Shown here: one piece after another, positions 1-64,000 of the stretch
Numbering within the stretch: position 1 is the stretch's first letter
How the letters are laid out: each line of letters starts with the position of its first letter
Assembly (NCBI RefSeq): GCF_001975705.1
Contig: NZ_CP015093.1
Coordinates: forward strand, 3,604,501 to 3,668,500
Source: Salipiger abyssi
GTDB taxonomy: Bacteria; Pseudomonadota; Alphaproteobacteria; Rhodobacterales; Rhodobacteraceae
Direction of reading: 5' to 3'
DNA length: 64,000 nt
Notes under the pieces: generated by a model
Database searches by the model: none
Seen by the model: the letters and a program-made list of their open reading frames with translations, nothing else
What the model was told of the DNA's origin: nothing
Position numbers and translations under genes: made by a program

Positions 1-1043
1 AGGACTGGAAAGAGGGCGACGACGTCAATGTCGAGATGTCCTATGAAAAGCTCCCCGAGGTGCCCGAGGTCGATTTCTCCGGCGTCGAGATCGAGAAGCT
101 GGTGGTGAAGGCCGACGATGCCGCCGTCGAGGAGGCGCTGGCCTCGCTCGCCGAGACCGCGCAGGATTTCAAGGACCGCCGCAAGGGCACCAAGGCCAAG
201 GACGGCGATCAGGTCGTGATCGACTTTGTCGGCAAGGTCGACGGTGAGCCCTTCGAGGGCGGCGCCGCCGAGGATTACCCGCTCGTGCTGGGCTCCAACT
301 CCTTCATCCCGGGCTTCGAAGAGCAGCTTGTCGGCGTGAAGGTCGAGGAAGAGAAATCCGTCGAGGTCACCTTCCCCGAGGAATACGGTGCCGAGCATCT
401 GGCCGGCAAGGCGGCTGTCTTCGACGTGACCGTCAAGGCCGTCAAGGAGCCGGTGGCCGCCGAGGTCGACGATGAGTTGGCGAAGAAATTCGGCGCCGAG
501 GATCTCGAGTCGCTGAAAGGCCAGATCCGCGAGCGCCTGGAGGCCGAATACACCGGCGCCGCGCGTCAGGTGATGAAGCGCGGCCTGCTCGACAAGCTCG
601 ACACGCTGGTGAGCTTCGAGCTGCCGCCGTCGCTGGTCGATGCCGAGGCCAAGCAGATCGCGCATCAGCTCTATCACGAAGAGCACCCGGAGGATCACGG
701 CCACGATCACGGCGAGATGGAGCCGACCGACGAGCACAAGACCCTCGCCGAGCGCCGCGTGCGTCTGGGCCTGCTGCTGGCCGAGATCGGCCAGAAGGCC
801 GAGGTCGAGGTCACCGATGCCGAGATGACCCAGGCGATCATGGCGCAGGCGCGCCAGTACCCGGGCCAGGAACGCGCCTTCTTCGATTTCGTGCGCCAGA
901 ACGCGCAGATGCAGCAGCAGCTCCGCGCGCCGATCTTCGAGGACAAGGTGATCGACCACATCGCCGAGCAGGCGACCGTGACCGAGAAAGAGATCACCAA
1001 GGAAGAGCTTCAGACCGCCGTCGAAGCGCTCGACGACGAGTGA
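1..1043 (+). CDS. tig: Trigger factor, 5' end outside the window
   Basis: Ribosome-associated chaperone and prolyl isomerase that meets nascent chains at the exit tunnel. The frame is open from base 3, so the protein is cut by the window edge. About 346 residues are visible and the N-terminal ribosome-binding domain (roughly 100 residues) is missing. The visible part has the FKBP-type isomerase domain ([20 protein letters not shown] near visible residue 70, then [11 protein letters not shown]) followed by the helical chaperone domain. A His/Glu-rich stretch ([14 protein letters not shown]) lies at about visible residues 226-240 and could bind metal. A strong terminator follows the stop. Identity is secure from domain order. 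Confidence 0.95.
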
Positions 1044-1080
1044 TAACCCGGCCGGGGGCGACCCCGGCAGCGCAGAATAG

Positions 1081-1110
1081 AAAGAGCGGGCCATGCGGTC
1101 CGCTCTTTTT
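1081..1110 (+). terminator. Rho-independent terminator after tig
   Basis: Nine-base stem AAAGAGCGG / CCGCTCTTT with a 10-base loop, followed by a run of T. It lies about 38 bp after the tig stop codon in the correct orientation. Confidence 0.88.
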
Positions 1111-1205
1111 CGTTTGGGAGGAGCCTGTTGGCCGGCTCCGCCAATTCCGGCGATGCTGATCCCAGGCCCTCGCTCCCGGGCACTTTTCCTCACCCGCGCA
1201 CAACG

Positions 1206-1232
1206 AAAAACCGCGCCGGAGATCCGGCGCGG
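1206..1232 (-). terminator. Rho-independent terminator of the rpsF-rpsR-rplI operon
   Basis: Perfect 9-bp GC stem CCGCGCCGG / CCGGCGCGG with a 4-base loop. Read on the minus strand it is followed by TTTTT. It lies 38 bp beyond the rplI stop codon. Confidence 0.88.
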
Positions 1233-1269
1233 TTCATCATGTCTTGGATGAAAAAACGAACGCGGGGGC

Positions 1270-1893
1270 TCAGTTTTCCTCGGCTTCTTCCGCGGCGCGG
1301 CCCTCGGGGGTCTCGACCAGATCGGAATCTTCCGACGAGGCGGCACCGATATCGTCGAAGAGCTCGGCGATCTCGAATTCGGCCTGGGCCTCTTCCTCGG
1401 CGGCGAGTTCCTGGATCGACTTGCCCGACGCTTGCAGCTCGGCCTCTTCCGGCGAGCGCGCGACGTTCAGGCTGATCGTGCACACGACCTCGGGGTGCAG
1501 GTGCACCTCGACCTCGTGCAGACCCAGCTCTTTGATCGGCTGGCGGATGATGACCTGCTTGCGGTCGATCGAGAAACCTTCCTCGGTGGCCACGTCGGCG
1601 GCGTCACGGGTGGTGACCGAGCCGTAGAGGTTGCCGCCGTCGGAGGCCTGGCGAATCACGACGAACTGCTGGGCGTCCAGCTTCTCGGCGAGGGCTTCGG
1701 CCTCTTTCTTGGTTTCCAGGTTGCGCGCTTCGAGCTGCGCTTTCTGGGTCTCGAACTGCGCGATGTTCTCTTTCGAGGCGGTCAGCGCCTTGCCTTGAAG
1801 CAGCAGGTAGTTGCGGGCATAGCCGGGCTTGACGTCGACGACATCGCCCATCTGGCCGAGCTTGGCCACGCGTTCCAGAAGGATGACTTGCAT
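1270..1893 (-). CDS. rplI: 50S ribosomal protein L9
   Basis: Large-subunit protein that binds 23S rRNA and helps frame maintenance. The N-terminus [20 protein letters not shown] and the GYARNYLL motif are the classic L9 signature. At 207 residues it is longer than the ~149 of E. coli L9. The extra length is an acidic Glu/Ala/Asp-rich C-terminal tail from about residue 150, which is common in this group of alphaproteobacteria. Last gene of the rpsF-rpsR-rplI operon, 13 bp after rpsR, with its own terminator downstream. Confidence 0.97.
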
Positions 1894-1906
1894 GGGTCCG
1901 ATCTCC

Positions 1907-2134
1907 TTACTTCACGACGTAGGGCAGCAGGGCGAGGAAGCGGGCGCGCTTGATGGCACGGGCCAGCTCACGCTGCTTCTTGGCGCTGACAGCGGTGATC
2001 CGCGAGGGCACGATCTTGCCGCGCTCGGAGATGTAGCGCTGAAGCAGCTTGGTGTCTTTGTAGTCAATCTTGGGTGCATTGTCGCCCGAGAAGGGGCAGA
2101 CCTTGCGGCGGCGGAAAAACGGTTTTGCAGCCAT
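1907..2134 (-). CDS. rpsR: 30S ribosomal protein S18
   Basis: 75-residue small-subunit protein that pairs with S6 on the 16S rRNA platform. Hallmarks are the basic N-terminus (RRRKVCPF), the [17 protein letters not shown] core and the [22 protein letters not shown]-terminal block. Its length is normal for the family. It sits between rpsF and rplI in the standard order, 25 bp after rpsF. Confidence 0.97.
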
Positions 2135-2159
2135 GGTTTAACTCCTCTTCTTCAGGGTA

Positions 2160-2516
2160 TCAGTTGCGCCGGTCGCGACGGTTGTCACGTTCGTCGCGTT
2201 TCTGCATCTGGATCGACGGGCCTTCGGCATGCTCATCGACCTTGATGGTCAGAACGCGCATCACGTCGTCGTGCAGCCGCATCAGGCGCTCCATCTCCTG
2301 CACCGCGGTCGCGGGGGAGTCGGTGCGCAGGAAGGCATAGTGGCCCTTGCGGTTCTTGTTGATCTTGTAGGCCATCGTCTTGACGCCCCAGTACTCGGAT
2401 TCGACGACCTTGCCGCCATTGTCCGAAAGCACGGTGCTGAAATGTTCGACGAGGCCCTCGGCCTGCGCGTTGGACAGATCCTGACGCGCGATAAAGACAT
2501 GCTCGTAAAGCGGCAT
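2160..2516 (-). CDS. rpsF: 30S ribosomal protein S6
   Basis: 118-residue small-subunit protein, partner of S18. It starts MPLYEHVFIARQDLS and ends in a basic Arg/Asp-rich tail (RDERDNRRDRRN). The start at 2516 is chosen because the family signature begins there and GGAG lies 7-8 bases upstream. The frame stays open much further upstream, but that extension has no S6 homology. First gene of the ribosomal operon, with a candidate promoter and a leader hairpin upstream. Confidence 0.96.
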   Translation of the reverse strand: MPLYEHVFIARQDLSNAQAEGLVEHFSTVLSDNGGKVVESEYWGVKTMAYKINKNRKGHYAFLRTDSPATAVQEMERLMRLHDDVMRVLTIKVDEHAEGPSIQMQKRDERDNRRDRRN

Positions 2517-2549
2517 GTGAGCTCCATTTCTATCAAGGCGCATTTCATA

Positions 2550-2576
2550 GGGCAGGCGATCCCTTCGCTCCTGCCC
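2550..2576 (-). promoter_or_regulatory. Leader hairpin of the rpsF operon
   Basis: GGGCAGG and CCTGCCC form a 7-bp stem with a 13-base loop about 34 bases upstream of the rpsF start codon, inside the inferred 5' leader. S6:S18 is known to autoregulate through leader RNA in many bacteria. Whether this hairpin is such a site is inference, because I could not confirm the conserved bulge. Confidence 0.35.
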
Positions 2577-2620
2577 ACGAGAGACTGCGCGGTTCATACG
2601 GTCTCGCAAAGGGATGCGCC

Positions 2621-2648
2621 CGTATACACGCTGGGGCGACGAGATCAA
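2621..2648 (-). promoter_or_regulatory. Candidate sigma-70 promoter of rpsF operon
   Basis: On the minus strand TTGATC (-35, at 2643-2648) and TATACG (-10, at 2621-2626) are separated by 16 bases. This would give a leader of about 100 nt before rpsF. Confidence 0.5.
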
Positions 2649-2780
2649 GCCTTGTGGCCAAAGGGCGGAAATGAGGCCGTGGCGCCCGCGATTTTCCCGG
2701 ATCGCGCCGAAATATGGCCGGGTTTGTTGGCAAGGGTAAGCACATTCCTGTGATCCCCTGCTGCCGGAGGAGCCTGCGTC

Positions 2781-3020
2781 ATGACCGCCTATACCACACC
2801 GATCCCGCCCCGTACCCCCGCCGCCGGCCTGGCGCTCGGGCTTTTTCTGCGCGCGGTGCTGCTGGTCGTCGGCAGCGGTCTCACCATGGCGGCCTTCGGC
2901 CTCTGGCTCATGCCTGGCGCGTCTCAGCTGCCGGAACTGGCGCTGATCAAGCTGGGCCTGTCGCTGTTCTTTCTGATCGGCGGGCTGTGCTGCATCACCG
3001 GGGCGCGTGGCGGCCACTGA
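2781..3020 (+). CDS. Small two-helix membrane protein of unknown function
   Basis: 79 residues. After a short Pro/Thr-rich start there are two hydrophobic segments, roughly residues 17-44 (LALGLFLRAVLLVVGSG onward) and 52-73 (LALIKLGLSLFFLIGGLCC), with a short loop between them. GGAGGA lies 9 bases before the ATG, a good ribosome binding site. I do not recognise a family. It is divergent from rpsF and separated by 137 bp from the YceI gene downstream. It could be a small inner-membrane protein conserved in Rhodobacterales, but no role can be read from the sequence. Confidence 0.65.
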   Translation: MTAYTTPIPPRTPAAGLALGLFLRAVLLVVGSGLTMAAFGLWLMPGASQLPELALIKLGLSLFFLIGGLCCITGARGGH

Positions 3021-3157
3021 GCCGCAATCGCGCAATGCCGCGCAAGGCAATGTTCATTTTTCAACAGTATCTGTGGGAGCAGCGGTAATTGCCGCGGCGC
3101 GGCAAACCTCCATCTTTCGGGCATTGACCAACGTCATCCAACTCACGGAGCCCGAGT

Positions 3158-3733
3158 ATGAAAACCATCCTTTTCGCCGGCCTGCTGGCCGCTGCCCCGC
3201 TGGCCGCTGTCGCAGCCCCCGAAAACTATGTGCTGGACTCCAGTCACAGCCAGATCGTCTTCTCCTACAACCACCTCGGATACTCGACCGGCTACGGCAT
3301 GTTCTCGGGCTTCGAGGGCGAAATTGCCTATGATGCCGAAGACCCCGCCGCGTCGTCGGTCGAGGTGTCCTTCCCCGTGCGCTCGATGCTGACCGGCTGG
3401 GAAGCGCGTTTCGAGCACTTCATGAGCGACGATTTCTTCGGCGCCACCGATGACAGCGAGATGGTCACCTTCACCTCCACCGGCATCGAAGTGACCGGCG
3501 ACGACACCGCGCTGATCACCGGTGACCTGACCCTGAACGGCGTGACCAAATCCGTCGTGCTCGACGCCACGCTGAACCAGGCCGGCGAGCACCCGATGGA
3601 GGGCAAGCCCTGGCTCGGCTTCTTCGCCACCACCACGCTGGTGCGCTCGGAGTTCGAACTCGGCATGTTCGCCCCCTATGTCAGCGACGAGGTCGAGGTC
3701 GAGATCTCTGTCGAGGCGATGAAAGCCGAATGA
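3158..3733 (+). CDS. YceI family periplasmic protein
   Basis: 191 residues with a cleavable signal peptide (residues 1-19, ending AAVAA before PENYVLD). The rest is a YceI beta-barrel lipocalin-like domain: YVLDSSHSQIVFSYNHLGYS at the start, the typical SSVEVSFPV strand and LNGVTKSVVLDATLN. YceI proteins bind polyisoprenoids or other amphiphiles in the periplasm. Monocistronic, with a strong terminator about 110 bp downstream. A second YceI domain in this window is fused to a cytochrome b561 (25206-26402), so the cell has at least two versions. Confidence 0.9.
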   Translation: MKTILFAGLLAAAPLAAVAAPENYVLDSSHSQIVFSYNHLGYSTGYGMFSGFEGEIAYDAEDPAASSVEVSFPVRSMLTGWEARFEHFMSDDFFGATDDSEMVTFTSTGIEVTGDDTALITGDLTLNGVTKSVVLDATLNQAGEHPMEGKPWLGFFATTTLVRSEFELGMFAPYVSDEVEVEISVEAMKAE

Positions 3734-3750
3734 ACCCAGGTTCGTAGGTA

Positions 3751-3806
3751 ACGAGTACCTCGTTTTATGTAGCTGACGAGTACCGCCTTTACCTCTTTTG
3801 ACGAGT
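3751..3806. repeat. Three 25-bp-spaced ACGAGT direct repeats
   Basis: ACGAGT occurs at 3751, 3776 and 3801, exactly 25 bp apart. The first two extend to ACGAGTACC. The tract is AT-richer than its surroundings and lies between the YceI stop codon and its terminator. Function unknown. Confidence 0.5.
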
Positions 3807-3845
3807 GGTTTGGGTATTTCGTTAAGACTTTTGGGTTTTTGAGTG

Positions 3846-3883
3846 AGCCCCCCGGACAGCCCCGCGCGTCCGGGGGGCTTTTT
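3846..3883 (+). terminator. Rho-independent terminator after the YceI gene
   Basis: 12-bp stem AGCCCCCCGGAC / GTCCGGGGGGCT with a 10-base loop, followed by TTTTT. Confidence 0.88.
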
Positions 3884-3909
3884 GCACTCCGGCATGTCGG
3901 TGGCGGCGC

Positions 3910-4581
3910 TCAGCGCTTGTGGTCGCGGTAATCCGAGAGGCGCTTGCCCGGCTCGTCGACAAACAGCCCCGGCAGCGGCGTGAGCTGCGTCACCCGGTCG
4001 ATGCGGAAACTGTCGAACGCGCCCCGCGTCTCGTTCCAGGCGGTGCAGGTCCAGACCCGGCCCCAATAGTCGATCTCCAGCGGGCGGATCTCCTGCACGC
4101 CGTCGCGCCCCTTCAGCGTCACGCGCAGCTTTTGCCGGGCGCGGATCGCGGCACGAAACACCGGCATGTGGCGAAACCCCTGCGCCGCCTCGCGATAGGC
4201 AGCGCCGGCAAAGCCGAAGCTCGCGGGCTCGGGGCTGGCCTCCTCCGGCAGCACCGCGTCGATCTTGGCCGAGAGGCTCTCTGCCGCCTCCGCCAGCTCC
4301 GGCAGCTCGCCGGCGCCCGCGCCCACGGCGGCCAGCCCCAGATGCAGCACCTCAAGCTCCGTCTCCGTCAGGTTCAGCGGCGGCAGGGTGATGCTGGCCT
4401 CCGCCGCATAGCCCCGACCGCGCCTGCCCGTCACCGGCACGCCCGAGGCGGCAAGCGTGTCCATGTCGCGATAGATCGTGCGCACCGAGACGCCGAATTC
4501 CTCCGCCAGCACCTCCGCCGTGTGCAGCCGGCCATCCTTGAGCCGCTGGAGCAGGGCAAAGAGACGGTCGGATTTCCTCAT
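3910..4581 (-). CDS. YafY-type HTH/WYL-domain transcriptional regulator
   Basis: 223 residues. The N-terminal winged HTH (residues 1-60) carries LFALLQRLKDGRLHTAEVLA and VSVRTIYRDMDTL. The C-terminal WYL-type ligand or effector domain (about 130-215) has the variant LEIDYWGRVWTCTAW followed by FRIDRVTQL. Start 4581 is chosen because MRKSDRLFALL matches the family start. It is divergent from tatA. An inverted repeat TGACA-N6-TGTCA at 4637-4652 lies upstream and is a likely autoregulatory operator. Regulators of this kind are often linked to VOC/PhnB-like enzymes. None is adjacent here, so the target is unknown. Confidence 0.85.
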   Translation of the reverse strand: MRKSDRLFALLQRLKDGRLHTAEVLAEEFGVSVRTIYRDMDTLAASGVPVTGRRGRGYAAEASITLPPLNLTETELEVLHLGLAAVGAGAGELPELAEAAESLSAKIDAVLPEEASPEPASFGFAGAAYREAAQGFRHMPVFRAAIRARQKLRVTLKGRDGVQEIRPLEIDYWGRVWTCTAWNETRGAFDSFRIDRVTQLTPLPGLFVDEPGKRLSDYRDHKR

Positions 4582-4636
4582 GCGATTCGGCGCCTTGCTG
4601 CTGCGGGTCGGGATGCGTGCGGCACTCTCGGGCAAC

Positions 4637-4652
4637 TGACAGAATAATGTCA
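4637..4652. promoter_or_regulatory. Candidate operator TGACA-N6-TGTCA
   Basis: Perfect 5+5 inverted repeat about 56 bp upstream of the WYL regulator start, overlapping a minus-strand TTGACA hexamer. TGACA/TGTCA half-sites are typical of YafY-like regulators, so autoregulation is the simplest reading. Confidence 0.45.
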
Positions 4653-4791
4653 ATGAAGCGGGCGAAATATCCCGTCCGGCAGGCCCGCCGATGCGGTTGG
4701 CCGCTTTTCGCGCCCCGGGAAAGCGCCTAGAGAAAGACAGGAGACGTTCAACGCCGGGCGCCCGGGCGCGCCCGCGAGATGGAGAAGAGAC

Positions 4792-5007
4792 ATGCTCAAC
4801 AATATCGGCCTTCCCGGCCTTCTGCTGATCGCCGTCGTGGTGCTGGTGCTGTTCGGCCGCGGCAAGATTTCCAACCTCATGGGAGAGGTCGGCAAGGGCA
4901 TCACCGCCTTCAAGAAAGGCGTGAACGAGGGCGGCAAGGAACTCGAGGACGCCAAGGCCGACGAGGCCAAGGACGTGACCCCGGAAGACGAGAAAGACAA
5001 GGCGTAA
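4792..5007 (+). CDS. tatA: Sec-independent protein translocase subunit TatA
   Basis: 71 residues. Short N-terminus, one transmembrane helix (about residues 6-21, [16 protein letters not shown]), then the conserved FGRGKI hinge and an amphipathic helix ([15 protein letters not shown]), followed by an acidic/lysine tail. TatA oligomers form the size-adapting channel of the twin-arginine pathway for folded proteins. First gene of tatABC, 3 bp before tatB. A GGAGA ribosome binding site is close upstream. Confidence 0.95.
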
Positions 5008-5010
5008 GCC

Positions 5011-5493
5011 ATGTTCGATCTGGGTTGGTCGGAGCTTATGGTCATCGGCATCGTGGCGCTGATCGTCGTCGGGCCGAAGGACCTGCCGATGCTGTTCCGC
5101 AATGTGGGCCGCTTCATGGGCAAGGCGCGCGGTTTGGCGCGTGAGTTTTCGCGCGCGATGAACGACGCCGCCGACGAGAGCGGCATGCGCGACGTTGCCA
5201 AGACCTTCAAAAGCGCCACGAATCCGGTGGGCTCGGCCTTTGACGGGGTCAAGGATGCGGCGCGCGCGATGACCGATCCGACGCCGGAGCGCAAGGAAAC
5301 GGGCCTCAAGGAAGACCCCGGCGCGCTCGATGCCGAGCGCTCGGACGCCAAACGCCGGATCGAGGCGAGCGCTGCGCGCTCGGCGGCGGACCGGCAACGG
5401 CGCGAAGCGGAGCAGGCGGCGAAACGTGCCGAGGAGGCCGCCACAAAGGCTGCCGAGCTGGAAGAGGCGCTGAAAAAAGACGGTGAGGCATGA
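5011..5493 (+). CDS. tatB: Sec-independent protein translocase subunit TatB
   Basis: 160 residues. N-terminal transmembrane helix with the TatB signature GWSELMVIGIVALIVVGPKD, including the conserved Glu8 and the GPKDLP hinge. An amphipathic helix and a long charged coiled-coil-like tail rich in Ala, Glu and Arg follow (about residues 85-160). TatB with TatC forms the receptor for twin-arginine signal peptides. Its stop overlaps the tatC start by 4 bases (ATGA), suggesting translational coupling. Confidence 0.95.
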   Translation: MFDLGWSELMVIGIVALIVVGPKDLPMLFRNVGRFMGKARGLAREFSRAMNDAADESGMRDVAKTFKSATNPVGSAFDGVKDAARAMTDPTPERKETGLKEDPGALDAERSDAKRRIEASAARSAADRQRREAEQAAKRAEEAATKAAELEEALKKDGEA

Positions 5494-6476
5494 GCCAGGC
5501 AGAAAATGACGAGATCGAAGACAGCTCGGCCCCGCTGATCGAGCATCTGGCCGAGCTGCGCACGCGGCTCATCCGCTCGGTGATCGCCTTCATCATCGGC
5601 ATCGTGCTGGCCTTCACAGTCGCCGAGCCGATCCTGCAATTCCTGCTGGGGCCGATCGAGGCGACCCTGCGCGAGCTCGGCGACCCGTCGCCGACCATGC
5701 AGTACACCTCGCCGCAGGAATATCTCTTCACGCTGTTCCGGATCTCGATGGTCTTCGGCTTCGCGCTGGCCTTCCCGGTGATCTCCTACCAGCTCTGGCG
5801 CTTCGTGGCGCCGGGGCTCTACAAGTCGGAGAAGGGGGCGTTCCTGCCCTTCCTGATCGCCTCTCCGGTGATGTTCCTGCTGGGCGCAAGCTTTGCGCAT
5901 TTCGTGGTGACACCGCTCGCCATGGCGTTCTTTCTGGGCTTTGCCGATGTCTCCTCGATCTTTGCCAACCTGCTCTCGACGGCGGCGGATCGGGTGAGCG
6001 ACGGCGTCGCCGGTGTCGCGGCCTCCGAACCCGCCATGGTGCCCGAGACCAGCGAGGGCATCCGCATCACCTTCTTCGGCAAGGTGAACGAGAGCCTCGA
6101 CATCACGCTGAAATTCATCATCGCCTTCGGCCTCTGCTTCCAGCTGCCGGTGCTGCTCACGCTGATGGGCAAGGCCGGTCTGGTGACCTCCGAGGGGCTG
6201 GGTTCGGTGCGCAAATACGCCGTCGTGGCAATCCTGGTGCTGGCCGCGCTGGTCACGCCGCCGGATGTCACCACCCAGGCGATCCTGTTCACCGTGGTTT
6301 ACGGGCTCTACGAGATCTCGATCTTCCTCGTCCGCCTGGTCGAGAAGAAGCGCGAGAAGGAGCTGAAAGAGCAGGGGCTCTGGTTCGAGGACGAGCCGGA
6401 TACCGAAAACGACCCGATGTTCGACGAGTTCGATGAGGACGACGGCGAGCCGGACGACGAGGACAAGACCAAGTGA
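5490..6476 (+). CDS. tatC: Sec-independent protein translocase subunit TatC
   Basis: 328 residues, six transmembrane helices. The signature IEHLAELRTRLIRS is at residues 17-30, with FALAFPVISYQLWRFVAPGLY near 91-111. Recognises the twin-arginine signal peptide. It is longer than E. coli TatC (258). Residues about 151-195 form an extra Ala/Ser/Val-rich insertion in the loop before ITFFGKVNE, and the C-terminus is a long acidic tail (DEPDTENDP onward). The stop overlaps the next gene by 4 bases (GTGA). Confidence 0.95.
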   Translation: MSQAENDEIEDSSAPLIEHLAELRTRLIRSVIAFIIGIVLAFTVAEPILQFLLGPIEATLRELGDPSPTMQYTSPQEYLFTLFRISMVFGFALAFPVISYQLWRFVAPGLYKSEKGAFLPFLIASPVMFLLGASFAHFVVTPLAMAFFLGFADVSSIFANLLSTAADRVSDGVAGVAASEPAMVPETSEGIRITFFGKVNESLDITLKFIIAFGLCFQLPVLLTLMGKAGLVTSEGLGSVRKYAVVAILVLAALVTPPDVTTQAILFTVVYGLYEISIFLVRLVEKKREKELKEQGLWFEDEPDTENDPMFDEFDEDDGEPDDEDKTK

Positions 6477-7315
6477 CTAAATCCGCATTGAAACGCATCG
6501 CGGCGGCGCTGGAGCGTATGGCTCCGGCGCCGCTCGCCGCTCCCGATTTCGACGCCGCCGAGGCTTTTGTCTGGCATGTCGATCCCGACCGGCTGCAACC
6601 GGTCGGGCAGGTCAACCGCGTGCCGCTGCGGCTGTTGCTGGGCATCGACCGCACCCGCGATACGCTGTTGCAGAACACCGCCCAGTTCGCCCGTGGCATG
6701 CCCGCGAACAACGCCCTGCTCTGGGGTGCGCGTGGGATGGGAAAATCGAGCCTTGTCAAAGCAGTATGCGCCGAAATTCGCGCACAGGGTGAAGATCTGA
6801 AGCTGGTCGAGCTGCAGCGCGAGGATCTGGGCTCGGTGGCGCGGCTGCTGACCCTGCTGCGCGCCTCCGACAAGCGGTTTGTGCTGTTCTGCGACGACCT
6901 GTCGTTCTCCCATGACGACCAGCATTACAAGAGCTTGAAGGCCGTTCTTGACGGCGGGATCGAAGGCCGCCCGGACAATGTGCTGTTCTACGCCACCTCC
7001 AACCGCCGCCACCTGATGCCGCGCGACATGATCGAGAACGAGCGCAGCTCTGCGATCAACCCCTCCGAGGCGGTCGAGGAGAAGGTTTCGCTCTCCGACC
7101 GGTTCGGGCTCTGGCTGGGCTTCCACCCCTGTTCGCAGGACGAATATCTCGCGATGATCCGGGGCTATTGCGCCGCCTATGGCGTCACGGCGGAGGAAGA
7201 CGAGCTGCGCGCCGAGGCCATCGAATGGCAGGCGACGCGCGGCGCGCGCTCGGGCCGCGTCGCCTGGCAGTTCTTCACCGATCTGGCGGGCCGCAAGGGC
7301 GTGGCGCTGGGGTGA
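6473..7315 (+). CDS. DUF815 family AAA+-like ATP-binding protein
   Basis: 280 residues. Walker A GARGMGKSS at residues 85-93, Walker B-like FVLFCDDLSF near 135-145, a sensor-like YATSNRRHLMP, and the family motif SLSDRFGLWLGFHPC. This matches DUF815, a P-loop ATPase family of unknown cellular role found in many proteobacteria. The start is a GTG that overlaps the tatC stop (GTGA), so expression is probably coupled to tatABC. Whether it acts in export is not known. Downstream lies an inverted GAGTATTT repeat pair. Confidence 0.88.
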   Translation: MTKSALKRIAAALERMAPAPLAAPDFDAAEAFVWHVDPDRLQPVGQVNRVPLRLLLGIDRTRDTLLQNTAQFARGMPANNALLWGARGMGKSSLVKAVCAEIRAQGEDLKLVELQREDLGSVARLLTLLRASDKRFVLFCDDLSFSHDDQHYKSLKAVLDGGIEGRPDNVLFYATSNRRHLMPRDMIENERSSAINPSEAVEEKVSLSDRFGLWLGFHPCSQDEYLAMIRGYCAAYGVTAEEDELRAEAIEWQATRGARSGRVAWQFFTDLAGRKGVALG

Positions 7316-7346
7316 CCTCGCCGCGCCGCGGTTCCCGACGCCGCAT

Positions 7347-7413
7347 GAGTATTTGAAGAAAGATGAAAGCGCCTCCGGGAGCGCCCTGATCCTTCATCTT
7401 TCTGAAAATACTC
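7347..7413. repeat. Inverted pair of the GAGTATTT-GAAAGATGAA motif
   Basis: GAGTATTTGAAGAAAGATGAA at 7347-7367 is mirrored by its reverse complement, with two mismatches, at 7393-7413. The 25-bp spacer is GC-rich. It lies between convergent genes and could form a 21-bp hairpin. It belongs to the dispersed motif also seen at 10272, 15694, 25126/25161 and 38882. Confidence 0.7.
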
Positions 7414-7441
7414 AAAAAAAGTCCGGCCACCGGGGCCGGAC
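7414..7441 (-). terminator. Terminator of the NlpD-like gene
   Basis: GTCCGGCC / GGCCGGAC stem with a 5-base loop. On the minus strand it is followed by TTTTTTT. It is 27 bp beyond the stop codon at 7469 and runs directly into the GAGTATTT motif. Confidence 0.85.
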
Positions 7442-7468
7442 AATCCTCTCGGGAATGCGCTGTGCGTA

Positions 7469-8674
7469 TCAGCGCAGATAGGTCATCGGGTCGACGCTGT
7501 CGAAGCCCTTGCGCACCTCGAAATGCAGGAAGCTCGGGTCGCCCGCGCGCACCTTGCCGATGCTCTGGCCACGGCTCACCGCATCGCCCTTCTGGACGCT
7601 GAGCTGATCCACATGGGTGTAGATCGACAGCACCTCGTCGGGATGGCGGATCACCAGGATCTGCACATTGTCGGTATTGGTGGTGATCGCCGCCACGGTG
7701 CCGCTGGCGGCGGCCTTGACGGTGGTGCCGGCAGAGGCCGAGATGTCGATCCCCTCGTTCTTGCCCTTGGCATATTCGCGGATGATGCTGCCATTGACCG
7801 GCATGGACATCTTTGCCGAAGAGCTGCTGCTCTGCGCGCTCTGGCTCTGACCGATATCGGCCACGGGCTCCTCCGTCGCGGTTGCCGCGGCGGCGGCGCT
7901 TTCGGCGACCGAAGGCTCGTCCTGCGGCAGCGGCTGCGAGGCCGAGGGCGGCTGGGGCGTCTGCGAGCCGGTGCCCGGCGGCGGTGTGACGGCGGAGTCG
8001 CTGGGGCTGGCGGCGGGTTTCTCCACCACCGGGATCAGCAGATACTGACCTTCCCGCAGGGAGTAGTCGCTGTCGAGCGCGTTCCACTCGGCCAGCGAAC
8101 GCGGGGTGACATTGTAGAGCCGGGCGATGGTAAAGGCGGTTTCGCCGCGCGCCACCTTGTGGCGGATGGGCTCAACGCCGCTTTGCATGCGCACCTCTGG
8201 CTGCTGCTGTGTCTGTGCAGGGGTGGCCGGGGCGCTCTCGATGGCATTGCCGGCGAGCGTGGTGATATCGACCTCTGCCGGGCGGATCGGGCCTGTGGCC
8301 GCAGCGCCTGTGGCGGGCGAGGGTTCCGAGACGCGGCGGGGCAGGGCGATGATCTCGCCATCACGCAGCCGGTCGTCGGGCTGGATGCCGTTGTAGCGGG
8401 CAAGCTCGCCGGCGGGCAGACCGATGCGGTTGGCCAGGTCGGTGGCGGTATCGCCGCGCCGCGCCACCGCGACCTGATAATTCGGATAGGAGATGATACC
8501 GCGATCGTCGGGCTGCGGGCGCTCCGTCACCGCCGCCAGTGCCGCCTGGCTGGTATCGACCTGGCCGCCCATGCGGCCGCGCATGTCATAGTCGAACGGT
8601 CCCGAGCAAGCGCCGAGCGCGGCGGCGAAGGCCAGCGGCGCGCCAAAGCGAAGGGGGAGGGATCTGCTGTCCAT
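7469..8674 (-). CDS. nlpD: NlpD/EnvC-like lipoprotein with two LysM domains and a degenerate M23 domain
   Basis: 401 residues. Lipoprotein signal with lipobox LGAC (Cys about residue 23). LysM 1 is at about 67-115 (YQVAVARRGDTATDLANRIG), LysM 2 at about 196-240 (HKVARGETAFTIARLYNV), then a Pro/Ser-rich linker and a C-terminal LytM/M23 domain (about 305-400). In the M23 domain the first zinc ligand position reads NEGIDIS, with Asn in place of His. The protein is therefore probably a non-catalytic activator of cell-wall amidases, as in NlpD. Placed just downstream of pcm and surE, the usual order in proteobacteria. Start 8674 is chosen because the signal peptide begins there. Confidence 0.88.
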   Translation of the reverse strand: MDSRSLPLRFGAPLAFAAALGACSGPFDYDMRGRMGGQVDTSQAALAAVTERPQPDDRGIISYPNYQVAVARRGDTATDLANRIGLPAGELARYNGIQPDDRLRDGEIIALPRRVSEPSPATGAAATGPIRPAEVDITTLAGNAIESAPATPAQTQQQPEVRMQSGVEPIRHKVARGETAFTIARLYNVTPRSLAEWNALDSDYSLREGQYLLIPVVEKPAASPSDSAVTPPPGTGSQTPQPPSASQPLPQDEPSVAESAAAAATATEEPVADIGQSQSAQSSSSSAKMSMPVNGSIIREYAKGKNEGIDISASAGTTVKAAASGTVAAITTNTDNVQILVIRHPDEVLSIYTHVDQLSVQKGDAVSRGQSIGKVRAGDPSFLHFEVRKGFDSVDPMTYLR

Positions 8675-8735
8675 CTCGATATCCTCAGATGCGCCCCTTG
8701 TCTCCGGGACGTCACGTAAAACAACGCCGGCGGCT

Positions 8736-9380
8736 CTAGCTGTCCTTGGCCAGACCTTCCACCAGCGGTACGAAGCGCACGGGGCGCAGCTCATCGTAGT
8801 CATAGCCTTCTTCCGTGCGCGTGACACGGATGAGATGCTGAACGGCGTCGGACTGCCCCACCGGCAGCACCATGATACCGCCAATCCGCAGCTGGGCCAA
8901 GAGCGGGCTGGGCGGATCCTCGGCGGCGGCGGTGACCAGAATCCGGTCGAACGGCGCCTGATCGGGCAGGCCGAAGCTGCCATCGGCGGTAAAGGCGGTG
9001 ATGTTTGCCAGATCCAGCGCCTCGAACACCGCGCGCGCCTCGGCCACCAGCCGGCGGTGGCGGTCGACGGTATAGACGCGGCGGGCGAGCTGGCTGAGGA
9101 TCGCCGCCTGATAGCCCGAGCCGGTGCCGATCTCGAGCACCTTCTCGCGCCCGCTCAGTTTCAGCGCCTGGGTCATCAGGCCCACCACCGAGGGTTGCGA
9201 GATGGTCTGGCCGCAGGGGATCGGCAGCGGCATGTCCTCATAGGCGCGTTCGGTGAAATAGCCTTTGACGAAGGCGCCACGGTCGATCTTTTCCATCGCC
9301 TGAAGCACGGGCCGCTCGGTCACCCCGTGCGAGCGGAGCGCGAAGAGGAACTGCATCTTGGCGTCGGCGTCAAAGCTCAT
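8736..9380 (-). CDS. pcm: Protein-L-isoaspartate O-methyltransferase
   Basis: 214 residues. SAM-dependent enzyme that starts repair of isoaspartyl residues in aged proteins. Motifs: [15 protein letters not shown] near residues 55-70, motif [17 protein letters not shown], and the C-terminal FVPLVEGL. The start at 9380 overlaps the surE stop (ATGA), matching the family start [16 protein letters not shown]. It forms the conserved surE-pcm-nlpD cluster. Confidence 0.94.
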
Positions 9381-10162
9381 GCGAAGCTGTCCTTCAGCGC
9401 GGACAGGGTGTCGTGGGCGGTGAAATCGGCGCGCATCGGCGTCACCGAGATATGGCCGGCGAGATTGACATCCGCATCGCTGCCGGCGGAGGCTTCGGCG
9501 CGCTGGTCGCCGCCACGGATCCACAGGAAGCGGCGGCCCGAGGGCGACAGGTGCGGCTCGGTGGTAAAGCCCGTGCCCTGCCGCTTGCCCTGCGGCACGA
9601 GGCGGGTCTCCCGCACGCGGTCGGCGGGGACGGGCGGGAAATTCACGTTCCAGAAGAGACGATAGCCGGGCTGCGCCTCGTCCTGCGCGGCGAGGATCCT
9701 GCGCAGGACGCCGGCGCCATGGGTGGCCGCCGCCTCGAACGGGTTCTCCAGCCCGCGCGTCTCGGGCCCGAGATATTGCGACAGCGCGACGGCGGGGATG
9801 CCCTGGAGCGAGGCTTCGAGCGCGCCGCCCAGCGTGCCGGAATAGAGCGCGTTCTCGGCGGAGTTGTTGCCCCGGTTGACCCCGGAGAGCACCAGGTCGG
9901 GGCGCGCGTCCTTCATCACGTCATGGATGCCGGCGAGCACGCAATCGGCGGGGCTGCCCTCGGCGGCCCAGCGGCGCGGCCCCATCTCGACGATCATCAT
10001 CGGGTGGGTGTAGCTGATGCAATGCGCGACGCCGGACTGCTCGAAAGCGGGTGCCACGGTCCAGACCTCACCCTCCGGGCCGGCGATCTCGGCGGCGATG
10101 CCTTCGAGCACCTTCAGCCCGGGGGCGTTGATGCCGTCGTCATTGGTGATGAGAATGCGCAT
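9377..10162 (-). CDS. surE: 5'/3'-nucleotidase SurE
   Basis: 261 residues. Metal-dependent nucleoside monophosphatase. N-terminus [15 protein letters not shown] with the metal-binding Asp pair at residues 8-9, then [15 protein letters not shown] and SGVNRGNNS supplying further ligands, and a typical [11 protein letters not shown]. Start 10162 is fixed by the family N-terminus. The stop overlaps pcm by 4 bases. Confidence 0.95.
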
Positions 10163-10271
10163 GAAAGCCCCTGTCTTTCCGCCTGAATAGGGAAAGTCCG
10201 CGCGCGGGGCAAGCGGCGGAGGCCGGATCGCCCGGCTGCCGGGGCGATGCGCGCGCTGGCGTGGCTTTTTT

Positions 10272-10294
10272 GAGTATTTACGGGAAAGATGAAA
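10272..10294 (+). repeat. Single copy of the GAGTATTT-GAAAGATGAA motif
   Basis: GAGTATTTACGGGAAAGATG followed by AAA, preceded by TTTTTT. It lies between the SDR gene end (10308) and the surE start. Member of the dispersed intergenic motif. Confidence 0.65.
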
Positions 10295-10307
10295 GGGCCG
10301 GGGCCGC

Positions 10308-10955
10308 TCAGGCGAGCCCGGCCTCGGCGAGCAGGCGGGCGGCCTCGGCATAGGGCGTGGCCAGCGCCGCCTTGTCCTCGCCGGGGTGAAAGCGCATGCG
10401 GGTGGTGGTGTTCATCGGCTGCGGCGCGAGGATCTGCACGCGCGGGCCGGTCTTGACGCTTTCCGCCTGCCAGCTGCGCGCCAGCGCGATCTGGGCGGAT
10501 TTGGTGGTGCCGTAATGGGCATAGAATTTCTCGCCCGCGTGCTCGTCCTCGAAGAACAGTGCCTGGCCATGCTCGCCCAGCAGCGGCGCCATATAGGGGA
10601 TGAGATAGCCCATAGGGGTGAGGTTGGTGGCGACCGACCGCTCCCAGTCCTTCACATCCATATGGCTGGCGGGGGCCAGCGGGGCTGCGTGGATCGCCGT
10701 GTGCACCCAGAGCGCGGCACCGCCCCAGCGGTCATAGACCGCGCGGCAGAGCTGCGCCATGGCCTCGGGTTTGGTGATGTCCATCGGTGCCAGCGTGGCG
10801 TCGCCGCCCCTGGCCTTGATGCGGTCGTCGAGATCCTCGAGCCCGCCCACGGTGCGGGCGACGGCAACGATGTGATAGGCGGGCGCGAGCGCCTCGGCGA
10901 GGGCGAAGCCCAGGCCGCGCGAGGCTCCGGTAACGATGGCGATCTGATCGGTCAT
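10308..10955 (-). CDS. Short-chain dehydrogenase/reductase
   Basis: 215 residues. Classical SDR fold with the NAD(P)-binding motif TGASRGLG at about residues 8-15 and the active-site YGTTK (Tyr and Lys four apart). A strong NNAG is not visible. The corresponding segment reads VHTAIHAAP, so cofactor-loop packing may differ. Start 10955 ([12 protein letters not shown]) is chosen over an upstream in-frame start for its Rossmann start and GC-rich Shine-Dalgarno-like stretch. Substrate unknown. Upstream, 32 bp away and co-directional, is a small PilP/GspC-like protein. Confidence 0.85.
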
Positions 10956-10987
10956 GCCCGCCCCATTGCCGCGCCCGGTGCGCTTTG

Positions 10988-11251
10988 TCAACGCGTGCCC
11001 GGCAGCTCCAGCCAGGCGGCCTTGCTGCCCCGTGCCAGCGCGATGCGTCCGGTGTCGATGGCGACGACCCGCAGACCGGCCACGCGGTCGCCGACGCTGA
11101 CGGTCTCGGTGCGCCCGCCGGGCAGGCGGATCAGCGCTTCGGGGGCGCTGTCCTTGCCGAAGGTGCCCAGCAGCAGCGGGCCGCGATTGGGGATGCGGGC
11201 GGAGGTGGTCGCGCTTTGCGCGACGGCCTGAGGGGTTTGTGCCTGTGCCAT
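10988..11251 (-). CDS. Small protein resembling the PilP/GspC homology region
   Basis: 87 residues. After a low-complexity start rich in Ala, Gln and Thr, the body reads RGPLLLGTFGKDSAPEALIR, then a Val-Ser-Val-Gly-Asp-Arg stretch and RVVAIDTGRIALARG. This is the beta-rich pattern of the pilus/type II secretion PilP/GspC homology domain (short strands with a GDRV turn). There is no signal peptide or membrane helix and no pilus genes nearby, so function is unassigned. Co-directional with the SDR gene. Confidence 0.6.
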   Translation of the reverse strand: MAQAQTPQAVAQSATTSARIPNRGPLLLGTFGKDSAPEALIRLPGGRTETVSVGDRVAGLRVVAIDTGRIALARGSKAAWLELPGTR

Positions 11252-11405
11252 GATGGCGCGTGTCTCATGCGTTGTTGCAAATGGAGACAGGCGGATATTG
11301 GGTCGCCGGGTTACAGAAAATAGCGCCGCTGGTCACGGTCGCGTGTATGGCGGGAAGTGGCTTAGAGAGATTTCACGGTAAGCGCAGTGGCGCCGATTGG
11401 GACCA

Positions 11406-11963
11406 TTAGAGGTGCGGTCTGATATCTTGCCCAGTAGCCGCATAGATATCGAGAAGGCGGTCGAAAGAGATCCCCGTCTTCTGAACGGCGGCAATCGGTC
11501 CCTCATGAGCTTCAAGTCGGGGACGCAACCTGCCGCCTTGCGGGATCATATCACAGGGCACGGGGGCGTCGGTGTCGAAGGTTGGCAGTGCGTTGGAAAG
11601 CCAGGAAAAGGCTCCGGTGAATGTACCGGCAGAGGTTTCTTCTTCAAGATATCTCTGGAAAGACTCTTGCGACAGGCTGCCCCAGACACCAAAGTGGAAC
11701 ACCTGCTCGCTAAAACGGATCGGTAGTGGAAGAACGCATCGGACAAGGTGGTCATCTCCACAGCAGCAGACGTCCGGGGTCAGGAAGTCGTTGCCAACCT
11801 TCATGGCTTCGACGCCTCGCTCCAGGCGGTTGCCATGCGGCCAAATGTCGGGGTGGTCCATGGAGATGTCGAAGACGCCGGAAAACGTCTTTCCGCAGCA
11901 TGGGCAGGCGCGGCGGGCATTGTTGAAGCGCCGCCAGCGTCCGTCCAGCCAAAGCAAGTTCAT
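11406..11963 (-). CDS. DUF2199 domain-containing protein
   Basis: 185 residues. An early CPCCGKTF zinc-ribbon-like motif (about residues 22-29) is followed by HPDIWP, NDFLTPDVCCCGDDH and FHFGVWGSLSQESF. This is the cysteine and Trp pattern of DUF2199 proteins, whose function is not established. The start ATG at 11963 overlaps the purF stop (ATGA), so it is probably the last gene of the purF transcript. Base composition is visibly less GC-biased than the neighbours, suggesting later acquisition. Confidence 0.8.
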   Translation of the reverse strand: MNLLWLDGRWRRFNNARRACPCCGKTFSGVFDISMDHPDIWPHGNRLERGVEAMKVGNDFLTPDVCCCGDDHLVRCVLPLPIRFSEQVFHFGVWGSLSQESFQRYLEEETSAGTFTGAFSWLSNALPTFDTDAPVPCDMIPQGGRLRPRLEAHEGPIAAVQKTGISFDRLLDIYAATGQDIRPHL

Positions 11964-13444
11964 TCCGCAGCGGTCTTGAGCTTGAAGCCCTTCTCGATCA
12001 TGTCCGCCGGCTCCACCGGGTATTCGCCCGAGAAGCAGGCGTCGCAATATTGTGGCGCCTTGTCGTTGCGGCCCTCGGCCTCGCCGGCGGCGCGGTAGAG
12101 CCCGTCGAGCGAGATGAATTTCAGCGAGTCGACGCCGAGATGCTCGCACATCTCGTCCTCGGACATGGTTGCCGCCAGCAGCTTCTCGCGCTGCGGCGTA
12201 TCGACGCCGTAGAAACACGGCCAGGCGGTGGGCGGCGAGGCGATGCGGAAATGCACCTCTGCCGCGCCGGCATCGAGGATCATTTCCTTGATCTTGCGCG
12301 AGGTGGTGCCGCGCACCACCGAATCGTCGACCAGAATGACCCGCTTGCCCTTGATCAGCGCGCGGTTGACGTTGAGCTTGAGCCGAACGCCCATGTTGCG
12401 GATCTGCTCGGTGGGCTCGATGAAGGTGCGGCCCATATACTGGTTGCGGATGATCCCCATGCCATAGGGGATGCCGCTCTCATGCGCATAGCCGATGGCG
12501 GCCGGCGTGCCGCTGTCGGGCACCGGGCAGACCAGATCCGCCTCCACCGGCGCCTCGCGGGCCAGCTCCACACCGATCTGGCGGCGCGTCTCATAGACCG
12601 AGCGGCCGCCGATGATCGAATCGGGGCGCGAGAAATAGACATGTTCGAAGATGCAGAAGCGCGATTTGCGGCTGCGGAAGGGGCGGGTGCTTTCGACGCC
12701 CTCATCGGTGATCACCACCATCTCGCCCGGCTCGATCTCGCGCACATATTCGGCGCCGATGATGTCAAGTGCGCAGGTCTCCGAGCTCAGGCACCAGCCG
12801 TCGCCGATCTTGCCCAGCACCAGCGGACGCACGCCGAGCGCGTCACGCACGCCGATCAGCTTGGTGCGGGTCATGGCGACGACGGAAAACGCCCCCTCGA
12901 CGCGGCGCAGCGCGTCTTCCATGCGCGAGGGGATATCGCGCTGAAGGCTCCGCGCCATCAGATGGATGATGCATTCGCTGTCCGAAGAGCTCTGGAAGAT
13001 CGAGCCGCGCTCGATTAGCTCGCGGCGCAGCGCCTCGGCATTGGTGATATTGCCGTTATGGGCAATCGCCGCGCCGCCCATGGAGAACTCGCCGAAGAAG
13101 GGCTGCACGTCGCGGATCGCGGCGCCCTTGGAGCCGGCGGTGGAATAGCGCACATGGCCGATGGCCAGCGCCCCGGGCAGGGTTTCCATCAGCGACTGCT
13201 TGGTGAAATTGTCGCGCACATAGCCGAAGCGGCGGGCGGAGTTGAACCCCTCGCCGGGCGCGTAGGAGACGATGCCGCCGGCCTCCTGGCCGCGATGTTG
13301 CAGCGCGTGCAGCCCGAGGGCCACGAAATTCGCCGCATCGGTCACACCGATGACACCGAAGATCCCGCATTCTTCATGCAGCTTGTCCCCCTCGATTGCG
13401 TCGAAATCGAAGGGATGGGCGGGTGGCATCTGGCGCTCGGACAA
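11960..13444 (-). CDS. purF: Amidophosphoribosyltransferase
   Basis: 494 residues. First committed step of purine synthesis: PRPP plus glutamine gives phosphoribosylamine. N-terminal class II glutaminase domain with the nucleophile Cys in EECGIFGVIG at about residue 26, so a propeptide of about 25 residues is removed. C-terminal phosphoribosyltransferase domain with VILVDDSVVRGTTS and VCPVPDSGTPAA. Two starts are possible: TTG at 13444, which has GGAG about 7 bases upstream, and ATG at 13429. The upstream start is listed. cvpA and radA follow upstream on the same strand. Confidence 0.94.
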   Translation of the reverse strand: MSERQMPPAHPFDFDAIEGDKLHEECGIFGVIGVTDAANFVALGLHALQHRGQEAGGIVSYAPGEGFNSARRFGYVRDNFTKQSLMETLPGALAIGHVRYSTAGSKGAAIRDVQPFFGEFSMGGAAIAHNGNITNAEALRRELIERGSIFQSSSDSECIIHLMARSLQRDIPSRMEDALRRVEGAFSVVAMTRTKLIGVRDALGVRPLVLGKIGDGWCLSSETCALDIIGAEYVREIEPGEMVVITDEGVESTRPFRSRKSRFCIFEHVYFSRPDSIIGGRSVYETRRQIGVELAREAPVEADLVCPVPDSGTPAAIGYAHESGIPYGMGIIRNQYMGRTFIEPTEQIRNMGVRLKLNVNRALIKGKRVILVDDSVVRGTTSRKIKEMILDAGAAEVHFRIASPPTAWPCFYGVDTPQREKLLAATMSEDEMCEHLGVDSLKFISLDGLYRAAGEAEGRNDKAPQYCDACFSGEYPVEPADMIEKGFKLKTAAE

Positions 13445-13616
13445 GGGCAGCTCCGAATCCGGTATTGGGGAAGTCGCCTCCTCATACTGACATGACGAGG
13501 GTATGTCACGGAAGGATCACATTGGCCCGCTGCATTGCAGCGTTGCATTTGTGTCAGCCGCGATCCGGAGGTGGGGGGCATCGGCCCGTAAATCAAGGGG
13601 ACGCGGCTATATCAAA

Positions 13617-13648
13617 GAAAAACGCGCCCGGAAGATCCGCGCGCGTTT
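13617..13648 (-). terminator. Terminator after cvpA
   Basis: AAACGCGC / GCGCGTTT stem with a 13-base loop. On the minus strand the stem runs into a TTTTT tract. It is 25 bp beyond the cvpA stop, separating cvpA from purF. Confidence 0.75.
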
Positions 13649-13672
13649 CGTGATCCGGATCGGAGCCGGAGA

Positions 13673-14245
13673 TCAGGCGTCGTTGCCGGCGGGGGCCTGG
13701 CAGACCGAGACGAGCTGCTCGTATTGCCGGGTGATCCAGCCGAGCGCCTGTTCGGGATTCTGCTCTTCGATCCGGTCGGTGAAGCGCGAGAACACCGCCG
13801 CCGAGCGGGAATCGTCGATCATCGCGATATCCTGCGCGGTGATCACCGTGTCGTAGACGAAAAACGCGATGGCGACGAGCAGGATGCCCCGCGCCACGCC
13901 GAAGAGAAAGCCCAGGCCCTGGTCAAGCCCGCCGAGCGCCGAGCGCTGCACCAGGCTGGAAAAGACCGGCGTGAAGAGCGAGATCACCACCAGCGCCAGC
14001 GCCAGCACCGCGGCAAAGGCGGCGATCAGCGACAGCTCGCAGCTGTCGGTGAGGAACTCGCCGATCACCGGCACTTCCTTGACCAGCGGCTGTACCTGCG
14101 GTGCGAAGACATAGGCCAGAAACGCCGCCGCGACCCAGCCGGCGATGGCCAGCGTCTCGCGCACGATGCCGCGCGAATAGGCCAGCAGCGCCGAGAGCAC
14201 GATGACCACGGCCACCACGCCGTCCACTATAGTGAAACCTTCCAT
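13673..14245 (-). CDS. cvpA: CvpA family membrane protein
   Basis: 190 residues with four hydrophobic segments (about 5-25, 30-48, 70-92 and 108-130). The CvpA pattern VDGVVAVVIVLSALLAYSRG is followed by FVYDTVITAQDI. CvpA proteins are inner-membrane proteins linked to colicin V production and envelope stress, often next to purF, as here. 39 bp after radA. Confidence 0.9.
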   Translation of the reverse strand: MEGFTIVDGVVAVVIVLSALLAYSRGIVRETLAIAGWVAAAFLAYVFAPQVQPLVKEVPVIGEFLTDSCELSLIAAFAAVLALALVVISLFTPVFSSLVQRSALGGLDQGLGFLFGVARGILLVAIAFFVYDTVITAQDIAMIDDSRSAAVFSRFTDRIEEQNPEQALGWITRQYEQLVSVCQAPAGNDA

Positions 14246-14284
14246 CCGTTCCCGTCCCTTGCCGATCCTGTCTGCCCGCGCGCC

Positions 14285-15649
14285 TCAGCCGGCGCCGAAT
14301 ACCTCGCCCACCACGCTGGCCAGATCGGCCATTTCGGTGAGCGTCATGTCGCCACTCTTGGCCTTTCCACCCTTCGGGAGAATGGCCGTGGAGAAACCAA
14401 GTTTTTGCGCCTCTTTCAACCGGTTTTCGGTCTGGCCCACCGGGCGCAGCGCGCCGGAGAGGCTGATTTCGCCGAATACCACGGTTTCCGGCGGCAAGGC
14501 CACATCCTCGCGCGCCGACAAGAGCGCCGCCGCCACCGCCAGATCCGCCGCCGGCTCGCCGACCTTCATGCCGCCGGCGACATTGAGGTAGACGTCGAGC
14601 CCGGCAAAGGGGATGCCGCAGCGCGCCTCCAGCACTGCGAGGATCATCGCCAGCCGCCCGCCGTCCCAGCCCACCACCGTGCGGCGCGGCTGCGAATGCG
14701 GCGAGGGGGCGACAAGCGCCTGAAATTCCACCAGCACCGGGCGCGTGCCCTCGATGCCGGAAAACACCACCGAGCCCGGGGCGGGCGTGCCGCGCTCCGA
14801 CAGGAACAGCGCCGAGGGGTTGCCGACCTCCGACAGCCCCGCGCCGGTCATCTCGAAGACGCCGATCTCGTCGGCGGGGCCGAAGCGGTTCTTGACCGAG
14901 CGCAGAATGCGGAACTGATGGCCGCGCTCGCCTTCGAAATAGAGCACCGTGTCGACCATGTGCTCGACCACGCGGGGGCCGGCGATCTGGCCGTCCTTGG
15001 TGACATGGCCCACCATGATCACCGATGTATTCCGTTTTTTCGCAAAGCTCGTCAGCTCATGGGCGGCGGCGCGCACCTGTCCCACCGAGCCGGGGGCAGA
15101 GCCCACATTGTCCGCCCACATGGTCTGGATCGAATCGACGATGGCGAGCGCCGGCTTTTCCTGCTCCAGCGTGGTGAGGATGTCGCGCAGATTGGTCTCG
15201 GCGGCGAGTTTCACGGGCGCCTGTGCCAGATCCAGCCGCTGTGCGCGCATGCGCACCTGGGCGCTGGCCTCTTCGCCGCTGGCATAGATCACCTTGAGCC
15301 CGGCATTGGCAAAGGCCGCCGCCGCCTGCAACAGCAGCGTCGATTTGCCGATGCCGGGATCGCCGCCCACAAGGATGGCGGAGCCCGGCACCAGCCCGCC
15401 GCCCAGCACCCGGTCGAGCTCGCCGATGCCGCAGGCGGTGCGCGGCGGCGGGGCCTCGGGATGGCTGAGATCGGTGAGCTTGGCGGCGCGGCCTTTGGCT
15501 TGGCCCAGCGTCTTGCCCGCGGGCCCGTCCGAGAGGGGCGCCTCTTCGACGATGGTGTTCCACTCGCCGCAGGCCTCGCAGCGCCCCGACCATTTCGAAG
15601 TGCTGTTGCCGCAGGACTGACAGACGAAATTCGAGGATGCGCGCGCCAT
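14285..15649 (-). CDS. radA: DNA repair protein RadA
   Basis: 454 residues, the usual RadA length. N-terminal zinc finger (CQSCGNSTSKWSGRCEACGE, about residues 9-28), Walker A GGDPGIGKST near residue 98, the RadA-specific KNRFG motif (VKNRFGPADEIG) and a C-terminal Lon-protease-like domain. RadA is a hexameric ATPase that promotes branch migration in recombination. Start 15649 (MARASSNFVCQ) fits the family. A frame extends upstream without homology. Confidence 0.95.
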   Translation of the reverse strand: MARASSNFVCQSCGNSTSKWSGRCEACGEWNTIVEEAPLSDGPAGKTLGQAKGRAAKLTDLSHPEAPPPRTACGIGELDRVLGGGLVPGSAILVGGDPGIGKSTLLLQAAAAFANAGLKVIYASGEEASAQVRMRAQRLDLAQAPVKLAAETNLRDILTTLEQEKPALAIVDSIQTMWADNVGSAPGSVGQVRAAAHELTSFAKKRNTSVIMVGHVTKDGQIAGPRVVEHMVDTVLYFEGERGHQFRILRSVKNRFGPADEIGVFEMTGAGLSEVGNPSALFLSERGTPAPGSVVFSGIEGTRPVLVEFQALVAPSPHSQPRRTVVGWDGGRLAMILAVLEARCGIPFAGLDVYLNVAGGMKVGEPAADLAVAAALLSAREDVALPPETVVFGEISLSGALRPVGQTENRLKEAQKLGFSTAILPKGGKAKSGDMTLTEMADLASVVGEVFGAG

Positions 15650-15693
15650 GCCGCCTTCTAGGCCCGCGCGACCGCCGGGCGCAAGCGTCTGGC

Positions 15694-15715
15694 TTTCATC
15701 TTTCCGCAAATACTC
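15694..15715 (-). repeat. Single copy of the GAGTATTT-GAAAGATGAA motif
   Basis: The minus strand reads GAGTATTTGCGGAAAGATGA then AA, again preceded by TTTTT. It lies between the end of the membrane protein gene at 15774 and the radA start. Confidence 0.65.
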
Positions 15716-15773
15716 AAAAAGGACGCGACGCTCTGGCCGGGCGCACCCTCAGGTCTTGGCACTGGCCCCAGGC

Positions 15774-16610
15774 CTATTCCGCCGCCCGGCGCGAGAGCAT
15801 GGCGACGATGCGGTCGTCCCGGGGTTCAGCGTCGCTCTCCTCGAAATCGCGGTTGCTGACCCAGCCTGAGGGCTCCTCCGCTTCGGGTTCGGCCTTTGCC
15901 GCTTCGGGAACGATCTCGGGCAGGATTTCCTCCAGCTCCTCGCAGAGCCGGGCGAGCTGCGCCTCGGCCACGTCCTCCTCGAGCTCGACGCGCATATGCC
16001 ATTGCCGCATTTCGGTGGCGATGCGCTTGGCCTCTTCGAGCCTGGTGTTGAAATCCTCGATCTCCTGCTGCCGTGCGGTCAGGAAATCGCGCGCCCGCTG
16101 CACGTTGCTGTCGGAATAGACCTGCGCCAGCTCGCGCGAGATATGGCTCATCTGCGCCGCCACCTCGAGCACCGAGGGTTCGAGATCGGCGAGATCGGGG
16201 TGATCGCGCAGGAAGGCGATGCGCTCGCGCACCGAGTCGAATTCCGAGCCCATGGTGAAGACGCCGTCGCGGTCGGCGCGGTGGGCCGCGGCATAGGCGC
16301 GGGCCACATCCTTCATGCCGATATGAAAACGCCGATGCGAGGTCTCCAGCGCCATCATGCGGGCATTGGCGGGCAGGAAGAACAGCAGCCCGCAGGCCAG
16401 CGCCGTGAGGCCGAGCTGCACATAGATGCCCGCCTCGGGCAGCAGCGTGTCGCCGAATTGCAGCGGCAGGGTGAGCCATGGCGCATATCCCAGCGCGCAG
16501 GCGGCGGTATAGGCGGAAAGCCCCAGTGCCAGTGACAGAATCGCCATGAGGGCCAGGCGCTGCATGAGAAATTGCACGAGCTGACCCGTCGCGCGCAGAT
16601 GCGTGATCAT
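15774..16610 (-). CDS. Membrane protein with two TM helices and a cytoplasmic coiled coil
   Basis: 278 residues. Two transmembrane segments at about residues 18-45 and 60-82, then a mostly helical cytoplasmic region (about 85-240) rich in Glu, Arg and Ala with coiled-coil character, ending in an acidic tail. Start 16610 is preceded by GGGGGG. Proteins of this layout in Rhodobacterales have been loosely labelled DNA repair protein, but nothing in the sequence supports that. Function unknown. Confidence 0.72.
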   Translation of the reverse strand: MITHLRATGQLVQFLMQRLALMAILSLALGLSAYTAACALGYAPWLTLPLQFGDTLLPEAGIYVQLGLTALACGLLFFLPANARMMALETSHRRFHIGMKDVARAYAAAHRADRDGVFTMGSEFDSVRERIAFLRDHPDLADLEPSVLEVAAQMSHISRELAQVYSDSNVQRARDFLTARQQEIEDFNTRLEEAKRIATEMRQWHMRVELEEDVAEAQLARLCEELEEILPEIVPEAAKAEPEAEEPSGWVSNRDFEESDAEPRDDRIVAMLSRRAAE

Positions 16611-16766
16611 CAAAATGCCCCCCGGCAATTCACCCACGTCAAAACAGACGATGGCAAGAATACGCCGAAGCCGCCTCATTTACATAGACTTTTTTCCAAA
16701 CACCCCGTCAGGCGCGGTGTGGCGGCCTAATGGACGGGGATTCGCGCGGTTGTTTCCGATGCGGCA

Positions 16767-17198
16767 TCAATGCCCGCGCCGCGCCTCGATGAGCGAGATC
16801 GCCAGCGAGGCGAGAATGCAAGTGGTGAAGAGGTATAGCCCCCAGGCGGTCTCGATCCGGCCGACGCCGATGCCCTTCGCCAGTGTGATATAGAGCGCGA
16901 TGAGGAAGATATCGGCCATGGCGAGCTTGCCGAGCAGCGTCACCGCCGGCAGCGCGCGGCGGTCGAGCAGGCCGAACTGTATCAGGCTCAGCGCCAGCGT
17001 CTTGAGCCAGGGCGCGGCGAGGGCGAAGAACGCCACCAGCAGGGCGAGCAGCAGATCGCTCTGCCAGAGTGCCCGGAGCCCGGTGAGCACGCTGATCTCC
17101 TCCATGCCGAAGAGCGGCAGCAGCCCCGCGCGCAGCAGCGGCGCCGACCAGGCGACCGGGTAGAGCAGCAGCAGGGCGAGATTGGCGGCTTTCAGCAT
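16767..17198 (-). CDS. Paraquat-inducible protein A (PqiA) domain membrane protein
   Basis: 143 residues, four transmembrane helices (about 5-25, 45-65, 80-100 and 110-135), with the PqiA-type ADIFLIALYITLAKGI segment. PqiA transmembrane domains usually pair with an MCE protein (PqiB) in lipid transport across the envelope. No MCE gene lies here. The gene instead sits downstream of MlaF/MlaE-type transporter subunits in the same direction, so a role in envelope lipid handling is a reasonable inference. Confidence 0.78.
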   Translation of the reverse strand: MLKAANLALLLLYPVAWSAPLLRAGLLPLFGMEEISVLTGLRALWQSDLLLALLVAFFALAAPWLKTLALSLIQFGLLDRRALPAVTLLGKLAMADIFLIALYITLAKGIGVGRIETAWGLYLFTTCILASLAISLIEARRGH

Positions 17199-17277
17199 GG
17201 CGCGGTTGTTTCGCGGGCGGGGCGAGGGGGTTCCACCCCCTCGTGCTCCCCCGGCGTGGCGCGGGCGGGCCGGGCGC

Positions 17278-17661
17278 TCAGAGGAAGATCGAGGTGAGCC
17301 ACAGCCCCACCAGGATCCAGAGCAGCGCGATATGGGCGAAATCGAGCCCGCGCATGCGGCTGCCGGGCAGGTAGGCGCTGAGCGCCAGGAAGGCCGAGGG
17401 CAGGAAGAGCGGCAGCATGCCGTTGCCGAGCGCCATGAACCGCGCGGCGGCACCGTAGACCGGCCCGCCGGTGATGCCGGCCATGGGTGCCAGCAGCACC
17501 GCCGCGCCGGCCAGCGCCAGCAGCAGCGCGACCAGCGCCGCAAGCCGTGCCGGGGCGGCGGCGCGGATCACCCGTGCCAGCGCCAGCGCCGCGATCAGCT
17601 CGAGGAAGACGAAGCGCTTGAAGACCAGAAAGGCGAGCAGGACGGGGCTGGGTTCGAACAT
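17278..17661 (-). CDS. Four-helix membrane protein of unknown function
   Basis: 127 residues with hydrophobic segments near 5-28, 38-60, 85-100 and 108-125, and one Arg/Gly-rich loop (GSRMRGLDFAH). Starts 7 bp after the mlaF stop, so it belongs to the alr-mlaE-mlaF transcript. I do not recognise a family. The position suggests an accessory to the lipid transporter. Confidence 0.7.
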   Translation of the reverse strand: MFEPSPVLLAFLVFKRFVFLELIAALALARVIRAAAPARLAALVALLLALAGAAVLLAPMAGITGGPVYGAAARFMALGNGMLPLFLPSAFLALSAYLPGSRMRGLDFAHIALLWILVGLWLTSIFL

Positions 17662-17668
17662 GGTTTCC

Positions 17669-18415
17669 CTATCTCACGGCGGCGATCGGGCCCTCGGCGC
17701 GCCCGTGGATGAACTGTTGCAGATACGGGTCTTCGGCGGCATCCATCTGCGCCACCGGCCCCGTCCACTTGATCACCCCGTCATGCAGCATCGCCACGGT
17801 ATCGGCAATGGCGCGCACCGAGGACATGTCATGGGTGATGGTCATCGCCGTGGCGCCCATCTCGGTGACGATCTCGCGGATGAGATCGTTGATGACGCCG
17901 GCCATGATCGGGTCGAGCCCGGTGGTGGGCTCGTCGAAAAAGATGATCTCGGGATCGGCGGCGATGGCACGGGCGAGCCCCACGCGTTTCTGCATGCCGC
18001 CCGAAAGCTCCGCCGGCAGCGCATCCGCCACATCCGGAGTAAGTCCGACACGGCGCAGCTTTTCGATGGCGATCTCGCGTGCCTCGACTTTGGGGCGTTT
18101 CAGCGCGCCGCGCAGCAGCCGGAAGGCGACGTTCTGCCATACGGGAAGCGAATCGAAGAGCGCGCCGCCCTGAAACAGCATGCCGAAGCGGGCGAGAAAG
18201 GCGTCGCGGTCGCCCTCGTGCACGTCCTGGCCATCGACGGTGATGGTGCCGGCATCGGGCTCCACCAGCCCGAGGATGCATTTCAGCGTGACCGATTTTC
18301 CGGTGCCGGAGCCGCCGATGATCACCATAGAGGTGCCGCGCGCGACATGCAGATCGACGTCGCGCAGCACGGTCTTGGGGCCGAAGGATTTTTTGACGCC
18401 GGAGAGGGTGATCAT
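17669..18415 (-). CDS. mlaF: MlaF-type phospholipid ABC transporter ATPase
   Basis: 248 residues. Full ABC ATPase: Walker A GGSGTGKS (residues 34-41), signature LSGGMQKR, Walker B IIFFDEPTTGLD and the H-loop TMTITHDMSS. The LSGGM and SVTLKCILGL patterns fit the Mla/Mkl subgroup that energises retrograde phospholipid transport at the inner membrane. It follows mlaE by 79 bp. The MlaD MCE subunit is not in the operon. Confidence 0.9.
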   Translation of the reverse strand: MITLSGVKKSFGPKTVLRDVDLHVARGTSMVIIGGSGTGKSVTLKCILGLVEPDAGTITVDGQDVHEGDRDAFLARFGMLFQGGALFDSLPVWQNVAFRLLRGALKRPKVEAREIAIEKLRRVGLTPDVADALPAELSGGMQKRVGLARAIAADPEIIFFDEPTTGLDPIMAGVINDLIREIVTEMGATAMTITHDMSSVRAIADTVAMLHDGVIKWTGPVAQMDAAEDPYLQQFIHGRAEGPIAAVR

Positions 18416-18460
18416 GGCGCGATCCTCCCGGCCTTTGCGCGGGCGGCGGGGGCGGTGTGG

Positions 18461-18481
18461 CGTATTTGGAAAGAGAAGATG
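18461..18481 (+). repeat. Variant copy of the dispersed GTATTT motif
   Basis: CGTATTTGGAAAGAGAAGAT then G, between mlaF and mlaE. It is a diverged form of the motif, with GAGAAGATG in place of GATGAA. Confidence 0.4.
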
Positions 18482-18494
18482 CTGCGGGTGCGGG

Positions 18495-19277
18495 TCATAT
18501 GGAGAAGAACACCCCCGTCAGCAGGAAGTTGGCGGCGAGGATCAGCACCGCGGCGGCCTCGACCGAGCCCTTGGTGGCGCGGCCCACGCCCTGGGCGCCG
18601 CGCCCGGATTGCATGCCGTAATAGCAGCCCATCAGCGCCGCGATTCCGCCGAAGGCGCAGCCCTTGGCCAGCGAGGAGATCACATCCAGCGGTTCGAGGA
18701 AATCCAGCGTGTTCTTGAGATAGGCGGCGGGGTTGAAGCCGAGCGAGCCGGTGGCGACGAAATAGCCGCCGAAAATGCCGATCACATCGCCGACGCCGAC
18801 CAGCAGCGGCACCACGATCAGCGCCGCCAGCAGGCGCGGCGCGGTGAGGTATTTCATCGGATGGGTGGAGAGCGTCACCAGCGCGTCGATCTGCTCGGTC
18901 ACCTTCATGGTGGCGATCTCGGCGGCGATGGAGGAGGTGACGCGGGCGGCGATCATCAGGCCCACCAGCACCGGGCCCAGCTCGCGCACCATGCCGATGG
19001 CGACGATCTGCGGCACCACGGCCTCAGCGTTGAAGCGGGCGCCGCCGGAATAGATCTGGAGCGCCAGGGCGCCGCCGGTGAAGACCGCCGTGAGCCCCAC
19101 CACCGGCAGCGACAGCCAGCCGATCTGCAACAGCGCCTGGAGCAGCTCGCGCCCGTAGAAGGGCGGGCGCAGGATATGGCTCAGCGCGTCGCCGGCAAAG
19201 AGCGCCACCCGTCCGGCGGCGGCGAGCACGCGCAGCACCGCGCGTCCCAGCAGCGCGAGGGGGGCGGCGGGGCTCAT
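18495..19277 (-). CDS. mlaE: MlaE-type phospholipid ABC transporter permease
   Basis: 260 residues with about five hydrophobic segments and the MlaE family pattern [36 protein letters not shown] and [11 protein letters not shown]. Permease of the Mla system. The start at 19277 overlaps the alr stop by 4 bases (ATGA). A long frame continues upstream but belongs to a different frame than alr and is not coding. Confidence 0.92.
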
Positions 19278-20311
19278 GCGCCGAGATAGCTGCGCGAATA
19301 GCGCGCCCCGAGCGCGGTGAGAACCTCGTATCCGATGGTGCCGATGGCATCGGCGACCATGTCTACGGTCTGGTTGCGGCCCAGCAGTTCGAGATGCTCG
19401 GGCAGCTCCGAGAGCGCGGTGACGTCGACTGTGATCAGGTCCATCGACACCCGGCCGAGGATCTTGCAGCGGGTGCGCCCGGCCCAGAGATAGCCCTTGG
19501 GGGCCAACGCGCGGTGGATGCCGTCGGCATAGCCGGCAGCGACCGTGGCGACGCGGGTCGGCACGCGGGCGACGAAGGCGTTGCCATAGCCCACCGCCTC
19601 GCCCGGGGCGACGTCGCGGGTCTGGATCACCGGCAGCATCAGCTCGACCACCGGCTGCGCCTCGGAAAAGGGCATGCCGCCATAGAGCCCGACGCCGGGC
19701 CGGGTCACCTCGAAATGATAATCCGGCCCGAGCAGGATGCCGCCGGTCGCCGAGAGCGAGCGCGGCGCCTCGATGCCGTCGGTCATCTCGCGGAAACTGC
19801 GGAGCTGGAAGGCGTTCATGCCGTGATCGGGCGTGTCGGCGCAGGCCAGGTGCGACATCACCAGAACCGGCGATTGCGCCAGCGCGATATCGCGCAGGGC
19901 CGACCATTCGGCGGGCTCCATGCCCAGCCGGTTCATGCCGCTGTCGAGCTGGATGCCGAAGGGGTGGCCGGGCAGCGCCTCCACATGGCGCAGCATCTGG
20001 TCGATGGAATTGACCATCGGCACCAGCTTGTGATCGCGGATGATCTCGGCATCGCCCTGCATATGGCCCGAGAAGACGCAGATCTCCGGCCCGGGGCCGA
20101 GCGCGCGGCGCACCGCGACGCCTTCCTCGGCGACGGCGACGAAGAAGCGCCGTGCGCCTTCCTCGGCCAGGGCCGGGGCGACGCGCTCGACGCCGAGCCC
20201 GTAGGCATTGGCCTTGACGACCGCGCCGGCCTCGCCGGTGGTGAGATTGGCGAGTGCGCGCCAGTTGGCGCGGATCGCTGCGAGGTCGATGCTGAGCTGT
20301 GCCTGTGCCAT
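19274..20311 (-). CDS. alr: Alanine racemase
   Basis: 345 residues. PLP enzyme that makes D-alanine for peptidoglycan. The PLP lysine lies in [10 protein letters not shown] (about residue 33). The second-domain catalytic Tyr is in GYGNAFVAR. Other typical pieces are [15 protein letters not shown] and [11 protein letters not shown]. The start at 20311 is chosen because [17 protein letters not shown] is the family start. Linked to mlaE by a 4-base overlap and near dnaB, a common alpha-proteobacterial arrangement. Confidence 0.94.
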
Positions 20312-20419
20312 GCCCTGCTTGAAAGCCAAGCCCGGCGGAGGGTCAAGAGGGAAAGACGCCGTTGCCATCTTGCCGCGCCCGCCGCGCCATGCTGGAATGC
20401 ATGAGAACGGGGGAACGGC

Positions 20420-21073
20420 GTGGACGATATCGACATTCGGTTCTTTCTGGCCTTCCTCGCGCCGACGCTGGGTTTTGCCATCTGGTTCGTCAAGCGTGTG
20501 ATGGACGAGCGCGCCGCGGAAGGCGAGCGCGAGACCGCGCGGGACAATCTGGTGCGGGCGCTCTTCGCCGAGATCGACTTCAACACGCGCGATATGGAGG
20601 TGTTTCTCGAATATTCGCCGTCGCGCGCCTATCTGGAAAAGCGCTTTGCGCAATATCCCGATCTTATTCCGCATATCACCGATGCGCGTCACACCGAGAT
20701 CTACCGCAACCGGATTCGCGAGGTGCACGGCATCACCGACGGTGCCCTGCATCTGACGGTGAATTTCTACGGTCTGCTGGAAAAGATCCGCGTGCAGGTG
20801 GAAGGGGTGCAGAAGCCCAGCTTTGCAACTCTGGCGCCGGATGCGCGTGTCCGGGCGGTCGATGTGATCGTGCGCACGGCGTGGGAGGCCAAGCTCTGCG
20901 GGATCAAGCTGCTCGACGATCTCGACAGGGATCACAGAGCGCTGAAGCTGAAACGCTTCGAGGGGATCGGCACGGTTCCGGGAGAGGAGCTGTCACTGCG
21001 GATGACGGCGCTCGAAGAGGCCATCAGGGCAGCGAAGGCCCGGCATGACATCCGGCCCGGCGAAGCGGGCTGA
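20420..21073 (+). CDS. Membrane-anchored protein of unknown function
   Basis: 217 residues from a GTG start with a GGGGGA stretch just upstream. One transmembrane helix (about residues 8-24, [17 protein letters not shown]) is followed by a charged, mostly helical cytoplasmic domain with [20 protein letters not shown], then [14 protein letters not shown] and [15 protein letters not shown] do not recognise the family. The arrangement resembles sensor-like anchors, but there is no motif to assign. It is the only plus-strand gene between alr and dnaB. Confidence 0.68.
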
Positions 21074-21150
21074 CGATGCTCAGACGATGATCGGATCGGG
21101 ACCGGTCATGATGTTCCTCAACAGGATGTCTTTGTGACGTGAAGATAGCG

Positions 21151-21188
21151 ACGCTCCGGCCTGAAATCAAGCATGCGGGCCGGAGCGT
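21151..21188. terminator. Hairpin between convergent unknown gene and dnaB
   Basis: 11-bp stem ACGCTCCGGCC / GGCCGGAGCGT with a 16-base loop, 13 bp after the dnaB stop. No clean T tract follows on either strand, so termination is likely but not certain. Confidence 0.45.
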
Positions 21189-21201
21189 GGGGAAGCCCGG
21201 C

Positions 21202-22686
21202 TCAGAACGCTTCGCCGTCCTGCTGCCAGGGTTTGACGAGGTTGCCGAAGCGGGTGAACTGGCTTTCGAAGGCCAGCTCCACCGTGCCGATGGGGCCGTG
21301 ACGCTGCTTGCCGATGATCACCTCGGCCTTGCCGTGCAGGCGCGACATTTTCTCCTGCCAGGCGGCCATCTCGTCGAGCCGGTCGTCGGAGGGTTTCTCG
21401 CGCTCGACATAGTATTCCTCGCGGAACACGAACATCACCACGTCGGCATCCTGCTCGATCGAGCCCGATTCGCGCAGGTCCGAGAGCTGCGGGCGCTTGT
21501 CGTCGCGGCTTTCGACCTGACGCGAGAGCTGCGACAGCGCGATCACGGGGATGTTGAGCTCCTTGGCGATGGCCTTGAGACCCATGGAGATCTCGGCGAT
21601 CTCCTGCACCCGGTTGTCGGCGGTGCCGCGCAGCAGCTGGAGATAGTCGACGATGATCAGGTCGAGCCCGTGGGTCCGCTTCAGCCGCCGGGCGCGGGCG
21701 GCGACCTGCGAGATCGGCAGCGCCGGCGTGTCGTCGATATAGAGCGGGCACGCCTCCAGCTCCTTGGCGGCGTCGACGAAGCGGCGGAATTCCTTTTCGT
21801 CCATGTCGCCCTGACGGATCTTGTGGCTGGAGATCTCGGAGGCTTCGGCGAGGATCCGGCTGGCGAGCTGCTCGGCGCTCATTTCGAGCGAGAAGAACCC
21901 CACGACGCCGCCGTCGATGGCGCCCTCGCTGCCGTCGTGTTTCTGGCCGCGCTTATAGGCCTTGGCGATGTTGAAGGCGATGTTGGTGGCCAGCGAGGTC
22001 TTGCCCATCGACGGGCGCCCGGCGAGGATCAGAAGGTCGGAAGGGTGCAGCCCGCCGAGCTTCTTGTCCATGTCGACGAGGCCGGTGGAGATGCCGGCCA
22101 GTCCGCCATCGCGCTGATAAGCGGCGTTGGCGACGTTGACCGCATCGGTGACGGCGCGCAGGAAGCTCTGGAAGCCGCCTTCGGTCTGGCCCTGCTCGGC
22201 AAGCTTGTAGAGCGCCTGTTCGGCCTCGACGATCTGCTCGCGCGGCTCGGATTTCACATCGACCTTGGAGGCTTTCGACGAGATGTCGCGCCCCAGCGCG
22301 ATCAGGTCGCGGCGCACCGCGAGATCGTAGATCATCTGCGCATAGTCGCGCACCGCAAAGCTGGAGACGGCCGCCCCCGCGAGGCGCGCCAGATAGGCCG
22401 GCCCGCCCAGCTCCTTCAGCCCGTCATCGTCCTCCATGAAGGCCTTGAGGGTGACCGGCGAGGCGAGGTTGTTCTTGGCGATGCGCGCCGCCGCGATCTC
22501 GAAGATGCGGGCATGTACCGGCTCGTAGAAATGATGCGGGCTGAGAATCGCCGCCACGCGGTCGTAGATGTCGTTATTGGTGAGGATCGCGCCCAGGAGC
22601 TGCTGCTCGGCCTCGATCGAATGCGGCATGGTCTCGGCCTGCTCGACCTCGACGCCGGCCGGATTGAAGACGCTGTGATCGTTCAT
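21202..22686 (-). CDS. dnaB: Replicative DNA helicase DnaB
   Basis: 494 residues. N-terminal domain starts EAEQQLLGAILTNNDIYDRV (about residue 25). The C-terminal RecA-like ATPase has Walker A GRPSMGKTSL, Walker B LDLIIVDYLQLL and the arginine-finger region DLRESGSIEQDADVVMF. Hexameric helicase of the replication fork. Length is normal. No intein is present. Confidence 0.96.
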   Translation of the reverse strand: MNDHSVFNPAGVEVEQAETMPHSIEAEQQLLGAILTNNDIYDRVAAILSPHHFYEPVHARIFEIAAARIAKNNLASPVTLKAFMEDDDGLKELGGPAYLARLAGAAVSSFAVRDYAQMIYDLAVRRDLIALGRDISSKASKVDVKSEPREQIVEAEQALYKLAEQGQTEGGFQSFLRAVTDAVNVANAAYQRDGGLAGISTGLVDMDKKLGGLHPSDLLILAGRPSMGKTSLATNIAFNIAKAYKRGQKHDGSEGAIDGGVVGFFSLEMSAEQLASRILAEASEISSHKIRQGDMDEKEFRRFVDAAKELEACPLYIDDTPALPISQVAARARRLKRTHGLDLIIVDYLQLLRGTADNRVQEIAEISMGLKAIAKELNIPVIALSQLSRQVESRDDKRPQLSDLRESGSIEQDADVVMFVFREEYYVEREKPSDDRLDEMAAWQEKMSRLHGKAEVIIGKQRHGPIGTVELAFESQFTRFGNLVKPWQQDGEAF

Positions 22687-22912
22687 TGCTCTGCCCCGTT
22701 TTCCCGTCTGTCGCGCGGTTTGTGCGTCATAGCCAATGCGCGTGCCGGAACCAATCGGGATATCTCTGTGGAGAACCGCCGGGAAAACCCGGTGGAGAGT
22801 CCGGCGAGGCGCATTTACCCCGCCGATATCGTAGCAGATCGCAGCTTTGCCGCAACATATGGTTGCGAAAGTGCGATTCGTGCGGGCTTATCCCCGGGCG
22901 GTTGCTGCGCGC

Positions 22913-23593
22913 TTACGCGCCGTTTTCCGCCTGCCACTTGCGCGGGTCGGCAAGAAACGCCTCGACCGCGTTCAGCGTCTCGGCATCGAAGCCGCCGCGC
23001 GCCTTGGCCTCGGCCAGAACGTCGTGCCAGGTGCAGAGGTAATGCAGATCGACGCCGTGATCGCCGAGCGTCTTGGTGGTCTCGGGGAAGATGCCGTAAT
23101 AGAAGATCACCGCCGTATGGGCGCAGGTGGCGCCGGTCTCGCGGATGGCATCGACAAAGCTCAGTTTCGAGCCACCATCGGTGGTCAGATCCTCCACCAG
23201 CAGCACCCGCTGGCCCTCGGTCATCACGCCCTCGATGCGGGCATTGCGCCCGTAGCCCTTGGGTTTCTTGCGCACATAGGTCATCGGCAGCGCCATGCGC
23301 TCGGCGACCATGGCGGCAAAAGGGATTCCGGCCGTCTCGCCGCCGGCGATATTGTCGAAGGCCTCGAAGCCGGCGTTGCGCATCACCGTGACGGTGAGGA
23401 AATCCATCAGCGTCGAGCGCACGCGCGGGAAGGAGTTGGGCTTGCGGCAGTCGATATAGACCGGCGAGGGCAGGCCGGAGGCGAGCTTGAACGGCGTGCC
23501 GTTCTCCATGAAATGCACCGCCCCGATCTCCCACAGCATCCGCGCGGTCAGCCGGGCCATTTCTTCGGGCGAGGGGTAGGACGAGGGGATCAT
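22913..23593 (-). CDS. pyrE: Orotate phosphoribosyltransferase
   Basis: 226 residues. Converts orotate and PRPP to OMP in pyrimidine synthesis. PRPP-binding loop [13 protein letters not shown], plus [19 protein letters not shown] and [13 protein letters not shown]. The ATG at 23593 is preferred to a GTG 9 bases upstream because AGGAG lies 8 bases before it. Followed upstream (5') by a repeat element that separates it from pyrC. Confidence 0.94.
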
Positions 23594-23733
23594 GGGGCGC
23601 ACTCCTTGCAGATATGCGCCCGCTCTAGCCGGATTTCGCGCCTGCTTGAAGCCCCGGGATGTGTGTCGGCGCGAAATGTGCCGGCCCCGGCACGGCCCGA
23701 TCTATGCCCGGTGCGGAAACGAGCCCGAAGGGC

Positions 23734-23877
23734 GCCGCACCATCGCCGGCCCGCCCGACCGGGCTGGCGATTTGGCTGTGCCTGCTGTGTCGTTGAGAGG
23801 TGCTTCGGACTTGGCCGGGATAAATCGAGAGGATCGACCCCTCGGATCGCCACCCAGCGGGCCGACGATGGTGCGGC
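23734..23877 (-). repeat. Palindromic intergenic element, copy A (inverted orientation)
   Basis: 144 bp bounded by near-perfect 20-bp inverted repeats GCCGCACCATCGCCGGCCCG at 23734-23753 and CGGGCCGACGATGGTGCGGC at 23858-23877. The core on the minus strand contains CTCTCGATTTATCCCGGCCA followed by AGTCCGAA, shared with copies at 28867 and 60057. It fills most of the 403-bp gap between pyrE and pyrC. The remaining flanks (23594-23733 and 23878-23996) show no gene that I can support. Confidence 0.82.
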
Positions 23878-23996
23878 TTTTGCCGATCCGTTCAGGATAC
23901 GCGCAGAGCATTCGGTTGGGCATCGGTTGCCCGATGCCCCGCACGGTTATCTGGCGCCGTCGCGCTGTTTGCCTCGATATTGTGCCGCAGCGGCGG

Positions 23997-25031
23997 TCAT
24001 TCCACGCGCCAGTGCAGCGGGAATCCCGGATCAAAGACCGTGACCGGGCCCTCGCCTGTCTCGATCTTCGGCGGATATTGCACCGGCGCGCCTTTGGTCA
24101 GGGTCAGCGTGTCCTCATTGGCGGGCAGCCGGTAGAAGCGCGGCCCGTTCAGCGAGGCGAAGCCCTCCAGCCTGTCCAGCGCGCCGGCCTGTTCGAAGAC
24201 CTCGGCGAGGATCGACAGGGTGTTGGTGGCGGTGAAGCAGCCGGCGCAGCCGCAGGCGCTTTCCTTGTTGGGATCGGTATGCGGCGCGCTGTCGGTGCCG
24301 AGGAAGAAACAGGCCTCGCCACCGGTGGCGGCAGCCAGCAGCGCCTGGCGATGGATCTCGCGCTTGGCCACGGGCAGGCAGTAGTAATGCGGCTTGATAC
24401 CGCCGACGAGGATGTGGTTGCGGTTGATCACCAGGTGATGCGTGGTGATCGTGGCGCCGAGATCGGCGCCGCCCGCGCGGGCGTAATCGGCACCGTCCTT
24501 GGTGGTGATATGCTCCATCACCACCCGCAGCCCCGGCGTGCTGCGGCGGATCGGGTCGAGCACCCGGTCGATGAACACCGCCTCGCGGTCGAAGATATCC
24601 ACCTCCGGATCGACCACCTCGCCATGCACGCAAAGCGGAATGCCGCGATCGGCCATGGTCTCCAGCACCGGGCGCACCTTGTCGAAATCGCGCACGCCGG
24701 AGGCGGAGTTGGTGGTGGCGCCCGCCGGGTAGAGCTTCAGCGCGGTGATGAGCCCGTCCTCATGCGCCTTGGCCACATCCGCCGGATCGGTGGTTTCGGT
24801 CAGATAGAGCGTCATCAGCGGGGTGAAGCCGCTGCCCTCGGGCAGGGCCGCAAGGATGCGCTCGCGATAGGCGGCGGCCTGATCGCCGGTCACCACCGGC
24901 GGTACCAGATTGGGCATGATGATCGCCCGGCAGAAATGGCGGGCGGTTTCGGGGGCCATGGCCCGCAGCATCTCGCCATCGCGCAGATGCAGGTGCCAGT
25001 CGTCGGGGCGGCGAAGCGTGATCTGGGTCAT
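23997..25031 (-). CDS. pyrC: Dihydroorotase
   Basis: 344 residues, class II PyrC. Metal ligands in [10 protein letters not shown] (residues 10-19), the carbamylated Lys in [13 protein letters not shown] (about residue 98), then [13 protein letters not shown] and the terminal [15 protein letters not shown]. Cyclises N-carbamoyl aspartate to dihydroorotate. Same direction as pyrE but separated from it by a repeat element, so possibly transcribed apart. Confidence 0.95.
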
Positions 25032-25125
25032 GGCCGAGCCGATAGCACGCGGCGCGGCGCCGGGCCAGAGGCAACGGGCGGCACATTATGCCGAAACGGC
25101 GCGCCTCGCCGCGATGCCTCAAGGT

Positions 25126-25182
25126 GAGTATTTATCGGAAAGATGAAGCACAGGCCGCGCTTTCATCTTTCCGCAAATACTC
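25126..25182. repeat. Inverted pair of the GAGTATTT-GAAAGATGAA motif
   Basis: GAGTATTTATCGGAAAGATG plus AA at 25126-25147 is mirrored by TTCATCTTTCCGCAAATACT plus C at 25162-25182, with a 14-bp spacer. It lies downstream of the b561-YceI gene and upstream of pyrC. It could act as a hairpin terminator. Confidence 0.7.
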
Positions 25183-25205
25183 CCGCCGGAGGCGTCCTGT
25201 CCGAT

Positions 25206-26402
25206 TCACTCGGCGCTGCGGGTCGCGGTCAGCTCGACGATCACCTCGACCTCATGGCTGAGCTGCCCGGCATCGGCCATGTTCTCGCCGATGCCGTAAT
25301 TCATCCGGTCGAGCGTGGTGCGCCCGCTCATCTCTGCCGTATCGCCGTCGAGCGTCAGCGAGAAGGGCAGCGAGACGGGGACTTCGGCGCCTTTCAGGGT
25401 CAGCGTGCCTTCGGCGACATAGCCATCGGCGGCGTTCATCAGATCCGCCTGGAAAGTGGCGGTCGGGTGGGTCTCGGCGGCAAAGAAATCCGGCCCCAGC
25501 GCCTGCGATGTGACAGAGCCCAGCGTCAGCGACGGGATCGAGATCGTCACCGTGACCTCGCCGGTCTTGCCCGGCGCGGCCTGCGGCTCGAAGGCGATGG
25601 CGGCGGTCCAGTCGGCAAAGCTGCCGGTGACCTCGGAGCCCATCTGCACGAGGCTGATCGACAGCGTGCCTTCCTGCACCTGCCAGTCGCTCGCCGCTTG
25701 TTCCAGCGCCGGGCTCTCCGCGCGCTCGTCCTGCGCGAAATAGCCCGCCGCCGCGCCGCCGCCCAGCACGCCGGCCCAGACCAGCAGGGCCAGCGCCAGC
25801 GGCAGGGCAAAGCCGTGGCCATGGCCCTCGCCGCCGGCAGGGGTGCCGCGCGCCATGCGTGCCAGCGTCGCGTCGCGGTCGATCAGCGTGTGTTTCAACG
25901 CGCCCACGATATGCAGGACCAGCGCGCCCACCAGCGCCCATTGCGACAGGAAATGCACCGTGGCGGCGGTCTCGGCCAGCTGCGGCGAGGTCGGCACGAA
26001 GGGCAGGTTCTGCCCGAGGGGCCAGAGGATCGGCGCAAACCCGTCGGTCGCCGCGTGCTCGACCCAGCCCGAAAGCGGCACCAGCACCAGTGCCGCGTAA
26101 AGCACCCAGTGGATCGCCTCGGCGAGCAGCGTCTCGCCCTTGCGATGCGGATGCAGCGGCACCGGCTTCGGCTGCACCAGCGCCCAGAGGATGCGCCCCA
26201 GCGCCAGCAGGAACAGCGCCACGCCCAGCGTCTTGTGGACCGAGAACAGCGTGGTCTTGAGCGCGATCTGATCCGCGTCCTGCATCGGCGCCAGATGCGC
26301 GATCCAGCCCAGCGGGATCATCAGCAGAATGCCGAGCGCGATCAGCCAGTGAAAGGCGCGCGCGACCGGGCCGTAGGTGGTGGGCGAATTGGCGAGGGGC
26401 AT
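25206..26402 (-). CDS. Cytochrome b561-YceI fusion protein
   Basis: 398 residues. The N-terminal b561 di-haem domain (about 1-180) has four transmembrane helices and haem-ligand His residues in RAFHWLIALG, SVHKTLGV, EAIHWVLYAAL and GALVLHIVGALKH. A fifth helix (about 198-220, LALALLVWAGVLGG) is followed by a periplasmic YceI domain (about 240-398: GTLTLKGAEVPVSLPFSL, DRMNYGIGEN). Electron-carrying membrane domain joined to a lipid-binding domain suggests redox of a bound quinone or isoprenoid, which is inference. Divergent from fabD. Confidence 0.9.
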   Translation of the reverse strand: MPLANSPTTYGPVARAFHWLIALGILLMIPLGWIAHLAPMQDADQIALKTTLFSVHKTLGVALFLLALGRILWALVQPKPVPLHPHRKGETLLAEAIHWVLYAALVLVPLSGWVEHAATDGFAPILWPLGQNLPFVPTSPQLAETAATVHFLSQWALVGALVLHIVGALKHTLIDRDATLARMARGTPAGGEGHGHGFALPLALALLVWAGVLGGGAAAGYFAQDERAESPALEQAASDWQVQEGTLSISLVQMGSEVTGSFADWTAAIAFEPQAAPGKTGEVTVTISIPSLTLGSVTSQALGPDFFAAETHPTATFQADLMNAADGYVAEGTLTLKGAEVPVSLPFSLTLDGDTAEMSGRTTLDRMNYGIGENMADAGQLSHEVEVIVELTATRSAE

Positions 26403-26501
26403 CTTGCGGCTCCTGAGGGTTGTGCTCCAGCTTCGTCCCTACCTAGCGGTGCTGCGCTGCGGCGCAATTGCGAAGCTGCGCACATTCAGCGTGCATGAGC
26501 G

Positions 26502-26530
26502 TTGCGAAAGCGTTGAGAGACCGCTATGGG
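26502..26530 (+). promoter_or_regulatory. Candidate promoter of fabD
   Basis: TTGCGA (26502-26507) and TATGGG (26525-26530) with 17-base spacing, about 57 bp before the fabD start. Hexamers are imperfect. Confidence 0.35.
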
Positions 26531-26586
26531 AGGCGCCCAAACCGCCGTGTTACCGCAGAAACCGCATCCGATGGGAGGAGCCGTCC

Positions 26587-27531
26587 ATGTCCCGAGCATT
26601 CATTTTCCCCGGCCAGGGCGCCCAGGCGATCGGCATGGGCCGGGCGCTGGCCGAGGCCTACCCGGCGGCGCAGGCCGTGTTCGACGAGGTCGACGCGGCG
26701 CTTGGAGAAAAGCTCTCGGCGCTGATCTGGGAGGGCGATGCCGAGACGCTGACGCTGACCGAGAACGCGCAGCCGGCGCTGATGGCGACCTCGATGGCGG
26801 CGCTGCGGGCGCTGGAGGTCGAGGGCATCCAGGTGGGCAGCGCAAGCTTTGTCGCCGGCCATTCGCTCGGCGAGTATTCCGCGCTGACCGCCGCCGGCGC
26901 GCTGAGCATCGCCGATGCGGCGCGGCTGCTGCGCACGCGCGGCCTTGCCATGCAACAGGCGGTGCCGGTGGGCGAGGGCGCCATGGCGGCGCTGCTGGGG
27001 CTCGATCTCGCCGCCGCGCGCGAGGTGGCCGAGGCCGCCGCCGCACCGGGCGAGGTCTGTGCCGCCGCCAATGACAACGATCCGGGCCAGGTGGTGATTT
27101 CGGGCAGCAAGGCCGCCGTCGAGCGCGCCGTGGAACTGGCCAAGGAGAAGGGCGCCAAGCGCGCGCTGATGCTGCCGGTGAGCGCGCCCTTCCATTGCGC
27201 GCTGATGGCGCCCGCCGCCGAGGTCATGGCCGAGGCGCTGGCGGGGGTCGAGATCAAAGCCCCCTCGGTGCCGCTGGTGGCCAATGTGCGCGCCGCCGCG
27301 GTGACCGATCCGGCAGAGATCCGCGCGCTGCTGGTCGAGCAGGTCACGGGCTCTGTCCGCTGGCGTGAATCGGTGGAATACATGGTGGCGCAGGGCGTCA
27401 CCGAGTTCTGGGAAATCGGCGCCGGCAAGGCGCTCTCGGGCATGGTCCGGCGCATCCACCGCGCCGCCGCCGTGCAGGCGGTGGGCACGCCCGAGGACGT
27501 GGCCAAGGTGCTCGAGGCCGCATCGGCCTGA
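26587..27531 (+). CDS. fabD: Malonyl-CoA:ACP transacylase
   Basis: 314 residues. Loads malonyl onto acyl carrier protein to start fatty-acid elongation. N-terminus AFIFPGQGAQAIGMG, nucleophile Ser93 in AGHSLGEYSAL, catalytic His about 201 in SAPFHCALM. The ATG at 26587 has GGAGGAG close upstream and matches the family start. First gene of fabD-fabG-acpP. Confidence 0.96.
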   Translation: MSRAFIFPGQGAQAIGMGRALAEAYPAAQAVFDEVDAALGEKLSALIWEGDAETLTLTENAQPALMATSMAALRALEVEGIQVGSASFVAGHSLGEYSALTAAGALSIADAARLLRTRGLAMQQAVPVGEGAMAALLGLDLAAAREVAEAAAAPGEVCAAANDNDPGQVVISGSKAAVERAVELAKEKGAKRALMLPVSAPFHCALMAPAAEVMAEALAGVEIKAPSVPLVANVRAAAVTDPAEIRALLVEQVTGSVRWRESVEYMVAQGVTEFWEIGAGKALSGMVRRIHRAAAVQAVGTPEDVAKVLEAASA

Positions 27532-27566
27532 GCGGCACGGGAAACGAGGCAGGGAGTTATACGGAC

Positions 27567-28304
27567 ATGTTCGACCTTACGGGAAAATGCGCGCTGATCA
27601 CCGGCGCGTCGGGCGGCATTGGCGGGTCCATCGCCAAGGCGCTGCACCAGGCGGGCGCCACGGTGGGGCTGTCGGGCACCCGCGAGGCGCCGCTTCAGGC
27701 GCTGGCCGAAGAGCTGGGCGAGCGTGCCTTCGTGCTGCCCTGCAACCTCTCGGATGCCGAGGCCGTGGCGGCGCTGCCGAAACAGGCGGCGGAGGCCATG
27801 GGCAGCGTCGACATTCTGGTGAACAATGCCGGCATCACCCGCGACAACCTCTTCATGCGGATGTCGGACGAGGAATGGCAGTCGGTGCTGGACGTGAACC
27901 TCACCGCGACCTTCAAACTCTGCAAGGGCGTGCTGCGCGGCATGATGAAGGCGCGCTGGGGCCGGATCGTGAACATCTCTTCCATCGTGGGCGCCACCGG
28001 CAATCCCGGCCAGGGCAACTATGCCGCCGCCAAGGCCGGCATGGTGGGCATGTCGAAATCGCTCGCCTATGAGGTCGCGTCGCGCGGGGTGACGGTGAAT
28101 GCCGTCGCGCCGGGCTTTATCGAGACCGCGATGACCGACAAGCTCAACGACGACCAGAAGGCCGCGATCATGGGGCAGATTCCCGCCGGGCGCATGGGCT
28201 CGCCCGAGGAAATCGCCGCCGCCGTGCTCTACCTTTCGAGCGCCGAGGCCGGTTACGTGACGGGCTCGACCCTGCACGTAAACGGTGGCATGGCGATGCT
28301 GTAA
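27567..28304 (+). CDS. fabG: 3-oxoacyl-ACP reductase
   Basis: 245 residues, SDR fold. NADPH motif TGASGGIG (13-20), NNAG (about 86-89), catalytic Ser138, Tyr152 and Lys156 (NYAAAK), and the C-terminal VTGSTLHVNGGMAML typical of FabG. Reduces 3-oxoacyl-ACP during fatty-acid elongation. 35 bp after fabD. Confidence 0.96.
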   Translation: MFDLTGKCALITGASGGIGGSIAKALHQAGATVGLSGTREAPLQALAEELGERAFVLPCNLSDAEAVAALPKQAAEAMGSVDILVNNAGITRDNLFMRMSDEEWQSVLDVNLTATFKLCKGVLRGMMKARWGRIVNISSIVGATGNPGQGNYAAAKAGMVGMSKSLAYEVASRGVTVNAVAPGFIETAMTDKLNDDQKAAIMGQIPAGRMGSPEEIAAAVLYLSSAEAGYVTGSTLHVNGGMAML

Positions 28305-28323
28305 GGGCAGGGGCGGAAAGCAT

Positions 28324-28351
28324 TTGCCAAGCGGTCGCCTTATGGTATAGG
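28324..28351 (+). promoter_or_regulatory. Candidate promoter of acpP
   Basis: TTGCCA (28324-28329) and TATAGG (28346-28351) with 16-base spacing, immediately after fabG. It would give acpP its own transcript with a GC-rich leader of about 150 nt that can form several hairpins. High independent expression of ACP is expected. Confidence 0.5.
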
Positions 28352-28509
28352 CGCGCAAGGAATGAGGCCGGGGGGCGCGGTTTACCGCGTTGCAAGGCCG
28401 GTCCCGGGCATCCGGGAAGAGCCGCCCGTCTCGGGCGTGAAAAGCCTCCACCCCGGTGGGGCAAGGGCAGAACGGGGCCGCGGGCCCGGAGAAATGTGAG
28501 GACGGAATA

Positions 28510-28743
28510 ATGAGCGATATCCCTGATCGCGTGCGCAAGATCGTTGTCGAGCATCTCGGCGTGGAAGAGGACAAGGTGACCGAGAGCGCGTCGTTCATCG
28601 ACGATCTGGGCGCAGACAGCCTCGACACCGTCGAACTGGTCATGGCCTTCGAGGAAGAGTTCGGGATCGAGATTCCGGACGATGCGGCCGAGACCATCCA
28701 GACCTTCGGCGATGCGGTGAAGTTCATCAAGGAAGCGTCGTAA
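28510..28743 (+). CDS. acpP: Acyl carrier protein
   Basis: 77 residues, highly acidic. Phosphopantetheine attachment Ser37 in [18 protein letters not shown]. Carries acyl chains in fatty-acid and lipid A synthesis. Start 28510 ([12 protein letters not shown]) fits the family. The usual fabF does not follow. A terminator and a repeat element do. Confidence 0.97.
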
Positions 28744-28773
28744 GGCGCTTTCCGGAGCCTCCGGACTATTGTA

Positions 28774-28808
28774 GCGGCGTCCCTTGCGGGCGCCGTTTCG
28801 CGTTTTTT
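28774..28808 (+). terminator. Terminator after acpP
   Basis: GC stem CGGCGTCCC / GGGCGCCG (one bulge) with a TTGC loop, then TTTCGCGTTTTTT. An additional small hairpin TCCGGAGCCTCCGGA precedes it. Confidence 0.75.
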
Positions 28809-28866
28809 GGGGGGAGTGTGGTGGTCGGAACTACAGATCGCCGATTTATGGGCGCCATGCTAGGGC

Positions 28867-29011
28867 GAGCCGCGCCATCGCCGGCCCGTGGGTGGCGATC
28901 TCAGCTCTGAACCTCTCGATTTATCCCGGCCAAGTCCGAAAGACCTTAACACGCAGCGCTGTTGTCACCAAATCGCCAGCCCGGGGGACGGGCCGGCGAT
29001 GGCGCGGCGGC
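28867..29011 (+). repeat. Palindromic intergenic element, copy B
   Basis: About 145 bp with perfect 20-bp inverted repeats GCCGCGCCATCGCCGGCCCG at 28869-28888 and its reverse complement at 28989-29008. Inside lies a second inverted layer (GGTGGCGAT near the left end, AATCGCCAGCCC near the right) and the core AACCTCTCGATTTATCCCGG. It occupies much of the 392-bp gap between acpP and the binding-protein gene. The rest holds the acpP terminator and a half-copy of the GGTGGGCA hairpin at about 29051. Confidence 0.85.
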
Positions 29012-29135
29012 TTCGCCTTGATTCCGCGCCAGGGCACCGCTCAAATGTAGGGTGGGCAAGTGGTCACCAGCCATCTTCGGAAGGGGTCAGACGTGAAGCA
29101 CATGGGCCGCACCCCAAGAGCGCGGCCCACCACGA

Positions 29136-30137
29136 TCACCCGTCGAAATCGACCTCTTCGATGAGCCGCAGCGCCTCGGCGCGGTGATCGGCGAGCTCCA
29201 TCAGGTTCACGTCATCGGCGGTGAAGCTGCCCCAGCTCTTCACCAGATCGTCCGCCTCGGTGCCCGGCGCGACGGGGTATTCATAGTTGGCATGGGCATA
29301 GATCTCCTGCGCCTCGGGCGAGGTGAGGAATTCCATCATCTTCAGTGCGTTCTCGCGGTTCGGCGCCGCTTTGGTCATCGCCACGCCCGAGATATTCTCA
29401 TGCGTGCCGCCGCCCTCGAAGACCGGGAACAGCACATTGACCGATTCCGCCCATTCCACCTGCTCGGGATCGTTCAGCATCTGGCCCATGTAATAGGTGT
29501 TGCCGAGCGCGATATCGCATTCGCCGGCCCAGACCGCGCGGACCTGCGCCCGGTCGTTGCCCTGCGGCTTGCGCGCCAGATTGGCCTTGAGCCCTTCGAG
29601 CCAGGCCTTCGTCTCTTCCTCGCCATGGTGGTAGAGATAGGCCGCCGCCAGCGCGACGTTATAAGGATGCGTGCCCGAGCGGGTGCAGAGGCGCCCGCGC
29701 CATTTCGGATCGGCAAGATCCTCGTATGTGGTCACCTCGGAGGGATCGACCCGCTCCTTGGAGGCATAGGCGATGCGCGCCCGCGTCGTCAGACCGAACC
29801 ACTGGTTGCCCGGGTCGCGATATTGCGCCGGCACGTTTTCCTCCAGCACGGCGCTTTCCACCGGCTGGGTCACGCCGGCATTCACGATGGCCGAGAGCCG
29901 CGCGATATCGACGGTAAAGACCAGATCGGCGGGCGAGCGGTCGCCCTCGGCCTGCAACCGTTCCACCAGACCGTTGCTGAGATAGGCGACATTGACGTCG
30001 ATGCCCGTGGCCTCGGTGAAAGCGTCGGTCAGCGGCGCCAGCAGCTCCGGCTGGCGGTAGGAATAGAGGTTGACCTCTTCGGCCAGGGCCGGGCTGGCGG
30101 CAGCGAGCAGGGCGATGGCGGTGGATGCAAGGCGCAT
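29136..30137 (-). CDS. Iron(III)-type ABC transporter substrate-binding protein
   Basis: 333 residues. Signal peptide 1-19 (ending SPALA), then the FbpA/FutA fold: VNLYSYRQPELLAPLTDAF, DLVFTVDIARLSAIV, and the tyrosine-rich GNTYYMGQ and HANYEYPV that supply ferric ligands in this family. Periplasmic. No permease or ATPase genes adjoin, so it is an orphan binding protein relying on transporter genes elsewhere. Candidate promoter directly upstream. Confidence 0.88.
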   Translation of the reverse strand: MRLASTAIALLAAASPALAEEVNLYSYRQPELLAPLTDAFTEATGIDVNVAYLSNGLVERLQAEGDRSPADLVFTVDIARLSAIVNAGVTQPVESAVLEENVPAQYRDPGNQWFGLTTRARIAYASKERVDPSEVTTYEDLADPKWRGRLCTRSGTHPYNVALAAAYLYHHGEEETKAWLEGLKANLARKPQGNDRAQVRAVWAGECDIALGNTYYMGQMLNDPEQVEWAESVNVLFPVFEGGGTHENISGVAMTKAAPNRENALKMMEFLTSPEAQEIYAHANYEYPVAPGTEADDLVKSWGSFTADDVNLMELADHRAEALRLIEEVDFDG

Positions 30138-30173
30138 AAGGTTGACTCCGGTCTTGCGGTTACAATTGCCGGA

Positions 30174-30202
30174 TAGAAACCCGATTAAAACTGTCAGGTC
30201 AA
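30174..30202 (-). promoter_or_regulatory. Candidate promoter of the iron binding-protein gene
   Basis: The minus strand reads TTGACC (30197-30202) and TTTCTA (30174-30179) with 17-base spacing. The -10 is weak. Confidence 0.35.
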
Positions 30203-30218
30203 TCTTTGTGCACAGCTT

Positions 30219-31031
30219 TCAGGCGTTTTTCTCTTTTTCCCGGCGCTTTTCCGCATCCCAGAGCGCGTCCATCTCCTCCAGCGTGCTGTCCTCCGGGCGG
30301 CGGCCCTTTTTGGCCAGCGCTGCCTCGACCGCGCCGAAGCGGCGGGTGAACTTGGCATTGGTGGCGCGCAGCGCGGCCTCCGGGTCGATCTTCATATGCC
30401 GTGCGAGATTGGCCATGACAAAGAGCAGATCGCCGAATTCCTCCTCGATATGGTCCGGCTCGGTGGCCTCGCGCAGCTCCTGCGCCTCCTCGACGATCTT
30501 GTCGATCACCTGATCGGTCGACGGCCAATCGAACCCCACCCGTGCCGCACGCTTTTGCAGCTTCACCGCGCGCAGCAGCGCCGGCAGGCCCATGGCCACC
30601 CCGTCGAGCACGCCCTTTTCCGCCTTGGCCGCGCGCTCCTGCGCCTTGATCGCCTCCCAGTCGGCGGTTTGCTGCTCCGGCGTCTTGGCGTTCGACTCGT
30701 CGCCGAACACATGCGGGTGCCGCGCCACCATCTTGTCCGACATGGTGTCGGCCACCTCGTCGAAGCTGAAAAGGCCCTTTTCGCTCGCCATCTGCGCGTG
30801 AAACACCGACTGGAACAGCAGATCGCCCAGCTCGCCCTTCAGCTCGCTCCAGGCCTCACGCTCGATCGCATCGGCGACCTCATAGGCCTCTTCGATCGTG
30901 TAGGGCGCGATGGAGGCGAAATCCTGCTCGATATCCCAGGGACAGCCGGTTTCAGGATCGCGCAGCCGCCGCATGATCTCCAGCAGCCGCGGCATTCCGC
31001 CCTTGGGGTTGTGGATCAGATCGTCGCTCAT
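30219..31031 (-). CDS. mazG: Nucleoside triphosphate pyrophosphohydrolase MazG
   Basis: 270 residues. House-cleaning NTP pyrophosphatase with two MazG domains. The first has CPWDIEQDF, then EEAYEVADAIE and ELGDLLFQSVFHA. The second has IVEEAQELREA and EEEFGDLLFVMANLARH. The Glu/Asp metal-binding patterns are intact. Start 31031 (MSDDLIHNPKGGMPRLLEIM) is at the family start; the frame remains open far upstream but is antisense to the amidohydrolases. Divergent from the M20 genes. Confidence 0.94.
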   Translation of the reverse strand: MSDDLIHNPKGGMPRLLEIMRRLRDPETGCPWDIEQDFASIAPYTIEEAYEVADAIEREAWSELKGELGDLLFQSVFHAQMASEKGLFSFDEVADTMSDKMVARHPHVFGDESNAKTPEQQTADWEAIKAQERAAKAEKGVLDGVAMGLPALLRAVKLQKRAARVGFDWPSTDQVIDKIVEEAQELREATEPDHIEEEFGDLLFVMANLARHMKIDPEAALRATNAKFTRRFGAVEAALAKKGRRPEDSTLEEMDALWDAEKRREKEKNA

Positions 31032-31094
31032 GGACTTCCCCCGCATTTCGGTATTGGGTTCTGTCCTGCGACATGCATCTCCCGGAGTCCACCC

Positions 31095-32255
31095 ATGCCC
31101 ATCGTCAACCGCATCGCCGATTACGCCGGAGAGATGAAAACCTGGCGCCGCCATCTGCACCGCCACCCGGAGCTGAGCCTCGATTGCCACGAGACAGCCG
31201 CCTTCGTGGTCGGCAAGCTGCGGGAATTCGGTATTTCGGATATACACGAAGGGATCGCGCAAAGCGGCGTCGTGGCGGTGATCGAGGGGCAGGGCGACGG
31301 GCCGGTGACCGGGCTGCGCGCCGATATGGACGCGCTGCCGATGGAGGAGGAAACCGGGGCGGACTACGCCTCCGAAGTGCCGGGGCGGATGCATGCCTGC
31401 GGTCATGACGGCCATACGACGATGCTGCTGGGCGCGGCGAAATACCTCGCCGAGACGCGGAAATTCGCGGGTAAGGTGGTGCTGATCTTTCAGCCGGCGG
31501 AAGAGACCATCGGCGGCGGGCGCATCATGGTCGAGGAAGGCATCATGGAGCGTTTCGGCGTCGAGGAGGTCTATGCGCTGCATACCGATCCCTCGCGCCC
31601 GCTGGGCGAGATCGCCACGCGCACCGGCCCGCTGATGGCGGCGGTGGACGATTTCGAGCTGCACCTCACCGGGCGCGGCGGCCATGCGGCGCATCCCGAC
31701 ACCTGTATCGACCCGATCCCCTGCGCGCTGGCCATCGGTCAGGCGCTGCAAACCGTGCCCGCGCGCAACACCGATCCGCTGGAATCGCTGGTGGTGTCGC
31801 TGACCGTGGTGCAGACGGGCTCGGCCACCAATGTGATCCCGGAAACCGCCTATCTGGCCGGCACCGTGCGCAGCTTCGATCCCGGCATTCGCGACATGGC
31901 GGAAAAGCGCATTCGCGAGATCGTTGCCGGGCAGGCCATGGCCTATGGCGTCACCGCCGAGCTCGATTATCAGCGCAATTACCCGCCCACCATCAACCAC
32001 GCGAAACAGACGGAGTTCGCGGTTTCCGTCGCGCGCGGGATCGTGCCGGAGGTGGAGGACGAGTCCGTGCCCTCGATGGGGGCGGAGGATTTCTCTTACA
32101 TGCTGGAGGCGCGTCCCGGTGCCTTTCTCTACATGGGCCAGGGCGAGGGGCCGTTTTGCCATCACCCGAAATTCGATTTCAACGATGAGGCGGCGCCCAT
32201 CGGGGCCAGCTTCTTCGCCCGGCTGATCGAGACCCGCCACCCCTTGAAGGGCTGA
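31095..32255 (+). CDS. M20 family amidohydrolase, tandem copy 1
   Basis: 386 residues. M20D-type metallo-amidohydrolase (hippurate hydrolase / N-acyl amino acid amidase type). HACGHDGHTTMLLGAA carries the metal-binding Cys and His, the catalytic Glu is in QPAEE, and a C-terminal His lies in CHHPKFDFND. A lid domain is inserted in the middle (GRGGHAAHPDTCIDP). Substrate unknown. Divergent from mazG. The next gene is a close paralogue, then an agmatinase-family gene, probably one operon. Confidence 0.9.
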   Translation: MPIVNRIADYAGEMKTWRRHLHRHPELSLDCHETAAFVVGKLREFGISDIHEGIAQSGVVAVIEGQGDGPVTGLRADMDALPMEEETGADYASEVPGRMHACGHDGHTTMLLGAAKYLAETRKFAGKVVLIFQPAEETIGGGRIMVEEGIMERFGVEEVYALHTDPSRPLGEIATRTGPLMAAVDDFELHLTGRGGHAAHPDTCIDPIPCALAIGQALQTVPARNTDPLESLVVSLTVVQTGSATNVIPETAYLAGTVRSFDPGIRDMAEKRIREIVAGQAMAYGVTAELDYQRNYPPTINHAKQTEFAVSVARGIVPEVEDESVPSMGAEDFSYMLEARPGAFLYMGQGEGPFCHHPKFDFNDEAAPIGASFFARLIETRHPLKG

Positions 32256-32294
32256 ACGCTTTCGCGTTTTCATGGCCCGCATAAGGAGACCCCC

Positions 32295-33461
32295 ATGCCC
32301 GTGATCAACTCCATCGCCGCCGAGGCAGACACGCTGACGGAATGGCGCCGCCATCTGCACCGACATCCCGAGCTGCTGTTCGACTGTGTGAAGACCGCCG
32401 CCTTTGTCTCTGAAAAGCTGAGATCTTTCGGTATTTCGGAAATACACGAAAGGGTCGCGCAGACCGGCGTCGTCGCGGTGATCGAGGGCCGCGCGCCGGG
32501 TCGCACCATCGCGCTGCGCGCCGATATGGACGCGCTGCCGATGGAGGATCTCTCGGGCACGGATCACGCCTCCACCGTGCCGGGCATGGCCCATACCTGC
32601 GGGCATGACGGCCATACGACGATGCTTTTGGGGGCTGCGAAATACCTCGCCGAGACGCGCAATTTCGCGGGCCGCGTGGTGCTGCTGTTCCAGCCGGCCG
32701 AAGAGGGCGGCGGCGGTGGCAAGGTCATGGTCGAGGAAGGCGTGATGGACCGGTTCGGCGTCGAGGAGGTCTATGGCATCCACAATTCCCCGGGCGAGCC
32801 CGAGGGCCATATTCTGACCGCCCCCGGCCCGCTGATGGCCTCGGCGGACGAGTTTCGCATCGAGATCGCCGGGCAGGGCGGCCATGGCGCCGAGCCGCAT
32901 ATGAGCACCGATCCCGTGCCCGCCGCCGCCGCCATGGTCGGCGCTTTGCAGACCATCGTCAGCCGCAATGTCAGCGCCATCGACCGGCTGGTGGTTTCGG
33001 TCACCGAGATCCATGCCGGCACCGCGCATAATATCATCCCCGGCACCGCCTGGCTGGGCGGTACGGTGCGCAGTTTCAGCCCCGAGACCCGCGATCTGGC
33101 CGAGCGCCGGCTGCGCGAGATCGCCGAGGCGCAGTCCGCCGTCTATGGCTGCACGGCGCAGGTGATCTATGATCGCGGCTATCCACCCACGGTCAATCAC
33201 GCGGCACAGGCGGCCTTTGCCGCAGAGGTGGCGCGCGCGGTGGTGGGCGACGACAAGGTGCGCGACGATATCGACCCGATCATGCCGGCGGAGGATTTCT
33301 CCTACATGCTGGAGGCACGCCCCGGCGCCTATCTCTTCCTCGGGCAGGGCGACACGCCCAATTGCCACCACCCGAAATACGATTTCAACGACGCCATCGC
33401 GCCGGTCGGCGCGTCGTTCTTCGCGCGGCTGGTGGAAACCGCGCTGCCCCTGAAAAGCTGA
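32295..33461 (+). CDS. M20 family amidohydrolase, tandem copy 2
   Basis: 388 residues. Same domain plan as the preceding gene, 39 bp away: TCGHDGHTTMLLGAAK, QPAEEGGGG and CHHPKYDFNDAIAP. By eye about two thirds of positions match copy 1, with long identical blocks in the catalytic core, so the pair arose by tandem duplication. Differences cluster in the lid domain (VYGIHNSPGEPEGH versus VYALHTDPSRPLGE), suggesting different substrates. Confidence 0.9.
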   Translation: MPVINSIAAEADTLTEWRRHLHRHPELLFDCVKTAAFVSEKLRSFGISEIHERVAQTGVVAVIEGRAPGRTIALRADMDALPMEDLSGTDHASTVPGMAHTCGHDGHTTMLLGAAKYLAETRNFAGRVVLLFQPAEEGGGGGKVMVEEGVMDRFGVEEVYGIHNSPGEPEGHILTAPGPLMASADEFRIEIAGQGGHGAEPHMSTDPVPAAAAMVGALQTIVSRNVSAIDRLVVSVTEIHAGTAHNIIPGTAWLGGTVRSFSPETRDLAERRLREIAEAQSAVYGCTAQVIYDRGYPPTVNHAAQAAFAAEVARAVVGDDKVRDDIDPIMPAEDFSYMLEARPGAYLFLGQGDTPNCHHPKYDFNDAIAPVGASFFARLVETALPLKS

Positions 33462-33469
33462 GGGATCTC

Positions 33470-34435
33470 ATGGCACTGGAAGACGCAAAAACCCAGATTG
33501 ACCACGCTTTCACCCGCGAGGACCTGAAGGGGCCGAGCTTTGAGAACGTGTTCGGCGGCGCCACCTCCTTCCTGCGGCGCAAATACACCAAGGATCTGCG
33601 CGGGGTGGATATCGCCGTGACCGGCGTGCCCTTCGACCAGGCGGTGACCAATCGCACGGGCACGCGGCTCGGGCCGCGCGCGATCCGCGAGGCGAGCGCG
33701 CTGCAACCCTGCGACGCGCCCTATGGCTGGGGCTACGATGTGCTGAGCGAATTCGCTATCGCCGATTACGGCGATCTGGCCTTTGACTATGCCAATGTTT
33801 CGGCCTTTCCCGAAACGCTGGAAAAACATATTTCGGGAATCCTCGAACAAGGCGCCGCGACGGTGACGCTGGGCGGCGATCACTCGATCACCCTGCCGAT
33901 TCTCAAGGCCCATGCGGAGAAATACGGGCCCCTGAGCGTGATCCAGTTCGATGCCCATACCGACACCTGGGCCGATGACGATTTCAGCCGCATCGACCAC
34001 GGCACCTTCATGTATAAGGCGGTGAAGCTCGGTTATGTGGACCCGGCGCGCTCGGTGCAGATCGGCATCCGCACCGACAATCCCGACACGATGGGATTTC
34101 ACATCCTCGACGCCCGCGAGGTGCATCGCGAGGGGCCCGAGACCGTCGCCGCCCGCATCCACGACATCGTCGAGCGTCACCCGGTCTATCTTACATTCGA
34201 CATCGACGCGCTCGACCCGGCTTTCGCGCCGGGCACCGGCACGCCGGTCTGGGGCGGGCTCAGCAGCCATCAGGCGGCGGTGATGCTGCGCGGGCTTGCC
34301 GGGATCAACCTCAAGGGCGGCGACGTGGTCGAGGTCTCGCCGCCCTTCGACACCACCGGTGCCACCGCCATCGCGGCGGCGCATGTGGCGACCGAGCTGC
34401 TTTGCCTCTGGGGCTGGACGCGACGTAAAGGTTGA
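33470..34435 (+). CDS. speB: Agmatinase-family ureohydrolase
   Basis: 321 residues. Arginase/agmatinase fold with binuclear manganese motifs GGDHSITLP, FDAHTDTW and the terminal FDIDALDPAFAPGTGTP. Hydrolyses a guanidino compound to urea; agmatine, guanidinobutyrate or a related substrate cannot be told apart from sequence. Starts 8 bp after the second amidohydrolase, so N-acyl cleavage and guanidino cleavage may be successive steps on one nutrient. Symbol is by family. Confidence 0.88.
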   Translation: MALEDAKTQIDHAFTREDLKGPSFENVFGGATSFLRRKYTKDLRGVDIAVTGVPFDQAVTNRTGTRLGPRAIREASALQPCDAPYGWGYDVLSEFAIADYGDLAFDYANVSAFPETLEKHISGILEQGAATVTLGGDHSITLPILKAHAEKYGPLSVIQFDAHTDTWADDDFSRIDHGTFMYKAVKLGYVDPARSVQIGIRTDNPDTMGFHILDAREVHREGPETVAARIHDIVERHPVYLTFDIDALDPAFAPGTGTPVWGGLSSHQAAVMLRGLAGINLKGGDVVEVSPPFDTTGATAIAAAHVATELLCLWGWTRRKG

Positions 34436-34594
34436 ATGCGCTTCGGCGGATTCCCGCGATTGTGAGCGCAACGGCCTTTTCCCGCCGGGCAGAATCATGT
34501 GAACAGGAGAGCGCGCGGCCCGGGCAGGGATTTGCTGTGCCCGGATTGCCCGGCGCTGCCGGATCGCGATGTTCAAACGAAAGGGCCGTTCGTC

Positions 34595-35005
34595 TTGCGG
34601 ATTCTGTTCTGGATCATTCTGCTCGCCGTGATCGGCGGGCTCGCCTGGATCCGTCTTGCCCCGTCCGATCCCGCCGTCTGGCATGTGGATCCCAAGGTGA
34701 GCGCGGATCAGGATCTGGCCAGCGGCGTGCGGCGGCGAATCTCCGGCGGCGAGGCGGTCTTTGCCGCGCTGCATCGCATCATCCTGGAAACGCCGCGCAC
34801 CGAGGTGCTGGCCGGCACGCCGGATGAGGGGCGGGTGACCTATATCACCCGCTCGCAATGGATGGGCTTTCCCGATTACACCACGGTGCAGCTGGGCGAG
34901 GGGCATCTGGAGCTTTACGCACGCCAGCGCTTCGGTCAGTCGGATCTCGGCGTGAACCGGACCCGGGTCGAGGGCTGGCTGGACCGGCTCGGCGCCGCGG
35001 AGTGA
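34595..35005 (+). CDS. DUF1499 family membrane-anchored protein
   Basis: 136 residues from a TTG start. One N-terminal transmembrane helix (LRILFWIILLAVIGGLAWI, about 1-20) then a DUF1499 domain with VWHVDPK, TYITRSQWMGFPDYTTVQL and LYARQRFGQSDLGVNRTRVE. An upstream GTG (34499) would add an unlikely Arg/Cys/Pro-rich leader before the helix, so the TTG with AAGGG about 9 bases upstream is preferred. Function unknown. Confidence 0.75.
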   Translation: MRILFWIILLAVIGGLAWIRLAPSDPAVWHVDPKVSADQDLASGVRRRISGGEAVFAALHRIILETPRTEVLAGTPDEGRVTYITRSQWMGFPDYTTVQLGEGHLELYARQRFGQSDLGVNRTRVEGWLDRLGAAE

Positions 35006-35007
35006 CG

Positions 35008-35052
35008 GCAAATTCCTCAAAAGGAATTTGCAAATCTCTTCGAAGAGATTTG
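35008..35052. repeat. Two back-to-back perfect hairpins before prfA
   Basis: GCAAATTCCT-CAAA-AGGAATTTGC at 35008-35031 is followed at once by the 22-bp palindrome CAAATCTCTTCGAAGAGATT plus TG (35031-35052). They are AT-rich in a GC-rich context, and lie between the DUF1499 stop and prfA. They could act as a terminator or processing site, but no T tract follows. Confidence 0.6.
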
Positions 35053-35097
35053 TGCCGCCCTTGACGCCTGCGCGGTTTCGGGGAAGACAGTGGCGCC

Positions 35098-36147
35098 ATG
35101 ATCCCCGCAGACCGTCTTCAGCAGATCCGAGAGCGTTTCGAATATCTTGAGGCCCGCATGGCCGAGGGATCGGGCGATATTGCCGCTCTGGGCCGCGAAT
35201 ATGCCGAGCTGAAACCGGTGGTCGAGCAGATCGCGGATTGGGACCGGCTCCAGACCGATCTCGCCGAGGCCGAGGCGATGCTGACCGATCCCGAGATGAA
35301 GGCGCTGGCCGAGGAGGAACTGCCCCTGCTGCGCGCGCGGCTGCCCGAGGCGGAGCAGGCGCTTCAGCTCTCGCTGCTGCCCAAGGATGCCGCCGATGCG
35401 CGCCCGGCAATCCTCGAGATCCGCCCCGGCACGGGCGGCGAGGAGGCGGCGCTCTTCGCCGGCGATCTCGCCCGCATGTATCAGCGCTATGCCGAGGCGC
35501 GCGGCTGGCGCTGGGAGGTGATTGAGGAGCAGCCGACCGAGCTTGGCGGGCTGCGCGAGCTGGTGGTGCGGATCGAGGGCGACAATGTCTTTGCCCGGCT
35601 GAAATTCGAATCCGGCGTGCACCGCGTGCAGCGCGTGCCCGAGACCGAGAGCGGCGGCCGCATCCACACCTCCGCCGCCACCGTCGCCGTATTGCCCGAG
35701 GCCGAGGCGGTAGATATCGACATCGCCCCTGGCGATATCCGCATCGACACGATGCGCAGCTCCGGTGCCGGCGGTCAGCACGTCAACACCACCGACTCGG
35801 CGGTGCGGATCACCCACCTGCCCACCGGTATCGTGGTGACCAGCTCGGAAAAATCCCAGCACCGCAACCGCGAGATCGCGATGAACGTGCTGCGCGCCCG
35901 GCTCTTCGACATGGAGCGCCAGAAGGCCGCGCAGGACCGCGCCTCGGACCGCCGCAGCCAGGTCGGCAGCGGCGACCGCTCCGAGCGCATCCGCACCTAT
36001 AACTTCCCCCAGGGCCGCATGACCGATCACCGCATCGGGCTGACGCTCTACCGGCTCGACCAGATCCTCGGCGGCGATATCGACGAGATCGTCGATGCGC
36101 TCACCGCCGATGCGCAGGCGGCGCAGCTCGCGGAGATGGGCGCGTGA
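35098..36147 (+). CDS. prfA: Peptide chain release factor 1
   Basis: 349 residues. Reads UAA and UAG stop codons. GGQ motif in [17 protein letters not shown] (about 221-237), stop-codon recognition region after [12 protein letters not shown], and [17 protein letters not shown]. Followed by prmC, which methylates the GGQ glutamine. Length is normal. Confidence 0.96.
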
Positions 36148-36168
36148 GGCGCGCCGGGGCGGGGGGAA

Positions 36169-36192
36169 AAGAATTTTCGGAGGAAAATTCTT
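36169..36192 (+). promoter_or_regulatory. Hairpin overlapping the prmC ribosome binding site
   Basis: Perfect 10-bp stem AAGAATTTTC / GAAAATTCTT with a GGAG loop. The loop and stem together contain GGAGGA, the only Shine-Dalgarno-like sequence before prmC. Folding could gate translation. Related in style to the hairpins at 35008. Confidence 0.5.
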
Positions 36193-36202
36193 GGGCGCGC
36201 CG

Positions 36203-37048
36203 ATGACGGGCACGGCGCTTCTGGCCGAGGCGGTGCGACAGCTCGCAGAGGCGGGCATCCCCGATCCCGCCCGCGATGCGCGCCGGCTGCTGGCGCATGT
36301 GCTCGGCATCGCGCCCGGACGACTGACGCTGGTTCTGCCCGATCCGGTCTCTCAGGACCATGCCGCCGCCTTCGCCGCCCTGATCGCCCGCCGCGCCGCC
36401 CGGGCGCCGGTCTCGCATCTGACGGGCCAGCGCGCCTTTTACGGTCGCAGCTTTCGGGTCACCCCCGATGTGCTCGACCCGCGCCCGGAGACCGAGATCC
36501 TCATCGCTGCGGCGCTGGAGCAGCATTTCACACATCTGCTCGACCTCGGCACCGGCTCCGGCTGCATCCTGCTCACGCTGCTGGCGGAGCGCTCCGAGAG
36601 CCGGGGAATCGGCACCGATCTCTCGGACGCCGCGCTCGCCGTCGCCACCCGCAACCGCGACGCTCTGCACCTCACCTCACGCGCCACACTGAGGCAGGGC
36701 GACTGGTATGCCGCGCTTGGGCAGGTGCCGGAGCGCTTCGACCTGATCGTCTCGAACCCGCCCTATATCGCGCTGGCCGAAATGCCGGGGCTGGAAGACG
36801 AGGTGCGCCTACACGAGCCGCGCCTGGCGCTGACCGACGAGGGCGACGGGCTTGGCGCCTATCGTGCCATCGCCGCCGGCGCGGCGCGGCATCTTGTCCC
36901 GGGCGGGCGGATTCTCGTCGAGATCGGCCCCGATCAGGCCTCGGCGGTCGGCGCCCTGATGAGGCAGGCCGGGCTGGGCGATGTCGCGGTGATCCAGGAT
37001 TTCGACGGGCGCGACCGGGTGGTTTCGGCCCGTCTGCAAACGCTTTGA
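36203..37048 (+). CDS. prmC: Release factor glutamine methyltransferase PrmC
   Basis: 281 residues from ATG 36203. N-terminal helical domain, then a SAM domain with LLDLGTGSGCILL and the substrate-glutamine motif SNPPYI, VRLHEPRLALTDEGDGLGAY following. Methylates the GGQ glutamine of RF1 and RF2. A TTG at 36191 is also in frame and has GGAGGA at better spacing (6 bases), so the protein may start 4 residues earlier. Confidence 0.94.
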   Translation: MTGTALLAEAVRQLAEAGIPDPARDARRLLAHVLGIAPGRLTLVLPDPVSQDHAAAFAALIARRAARAPVSHLTGQRAFYGRSFRVTPDVLDPRPETEILIAAALEQHFTHLLDLGTGSGCILLTLLAERSESRGIGTDLSDAALAVATRNRDALHLTSRATLRQGDWYAALGQVPERFDLIVSNPPYIALAEMPGLEDEVRLHEPRLALTDEGDGLGAYRAIAAGAARHLVPGGRILVEIGPDQASAVGALMRQAGLGDVAVIQDFDGRDRVVSARLQTL

Positions 37049-37272
37049 GTCGAATGAGACGCGGATTTCTGCCGGATTTCCGGTCACCTTCACCGATTTT
37101 CCCTTGTTTCCGGGCCCCGGACATGGTTAGTCATGAGAGATCGGAGCGGTGGATGCCTTTCGGCGGTCCCGCCCGACATTAACCCTACATAAGTGTGACC
37201 CCGCATTGGATGGCGCCCTAAGCGCCGCAGGGTCACAGGGACAGTCAGACACAAGGCTGATAGCAGAACAAC

Positions 37273-37956
37273 ATGCGATCCTCGAAATCCCGTTCGCGGT
37301 CGAAGAACAACCGCAACCGCAACTCGCTGGGCAATGTCGTCAACCGGGTGTTCGACAGCTCTGGCCCCGAGGGCAAGGTGCGCGGCACGCCGCAGCAGAT
37401 CATCGACAAGTACAACCAGCTGGCGCGCGACGCCTCGCTGGGCAATGACCGTGTCGCCGCCGAGAACTTCCAGCAGCATGCCGAGCATTACATGCGCATG
37501 CTGTCCGAGGCGCAGCGCGAGGTCGATGCCCGGCGCGAGCAGCAGGAGCGCGAGAACCGCGAGCGCCAGTCGCAGCGTGACCGGGAACGTGCCGAGCGCG
37601 ATGCGCAGAAATCCTCCGATCGCGAGGAGGGCGACGCGCAGCCGCAATCGCAGCCGACGCCGCAGGACACGCCGCGCGCTCAAGAGGGCGGCGCGCCGCA
37701 GTCCGACGTGATCGACATGGGCGGCTCCGAAGATGCCGGTCTGGTGGAGACGCCGGAAAATCGTGAAACCCCGCCGCCCGCTGCGGAGGAAAAGCCCAAG
37801 CGCCCGCGCCGTCCGCGCAAGAAGGCCGAGCCGGCCGCCGAAGAGGGCGCAACTGCGGAGGAAAAGCCCGCCCGCAGCCGCGCGCCCCGCAAGAAAGCCG
37901 ATAAGACCGACAAAACCGATAAGGGCGAGGCTCCGGCACCAGACGCCGCTGAGTAA
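37273..37956 (+). CDS. DUF4167 domain-containing protein
   Basis: 227 residues. A basic N-terminus (MRSSKSRSRSKNNRNR) leads into the DUF4167 domain (about 17-80: VFDSSGPEGKVRGTPQQI, then YNQLARDASLGNDRVAAENF and QHAEHYMRML). The rest is low-complexity, charged and Pro/Ala-rich with repeated RPRKKAE and KTDK runs. Family members are short alphaproteobacterial proteins of unknown role. The basic ends suggest nucleic-acid binding, which is inference. Confidence 0.88.
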   Translation: MRSSKSRSRSKNNRNRNSLGNVVNRVFDSSGPEGKVRGTPQQIIDKYNQLARDASLGNDRVAAENFQQHAEHYMRMLSEAQREVDARREQQERENRERQSQRDRERAERDAQKSSDREEGDAQPQSQPTPQDTPRAQEGGAPQSDVIDMGGSEDAGLVETPENRETPPPAAEEKPKRPRRPRKKAEPAAEEGATAEEKPARSRAPRKKADKTDKTDKGEAPAPDAAE

Positions 37957-37975
37957 GCTCTTGTAACAAGATACA

Positions 37976-38014
37976 GAAACGCCGCACCCCGGTCTCTCCG
38001 GGGCGCGGCGTTTC
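37976..38014. terminator. Bidirectional terminator between DUF4167 gene and rsmA
   Basis: GAAACGCCGC / GCGGCGTTTC outer stem with an inner ACCCCGG / CCGGGG stem, T residues on both flanks. It sits between convergent genes. Confidence 0.75.
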
Positions 38015-38017
38015 CGT

Positions 38018-38046
38018 GTCAGGTCAGGGTCAGGTCAGGTGTCAGG
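38018..38046. repeat. Short GTCAGG tandem repeat
   Basis: GTCAGG-like units repeat five times in 29 bp (GTCAGGTCAGGGTCAGGTCA onward), reaching the rsmA stop codon. Confidence 0.45.
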
Positions 38047-38878
38047 CCAGCGCCCGGGCCAGCGCGCAGAACTGCTCCAGCGAGACCTGCTCGGCCCGTT
38101 CCGTCGGCGCGATGCCTGCCGCCTCCAGCCGGTCCTCGATATCCGGCGCCAGCCCCTTCAGCGCGGCGCGCAGCATCTTGCGGCGCTGGTTGAAGGCGGC
38201 GGCGACCACGCGCTCCAGCACCGCGCGCTCGGCGGGAAAACGCGGCTCGGGCAGGGCGCGCAGATGCACCACGGCGGACGAAATCTTGGGGGGTGGGGTA
38301 AAAGCCGAGGGCGGCAGGCTCAGCACGATCCGCGCCTCGGCGCGCCACTGCGCCAGCACCGCGAGACGCCCATACGCCTTGCTGCCCGGCTGCGCCACGA
38401 TGCGCTCGGCCACCTCGCGCTGGAACATCAGCGTCAGCGTGGTCCAGAACGGCGGCCAGGCCTCCGGCGTCAGCCAGCGCACCAGAAGCTCGGTGCCGAC
38501 ATTGTAGGGCAGGTTGGCACAGATCGCGATAGGCGGGGTCAGATGCGCCAGCGGATCGACCTGCAACGCATCGCCCGAGATCACCTCCAGCCGCCCGGGA
38601 TAGGCTTCGGCGATCTCGGCCAGTGCGGGCAGGCAGCGCGTGTCCTTCTCGATGGCCAGCACCTTGCGCGCGCCCTCGGCCAGAAGCCCCCGGGTCAGCC
38701 CGCCGGGGCCGGGGCCGACCTCCAGCACATCCATGCCCGAGAGATCGCCCGCCTGCCGCGCGATCTTGGCGGTCAGGTTCAGATCCAGCAGAAAGTTCTG
38801 CCCCAGCGATTTCTTCGCCGAGAGCTCATGCGTCGCGATCACTTCGCGCAGCGGCGGCAGCCCGTCGATCCCGCTCAT
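38042..38878 (-). CDS. rsmA: 16S rRNA dimethyladenosine transferase
   Basis: 278 residues. Dimethylates two adjacent adenines near the 3' end of 16S rRNA. Motifs: [11 protein letters not shown] (residues 22-32), [14 protein letters not shown], catalytic NLPYN (about 160), and the C-terminal [12 protein letters not shown]. Same direction as the lpt-surA-pdxA genes, 84 bp after pdxA. Confidence 0.96.
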
Positions 38879-38881
38879 GTC

Positions 38882-38901
38882 TTCATCTTTCTCAAAATAT
38901 T
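38882..38901 (-). repeat. Diverged copy of the GAGTATTT-GAAAGATGAA motif
   Basis: The minus strand reads GAATATTTTGAGAAAGATGA, just upstream of the rsmA start. Confidence 0.5.
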
Positions 38902-38962
38902 CACCGCGACGCGGGACGCCTTCGCGGCGCCCGGCATGGGCCGCGACCCGTCCGCCCGCCGG

Positions 38963-39940
38963 TCAAACCGTCCCACCGGCCATGCGCCAGGCGAGCGTCA
39001 GCGCCGCCACCGTCGAGGAAGGGTTGGCGATGCCCTTTCCGGCGATGCCGAAGGCGGTGCCGTGATCGGGCGAGGTGCGGATGAAGGGCAGGCCCAGCGT
39101 CACGTTCACGCCCTTGTCGAAGCCCAGCGTCTTGATCGGGATCAGCGCCTGGTCGTGATACATGCAGACCGCCGCGTCATAGCCCGCCCGCGCCTCCGCA
39201 TGAAACATCGTATCGGCGGGCAGCGGGCCTGCCAGATCCATGCCCTCGCCACGCAGCCGGTCGAGCACCGGCACGATCAGCTCGATCTCCTCGCGGCCCA
39301 TGCGCCCGCCTTCGCCCGCATGCGGGTTGAGCCCGGCCACGGCGATGCGCGGCGCGGCGATGCCGAACTGCGCGATGAGCGCCGCATGGGTGATGCGCAG
39401 GCGCTTTTCCAGAAGCTCGGCGGTCAGCGCGCGCGGCACTTCGGAGAGCGCGATATGGATGGTGGCGGGCACGACGCGCAGCTCGTCGGAGGCGAGCATC
39501 ATCACCACCTCGTCAGCGCCGGCGAGGGCCGCGAGATATTCCGTATGGCCGGGATAGGCAAAGCCCGCACCCTCGGCCAGCGCCTGTTTCGAAATCGGCA
39601 GGGTACAGAGCGCCGAACAGGCGCCCTCCTGCACCAGCGCCACGCCGTGCGCGATGGCCTCGATCACTCCGGCGGCCTGTGCGGGTTGCGGCGTGCCGGG
39701 CTCGCGCGGGCCGGGCAGGGCGAGCGGCAGCACCGGCAGCGCCTCCTCGGCCGCTTGCGCCGCCTCCTCGGGGCTGCTCACCAGCACATGCGGCACGCGG
39801 CCCGGCAGATGCGCGGGCTCTCCGATCCAGACGAAAGGCAGCGCCGCGCCGAGGATCTCCCAGGCGCTTTCCGCCAGTTCCGGGCCGATCCCTGACGGTT
39901 CCCCGCAGCTCATAGCGACGGGTGCGGGGGCGGCGCTCAT
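38963..39940 (-). CDS. pdxA: 4-hydroxythreonine-4-phosphate dehydrogenase
   Basis: 325 residues. Pyridoxal phosphate synthesis. Signature SCGEPSGIGPEL (residues 11-22), metal-binding His in YPGHTEYLA, AGLNPHAGEGGRMGREE, CMYHDQALIPIK and FIRTSPDHGTAF. Start overlaps the surA stop by 4 bases (ATGA). Confidence 0.95.
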   Translation of the reverse strand: MSAAPAPVAMSCGEPSGIGPELAESAWEILGAALPFVWIGEPAHLPGRVPHVLVSSPEEAAQAAEEALPVLPLALPGPREPGTPQPAQAAGVIEAIAHGVALVQEGACSALCTLPISKQALAEGAGFAYPGHTEYLAALAGADEVVMMLASDELRVVPATIHIALSEVPRALTAELLEKRLRITHAALIAQFGIAAPRIAVAGLNPHAGEGGRMGREEIELIVPVLDRLRGEGMDLAGPLPADTMFHAEARAGYDAAVCMYHDQALIPIKTLGFDKGVNVTLGLPFIRTSPDHGTAFGIAGKGIANPSSTVAALTLAWRMAGGTV

Positions 39941-41169
39941 TTCTCGACGATGCGAGCGTTGGCGCGCAGCTGCGCGAGATAGGCATCGGCCAGAGCGCCG
40001 ACGCGGCGATTGCGCAGCCCCATCTCGACCTCCGCGCGGTCGGCCTCCTCGGAGACGGCGGCGGTGCGGCCGCAGAGCATCAGGAAGACCAGCGTCTGCC
40101 CGTCCGAGCGCGTCAGCGCGGTCGAGACCTCGCCGGGATCGAGCTTGGAAAGCTCATAGGCGATGTCGGTGGGGATCTCGGCGGGCGGCAGCGTGCCGCG
40201 GTCCAGCACGTTTTCCGGCTGGCCCTTGGCGACGCCGTAAAGATCGTCGCAGCGGTCCACCCGCTCCGCCAGCACCCGCGCCTTGGCCAGCGTCTCGGGG
40301 CTGCGCCCGCCCGGCATGTAATAGGCGGCGTATTCCACCGCCGCGATCTCGGCCGGGGTATAGCCGGTCTCTTCGATATCGCGCAGCTGGAACAGGGCGA
40401 TGGCGCCGGGGATCGGCAGCGGGTCGGTCACTTCGCCGGGCGCCAGCCCGAGCAGCAGCGGACGCAGTTGTGGCGGCAGGTCGGTCAGTTCGCGCCACGG
40501 CAGGCGCCCGCCGGCGCCGCGCGTCGCGGTGGCGGAATAGCGTCGCGCCTCGGCGGAGAACTCGGCCAGCGAGGTGAGCTGAGAGATCCGCGCGGCGCGG
40601 GCGCGCACCTCCTCGGCGTTCTGCGGCGTCATCGGCATGATCAGCTCGGAGAGCAGCACCCGCACGTCGGAGCCCCCGCCGGCGCCCGCGAGCGCGCGGT
40701 CGATCTCGTCGGGCGAGACCTGCGCGCGTTGCGCGAACCTGCCTTGCACCAGCGTCCGCCAGGCGGTGCCGGCGCGGATGAAATCGCGGAACGTCTCTTC
40801 GGCGACGCCGCCGCGCGCCAGCTCGGTGATGAACTCCTCGCGGCTGAGCTCTGCGCGGCCGGCGAATTCCTCCATGCCGTCGAGAATCTCCTGCTCGCTG
40901 GGCTCGATCCCGGCCTCGCGGGCGGCCAGCAGCCGCAGCCGGTCGTCGATGAGCTGCTCGCGGGCGAGCTCCGCCGGATTGCCCGGCGCGTTGAGCAGCG
41001 TCAGCATTTGCGCGCGCTGGTCGATCTCGTATTGCGTGATCACCATTTCATCGACGGTGATCGCCGGTGCGAACAGCCCCTGCGCCGGGGCCGTTGCGGG
41101 GGTCACGGCCAGCGCGAGCCCCGTGGCGAGAACGAGCGAGCGGAAAAGGCGGGCAGGGGTCAGTTGCAT
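39937..41169 (-). CDS. surA: SurA-like periplasmic chaperone/peptidylprolyl isomerase
   Basis: 410 residues. Signal peptide 1-30 (ending APAQG), then a SurA N-terminal helical domain (VDEMVITQYEIDQRAQML, EQLIDDRLRLLAA) and a parvulin-type region (VLLSELIMPMTP, RGAGGRLPWRELTDLP, LAPGEVTDPLP). Escorts outer-membrane proteins to the BAM complex. The start at 41169 overlaps the lptD stop by 10 bases and coincides with the signal peptide. Clustering with lptD fits, since LptD is a SurA client. Confidence 0.92.
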   Translation of the reverse strand: MQLTPARLFRSLVLATGLALAVTPATAPAQGLFAPAITVDEMVITQYEIDQRAQMLTLLNAPGNPAELAREQLIDDRLRLLAAREAGIEPSEQEILDGMEEFAGRAELSREEFITELARGGVAEETFRDFIRAGTAWRTLVQGRFAQRAQVSPDEIDRALAGAGGGSDVRVLLSELIMPMTPQNAEEVRARAARISQLTSLAEFSAEARRYSATATRGAGGRLPWRELTDLPPQLRPLLLGLAPGEVTDPLPIPGAIALFQLRDIEETGYTPAEIAAVEYAAYYMPGGRSPETLAKARVLAERVDRCDDLYGVAKGQPENVLDRGTLPPAEIPTDIAYELSKLDPGEVSTALTRSDGQTLVFLMLCGRTAAVSEEADRAEVEMGLRNRRVGALADAYLAQLRANARIVEK

Positions 41170-43346
41170 GTGCGTCGGTACTCCTTGGCGCTGCCTGTGG
41201 TGCCAAAGCCTGTCAGCGCCACTGTCAGGCCGAAATCTGTGGACGGTTCGAGGTTGGTCGAGGAGGCAAATTTGCGCATCACCGAGAAATCCACCTGAAC
41301 GCATTCATTGCGGTATTGCAGCCCCAGCCCGGTGCGGTCAAGCCGCTGGTCGGCAAGGTCATAGCGCCACTCCGCCGAACCGGTCCAGTGGCGGTTGATC
41401 CGGTAGGAGCCGTCAAAGCCCCATTCGGCCTGCCCCTCGTCGCGGTCCTCGTCGGCATCCTGCACCATCATCACATAGGTGGCGCCCAGATCCATGCGCG
41501 CATTCGCCCAGCTGGCGCGGGCCTCGGCCTTGCTGAACTCGGCGCTTTCGTCGAGCAGCCCGCGCGCCGAGATGCGCAGACCCAGCGGGTTGGTGAAGCC
41601 GCCGGCGATCAACCAGTCCGAGGCCTCGCCCTCGAGGCCCGAAGAGCGGCTGAAATCATCGTCCACCCGGTCGCGCCAGACCCGGCCGAGGGTCAGCGCG
41701 GCGGTCCAGCCCGCCGGCGCCTCGTGCAGCCAGCGCAGCCCGGCGGCGAGTAGCCGGCCGCGCTCGTGCCGGTCGTCGGCGGGGAAGCGCGACAGCGACA
41801 GCAGGTTGGCCTCGTCGAACTCGACCCGGGTGCTTTCGTCGTTGGGGATGTCCGGGCGTTCGCCGCCGACCCAGCCATATTGCAGCACCGGCTCCAGCAG
41901 GGTGCGCTCGCCATAAGCGCCGCGCCGGATCAGCGGCCAGCGCAGCTCCAGCGCCGCGCCGGGGGTGAACTGCGAGGCCTCGCTGTCGGAGGCGGCGTCG
42001 TCGCGCACCGCGTAGCGGTCGGCCCAGAGATACCCCGAGACACCGGCACGGATGCCTCCCGCCAGCGTCCAGCGCCGTTGCCAGCTCGCCTCGGCCGAGA
42101 GCCGCGCCATGTCGCGCCCGTCGACGACGCTGTCGTCGTCATTGCTGTCGATATCCAGATCCGAGCGCCGGTAATGCGAATGCACCATCGCCCCGAGCCG
42201 CAGCTCGCCGCCCATGCGCGTGGGGAAGAACCGCCGCTCGTACATCGCGTTGATCATGGTGGAGGGCTGGGTGTCGTTTTCCTCGGCGGCGCGCAGCGTC
42301 TCGTAATAAAGCAGATCGCCCTGGATATATTCGTCCCTGCGGGCGCGGCTCACGGTCAGCGCGCTTTCCAGCCGTTCGCTGGGGCCGTAATCGTATTCGT
42401 TGAAATAGGCGTCGTCCGAAACGCTCTGGATATCGAATTCGAGCTTGAAATCGTCGCGCAGATCGAAGTCGCCCTCGATGAAGAGATAGCCGCGGGTATC
42501 GTCAGGCCGCAGCGTGTCCTTGGTCACCGCGCCGTTCACCTCGATCGTGCCATTGGCAAAGGCGCGGCGGTAACGTGCCTCCAGCGTGCGGGTTTCCGAG
42601 GAGACATAGGGCGTCAGGGTGATGTCCTGATGATCGCCGAGCGGAATGAAATAGGGCACGCGCAACCCGGTGCCGAGCAGCGTGGTGCTGCGGATCGTCG
42701 GCGTCAGGAAGCCGCGTGCGCGCTTCAGCGACGGGTCGGGCAGGCGCATATGCGGCAGCCAGAAGATCGGCACGTCGAGCAGGCGGAACTGCGCGCCCTC
42801 GAAATAGAGCTGGCGCTCGTCCTGATCGTGGATCACCCGGTTGGCGCGGATCTGCCAGAGCGGCACCTGATTGCGGCCGCAGACCTGGCAGGAGGTCACC
42901 GCGACGCGCGAAAGCTGGGTATAGCGACCCTCGACCCGCTGCGCCTCGACCGCCGCCAGTTGCAGCTGGTCGTCCATCACCATGCGGGCGCCCTTCAGCA
43001 GCCCGTTGCGCAGGCCTTCCTCCATCTCGGCGGCATCGGCGAGCAGCAGGTTGCCGGCCTCGTCGGTGATCCGGATCGGCCCCTCGATGGTCAGCGTGCC
43101 GTTCTCCTGATCGAAGAGGATGCGCGTGGCGGTCATCCGCATGCCGTCATGCAGCGCCTCGACATTGCCGGAGGCGACGAGCCGCGTGCCGTCCTCGACA
43201 AAGACCGAATCCGCGATGAGCAGCGCGGGCTCGGTGCTTTCGTCCTGCGCATCGGCGGCGATGGTGGTGGTCTGTGCGAGCACCGGCAGCGGCGCCGAAA
43301 GCGCGAGCAGGGCGGCGAGGCAGAGCGGGCGGGCGAGGCGGATCAT
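41160..43346 (-). CDS. lptD: LPS assembly outer-membrane protein LptD
   Basis: 728 residues. Signal peptide about 1-24, an N-terminal OstA-like jellyroll (ALLIADSVFVEDGTRLVASG, MTATRILFDQENGTL) and a large C-terminal beta-barrel ending in YRRTCN. Cys residues in SCQVCGRN (about 153-156) and near the C-terminus (NECVQ, RTC) could form the inter-domain disulfides needed for LPS export. Overlaps lptG by one base. Confidence 0.94.
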   Translation of the reverse strand: MIRLARPLCLAALLALSAPLPVLAQTTTIAADAQDESTEPALLIADSVFVEDGTRLVASGNVEALHDGMRMTATRILFDQENGTLTIEGPIRITDEAGNLLLADAAEMEEGLRNGLLKGARMVMDDQLQLAAVEAQRVEGRYTQLSRVAVTSCQVCGRNQVPLWQIRANRVIHDQDERQLYFEGAQFRLLDVPIFWLPHMRLPDPSLKRARGFLTPTIRSTTLLGTGLRVPYFIPLGDHQDITLTPYVSSETRTLEARYRRAFANGTIEVNGAVTKDTLRPDDTRGYLFIEGDFDLRDDFKLEFDIQSVSDDAYFNEYDYGPSERLESALTVSRARRDEYIQGDLLYYETLRAAEENDTQPSTMINAMYERRFFPTRMGGELRLGAMVHSHYRRSDLDIDSNDDDSVVDGRDMARLSAEASWQRRWTLAGGIRAGVSGYLWADRYAVRDDAASDSEASQFTPGAALELRWPLIRRGAYGERTLLEPVLQYGWVGGERPDIPNDESTRVEFDEANLLSLSRFPADDRHERGRLLAAGLRWLHEAPAGWTAALTLGRVWRDRVDDDFSRSSGLEGEASDWLIAGGFTNPLGLRISARGLLDESAEFSKAEARASWANARMDLGATYVMMVQDADEDRDEGQAEWGFDGSYRINRHWTGSAEWRYDLADQRLDRTGLGLQYRNECVQVDFSVMRKFASSTNLEPSTDFGLTVALTGFGTTGSAKEYRRTCN

Positions 43347-44440
43347 CAGCCGTCCTCCATCTGAAGGACGAGTCCCAGCGCCAGCAGCAGCGATGCCACC
43401 GGCGGGATCCAGGCGGCGAGGATCGGCGGCAACTGGCCGTTCTCACCCATGATCTGCGCGAAATTGCGCACGTAGTAGAGGCCGAAGCCAAGCAGCACGG
43501 CGGCCAGCACATGCAGGCCGGTGCGTCCCAGCCGCGCCGGGCGCATGGTAAAGCCCGCGGCGACGAGCACCATGGCGATCAGAAAGACAGGCCGCGCCAG
43601 CTCCATCTGGAACCAGACCACATGGCGTCGCGCGGAAAAGCCCGCCTGTTCCAGCCCGCCGATGAACGCCGGCAGATCCCAGATCGCGATGGCCGAGGGC
43701 TTGCCGAAACGGTCGCGGATGCCGTCCTGCGTCAGATCCGACTCGATGCGCAGCACGTCGTGGCGCTCGGCGGAGCTTTCGGGGTTGAGCCCGGCGGCGA
43801 GCGGCCAGGCCTTGGCGTCATGCAGCACCCAGGCGCCGTTTTCCAGCGCCGCCTCGGCGGCCTGGATGCGGCGCACCGGCCCGCCATCGGGGGCATAGGC
43901 GAGAAAGCTCACGTCATAGAGCACCGTGGCATCGGGATTGGCGCGGTCGGCGCGGATCACCGTCTGACCGCGCGCGCCGCCCTGACGCAGCCACAGCCCT
44001 TCCTTGCCGATGGAGATCACCGAGGCGCCGTCGCTCTCGTAGCTTTCGGTCAGGTCGCTGGCGCGTTTCGAGGTGGCGGCGACGAGCGGGTTGAGCATCG
44101 CCACGGTAATGCCGCTGATCACCAGCGCCACCAGCACCGGCCCCAGCAGCGCGGTGAGCCCGGCACGCCCGGCGGCGCGCACCACCACCAGCTCGGAGCT
44201 GCGCGCCAGCATCAGGAACAGCGCCGCCGTGGCGAGGATCATCACCAGCGGCAGGATCTCGTAGAGTCCCTCGGGCAGTTTCAGCAGCGTCACCTGCACC
44301 ACCTGGCCAAAGCTCACGTCACTGTCGAACTTGCGCAGTTGTTCGACCAGATCGACGAGGCCGAGGAACAGCGCGAAGATGCCGAGGATCGACATGAACA
44401 TCCAGAAGAAGCGCCGGGCGAAATAGCGGTGCAGGATCAT
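43346..44440 (-). CDS. lptG: LPS export ABC transporter permease LptG
   Basis: 364 residues. Inner-membrane half of the LptB2FG complex that extracts LPS. Six transmembrane helices with a large periplasmic beta-jellyroll between helices 3 and 4. N-terminus ILHRYFARRFFWMF, ARSSELVVVRAAG coupling helix. Last helices GRTGLHVLAAVLLGFGLYYV. Overlaps lptF by 4 bases. Confidence 0.93.
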   Translation of the reverse strand: MILHRYFARRFFWMFMSILGIFALFLGLVDLVEQLRKFDSDVSFGQVVQVTLLKLPEGLYEILPLVMILATAALFLMLARSSELVVVRAAGRAGLTALLGPVLVALVISGITVAMLNPLVAATSKRASDLTESYESDGASVISIGKEGLWLRQGGARGQTVIRADRANPDATVLYDVSFLAYAPDGGPVRRIQAAEAALENGAWVLHDAKAWPLAAGLNPESSAERHDVLRIESDLTQDGIRDRFGKPSAIAIWDLPAFIGGLEQAGFSARRHVVWFQMELARPVFLIAMVLVAAGFTMRPARLGRTGLHVLAAVLLGFGLYYVRNFAQIMGENGQLPPILAAWIPPVASLLLALGLVLQMEDG

Positions 44441-45573
44441 GCGGGCGCCGCCTCCGTCTCGGGGGCGGGCTTGCCGGGGCGGAAGGGCCGCGAGGCGCGC
44501 CAGAGCAGCACGCCGGCGATGCCGGTGCCGGTCACGCTCGGCAGGTAGATCAGCGGCCAGAGCGCGGCATTGGCGCGCACCGGATCGCTCACCGCGCTTT
44601 CCACCAGTTTCACCAGCACCAGCAGAAAGATCGCCCCGACGATTTGCCGGGTGATGCCAAAGCGCGAGAAGGTGCCGGTCATCAGCGCCGCATAGCCGAT
44701 CAGCGCCGCCACCACGCAGAGCAGCGGCTGCTCGAAGCGCATATGCGCCTCCTCCAGCACCTCGCCGATGCTGTCATCGACCTCTGTTGCCACGGCGTTC
44801 GTCTCGGTCAGCAGCTCCCAGGTGGAGATCTGCCGGCTGCGCCGTCCGGGCTGGTTGCCGGCGGAGACCAGCTCGCTGATATCGTAGGTGAGATCGGTGA
44901 AATTGGTGGTCGAAAGCGTCTCTTCGGCGCGCAGGAAGGTCTGCGCGATGCCCGATTTCATCGCCAGTTTCGGCCCGGAATCGTCGCGCAGGATATAGGC
45001 GGTCTCTGCCGTGTAGGTCATCGAGCGCCGGGAATCGCGGCGGTCCGACAGGTAGACATCCTTCAGCTCGCCCTCGGGGGTGATGTCGCGGATATAGAAG
45101 GTCACGCCACGGGTCGGGTGCAGAAAGGTGCCCTCATGCAGCAGCCTTGCCGAGACCGAGCCGGAGATCTGCGACTCGCGCAGGCGCAGCTGGGCGATGG
45201 AGGCGGGCACCAGCAGGTGGCTGAGAATCGCCATCATCGCACCGATCACCAGCCCGAAGATCAGCACCGGGCGCGCGATGCGCCATGGCGAGTAGCCCAT
45301 GGTCTTGATCACCGTCAGCTCGGATTCGTTCGACATGCGGTTGGTGACATAGACCGCCGCGCCAAAGGCCGCGATGGGCAGCACGATGGCGATGACGCCC
45401 GGCAGGCTCAGCAGCGTGAATTCGAGAAAGATGCCCGCGGTATGGCCGTCGGCGATCAGCTCGTCGAACAGGCTCACCGACCGGTTGACCCAATAGACCA
45501 TCACCAGCACAAGGGCAAAAAACCCAAAGACCACCATGAGTTGCGACAGCATATATCTGTCGAATCTCTGCAC
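44437..45573 (-). CDS. lptF: LPS export ABC transporter permease LptF
   Basis: 378 residues from a GTG at 45573 (VQRFDRYMLSQLMVVFG), which matches the family start and has GGGGGG upstream. An upstream extension lacks homology. Six transmembrane helices and a periplasmic jellyroll, coupling region NRMSNESELTVIKTMGYSPW. First gene of lptF-lptG-lptD-surA-pdxA. Divergent from pepA. Confidence 0.93.
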   Translation of the reverse strand: MQRFDRYMLSQLMVVFGFFALVLVMVYWVNRSVSLFDELIADGHTAGIFLEFTLLSLPGVIAIVLPIAAFGAAVYVTNRMSNESELTVIKTMGYSPWRIARPVLIFGLVIGAMMAILSHLLVPASIAQLRLRESQISGSVSARLLHEGTFLHPTRGVTFYIRDITPEGELKDVYLSDRRDSRRSMTYTAETAYILRDDSGPKLAMKSGIAQTFLRAEETLSTTNFTDLTYDISELVSAGNQPGRRSRQISTWELLTETNAVATEVDDSIGEVLEEAHMRFEQPLLCVVAALIGYAALMTGTFSRFGITRQIVGAIFLLVLVKLVESAVSDPVRANAALWPLIYLPSVTGTGIAGVLLWRASRPFRPGKPAPETEAAPA

Positions 45574-45700
45574 GCCCGCGTTCCCCCCAGAACCTATGTT
45601 TCGGCTGACCCTAGTTGATCGGTGTTTGGGGGAAAAGGTGCCTCTGGTCAATGCCGCCGCGCGGCTCTACCACTTGGGGCAGAAAACACAGGAGACCACG

Positions 45701-47173
45701 ATGACCGACCTGCGCAAGATCAGCTTTGCCGAGACCGACCTGGACGCTCTGAAAGACGCGGTGGGCCGCGTCGCCGTCTTTGTGAACGGCGAGGGCCAGC
45801 TGGGGCGCGGGGCGCGGCGGCTGAACCGGCTGACCAAAGGGGCGGTGGCGCGCGCGGTCGAGGGCGAGGGCTGGGAAAAGCGCGCCTCGGGCGATGTGCT
45901 GAGCCTGGCCTTCCCGGCGGGCATGGCCGCAGAGGCGGTGGATATCGTCAAGCTGGAGCGCCGCCCCGACGTGGCCGCGGCGCGCAAGGCCGGCGCCGCC
46001 ATCGCCAAGGTCGCGGGCAGCAGCGCGGTGACGGTGCTGGGCGACACCCAGACGCGTCTCGCCGAGACGGTGATGGGGCTGGCGCTGCGCGGCTACACCT
46101 TCACCGATCACAAGAGCGACAAGGGCACGCCGCTCGCCCCCGCGCTGGTCTATTGCACCAAGCCCGAGACGGTGGAGGCCGAAGCCGCCGCCGCGCTCGC
46201 CGTGGCCGAGGGCGTGTTCTTCACCCGCGATCTGGTCAACGAACCCGCCAATGTGCTGACCACCAGGGAATTCGCCGCCCGGCTCGAGGCGCTGCGCGAT
46301 CTCGGCGTCGAGGTCGAGGTGCTGGAGGAGGACAGGCTCGCCGAGCTCGGCATGGGCGCGCTGCTCTGCGTCGGGCAGGGCTCTGCCGCGCCGTCGAAAG
46401 TGGTGGTGATGCGCTGGAAAGGCGCCGAGGCCGCGCCGCTGGCTCTGGTCGGCAAGGGCGTGGTCTTTGACACCGGCGGCATCTCGCTGAAGCCGGCGGT
46501 GGGCATGGAGGACATGACCATGGACATGGGCGGCGCGGGCGTCGTCTCCGGCGTGATGAAGGCGCTGGCGCTGCGCAAGGCGCCGGCGCATGTGGTGGGG
46601 CTCGTCGGGCTGGTCGAGAACATGCCGTCGGGCGAGGCGGTGCGCCCGGGCGATGTGGTGACCTCGATGAAGGGCGACACGATCGAGGTGGTCAACACCG
46701 ATGCCGAGGGCCGGCTCGTGCTGTGTGACGTGATGTGGTTCGCGCAGGAGCACATCAAGCCCGCCGCGATGGTCGATCTCGCCACGCTCACCGGCGCCTG
46801 CATCGTGGCGCTGGGGCATGAGAACGCCGCCGTCTATTCCAATGACGAGCCATTCGCCGGCGCCTTCCTGAAATCCGCAGGGACGGAGGGCGAGGGCGCC
46901 TGGCGCATGCCGATGGGCAAGGCCTATGACGACATGCTGAAATCGCCGGTGGCGGATATGAAGAACATCGGCGGCCGCCCGGCGGGCTCGATCACCGCCG
47001 CGCAATTCCTCGGCCGTTTCGTGAAGCCGGACGTGCCGTGGATCCATCTCGATATCGCCGGCGTCGCGCATGTAAAGAGCGACGGCACGCTGGCGCCCAA
47101 GGGCGCGACCGGCTGGGGCGTGATGGCGCTCGACCGGCTGGTGCGCGACCGCTTCGAGACGAAAGAGGGCTGA
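45701..47173 (+). CDS. pepA: Leucyl aminopeptidase (cytosolic M17)
   Basis: 490 residues. Dinuclear zinc/manganese aminopeptidase. VGKGVVFDTGGISLKPA and MDMGGAGVVSG supply ligands, NTDAEGRLVLCDV is the M17 signature. N-terminal macro-like domain. ATG at 45701 has GGAG about 6 bases upstream. Followed directly by a VOC gene and holC, an order seen in this group. Confidence 0.95.
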   Translation: MTDLRKISFAETDLDALKDAVGRVAVFVNGEGQLGRGARRLNRLTKGAVARAVEGEGWEKRASGDVLSLAFPAGMAAEAVDIVKLERRPDVAAARKAGAAIAKVAGSSAVTVLGDTQTRLAETVMGLALRGYTFTDHKSDKGTPLAPALVYCTKPETVEAEAAAALAVAEGVFFTRDLVNEPANVLTTREFAARLEALRDLGVEVEVLEEDRLAELGMGALLCVGQGSAAPSKVVVMRWKGAEAAPLALVGKGVVFDTGGISLKPAVGMEDMTMDMGGAGVVSGVMKALALRKAPAHVVGLVGLVENMPSGEAVRPGDVVTSMKGDTIEVVNTDAEGRLVLCDVMWFAQEHIKPAAMVDLATLTGACIVALGHENAAVYSNDEPFAGAFLKSAGTEGEGAWRMPMGKAYDDMLKSPVADMKNIGGRPAGSITAAQFLGRFVKPDVPWIHLDIAGVAHVKSDGTLAPKGATGWGVMALDRLVRDRFETKEG

Positions 47174-47175
47174 GC

Positions 47176-47583
47176 ATGATCGTTCCGGCCACGCGCTACC
47201 GGGATTGCGACGCGGCGCTCGCCTTTCTCACCGGCGCCCTGGGCTTTGCCGAGCATGCGGTCTATCGCGATGCCGACGGGAAGATCATGCATGTGGAGCT
47301 GAGCCAGGGCGGCGGCTTCTTCATGTTCGGCCCCGAGCATCGCGACAGCCCGTTCGGGCGGCACATGCGCAGCCCCGCCGAGGCGGGGGGCGAGACCACC
47401 TCGGTCTATGTCTGCGTGACCAATGTGGCGGGGCATTTCGCCCGCGCCGTGGCCGCCGGGGCCGAGATCCTGATGCCGCTGGAAGAGCAGCCCTATGGCG
47501 GGCAGAGCTATTCGGTGCGTGATCCGGAGGGGCATCTCTTCACCTTCGGCGAATACCATCCCGAAGGCGACCACGGAGGCTGA
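47176..47583 (+). CDS. VOC/glyoxalase-superfamily protein
   Basis: 135 residues, two beta-alpha-beta-beta-beta modules. RYRDCDAALAFLTGALGF, FFMFGPEHRDSP and SVRDPEGHLFTFGEY match the PhnB/glyoxalase-like vicinal oxygen chelate group. Metal-binding residues appear partial (His in MHVELSQ, Glu near the end). Starts 2 bp after pepA. Substrate not predictable. Confidence 0.88.
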   Translation: MIVPATRYRDCDAALAFLTGALGFAEHAVYRDADGKIMHVELSQGGGFFMFGPEHRDSPFGRHMRSPAEAGGETTSVYVCVTNVAGHFARAVAAGAEILMPLEEQPYGGQSYSVRDPEGHLFTFGEYHPEGDHGG

Positions 47584-47586
47584 GCG

Positions 47587-48045
47587 ATGGGCGCCGCCTA
47601 TTTCTACCACCTGACCCAGCGCCCGCTGGAGGCGACCCTGCCGGTGCTGCTGGAGAAATCGCTGGCCGCCGGCTGGCGCGTGGCGGTGCGCGGCACCGAT
47701 CCCGCGCGCATGGACTGGCTCGACCAGCGGCTCTGGCTGGGCCCGGAGGAGGGTTTCCTGCCGCACGGGCTCGCCGGCGGCAAACACGACGCGCTCCAGC
47801 CGGTGCTGCTGACCGTGCAGACCGCCATGCCTAACGATGCCGCCTGCCTGATGGCGGTGGACGGCGCCGAGGTCGCGCCCGACGAGGTGAGCCGGCTGGA
47901 CCGGGTCTGCATCCTATTCGACGGGCATGACGCCATGGCGGTGGAGGCGGCGCGCGGCCAGTGGCGCGCGCTGACCGGCGCGGGCTGCAAGGCGCAGTAC
48001 TGGTCCGAAGAAAGCGGGCGCTGGGAGAAGAAGGCCGAGGCCTGA
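47587..48045 (+). CDS. holC: DNA polymerase III chi subunit
   Basis: 152 residues. Links SSB to the clamp loader. AAYFYHLTQRPLEATLPVLL start, GWRVAVRG, LDQRLWLGPEEGFLPHGLAG and CILFDGHDAMAVEAARGQW are the HolC pattern. Follows the VOC gene by 3 bp, downstream of pepA as in many proteobacteria. Confidence 0.93.
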   Translation: MGAAYFYHLTQRPLEATLPVLLEKSLAAGWRVAVRGTDPARMDWLDQRLWLGPEEGFLPHGLAGGKHDALQPVLLTVQTAMPNDAACLMAVDGAEVAPDEVSRLDRVCILFDGHDAMAVEAARGQWRALTGAGCKAQYWSEESGRWEKKAEA

Positions 48046-48218
48046 GCCAGCGTCATCGCCCTTGGATTGAGCGCTCCGCAGGGACAATCGCCCGGAAATG
48101 CGCGGATTTCTGCCGAGGCCTGTAACATACCCTTTGCAAACCCCGTGAGATCGTCAAAAACTTTTGACCATCCCCGGGGACAGCGGGGCTGGGCAGAACG
48201 ATACGAAACGAGGGACGA

Positions 48219-48770
48219 ATGAGCGTGACCGGTGCGCGTAAAGCGCGGCTAGGCCTGCCGCTACTCTGTGCAATACTTCTGACAACCGCCGCGTGTTCGA
48301 CCAAGGGTCCGGACATCGCCTATTCCTCGGACGGGATCGATCTCGACCGCCGGGCGATGGCGCTGCGCGAGGTGGATATCCTGCAATCGAAGGGCCAGCG
48401 CGTCTGGTGCGTGCCCTTCGCGCGCAATGCCAGCGGCATCCAGATCCGCGGCAATGCCGAGACCTGGTGGGGCAAGGCGCAGGGGCTCTACGATCGCGGC
48501 GCCAAGCCGGTGGTGGGCGCCGTGATGGCCTTCGCCTCGACGCGCGGCATGCCGATGGGCCATGTGGCGGTGGTCTCGGATGTGGTTTCCGAGCGCGAGA
48601 TCCGCGTCGACCACGCCAACTGGACCCGCAACGAGGTCTCGCTGGGCATGTCGATCAAGGACGTCTCGGCGCGGAACGACTGGTCGGCTGTGCGGGTGGA
48701 AAGCAACCCCGGCGCCTATGGGCAGACCTATCCGATCAGCGGGTTCATCTATCCTTCGCGGATGAACTGA
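48219..48770 (+). CDS. CHAP-domain lipoprotein
   Basis: 183 residues. Lipoprotein signal with lipobox TAAC (Cys26). The CHAP amidase/endopeptidase domain follows: Cys64 in VWCVPFARNASG, His115 in MGHVAVVS and a third catalytic position near DHANW (Asn134). Probably a cell-wall hydrolase at the periplasmic face. It is not in a phage or secretion context. Monocistronic. Confidence 0.85.
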   Translation: MSVTGARKARLGLPLLCAILLTTAACSTKGPDIAYSSDGIDLDRRAMALREVDILQSKGQRVWCVPFARNASGIQIRGNAETWWGKAQGLYDRGAKPVVGAVMAFASTRGMPMGHVAVVSDVVSEREIRVDHANWTRNEVSLGMSIKDVSARNDWSAVRVESNPGAYGQTYPISGFIYPSRMN

Positions 48771-48782
48771 GCTTTGTCGCGG

Positions 48783-48805
48783 CGGTGGGCAGGATTGCCC
48801 GCCCG
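48783..48805. repeat. Solitary GGTGGGCA hairpin
   Basis: GCGGTGGGCAGGATTGCCCG followed by CCCG can pair GGTGGGCA with TGCCCGCC. It resembles the outer hairpins that flank the palindromic element at 60031-60262. Confidence 0.45.
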
Positions 48806-48933
48806 ACCAAAGCCACCAATCAAGCTTTTGCCTTTCGATCCGTTGCGGCGATGCGGTCACGCCCCCGGCGCCGCCGCCGGTTCACCGGTCCAAAGCCACG
48901 TATCCCGAACATCCGCCTGGCCCGACAGCAAAC

Positions 48934-48966
48934 GCCCCGCATGGCGATTTGAGCGACATGCGGGGC
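48934..48966 (-). terminator. Hairpin after the RTX-protein gene
   Basis: Perfect 10-bp stem GCCCCGCATG / CATGCGGGGC with a 13-base loop, 26 bp beyond the stop codon. The following tract is GTTTG, so it is a weak terminator by sequence. Confidence 0.5.
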
Positions 48967-48991
48967 ACTGATGTGCCGAGAGGATGAGATC

Positions 48992-50245
48992 TCAGGCGAG
49001 GAGATCGTATTCCGTGCCCCCGACCGAAAGCATGATGTCCGTCTGCGCCGCGCCATCGACCAGCGCCCAGAGGATCTGGCCCGTGGGGCGGTAGATCACG
49101 AACGCCTCCTCGACACCCGCCGCACCGGCGCCGGCGGTTTCGGTGAAATTGACCTGGAAGTCGTCGACTGAGGCGCCGCCGCCGCCGAAGACCAGAAGAT
49201 CGCCCTCCGCATCGGAGAAATCCTGGATCCAGTCCGAGCCGTGGCCCTCGACGCCGAGATGGTAGAAGCGGTCGGCATCCGCGCCACCATTCACCCGGTC
49301 ATGACCGAAGCCGCCATTGATGAAATCGGCGCCCGCGCCGCCAAGGATCACATCCGACCAGGTCTGACCTGTCAGAACGTCGTCACCCGTCCCGCCGAGG
49401 ATCGTGTCGACGCCGGAGCCGCCGGTGACCGTGTCGTTGCCTGCATCGCCGCGCAGCTCGTCATTGCCGTAGCCGCCGTCGATGCTGTCGTTGCCCTCGC
49501 CGCCATAGATCACGTCGCGCAGGTCGGCCGCGGTGTCACCACCGAAGATGATGTCGTCGCCTTCGGCGCCGATCAGCGTGTCGGCGCCGTCCAGCCCGCG
49601 GACCGTATCGTTCCCGGCCAGCGCGTCGATCCTGTCTGCGCCGGATGTGCCGATCAGCAGATCGGGACCGGAGGTCGGCCCCTCCGATTGCGCCGCGGCG
49701 CTGCCCGAGAGCACATAGACGCGGCCATCGCTCAGGAAGGTCCCTGACGCGGTCAGCTCGCTCGGCGCGCCGATGATAATGTCGGGAATGCCGTCGCCGT
49801 CGATATCGCCACCGCCGTCGAGCGCATACCCGGCATTGTCGCCGGGTGCGCCCACCAGGCGCAGGATCCCGTCATCCTGTTCGCCCGTTTCGGGAGAGTC
49901 TCCGAACCGTCCGAGCCGGTCAAACGGCAGCAGCGGCGGCGTCTCGCCGGGGGTGGTGTCTTCGCGCCCGAGCACCAGAAAGGCGTTGCCGGCACCGTTA
50001 TGCGCCCCGGCGAAGCCGACCATGAAGTCGTCGATCCCATCGCCGTTGACATCTCCGACGCCGGCCAGACCGGAGGTCAGGATGTCTTCTGGCGTGTCTT
50101 CGACACCGCCGATATTGTCGAGCGCGGGATCGGCGGCGTCGCCGGCCTGATCCCCCATGATGCGGAAGTCGGCCACCGCGTCGAGCGACATGCGTCCCTC
50201 GAGACCGCCGGCACCGAGCAGGGAGGCGCCCCCATCAGCCCCCAT
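48992..50245 (-). CDS. C-terminal part of a frameshift-split FG-GAP/RTX secreted protein
   Basis: 417 residues. Two more FG-GAP motifs (DVNGDGIDDFMVG, DIDGDGIPDIIIG), then about 120 residues of RTX calcium-binding nonapeptides (GNDTVRGLD, GGEGNDSIDGG, GDAGNDTVTGG, GGTGDDVLTG, GGFGHDRVNGG). The C-terminal cap SVGGTEYDLLA is a likely type I secretion signal. It continues the preceding frame: adding one G to the G5 run at 50239-50243 joins both parts into one protein of about 840 residues (GAVWGADGGAS at the junction). The ATG at 50245 is probably not a real start. Confidence 0.8.
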   Translation of the reverse strand: MGADGGASLLGAGGLEGRMSLDAVADFRIMGDQAGDAADPALDNIGGVEDTPEDILTSGLAGVGDVNGDGIDDFMVGFAGAHNGAGNAFLVLGREDTTPGETPPLLPFDRLGRFGDSPETGEQDDGILRLVGAPGDNAGYALDGGGDIDGDGIPDIIIGAPSELTASGTFLSDGRVYVLSGSAAAQSEGPTSGPDLLIGTSGADRIDALAGNDTVRGLDGADTLIGAEGDDIIFGGDTAADLRDVIYGGEGNDSIDGGYGNDELRGDAGNDTVTGGSGVDTILGGTGDDVLTGQTWSDVILGGAGADFINGGFGHDRVNGGADADRFYHLGVEGHGSDWIQDFSDAEGDLLVFGGGGASVDDFQVNFTETAGAGAAGVEEAFVIYRPTGQILWALVDGAAQTDIMLSVGGTEYDLLA

Positions 50246-51516
50246 ACAGCGCCGGTGTTGGTTTCCATGCCGTCGTCCATCAGCGGCGCCATGATCGCGA
50301 CGTCTTCGAACCCGTCATTGTTGATGTCGCCGAGATTGGCCAGGCTGAAGCCGGTCGCAAGCAGCTCGCCGGTTGCGGGCCCCTCCAGAAAGATCGCTTC
50401 GCTGAGGTCGATCTCGCCGGGGGCATCCGCCGCGCCGGGGATCACGAAGACACCGCCGGAGACATATTCGTTGCCCTCGATATCGTCGTACCCGTTGTGG
50501 AGCTCGCCGGCAAAGCTGGCACCGATCAGCAGATCGTCATGACCGTCGCCGTCGAGATCCGCGAAGGCGAGCGACTCGAACAGCCCGATGGCACCACCGA
50601 AGAAATCCGCCTGCATGGAGCCGTCGACCATGCTGGTCTCGACAAAGCCCTGTGTCATGAAGCCGGTCGAGCCGTCACCGGCGACGACGTCAGCGGCGAG
50701 GTCGATCGTCGCGGGACGATCGGCGCTGCCATAGATGGTGTAGACCCGGCCCATGAACTGCGCCGGAGAGGGGATGCCTGCGGGGAGTTCCATCACCGAG
50801 CCGTCCGGCTGGTAGAACAGACCTTCGGCCTGCGGCGTGCCCACGACAATGTCGCGATAGCCGTCACCGTTGAAATCGCCTTCGCCCGCGACCGCGAGGC
50901 CAAGACGCAGGGCATCCGATTCGCCGTTGATCACCGTTGCAGCCGGCGTGCCGGCGCCTCCGCCGGGAAGATCGGCGAGGTCGATCCGGTTGGTCGTGGG
51001 TTCGAACAGGCTCGCGACGGAGTCGCCACCATAGATGATATAGCCCGTGCCCGGACGGTGATCGTAGGTCGGAAAGGGCAGTGCCGGATCGTCAATTTCG
51101 ACGAAGCTGGGTGCGGCAAGGAACAGGTCGTCATAGCCATCGCCGTCGACGTCCCCGGCGGCGGTGCCGTGAAGCTGATCATGCTCGAGCGCGCCCTGCA
51201 CGAAGAACCCGTCGCCCGGAAGCTCGCCGAACGTGCCGAAGGCACGGGTGATGTTGAATGTGCCATCGGCGATGTCGTCGGCCAGGTCCGAGCCGCCATA
51301 GATGACGAACACGCCGCCGGCATCCTGACGCGCACCGAAGCCGTCAAGCCCCGGGGCCGAGATTGCCAGGTCGTCGTGACCGTCACCGTTGAAATCGCCA
51401 ATATGCGAGACGCGCACGCCAAGTCCGGCGCTCTGGCCAGAGGCATCGATATCCCCTTCGACGCTGAAGCCGAAGGTGTCCGGGTCTGAAATCAGTGTTT
51501 GCAGGTTGAGCGACAT
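50077..51516 (-). CDS. N-terminal part of a frameshift-split FG-GAP/RTX secreted protein
   Basis: The first 423 residues have coherent homology, then the frame leaves it at the G run and reads an Arg/Pro-rich nonsense tail. It carries five FG-GAP/calcium-binding repeats (DFNGDGHDDLAIS, DVDGDGYDDLFLA, DFNGDGYRDIVVG, DLDGDGHDDLLIG, DINNDGFEDVAIM), the blade motif of integrin-like beta-propellers. No N-terminal signal peptide, consistent with type I secretion. Excellent ribosome binding site AAGGGAGGT upstream. Start MSLNLQTLISDPDTFGF is typical. Confidence 0.8.
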   Translation of the reverse strand: MSLNLQTLISDPDTFGFSVEGDIDASGQSAGLGVRVSHIGDFNGDGHDDLAISAPGLDGFGARQDAGGVFVIYGGSDLADDIADGTFNITRAFGTFGELPGDGFFVQGALEHDQLHGTAAGDVDGDGYDDLFLAAPSFVEIDDPALPFPTYDHRPGTGYIIYGGDSVASLFEPTTNRIDLADLPGGGAGTPAATVINGESDALRLGLAVAGEGDFNGDGYRDIVVGTPQAEGLFYQPDGSVMELPAGIPSPAQFMGRVYTIYGSADRPATIDLAADVVAGDGSTGFMTQGFVETSMVDGSMQADFFGGAIGLFESLAFADLDGDGHDDLLIGASFAGELHNGYDDIEGNEYVSGGVFVIPGAADAPGEIDLSEAIFLEGPATGELLATGFSLANLGDINNDGFEDVAIMAPLMDDGMETNTGAVWGLMGAPPCSVPAVSRDACRSTRWPTSASWGIRPATPPIPRSTISAVSKTRQKTS

Positions 51517-51879
51517 GGCGCCTACCTCCCTTGAATTTGAACCTGTCCGGGCGCGGGTCGGGCGCCTGTTTCAGGGTATTGAAATCGTGGTCATGCCGCC
51601 GCTGTCCGCGCGACGGAGCGTTTTGACCCGTGCGCACCCTAACAACACAGACACACACGCCAATGGTGGAATTCCGGACGCGCCGCTTCGGGCCCGGACA
51701 CGCGCAGACAGCATGTGCGGCCTTTATTGGGCCTCGAGGGCGGATACGGGATGTCGGACGCGCTGGCGCTGCGAGGGCTCAACGCCCCGGAAAAGAGACG
51801 GGGCGCCGCAGGTCCGAAACTGCGGCGCCCCGTGGGCTTTGGCCCGACCGCCGGGGCCGGGTCCATGATGAGCGGGCGC
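51517..51879. other. Intergenic region upstream of the FG-GAP/RTX gene
   Basis: 363 bp without a gene I can support. It holds the AAGGGAGGT ribosome binding site of the RTX gene, presumably its promoter (an ACACAGACACACAC stretch lies near 51646), and the terminator hairpin of the DUF427 gene. Open frames here are GC-biased and lack ribosome binding sites. Confidence 0.6.
51798..51833 (-). terminator. Terminator of the DUF427 gene
   Basis: 14-bp stem ACGGGGCGCCGCAG / CTGCGGCGCCCCGT with an 8-base loop. On the minus strand CTCTTTTCC follows. It is 46 bp after the stop codon. Confidence 0.78.
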
Positions 51880-52224
51880 TTACACCTGCTCGACGGCGAC
51901 GCCGTCCTGGACCTGGAAGGCCAGATAGCCCGCGAGCTCCTGCGCCTCGTCCTTCGGCGCCTCATAGGACCAGACGGCATTTTCGTAGCTGCGGCTCTTG
52001 GAGGCGATGTTGAAATAGGTGGCCTCGCCCATCCACTGGTTCACCGTGCGGTACTCGGTGGGCTCCAGAAAGGCCATGGCGATGTCGTCGCGCGGAAAAT
52101 AGATGACGCCGGGCATATCGCCCTCGGTCAGCTCCAGTGCGTTGCTGCTTTCTCCCAGAACCGCGCCACCGGCACGGATAACCCAAGTGCCCGCCGCCGG
52201 GCGGATTGCGATATGTCTCAGCAT
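51880..52224 (-). CDS. DUF427 domain-containing protein
   Basis: 114 residues. The DUF427 pattern is clear: GTWVIRAGGAVLGESSNAL, PGVIYFPRDDIAMAFLEPTE, NQWMGEATYFNI, ENAVWSYEAPK and AGYLAFQ. Small beta-rich proteins of unconfirmed function. The shared Trp/Tyr pattern resembles the short form. Just downstream of pepP on the same strand. Confidence 0.88.
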   Translation of the reverse strand: MLRHIAIRPAAGTWVIRAGGAVLGESSNALELTEGDMPGVIYFPRDDIAMAFLEPTEYRTVNQWMGEATYFNIASKSRSYENAVWSYEAPKDEAQELAGYLAFQVQDGVAVEQV

Positions 52225-52281
52225 CTGTTTCTCCCCGTATGATCGCGGATCATATACCAGCCGCTTTACGACACTCCTGTG

Positions 52282-54060
52282 TCAAAGCGGCGCGCAGGCC
52301 CTTTCGAGCCAATCCGCATCCTCTCCCTCCACCAGCGGGCCGATCCGCGCCAGCACCTGCGCGTGATAGCCGTCGAGCCAGTCGCGCTCGGGCCGTGACA
52401 GCTGATCGGTCACGATCAGCCGCCGGTCGATCGGCACCCATGTAAGGGTCTCGAACCGCAACATCTTCGGCACGACTTGCCCCGGAAGGGGCGGAGCTGG
52501 CTCGACCGCGATGAGGTTCTCGATCCGGATACCATAAGCGCCCTCGCGGTAAAAGCCCGGCTCGTTGGAAAGGATCATGCCCGGGGCAAAGGGCACGGTG
52601 CCGGTGCGGGCGATGCGCGCCGGCCCCTCATGCACGCTGAGATAGGCGCCGACGCCATGGCCGGTGCCGTGGCCGTAATCGAGCCCCGCCTCCCAGAGCG
52701 CGGCGCGCGCCAGCACGTCGATATCGCGCCCGGCGAGCCCCTCGGGAAAGCGCAGCCGCGAGAGCGCGATCATGCCCCTGAGCACGCGGGTGAAATTGGC
52801 GCGCTCCTCGTCGCCCACTTCGCCCACGGGAACGGTGCGGGTGATGTCGGTGGTGCCGTCGACATATTGCCCGCCGCTGTCGACCAGCAGAAGCTGCCCG
52901 GCCTCGACGGTCCGGTCGGTGTTTTCGGTCACGCGGTAATGCACGATGGCGCCGTTGGGGCCGGTGCCGGCGATGGTCTCGAAGGAGATGTCACGCAGCG
53001 CGTTGGTGGCGCGGCGGAAATTTTCCAGCGCGGTGACCACGCCGGTCTCGGTCAGGCTGCCCGGCGGCTGGCGGTCGAGCCAGGCGAGAAAGCGCACCAT
53101 GGCGGCGCCGTCGCGCAGATGCGCGGCGCGGGTGCCGTCGAGCTCGGCGGCGTTCTTGCAGGCCTTGGGCAGAAGGCAGGGGTCGGGCGCCTCGGTGATC
53201 TCGCGGCCCTCCAGCGCGTCGGCCACCGCCACCGGGCAGCTTGCCGGGTCGATCTGCACCGGGCCCTCCAGCGCACCGAGCGCCTCCAGAAAGCGCGCGG
53301 GCGGGGCGATCTCGACCTCGGGGCCGAGATGATCGCCAAGCCCTTCGAGCTTGCGAGCGTCCATGAAGAGCGTGACGCGCCCGCCCGCATGAAGGATGGC
53401 AAAGCCATGCGGCACCGGGTTGCGCGGGATATCGGTGCCGCGGATATTGAGCAGCCAGGCGATGCTGTCGGGCAGGGTGATCACGCAGGCCGCAGCACTG
53501 CCGAGCCCTCTGGCCAGCCGCGCGATCTTGTCGCCATGCGCCTCGCCGGCGAGCTCCACCGGCTGGGCAAAGACCGCCCCCAGCGGCGGTGCCGGCTGAT
53601 CGTGCCAGATCCGATCCACCAGATTGTCGACCCGGCGCAGCGCCACCTTGCCGAGCTTTTCCTCCAGCCCGCGCATCTGCGCCACCGGGAAGAGCCAGGG
53701 GTCGATGCCCACCGTGCCGCCCTCCGGCAGCTTGGCCACGATCCACTCCGCCAGCCCGGTTTCGGGCCAGTCCACCGGGGTGAACTCGCTCGCCACCTGC
53801 GCCTTGACCTGCACCCGGTAGCGCCCGTCGACAAAGACCCCGGCCTCGCCGGTCAGCGCCACGCAATAGCCCGCCGAGCCGGTGAAGCCGGTGAGCCAGG
53901 CCAGACGGTCGTCATGAGGGGCGACATATTCGCCCTGATGCGCATCGGCGCGCGGCACGATAAAGCCGTCGAGCCCCTCGCGTGTCAGCTCCTCGCGCAG
54001 CGCGGCGAGGCGGGGCGGGCCCTGTTCGGGGCGGGCGGTTTCCTGAAAGCTCTGGAACAT
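52282..54060 (-). CDS. pepP: Xaa-Pro aminopeptidase (M24B)
   Basis: 592 residues, three-domain aminopeptidase P of the long form. Two creatinase-like N-terminal domains (ADAHQGEYVAPHDDRLAWLT, FVDGRYRVQVK), then the pita-bread catalytic domain with ligands in LVDSGGQYVDGTTDITRT, HGTGHGVGAYLSVHE, LSNEPGFYREGAYGIRIENL. Cleaves X-Pro bonds at N-termini. Symbol by family. Confidence 0.93.
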   Translation of the reverse strand: MFQSFQETARPEQGPPRLAALREELTREGLDGFIVPRADAHQGEYVAPHDDRLAWLTGFTGSAGYCVALTGEAGVFVDGRYRVQVKAQVASEFTPVDWPETGLAEWIVAKLPEGGTVGIDPWLFPVAQMRGLEEKLGKVALRRVDNLVDRIWHDQPAPPLGAVFAQPVELAGEAHGDKIARLARGLGSAAACVITLPDSIAWLLNIRGTDIPRNPVPHGFAILHAGGRVTLFMDARKLEGLGDHLGPEVEIAPPARFLEALGALEGPVQIDPASCPVAVADALEGREITEAPDPCLLPKACKNAAELDGTRAAHLRDGAAMVRFLAWLDRQPPGSLTETGVVTALENFRRATNALRDISFETIAGTGPNGAIVHYRVTENTDRTVEAGQLLLVDSGGQYVDGTTDITRTVPVGEVGDEERANFTRVLRGMIALSRLRFPEGLAGRDIDVLARAALWEAGLDYGHGTGHGVGAYLSVHEGPARIARTGTVPFAPGMILSNEPGFYREGAYGIRIENLIAVEPAPPLPGQVVPKMLRFETLTWVPIDRRLIVTDQLSRPERDWLDGYHAQVLARIGPLVEGEDADWLERACAPL

Positions 54061-54110
54061 GGCGATGCGCTCCTGTCTGCGGCGGCACGCCCGGCCGCGC
54101 GGTCGTGTTG

Positions 54111-54164
54111 GCGTATGTCCGAAAGAGAGGACGCATCGGGCGCGTCTTCTCTTGGCAAATAGGC
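54111..54164. repeat. Inverted pair of a GCGTATxT variant motif
   Basis: GCGTATGTCCGAAAGAGAGG at 54111-54130 is mirrored imperfectly by TCTTCTCTTGGCAAATAGGC at 54145-54164. It resembles the dispersed GAGTATTT motif, between pepP and the cobT terminator. Confidence 0.45.
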
Positions 54165-54200
54165 AAAAAAATCCCCGGCCATCCGAGATGAGGGCCGGGG
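54165..54200 (-). terminator. Terminator of cobT
   Basis: CCCCGGCC / GGCCGGGG stem with a 12-base loop. On the minus strand it runs into ATTTTTTT. It is 14 bp after the cobT stop. Confidence 0.85.
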
Positions 54201-54214
54201 TGTCTTGGGGTCGG

Positions 54215-56092
54215 TCAGCTGGCGCGCTTGATGCCCATGAAACGCGCGCGTGCGCGCGGGTCGCTGTCGAAGAGCGCCGCGAGCTGTTCGGTCATGGCCC
54301 CCGCAAGCTGCTCGACATCGGTGATCGTCACCGCGCGGTCGTAGTAGCGGGTGACGTCATGGCCGATGCCGATGGCCAGCAGCTCGACCTGCTTCTTTCG
54401 CTCGACCATGGCGATCACGTCGCGCAGGTGCTTTTCGAGATAGTTCGCCGGGTTCACCGAGAGCGTGGAATCGTCCACCGGCGCGCCGTCGGAGATCACC
54501 ATGAGGATCTTGCGCGCCTCGGGGCGGCCGGCCATGCGGCGATGCGCCCATTCCAGCGCCTCGCCGTCGATGTTTTCCTTCAGCAGACCCTCTTTCATCA
54601 TCAGCCCGAGATTGTCGCGCACCCGGCGCCAGGGCGCATCGGCGCGCTTGTAGATGATGTGGCGCAGATCGTTGAGCCGGCCCGGCTGCTGCTCGCGGCC
54701 TTCGTTGAGCCATTTCTCGCGCGCCAGCCCGCCTTTCCACGCCCGGGTGGTGAAGCCGAGGATCTCGACCTTAACCGAGCAGCGCTCCAGCGTGCGCGCC
54801 AGCACGTCGGCGCAGATCGCCGCGATCGAGATCGGGCGGCCGCGCATGGAGCCGGAATTGTCCAGAAGCAGCGTCACCACCGTGTCGCGGAACTCGGTGT
54901 CCTTCTCGATCTTGAACGACAGCGGCGTGGTGGGGTTGGCCACCACTCGCGCCAGACGGCCCGCATCAAGGATGCCTTCCTCGCGGTCGAATTCCCAGCT
55001 GCGGTTCTGCTGCGCCTGAAGCCGGCGTTGCAGCTTGTTGGCAAGCCGCGAGACCGCGCCTTTCAGCGGGTCGAGCTGCTGGTCGAGATAGGCGCGCAGG
55101 CGCTCCAGCTCGGCGGGCTCGGCCAGCTCCTCGGCGGGGATTTCCTCGTCATGGGTGCTGTCATAGACCTTGTAGGCGGGATCGGCCTCGGAGACCGGCG
55201 CGGGGGTGGGCGGCTCCATCGGCGCCTCGCCCTCGGGCATCTCGGTTTCCTCACCGAGCTCCTGATCGGCCATGTCGTCGGCAGAGACCTGCGCCTGGCT
55301 GGCATCCTGCGTTTCGTCCTGGCTCTGCTCGGGCGAGGCTTCGGCCTCGTCCTGATCGTCCTGATCCTCGCCGGTGGAGTCGGGCTGTTCCTCTTCGCCG
55401 CTTTCGGGTTCGGCCTCGTCCTGGCTCTCGTCATCGAGCTGGTCCGGATCCTCGCCGAGCTGATCGCCATAGCCCAGATCGGTGATCATCTGGCGGGCGA
55501 ATTTGGCAAAGGCGGCCTGATCGGCAAGCGTGTCTTCGAGCCCGTCCAGCGTGCCGCCGGCCTGCTCCTCGATGAAGCCGCGCCACAGGTCCATCACATG
55601 GCTGGCGTCCTTGGGCAGCTCGCGCCCGGTGGCGAGATGGCGGATGAGATAGCCCGCCGCCACCGGCAGCGGCGCCTCGGCGGCCTGGGTGATCTGGCCA
55701 TAGCCGCGCCGCGCCGCCTCGTGGCCGATCTTGGCGTCGATATTGCCGGCGGTGCCAGGCATGTCGCGTGCGCCCATCGCCTCGCAGCGGGCGGTTTCCA
55801 TCGCCTCGTAGAGCTCGCGCGCCATGTCGCCCGGCGGGGCGTAGCGGGCATGGGTGGCGCCGTCATGGTAGCGGCGGTGCAGCGCCAGCGCATCGGCGGT
55901 GCCGCGGGCCAGCAGCACCTCGTCGCGGGTCATCCGGCGGCTGACCTGCGGCAGTCGCATGATGTCGCCGGAGACGCCCGAGGGGTCCACGGTGTAATTG
56001 ACCGAAAGCTCCGGGTCGTCGGCCATGACCTTGGTGGCCTCGGCCAGCGCCTTCTTGAAGGGATCTGCGGGGTTGTCGTCATTGCGCGCCAT
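54215..56092 (-). CDS. cobT: Aerobic cobaltochelatase subunit CobT
   Basis: 625 residues. Inserts cobalt into hydrogenobyrinate diamide with CobS and CobN. N-terminal helical domain, long acidic linker (about 225-310, Glu/Asp/Gln-rich), then a C-terminal von Willebrand A domain with the [16 protein letters not shown] and [12 protein letters not shown]. The start at 56092 ([14 protein letters not shown]) is at the family start. CobS lies 1.5 kb upstream on the same strand. CobN is not in the window. Confidence 0.94.
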
Positions 56093-56146
56093 GGCCACAG
56101 GTTTCGCGCCCCGCGCGGCGATTGGCAAGGGGCAAAAATGCCTGCG

Positions 56147-56551
56147 TCAGCCCGGCAGCAGTGCGGCGCAGGCGGCACGGTGGCGGCTGGCCAGCAGGCG
56201 GGCACGGGCGGCGCGGCGCGGATCGGTGCCGAACTCCGCGTCATGCAGCAGGCGCGCCTGCGCCGCCTTGGCCGCGAGGCGGCGATGCAGCAGCGCACGC
56301 CCGTCGAGCCCGGCGGCGCGCGCATCCGGCAGGATCGCGGCAATCAGCGCCTCGAACCCGCTGCGCAGCGCCTGATCGCGGGCGCCGTCGCCGCGCTGCA
56401 TCAGCCAGGTGAATTCCACGCCCGCCGAGAACCGACCGGCACAATCTGCAAAGAGCCGCGCGCGGTCTTGCACCCGCGCCGGCGCCTCGCCGGGAGGGGC
56501 GGCAGCAAGCGCCAGCATGGCGGCGCAGAGGATGCCCTGAACGATGCCCAT
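56147..56551 (-). CDS. Small exported protein of unknown function
   Basis: 134 residues. Signal-peptide-like start (MGIVQGILCAAMLALAAAP), then an Arg/Ala-rich helical domain with two Cys (FADCAGRF and RAACAALL) that could form a disulfide. Lies between cobT and a second small exported protein. I do not recognise it. Confidence 0.62.
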   Translation of the reverse strand: MGIVQGILCAAMLALAAAPPGEAPARVQDRARLFADCAGRFSAGVEFTWLMQRGDGARDQALRSGFEALIAAILPDARAAGLDGRALLHRRLAAKAAQARLLHDAEFGTDPRRAARARLLASRHRAACAALLPG

Positions 56552-56603
56552 GCCGCCGAGGCTGGCACGGAAAGCTTGCGAAAGGATGAGCGTGGCGGGC
56601 GGC

Positions 56604-56921
56604 TCAGGGGCGCGGCAGCAGGGCGTCGCAGCGGGTGGCGATGCGGGTGAAGAGATCGCTGCTCTGGGAATCGCCGTCGATCAGCCCGCGATAGAGCAGC
56701 CGGTAGCCGGCGACATGCGCCTCGGCCACGCCGGTCTCGCTCAGCGCCGCGAACTCCGCCACCAGCGCCAGCGCTTCGTCGGGTGCCACGCCAAGCCCCG
56801 GCATGGCGCGCTGCTCGGCGGCGACGCCACTCCAGAACGCGGCGCATTCGGCAGGGGTTTCGGAGAGGGCCGGGCTCGCCAGCCCTGAAAGAAGCAGGAA
56901 CGCGGCGCACCGCGCGCTCAC
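56604..56921 (-). CDS. Small exported protein of unknown function
   Basis: 105 residues. Signal peptide (MSARCAAFLLLSGLASPALS), then a short helical domain with Cys in TPAECAAFW and TRCDALLP, a layout similar to the neighbouring 134-residue protein. The start overlaps the racemase-like gene by 4 bases (ATGA). No known motif. Confidence 0.65.
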   Translation of the reverse strand: MSARCAAFLLLSGLASPALSETPAECAAFWSGVAAEQRAMPGLGVAPDEALALVAEFAALSETGVAEAHVAGYRLLYRGLIDGDSQSSDLFTRIATRCDALLPRP

Positions 56922-57613
56922 AGTGCCGCCTGACCGGTGGCAAGCCGCGCGAGCAGATCCACATGCACGTCGAGCGCGTCGATCACCCGGTAGCCGGGAT
57001 CGCTGGCGCCGTCGAAGGCAAGGTTGAGATCGGTGCCGGCCAGAACCACCGCCTCGGCGCCCCGATCCTCGACCAGCGCGCGGCCCGCGTCATAAAACAG
57101 CGCGCGCAGCCTGGGCGTGCAGTGCCCGGCGACCGCCATGTCCTGATAGCTCTGGCCCAGCTCTTCGGTGCGCTCGTCGAGCGCCACGGCCTCGGTCTTT
57201 GCAAGCTGGCCGTAGAGCCGGGTGCGCATCACCACGCGGGTGCCGAGCAGGCCGACACGTTTCAGCCCCTCGGCGGCGAAATAGTCATCGAGGGGCGTCA
57301 CCGCCGAGACCAGCGGCAGCGGCGACCGCGCCGCCGTCTCGTCATAGCAGAAATGCCCGCCGAGCGAGGTGATCGCGGCGCAGTCGCAGCCGGCGGCCTT
57401 CAGGCGGTCGAGCAGGCCGAGATAGATCTCGGCCTGCTCTTCGCGATTGTCTGCGAGATTGTTGCGGATCAGCTCATGCACATCCGCATGCACGATGGTC
57501 AGCTCCAGCCTGCCGCCAAGCCGCTCCACGGCGGCGGTCAGGCGCTGGTAATAGACCACGGTCGCGGCCACGCCGATGCCGCCGATCAGCCCGATATGCA
57601 GCGGCGCGGGCAT
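56918..57613 (-). CDS. Aspartate/glutamate racemase-family protein with altered catalytic positions
   Basis: 231 residues. Asp/Glu racemase fold: IGLIGGIGVAATVVYYQRL start, VHADVHELIRNN, ERTEELGQSYQDMA. The two catalytic Cys of the family should lie in a (C/T)NTxH-like motif and a GCTE motif. Here they read AITSLGGHF and VLAGTDLNL, so the second Cys is Gly and the first is Thr/Ser. Racemisation is doubtful. Placed between cobS (upstream) and a small exported protein. Confidence 0.8.
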   Translation of the reverse strand: MPAPLHIGLIGGIGVAATVVYYQRLTAAVERLGGRLELTIVHADVHELIRNNLADNREEQAEIYLGLLDRLKAAGCDCAAITSLGGHFCYDETAARSPLPLVSAVTPLDDYFAAEGLKRVGLLGTRVVMRTRLYGQLAKTEAVALDERTEELGQSYQDMAVAGHCTPRLRALFYDAGRALVEDRGAEAVVLAGTDLNLAFDGASDPGYRVIDALDVHVDLLARLATGQAAL

Positions 57614-57619
57614 CGCGGA

Positions 57620-58603
57620 TCAGACGAGGCTCAGGCTCGCCGCGCTTTCCGGCAGCTCTTCGTCAAAGCAGCGCTGATAGAACTCGGCCACGGTCTGGCG
57701 CTCGAGCTCGTCGCATTTGTTGAGGAAGGAGACGCGGAAGGCGTAGCCGACATTGCGGAAGATCTCGGAATTGGTCGCCCAGGCGATCACCGTCCGCGGC
57801 GACATCACCGTCGAGAGCTCGCCGTTCATGAAGGCGCGGCGGGTGAAATCGGCCACGGTGACCATCTGGCGGATGGTCTTGCGGCCTTTCTCGTTGTTGT
57901 AATGCGGCGCCTTGGACAGCACGATATTCACCTCGGCGTCGATGCTGAGATAGTTCAGCGTCGCCACCAGCGACCAGCGGTCCATCTGACCCTGGTTGAT
58001 CTGCTGGGTGCCGTGATAGAGGCCCGTCGTGTCACCGAGGCCGACGGTGTTGGCGGTGGCGAAGATGCGGAAATACTTGTGCGGCGTCAGCACCTGGTTC
58101 TGATCGAGCAGGGTGAGCTTGCCGTCGGTTTCCAGCACCCGCTGGATCACGAACATCACGTCGGCGCGGCCGGCATCGTATTCGTCGAAGACGATGGCGG
58201 TGGGGTTGCGCAGCGCCCAGGGCAGGATGCCTTCCTGGAACTGGGTGGTCTGCTTGCCGTCCACCAGCTTGATCGCGTCCTTGCCGATCAGGTCGATCCG
58301 GGAGATGTGGCTGTCGAGGTTGACCCGCACGCAGGGCCAGTTGAGCCGCGCGGCGACCTGTTCGATATGGGTGGATTTCCCGGTGCCGTGATAGCCCTGG
58401 ATCATCACCCGGCGGTTGTTGCGAAAGCCCGCGAGGATGGCCAGCGTGGTGTCGGGGTCGAACTTGTAGGTGCTGTCGAGATCCGGCACCCGGTCGGTGC
58501 GGTCGGGAAAGCCATGTACGACCATGTCGGTGTCGATGCCGAAGACTTCGCGGACCGCGATCTCTTCGGTCGGTTTCGCATTGACGTCGATCTCGCTGCT
58601 CAT
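57620..58603 (-). CDS. cobS: Aerobic cobaltochelatase subunit CobS
   Basis: 327 residues. AAA+ ATPase partner of CobT in cobalt insertion. Walker [12 protein letters not shown] (70-79), Walker [13 protein letters not shown], sensor [15 protein letters not shown]-terminus has a short acidic start and EVFGIDTDM. The ATG at 58603 is chosen since it starts the CobS homology. Divergent from the sigma factor gene. Confidence 0.95.
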
Positions 58604-58762
58604 GGCGTGCCTCTGTACGGTCGTGAACTCTGTTGGCCCCCGTGGTGCCCGATATCTTCGGGAAGGGCAAGAGCACGGGCGGGCTGCGGATAGGGTTTGC
58701 CCCCGCTGCGCTGCCGCGATAGGCTGACGCGACGAAACGACCCTGTTCAGGCGCCGCATCCC

Positions 58763-59320
58763 GTGACCACCCCGCAAGCCGAGATCGAAGATCTGATCGC
58801 CCGCATCGCCATGGGCGACCGCGCCGCTTTTCGGCTGCTCTATGATCGGACGGCGGCGAAACTCTTTGGCGTCTGCCTGCGTGTCTTGGATGACAGGGCG
58901 CTGGCGGAGGAGGCGCTTCAGGACGTTTACTGCAAGATCTGGGCACGCGCCGGGCAGTACCGGGTGAACGGGTTTTCGCCGATGACCTGGCTGATCACGC
59001 TGGCGCGCAACGCCGCCGTCGACCGGCGCCGCCGGCGCGATGCCGGGGCAGGGCGGGTGACCGACCCGATCGACGCGGCGGATCTGATCGCCGATCCGGC
59101 GCCGGGCCCGGCACAGCATGCCGAGGCGCGCGGCGAAGCGCAGGCGCTGGCCGCCTGCATGTCCGAGCTGCCGCCGGAACGCGCCGAGATGGTGCGCCGC
59201 GCCTATCTCGACGGCGACACCTATGCCGAGCTTGCCACCGCCACCGGCGTCAAGCTGAACACCGTGAGAACCTGGCTGCGCCGCAGCCTGATGCAGTTGA
59301 GGGAGTGCCTGAGCCGATGA
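58763..59320 (+). CDS. ECF-family RNA polymerase sigma factor
   Basis: 185 residues from a GTG. Region 2 (about 12-80): [38 protein letters not shown]. Region 4 (about 125-180): [23 protein letters not shown] and [18 protein letters not shown]. The stop overlaps the next gene by 4 bases (ATGA). An upstream frame extension has no homology. Targets are unknown. Confidence 0.9.
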
Positions 59321-60009
59321 GCGGGCGAGAGGAAACAGATCTTCCGGGCGGCTGGGAAGCCGCGGCGGCGGAGTATGTCCTCGGGCTGCTGTCGGAGGAC
59401 GAGGCCGCCGCCTTCGAGGCGCGGCTGGCACAGGACCGCGATCTGCGTCAGGACGTGGAGGCGTGGGAGGAATATTTCGCCACGCTCACCGATCCGATTG
59501 CCGAGGTCGCGCCGCCGCCGCAGGTGCTGCGACGCACCGAGGCAGAGCTCTTCGGACGCCGGTCGCAGCCGGCCTGGCGGCAGTTGCTGCCCTATCTGCT
59601 GGGCGCGGTCACCGCGGCGGCGATTGCCTGGGCGGTGAGCTTCAGCGGGCTGCTCGATACGCGCGACGCGCCGCATCTCTATGCGGATCTCGAAACGCCC
59701 TCGCGCGGGCTGGTGATGCTGGCGCATTATGCGCCCGACAGCGGCACGTTCATGGTGCGGCGCGATGCGGGCGCCTATCCGGAGGACCGCTCGCTGGAGA
59801 TCTGGCTGATCGCGGATGAGGACAGCGCGCCGATGTCGCTGGGGCTGGTCGATCGCGAGGGGCTGACCGAGATCCCGGTGCCGCGCGCCATCGCCCGTCA
59901 GATCCCGGGCGCGGCGGTGGCGATCTCCGAAGAGCCCGAGGGCGGTTCGCCCACCGGTCAGCCGACCGGGCCGGTGTTGGCGCTCGGGCAGATGGCGCCG
60001 CGCGGATAA
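59317..60009 (+). CDS. RskA-like anti-sigma factor
   Basis: 230 residues. The N-terminal cytosolic region (about 10-80) has the zinc-less anti-sigma fold ([19 protein letters not shown]), then a single transmembrane helix (about 94-111, [18 protein letters not shown]) and an extracytoplasmic RskA domain ([20 protein letters not shown]). Overlapping start with the sigma gene shows that it controls that sigma factor. Trigger unknown. Start 59317 preferred over GTG 59305. Confidence 0.88.
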
Positions 60010-60030
60010 GCGGATTTTGGGTGCGTGAGC

Positions 60031-60262
60031 GGTGGGCAGATTGCCCACCCTATGGTGAGCCGCGCCATCGCCGGCCCGTGGGTTGGCGATATGCCTTGCG
60101 AACCTCTCGATTTATCTCGGCCAAATCCGAAAGACCTCGACACGTTGCTCTAACCTCACCAAATCGCCAGCCCGGGGCGCGGGCCGGCGATGGCGCGGCG
60201 GCCTTCGGCCTTGTCCCGCACCCGGGGCAACGTTCTGGTGTACGGTGGGCAATCTGCCCACC
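60031..60262. repeat. Palindromic intergenic element, copy C, with outer hairpins
   Basis: The most complete copy. The inner element is 60057-60202 with perfect 20-bp inverted repeats (60059-60078 and 60180-60199). Outside it lies a second inverted pair: GGTGGGCAGATTGCCCACC at 60031-60049 and its exact reverse complement at 60244-60262, each itself a hairpin. Core AACCTCTCGATTTATCTCGG. It fills most of the gap between the anti-sigma and oppC-like genes. Confidence 0.88.
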
Positions 60263-60276
60263 GCTCGCGGCATCCC

Positions 60277-61257
60277 TTACCGCCCGCGAATCCGCGGATC
60301 GAGCGCGTCGCGCAGCCCGTCGCCGAGATAGTTCACTCCCAGCACCGTCAGCGAGATCGCGATCCCCGGCAGCATGACGCGCTCGGGGAAATCCTCCATC
60401 CGCGCCACCGCGTCGGCCAGCATCTTGCCCCAGGTCGGGAAATCCGACGGGAACCCCACGCCGAGAAAGCTCAGCGCCGACTCGGTGATGATCGCCGTCG
60501 CCAGACCCAGCGTCGCCGAGACCATGATCGGCGACAGCACATTGGGCAGCAGATGCCGCCTGATGATCTGGAAGGGCCGCGTGCCGATGGACCGCGCCGC
60601 CAGCACGAATTCGCGCTCCTTGATCGCGAGGATGTCGCCGCGCACGATCCGCGCCGTGGGCATCCAGGAGGTGATCCCCACCACCGTAACGATGAGGATG
60701 AACATGCCGCCCTCGGGGCCGAAATTGGCGCGCAGCGGCTGGCGGAACAGCGTCACCGCCACCAGCAGCAGCGGCAGGATCGGCAGCGACAGGAACAGGT
60801 CGGTGAGCCGCATCAGCGGTCCGTCGAGCTTTTTGAAGAACCCTGCCATCACCCCCATGCCGGTGCCGATGATCAGCGACAGCAGCATCGCCGCCCAGCC
60901 CACCGCCATCGAGGCGCGGCCGCCGGCGATGAGCTGCGCGAGGTTGTCGCGGCCGAGCTGGTCGGAGCCCAGCGGGTGGTTCCAGCCGGTCTTGGCGGTG
61001 GAATCCCACAGCGCCGTATAGATCGGCCGCATGTCCTTGGAGCGGATGTCCAGCGCCTGCGGATCCAGCGTCCAGATATACGGCCCGAACAGCACGCCGA
61101 GCGTGATGAAGATCAGGAAGAACGCGCCCAGCATGGCGCCCTTGTGCTTGCGGAACTGCTCCCAGACGTCGCGCCATTTCGAACGCGGCGGCGCCTGCGG
61201 GCCCTTGTCCTTGAGCGCTTCGATGGGGGCGGGCGAGGAGGGGACGGGCTCAGTCAT
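60277..61257 (-). CDS. Peptide/dipeptide ABC transporter permease (OppC/DppC type)
   Basis: 326 residues, about six transmembrane helices with the BPD permease motif RIVRGDILAIKEREFVLAAR and ESALSFLGVGF. N-terminal extension of about 40 residues, Pro/Lys-rich. Overlaps the partner permease by 8 bases. Imports oligopeptides or similar solutes. The ATPase subunits would lie further along (outside the window). Confidence 0.9.
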   Translation of the reverse strand: MTEPVPSSPAPIEALKDKGPQAPPRSKWRDVWEQFRKHKGAMLGAFFLIFITLGVLFGPYIWTLDPQALDIRSKDMRPIYTALWDSTAKTGWNHPLGSDQLGRDNLAQLIAGGRASMAVGWAAMLLSLIIGTGMGVMAGFFKKLDGPLMRLTDLFLSLPILPLLLVAVTLFRQPLRANFGPEGGMFILIVTVVGITSWMPTARIVRGDILAIKEREFVLAARSIGTRPFQIIRRHLLPNVLSPIMVSATLGLATAIITESALSFLGVGFPSDFPTWGKMLADAVARMEDFPERVMLPGIAISLTVLGVNYLGDGLRDALDPRIRGR

Positions 61258-62287
61258 AGCGGATCCTCGGGTCGAGAAGGCCGTAGAGGATATCGGCGAT
61301 CAGGTTGAAGAGCACGATCAGGAAGGCGAAGATGAAGGTCAGCGTCATCACCATCGGCAGATCGTTGGCAAAGAGCGCGGTGATCAGAAGCTGGCCGATG
61401 CCGTTCACCTTGAACACGTTCTCGGTGATGATGGCGCCGCCGAAAATGGCCGGCACGCCGAGCGCGATCACGGTGACCACCGGGATCATCGAGTTGCGCA
61501 GCACATGCACCATGACCACCACCGCCTCCGAGAGGCCCTTGGCCCGGGCGGTGCGCACGTAATCCTGGTTGAGATTGTCGAGCATCGAGGCGCGCATATA
61601 ACGGCTGAGCTGCGCGGTGGTTTGCAGCGCCAGCACCATCACCGGCATGATCATCTGGCTCAGCTGATATTTGAAGCTCTCCCAGTCATTGACCACATGG
61701 GTGGTGTCGTAGATCGACGGGAACCAGCCCAGATAGACCGAAAAGATCACGATGAGCAGCGGCCCGGTAAAGAAGGGCGGGATCGAAAAGCCCACCATGG
61801 TGATGAAGGTGCCCGCCTGATCGAAGACGGAATACTGCCGGTAGGCGGAATAGATGCCGATGGGCAGCGCGATCAGCACGCCGACGATATAGGACATGCC
61901 GACGACCCAGAGCGTCTGCGGAATGCGTTGCAGCACGATATCCATCACCGGCGAGCGGGTCTGCCAGGAGATCACCCGCAGCTCGTCCTGATAGAGCGCG
62001 GTATCGGGCAGCCAGCCCAGGAGGAAGCTGTCGCGGGTCAGCCAGTCGATGAAGATCTTGGGCTCGGTCCAGAACACCTGAACCAGCCATTTCCAGTATT
62101 GTACCAGCGGCGGCTCGCCGAGGCCGAGCGCCTGGCGCATCTTCTCCTTCACCTCCGGCGGCACGGTGAGCGGCACCTGCGCCATGGGATCGCCGGGGGC
62201 GAGCTGGAGGAGCATGAAGATCACGAAACTGATGAACAGAAGCGTCGGGATCGACAGGACCAGTCGTCGGGTTGCATAGGTCAGCAT
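61250..62287 (-). CDS. Peptide/dipeptide ABC transporter permease (OppB/DppB type)
   Basis: 345 residues. N-terminus LTYATRRLVLSIPTLLFISF is the OppB/DppB start; TLWVVGMSYIVGVLIALPIG, EAVVVMVHVLRNSMIPVVT; six transmembrane helices. An extra segment (about 75-115, with WKWLVQVFWTEPKIFIDWLT) lengthens the first loop. Followed by the OppC-type gene with 8-base overlap, preceded by the binding protein. Confidence 0.91.
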   Translation of the reverse strand: MLTYATRRLVLSIPTLLFISFVIFMLLQLAPGDPMAQVPLTVPPEVKEKMRQALGLGEPPLVQYWKWLVQVFWTEPKIFIDWLTRDSFLLGWLPDTALYQDELRVISWQTRSPVMDIVLQRIPQTLWVVGMSYIVGVLIALPIGIYSAYRQYSVFDQAGTFITMVGFSIPPFFTGPLLIVIFSVYLGWFPSIYDTTHVVNDWESFKYQLSQMIMPVMVLALQTTAQLSRYMRASMLDNLNQDYVRTARAKGLSEAVVVMVHVLRNSMIPVVTVIALGVPAIFGGAIITENVFKVNGIGQLLITALFANDLPMVMTLTFIFAFLIVLFNLIADILYGLLDPRIRYD

Positions 62288-62340
62288 GCGGCGCCTCGGG
62301 TCATGAGTTCAGCTATCCTCCGGTTGGGGACTGGCGGGGG

Positions 62341-62366
62341 ACGGGGCGGCAAAGCGGCCGCCCCGT
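62341..62366. promoter_or_regulatory. Hairpin between the binding-protein and OppB-type genes
   Basis: ACGGGGCGGC / GCCGCCCCGT, a perfect 10-bp stem with a 6-base loop, 26 bp after the binding-protein stop. It has no T tract on the minus strand. Such a hairpin can stabilise the binding-protein mRNA or limit read-through to the permeases. Confidence 0.6.
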
Positions 62367-62391
62367 TTTCGTCAGAGGTGTCAGGTGGCGA

Positions 62392-64000
62392 TCAGCCGTC
62401 GATGCGGTACCAGTCGGCGGCGTTCCAGAGCTCGGAGTCCCAGGTGTTCAGGACCACGCCGCCCAGCGTGTTGGAATGCGCCGAGACGCGGCCACGGTCG
62501 ACCAGCGGCACGATTGTCATCGTCTCCTTGGTCAGCATCTCGTTGAGCTTCTTGGCGATCTCGCCGCGCTTTTCCAGCTCGCCGGTCTTGGCCAGCTCGT
62601 CGAGCAGCGCGTCGTATTCCGGGTCGCAGAAACGGTTGATGTTCTCGCCCTGCCACTGGCTCGACGGCTTCGGCTCGTTGCCGCAGCGATACATCGACAG
62701 ATACGATTGCGGGTCGGTGCCGTCGAAGTTGTTGGCGTACATTTCCACGTCCGCATAGAACTTCTGGAACGTGTCGGGCGAGCCCGGGTCGCCGCCGAAG
62801 AACACCGAGCTGTCGACATTGCGCAGTTCGGTTTCGACGCCGATCTGACTCCACCAGTCCTTGATCAGGGCCTGGAAGTCCTGGCGCACGGCGTTGGTCG
62901 AGGTCTGATAGAGCAGCGACAGTTCCATGCCGTCCTTCTCGCGCACGCCGTCGCCGTCGGTGTCGGTCCAGCCGGACTCTTCCAGCAGCGCCTTGGCGCC
63001 TTCGAGATCCTGCGTCAGGCATTCCTCGTTGGGCGAGGCGTAGAGCTCCGGCGCGGGGACGAGGTTACAGGTCGGACGACCGGCCTGGCCATAGCCGATC
63101 TCGGTCAGAAGGCCGCGGTCGATGGCCATGGAGAGCGCCTTGCGCACGTTGAAATCCGACAGGATCGGGTGCGGATGCGCAACGGTGGAGCGCTCGCCCT
63201 CGGGCAGATCGGGCGAGGGATCGGTGAGGTTCATCTCGATCCGTTCCACCAGAGTACCGAAGGCCGAGACCGGCGTGCCGGTGCCGCCCTCGGACATCGA
63301 GGCGAGCACATCGGGGGCCAGCTGGAGGTTCCAGGCGTAATCGAACTCGCCGGTCTGAAGCACCGCGCGCGCCGCCGATTCCGCATCGCCGCCGCCTTTC
63401 AGCGTGGCGGTGGCAAAGGCGGGCTTCGCCGGATCACGGTAATTGGGGTTTGCCGAGAGCGAAATCACGTCGTTCGGCTTGAACTCGTCGACCACGAAGG
63501 GGCCGGTGCCGATCGGATAGAAATTCGCGTCGGTGCAGGACGAGGCATTGGCGCCGAGGCACTCCTCGAACTGCGCTTTCTGAAGGATCGGCGACTGGCC
63601 GCCCATGAAGGGGCCGTAGGGGTTCGGCATCGGCTTGTCGAAATTCACCACGACGGTCAGATCGTCCGGGGTTTCGATGCTTTCGACGCCGGTGAACTTG
63701 GCGAGCTGTGCGCAGCCGCCTTCGGGATGCATGCAGTATTCGCCGGTGAACTTCACATCCGCCGAGGTGACGGGGCTGCCGTCGGACCAGACGAGCCCGT
63801 CCTTCAGCGTCCAGGTGATCGAGGTCAGATCCTCGGACACGCCGCCGTTTTCGACGGTGGGGATCTCGGTGGCGAGATAGGGCACAAGCGCGCCGGTCTC
63901 GGTGTAACGGCCCAGCGGTTCCAACACCAGCGAGGCGGCCTCGATGTCCTTCGTCCCGCCCGAAAGATAGGGGGTCATGATGGACGGCGCCTGCCAGTAG
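62392..64000 (-). CDS. Peptide ABC transporter substrate-binding protein, N-terminus outside the window
   Basis: SBP_bac_5 type (OppA/DppA). The reading frame stays open past the edge: residues YWQAPSI precede MTPYLSGGTKD. Typical pieces include ATEIPTVENGGVSEDLTSIT, FTGEYCMHPEGG, IGTGPFVVDEFKPND and the C-terminal DSELWNAADWYRIDG. About 536 residues are visible, signal peptide missing. First gene of the transporter transcript. Confidence 0.92.
   Translation of the reverse strand, partial: YWQAPSIMTPYLSGGTKDIEAASLVLEPLGRYTETGALVPYLATEIPTVENGGVSEDLTSITWTLKDGLVWSDGSPVTSADVKFTGEYCMHPEGGCAQLAKFTGVESIETPDDLTVVVNFDKPMPNPYGPFMGGQSPILQKAQFEECLGANASSCTDANFYPIGTGPFVVDEFKPNDVISLSANPNYRDPAKPAFATATLKGGGDAESAARAVLQTGEFDYAWNLQLAPDVLASMSEGGTGTPVSAFGTLVERIEMNLTDPSPDLPEGERSTVAHPHPILSDFNVRKALSMAIDRGLLTEIGYGQAGRPTCNLVPAPELYASPNEECLTQDLEGAKALLEESGWTDTDGDGVREKDGMELSLLYQTSTNAVRQDFQALIKDWWSQIGVETELRNVDSSVFFGGDPGSPDTFQKFYADVEMYANNFDGTDPQSYLSMYRCGNEPKPSSQWQGENINRFCDPEYDALLDELAKTGELEKRGEIAKKLNEMLTKETMTIVPLVDRGRVSAHSNTLGGVVLNTWDSELWNAADWYRIDG

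Follow-up and report, generated by a model that had tools for sequence, protein, structure and literature searches.

An inner stem-loop nested between GTAG-class REP hairpins in an intergenic palindromic element of Salipiger abyssi

The window is a 64,000-nucleotide stretch of the Salipiger abyssi genome (contig NZ_CP015093.1), in which a palindromic element at positions 60031-60262 lies between two convergent genes. We found two separable layers in this element, an outer pair of REP hairpins and an inner hairpin nested inside it, and the inner block recurs at two further places in the window. The features are as follows.

59305-60009, plus strand: gene left of the element, with its end 50 bases from the inner block
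60031-60053, minus strand: left REP, hairpin GGTGGGCA-GAT-TGCCCACC (60031-60049), the GTAG-like tag reading ATAG on the minus strand and pointing inward
60059-60078, plus strand: 5' arm of the inner stem (helix H1), from complementarity to 60180-60199 and covariation
60079-60179, plus strand: loop side of the inner block, holding CCTCTCGATTTAT...GGCCAA.TCCGAA..ACCTC
60180-60199, plus strand: 3' arm of the inner stem, of which 60192-60198 doubles as left strand of a competing helix, H2
60200-60222, plus strand: 3' extension, made of the hairpin GGCC-TTC-GGCC, TTGTC and the partner strand of H2 (60216-60222, mismatched here at one position)
60240-60262, plus strand: right REP, GTAC followed by GGTGGGCA-ATC-TGCCCACC, tag inward
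60277-61257, minus strand: gene right of the element, convergent
28869-29008, plus strand: second inner block, shared with genome G012 at an unchanged place and orientation
29047-29068, plus strand: right REP belonging to the second copy, damaged, with GTAGGGTGGGCA followed by degenerate sequence
23734-23877, minus strand: third inner block, on the opposite strand

The inner arms are 20 nt long and 100% complementary, as a first, sequence-only reading of the window had stated, and the exact inverted 19-nt hairpin pair that it described around them proved to be included in outer arms of 29 nt (60024-60052 and 60241-60269) with 93% complementarity. Its three window copies were likewise recovered. 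Both outer REPs are kept only in the 60 kb copy; the 23.7 kb copy has no REP matching the pattern, and the right REP of the 29 kb copy is damaged. The third block carries the same compensating change in both arms and in the extension (column triple A-T-A). The loop-side motif is well conserved inside Salipiger, and its TTTAT is conserved above 90% over the sampled genera. Small hairpins (for example CGCACC..GGTGCG) inserted in arm loops form a third nesting level at L090 (the 60 kb site in G012), L170:16777, L190 and L192.

We assessed the outer layer with a pattern of a GTAG tag plus hairpin, which gave 104 both-strand matches in the S. abyssi genome (up to two mismatches, some palindromic places being counted on both strands) and 0 in the control. 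The tag stands beside a short hairpin genome-wide, the window copy reading ATAG and GTAC, and the REPs often form inverted pairs with the tags inside. Within the window, four matches were found at up to three mismatches against 0.01 expected, these four being both strands of two palindromic places, both in the 60 kb element. A 187-residue protein encoded on the same contig as the window (L207:9369-9932) is a RAYT, matching NCBIfam REP_Tyr_transpos (E = 9.6e-51) and the solved TnpAREP structure PDB 4er8 (E = 3.5e-40). REP presence tracked RAYT presence over 20 Salipiger genomes: BLAST found the RAYT in the same three genomes that have abundant REPs (71 both-strand matches at up to one mismatch in S. 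abyssi, G000; 118 in G012; 83 in G004), the other 17 having 0-3 matches each, and in all three carriers the RAYT has REPs on both sides. REPs and RAYT being confined to the same 3 of 20 genomes, the outer layer is therefore a REP/RAYT system of the GTAG class, a kind already described. Outside the genus a weak RAYT match occurred in a genome of another family (G026, E = 7.6e-5), the REP comparison covering Salipiger only. Cleavage or transposition of the REPs by the RAYT is a predicted role, drawn from published REPIN work, by which the RAYT would have spread the REPs through single-stranded DNA.

Several observations concern the RAYT gene itself. A REP lies in frame inside it (L207:9657-9683; also in L250 and L251), in the same place in three species and within residues 90-116, where homology to 4er8 breaks. 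A diverged second RAYT relative (54%) is present at G012:C3:218752-219294, and a fragment (50%) in the S. abyssi genome at G000:C5:1009483-1009644. The Pfam model PF01797 (Y1_Tnp) was discarded as a RAYT detector, having been negative in the S. abyssi genome although the RAYT is present, and that negative was dropped.

The outer hairpins agree with GTAG REPs and REPINs with their RAYT (TnpAREP), as characterized in PMC3733652 and PMC3116915, in the GTAG tag, the hairpin, the inverted doublets, the intergenic copies, the RAYT gene between REPs and the REPs sometimes lying within genes. Membership in a described repeat family, which the earlier reading had named as a refuting outcome, holds for the outer hairpins; the inner block matched no named family among those searched. 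Unlike published REPINs, the doublet here encloses an unrelated second stem-loop of about 180 bases. Spacers of published REP dimers are mostly 20-100 bp (PMC3733652). Of 16 S. abyssi doublets that lack the block, 10 had spacers of 16-61 nt and 6 had spacers of 117-246 nt, block remnants being recognisable by eye in some, and 22 block-bearing doublets (G000 and G012) held 182-303 nt inside, counts that are biased in that the stretches had been picked for the block. REP dimers are also associated with other palindromes in Anabaena variabilis (GTAG-15) and Halothiobacillus neapolitanus (CGTC-1), where the dimer sits inside the other palindrome; here the reverse applies, the other palindrome lying inside the REP dimer and also occurring alone.

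The inner block is a stem-loop of about 177-180 bases that is separate from the REPs and also occurs without them. A 216-base query gave at least 56 BLAST matches in the S. abyssi genome (40 of 138 first-look candidates scored), including reverse-strand hits of the same palindromes, and merging in the fetched stretches left at least 38 distinct copies on the main contig and smaller contigs. Across genomes, BLAST placed the block in at least 14 of 41, S. abyssi included (at most 20 candidates scored per genome), with no match in 27 among the candidates scored. S. bermudensis genomes carry the block with almost no REPs and have no outer inverted repeat above shuffled level on average; there, the conserved stretch takes in a few bases upstream of the 5' arm and, downstream of the 3' extension, fades within about 20 bases. 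From 100 stretches, 96 of them 20 kb long, of G000, G012, G018 and G019, we collected 112 copies after removing one duplicate from two overlapping stretches.

A covariance model built from 40 chosen copies found the block at E ≤ 1e-6 in at least 51 of 149 sampled genomes of the family, representing 50 of 148 genera, E-values being rough after a short calibration; no match was seen among the candidates scored in the other 98. Carriers ranged from those with at least 16 matches (12 genomes) to those with one (13 genomes). Fifty-eight loci from 29 carrier genomes were aligned, all matching the model, after 13 further matches, mostly on the reverse strand, had been removed. Rfam 15 gave no match in the window at gathering threshold and, for five loci at E up to 1, two weak matches, both off the block; a phage origin was rejected, a phage collection having given no match to the block. 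Titles and abstract openings in one literature library held no description of the inner block.

Some further observations bear on distribution. Of the 31 inner blocks listed for contig C5 of the S. abyssi genome, 3 fall short of the 1.87 Mb position on its 4.25 Mb (p = 7e-5), while 14 of the 38 listed REP places do so; the lists were made by hand from the matches listed, and the cut was chosen afterwards. In a subfamily (L172:6566, L194-L198) the match to the block profile is limited to about positions 7-135, and the ends seem to be different ones. Similar intergenic places (L294, L296, L302, L303, L122, L123) are also occupied by a different repeat, GCCTCCGGCGGGAGTATTT with AAGAAG close by, or its inverse; at one site where the inner block is present in G012, G000 and G004 have a relative of this repeat.

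Gene context was assessed with a home-made codon score for calling genes, so that the counts are approximate. Among the 112 Salipiger copies, 73 lie between convergent genes, 35 between tandem genes and 4 between divergent genes; gaps of at least 60 bases in the same stretches were convergent in 204 and divergent in 254 of 988, a background that includes the copies' own gaps. Family-wide, the 58 loci comprised 28 convergent, 23 tandem, 3 divergent and 4 undecided places, here with no independent background. Orientation beside tandem genes was nearly even (16 same and 19 opposite in Salipiger, 13 and 10 family-wide), which speaks against an element read with its neighbour. The earlier view that adjacent genes do not explain the element is supported.

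Judged from the aligned copies, compensating changes keep the inner stem. In 40 copies hand-chosen from 82 complete ones, H1 was 99.0% paired and 6 of its 20 pairs had double changes, a level reached in 0 of 500 shuffles; when each of 29 sampled genera was represented by a single row, double changes were seen in 11 of 20 pairs. H2, the pairing of the 3' arm with the 3' extension, was absent from the covariance model, yet it covaries too, with 18 double-changed cells where shuffles gave 1.7 (maximum 7). Since one and the same strand of the 3' arm is required by both helices, they are mutually exclusive. All three segments change together in several genera (L314, L327, L329, L332, L333), and at L328 and L364 only one of the two helices is intact.

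Wobble pairs in H1 were strongly asymmetric, G·T outnumbering A·C by 40 to 4 (p = 1.7e-8) in an alignment fitted to the stem, where the remaining cells comprised 1031 Watson-Crick pairs, 46 other mismatches and 39 gaps, and by 20 to 3 with one row per genus (29 rows, p = 0.0005). In a set aligned with no fitting to the stem, G·T and A·C stood at 9 to 2 in H1 and 6 to 2 in H2, and alternative local hairpins (H3) showed the reverse asymmetry (3 to 6). The excess of G·T over A·C in H1 therefore suggests that one particular strand of the inner block is read as the folded one. In 47 of 58 loci the small 3' hairpin is capped by T-N-C, the middle base being free to vary. Such a cap is compatible with UNCG loops, which the shorter GGC-TTC-GCC caps do not fit.

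We compared the block between G000 and G012 at 20 shared single-copy sites and found it inverted relative to its flanks in six. In three of these the counterpart is the nearest among the 112 copies; the other three may be replacements. With a site scored as framed if framed in at least one genome, inversions occurred at 6 of 14 framed sites and at none of the 6 bare ones, a difference that was not significant (p = 0.115). Adding 19 S. bermudensis pairings gave 7 of 15 framed and 2 of 24 bare (p = 0.015), with some sites counted twice, the threshold set after seeing the data, and the single framed S. bermudensis case consisting of terminator-like hairpins, not REPs. At L185/L168, sequence between the repeats has been exchanged end for end up to the REPs (by eye), the recognisable left REP being lost in G000, and at the inverted site L168 the outer flanks match over 11 nt. 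Flanks outside both REPs matched at 6.07 of 12 positions in own pairs and 4.96 of 12 in swapped pairs (29 copies, p = 0.017; swapped pairs not independent), a likeness that is striking in four copies at three sites. One site has a single REP in G000 where G012 has the whole unit, which could be either a collapse of the unit or the older state. By template switching between inverted repeats, the arms are made alike and the spacer between them is inverted (PMC8604942). Paired outer repeats would act as arms for such switching during replication, which would invert the sequence between them and make the flanks alike, and replication template switching is the likely cause of the in-place inversions.

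The sequence-only reading had proposed either a non-autonomous mobile element or a structured RNA; the element is indeed non-autonomous, structured and present in many copies, although not as one element of one kind. The inner block occurs without REPs and matches no named family searched, and the choice between mobile DNA and RNA applies to the inner block only. We consider it fairly probable that the locus is a nest of two non-autonomous hairpin repeats, the outer belonging to a REP/RAYT system, the inner mobile as single-stranded DNA and the whole subject to inversion by template switching. For the inner block we favour mobile DNA that would be recognised as a folded single strand and would settle in the least harmful places; its main rival is a two-state RNA. 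More tentatively, at somewhat short of an even chance for the parts taken jointly, the block may be an undescribed family-wide element selected as one folded strand, this strand would hold two exclusive stems sharing the 3' arm and a conserved TTTAT loop and serve as the substrate of a single-strand DNA enzyme or as a two-state RNA, and in Salipiger the block may have turned into invertible cargo of REP doublets. The inner hairpin is apparently older than the outer REP pair, and apparently undescribed. Counting against the favoured reading are the reversed asymmetry in H3, the 46 H1 mismatches of other types family-wide, the TTTAT conservation, for which it gives no account, and the failure to recognise a clean empty site or target duplication at the nine sites described below. 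Y1_Tnp (PF01797) was also absent from the 12 Salipiger genomes in which BLAST had matched the block, which is weak evidence, as this model misses the RAYT here too.

An RNA that acts as a transcript of the folded strand, either a noncoding RNA or a 3'-end element with two attenuator-like alternative folds in which the 5' arm and the 3' extension compete for the 3' arm, seems unlikely, though it is the strongest of the alternatives. It would accommodate the 40 to 4 ratio in H1, the covariation of two helices with one strand in common and the T-N-C caps, which are compatible with UNCG loops; the GGC-TTC-GCC caps do not suit such a loop. The near-even orientation beside tandem genes speaks against it, as do the 35 bases upstream of the 5' arm, which lack strong conservation except in the last few, the lack of an Rfam match over the block, and the pairing of at least 38 copies in one genome with a lack of matches, among the candidates scored, in 27 of the 41 genomes searched by BLAST and 98 of the 149 searched with the covariance model.

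A conventional MITE, derived by deletion from a DDE insertion sequence and mobilised through its terminal inverted repeats, is a distinctly less probable account. The inner block falls within 70-300 bp, has inverted repeats, lacks coding capacity and occurs in many copies, in which it resembles the MITE-like repeats RUP, NEMIS and ERIC named in PMC3733652; unlike these, it has two competing helices, occurs in a third of the sampled genera of the family and comes with no known enzyme or target duplication. The first reading had proposed looking for traces of movement; at five and then four sites, where spacers had diverged or been replaced, neither a target duplication nor a clean empty site could be recognised. 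One of the five candidate empty sites holds a clear element remnant and one a possible remnant, the rest being too diverged. The four others have a G012 copy and no counterpart in the fetched G000 stretches, which show a single REP hairpin at L158, a short REP doublet with remnants at L154, and replaced or unalignable spacers at L164 and L161. The end of a known insertion sequence was also rejected, no copy with its arms far apart appearing among the S. abyssi matches listed (40 of 138 candidates scored) and no transposase being annotated within 2 kb of three plasmid copies (3 of 49 records). Nor did an autonomous relative carrying a transposase appear among those listed matches or around those three plasmid copies.

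The outer repeats vary by lineage, which likewise argues against a conventional MITE. An outer inverted repeat exceeded shuffled level in mean score only in the G000, G012 and G160 groups, and as a general feature it was rejected, since the groups G107, G133, G044, G018 and G019 and a mixed set of 27 loci were not above shuffled. In G160 another outer inverted repeat, approximately TTGGCCTGGAGCGGACGTT, surrounds the block (L307, L336-L344; possibly L315), as seen by eye in 10 fetched copies. These copies share their outer repeat as if framed units had been amplified together, as the MITE account would have it; no target duplication was recognised in them by eye, and 2 of 9 own pairs scored no better than shuffled.

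Least probable, and very unlikely in our judgement, is that the paired arms and compensating changes are by-products of template switching in a neutral palindrome whose fold is unselected: such switching makes arms alike while inverting the spacer (PMC8604942), compensatory changes can arise from it (PMC8794818), and inversions, matching flanks and local hairpins with no G·T excess are all seen here, but it treats both strands alike, so that the 40 to 4 asymmetry in H1 is not expected from it, and it leaves conserved unpaired columns, such as TTTAT across genera, unaccounted for.

A structured repeat present in about a third of sampled genera and matching nothing in Rfam needs a name and a mobiliser, and the inner block will keep appearing as unexplained intergenic sequence. 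Its nesting in REP doublets is a natural experiment in which template switching at bacterial palindromes could be measured through inversions between sister species. The wobble-pair asymmetry offers a simple test to separate selection on two-strand DNA from selection on a single strand in other repeat families.
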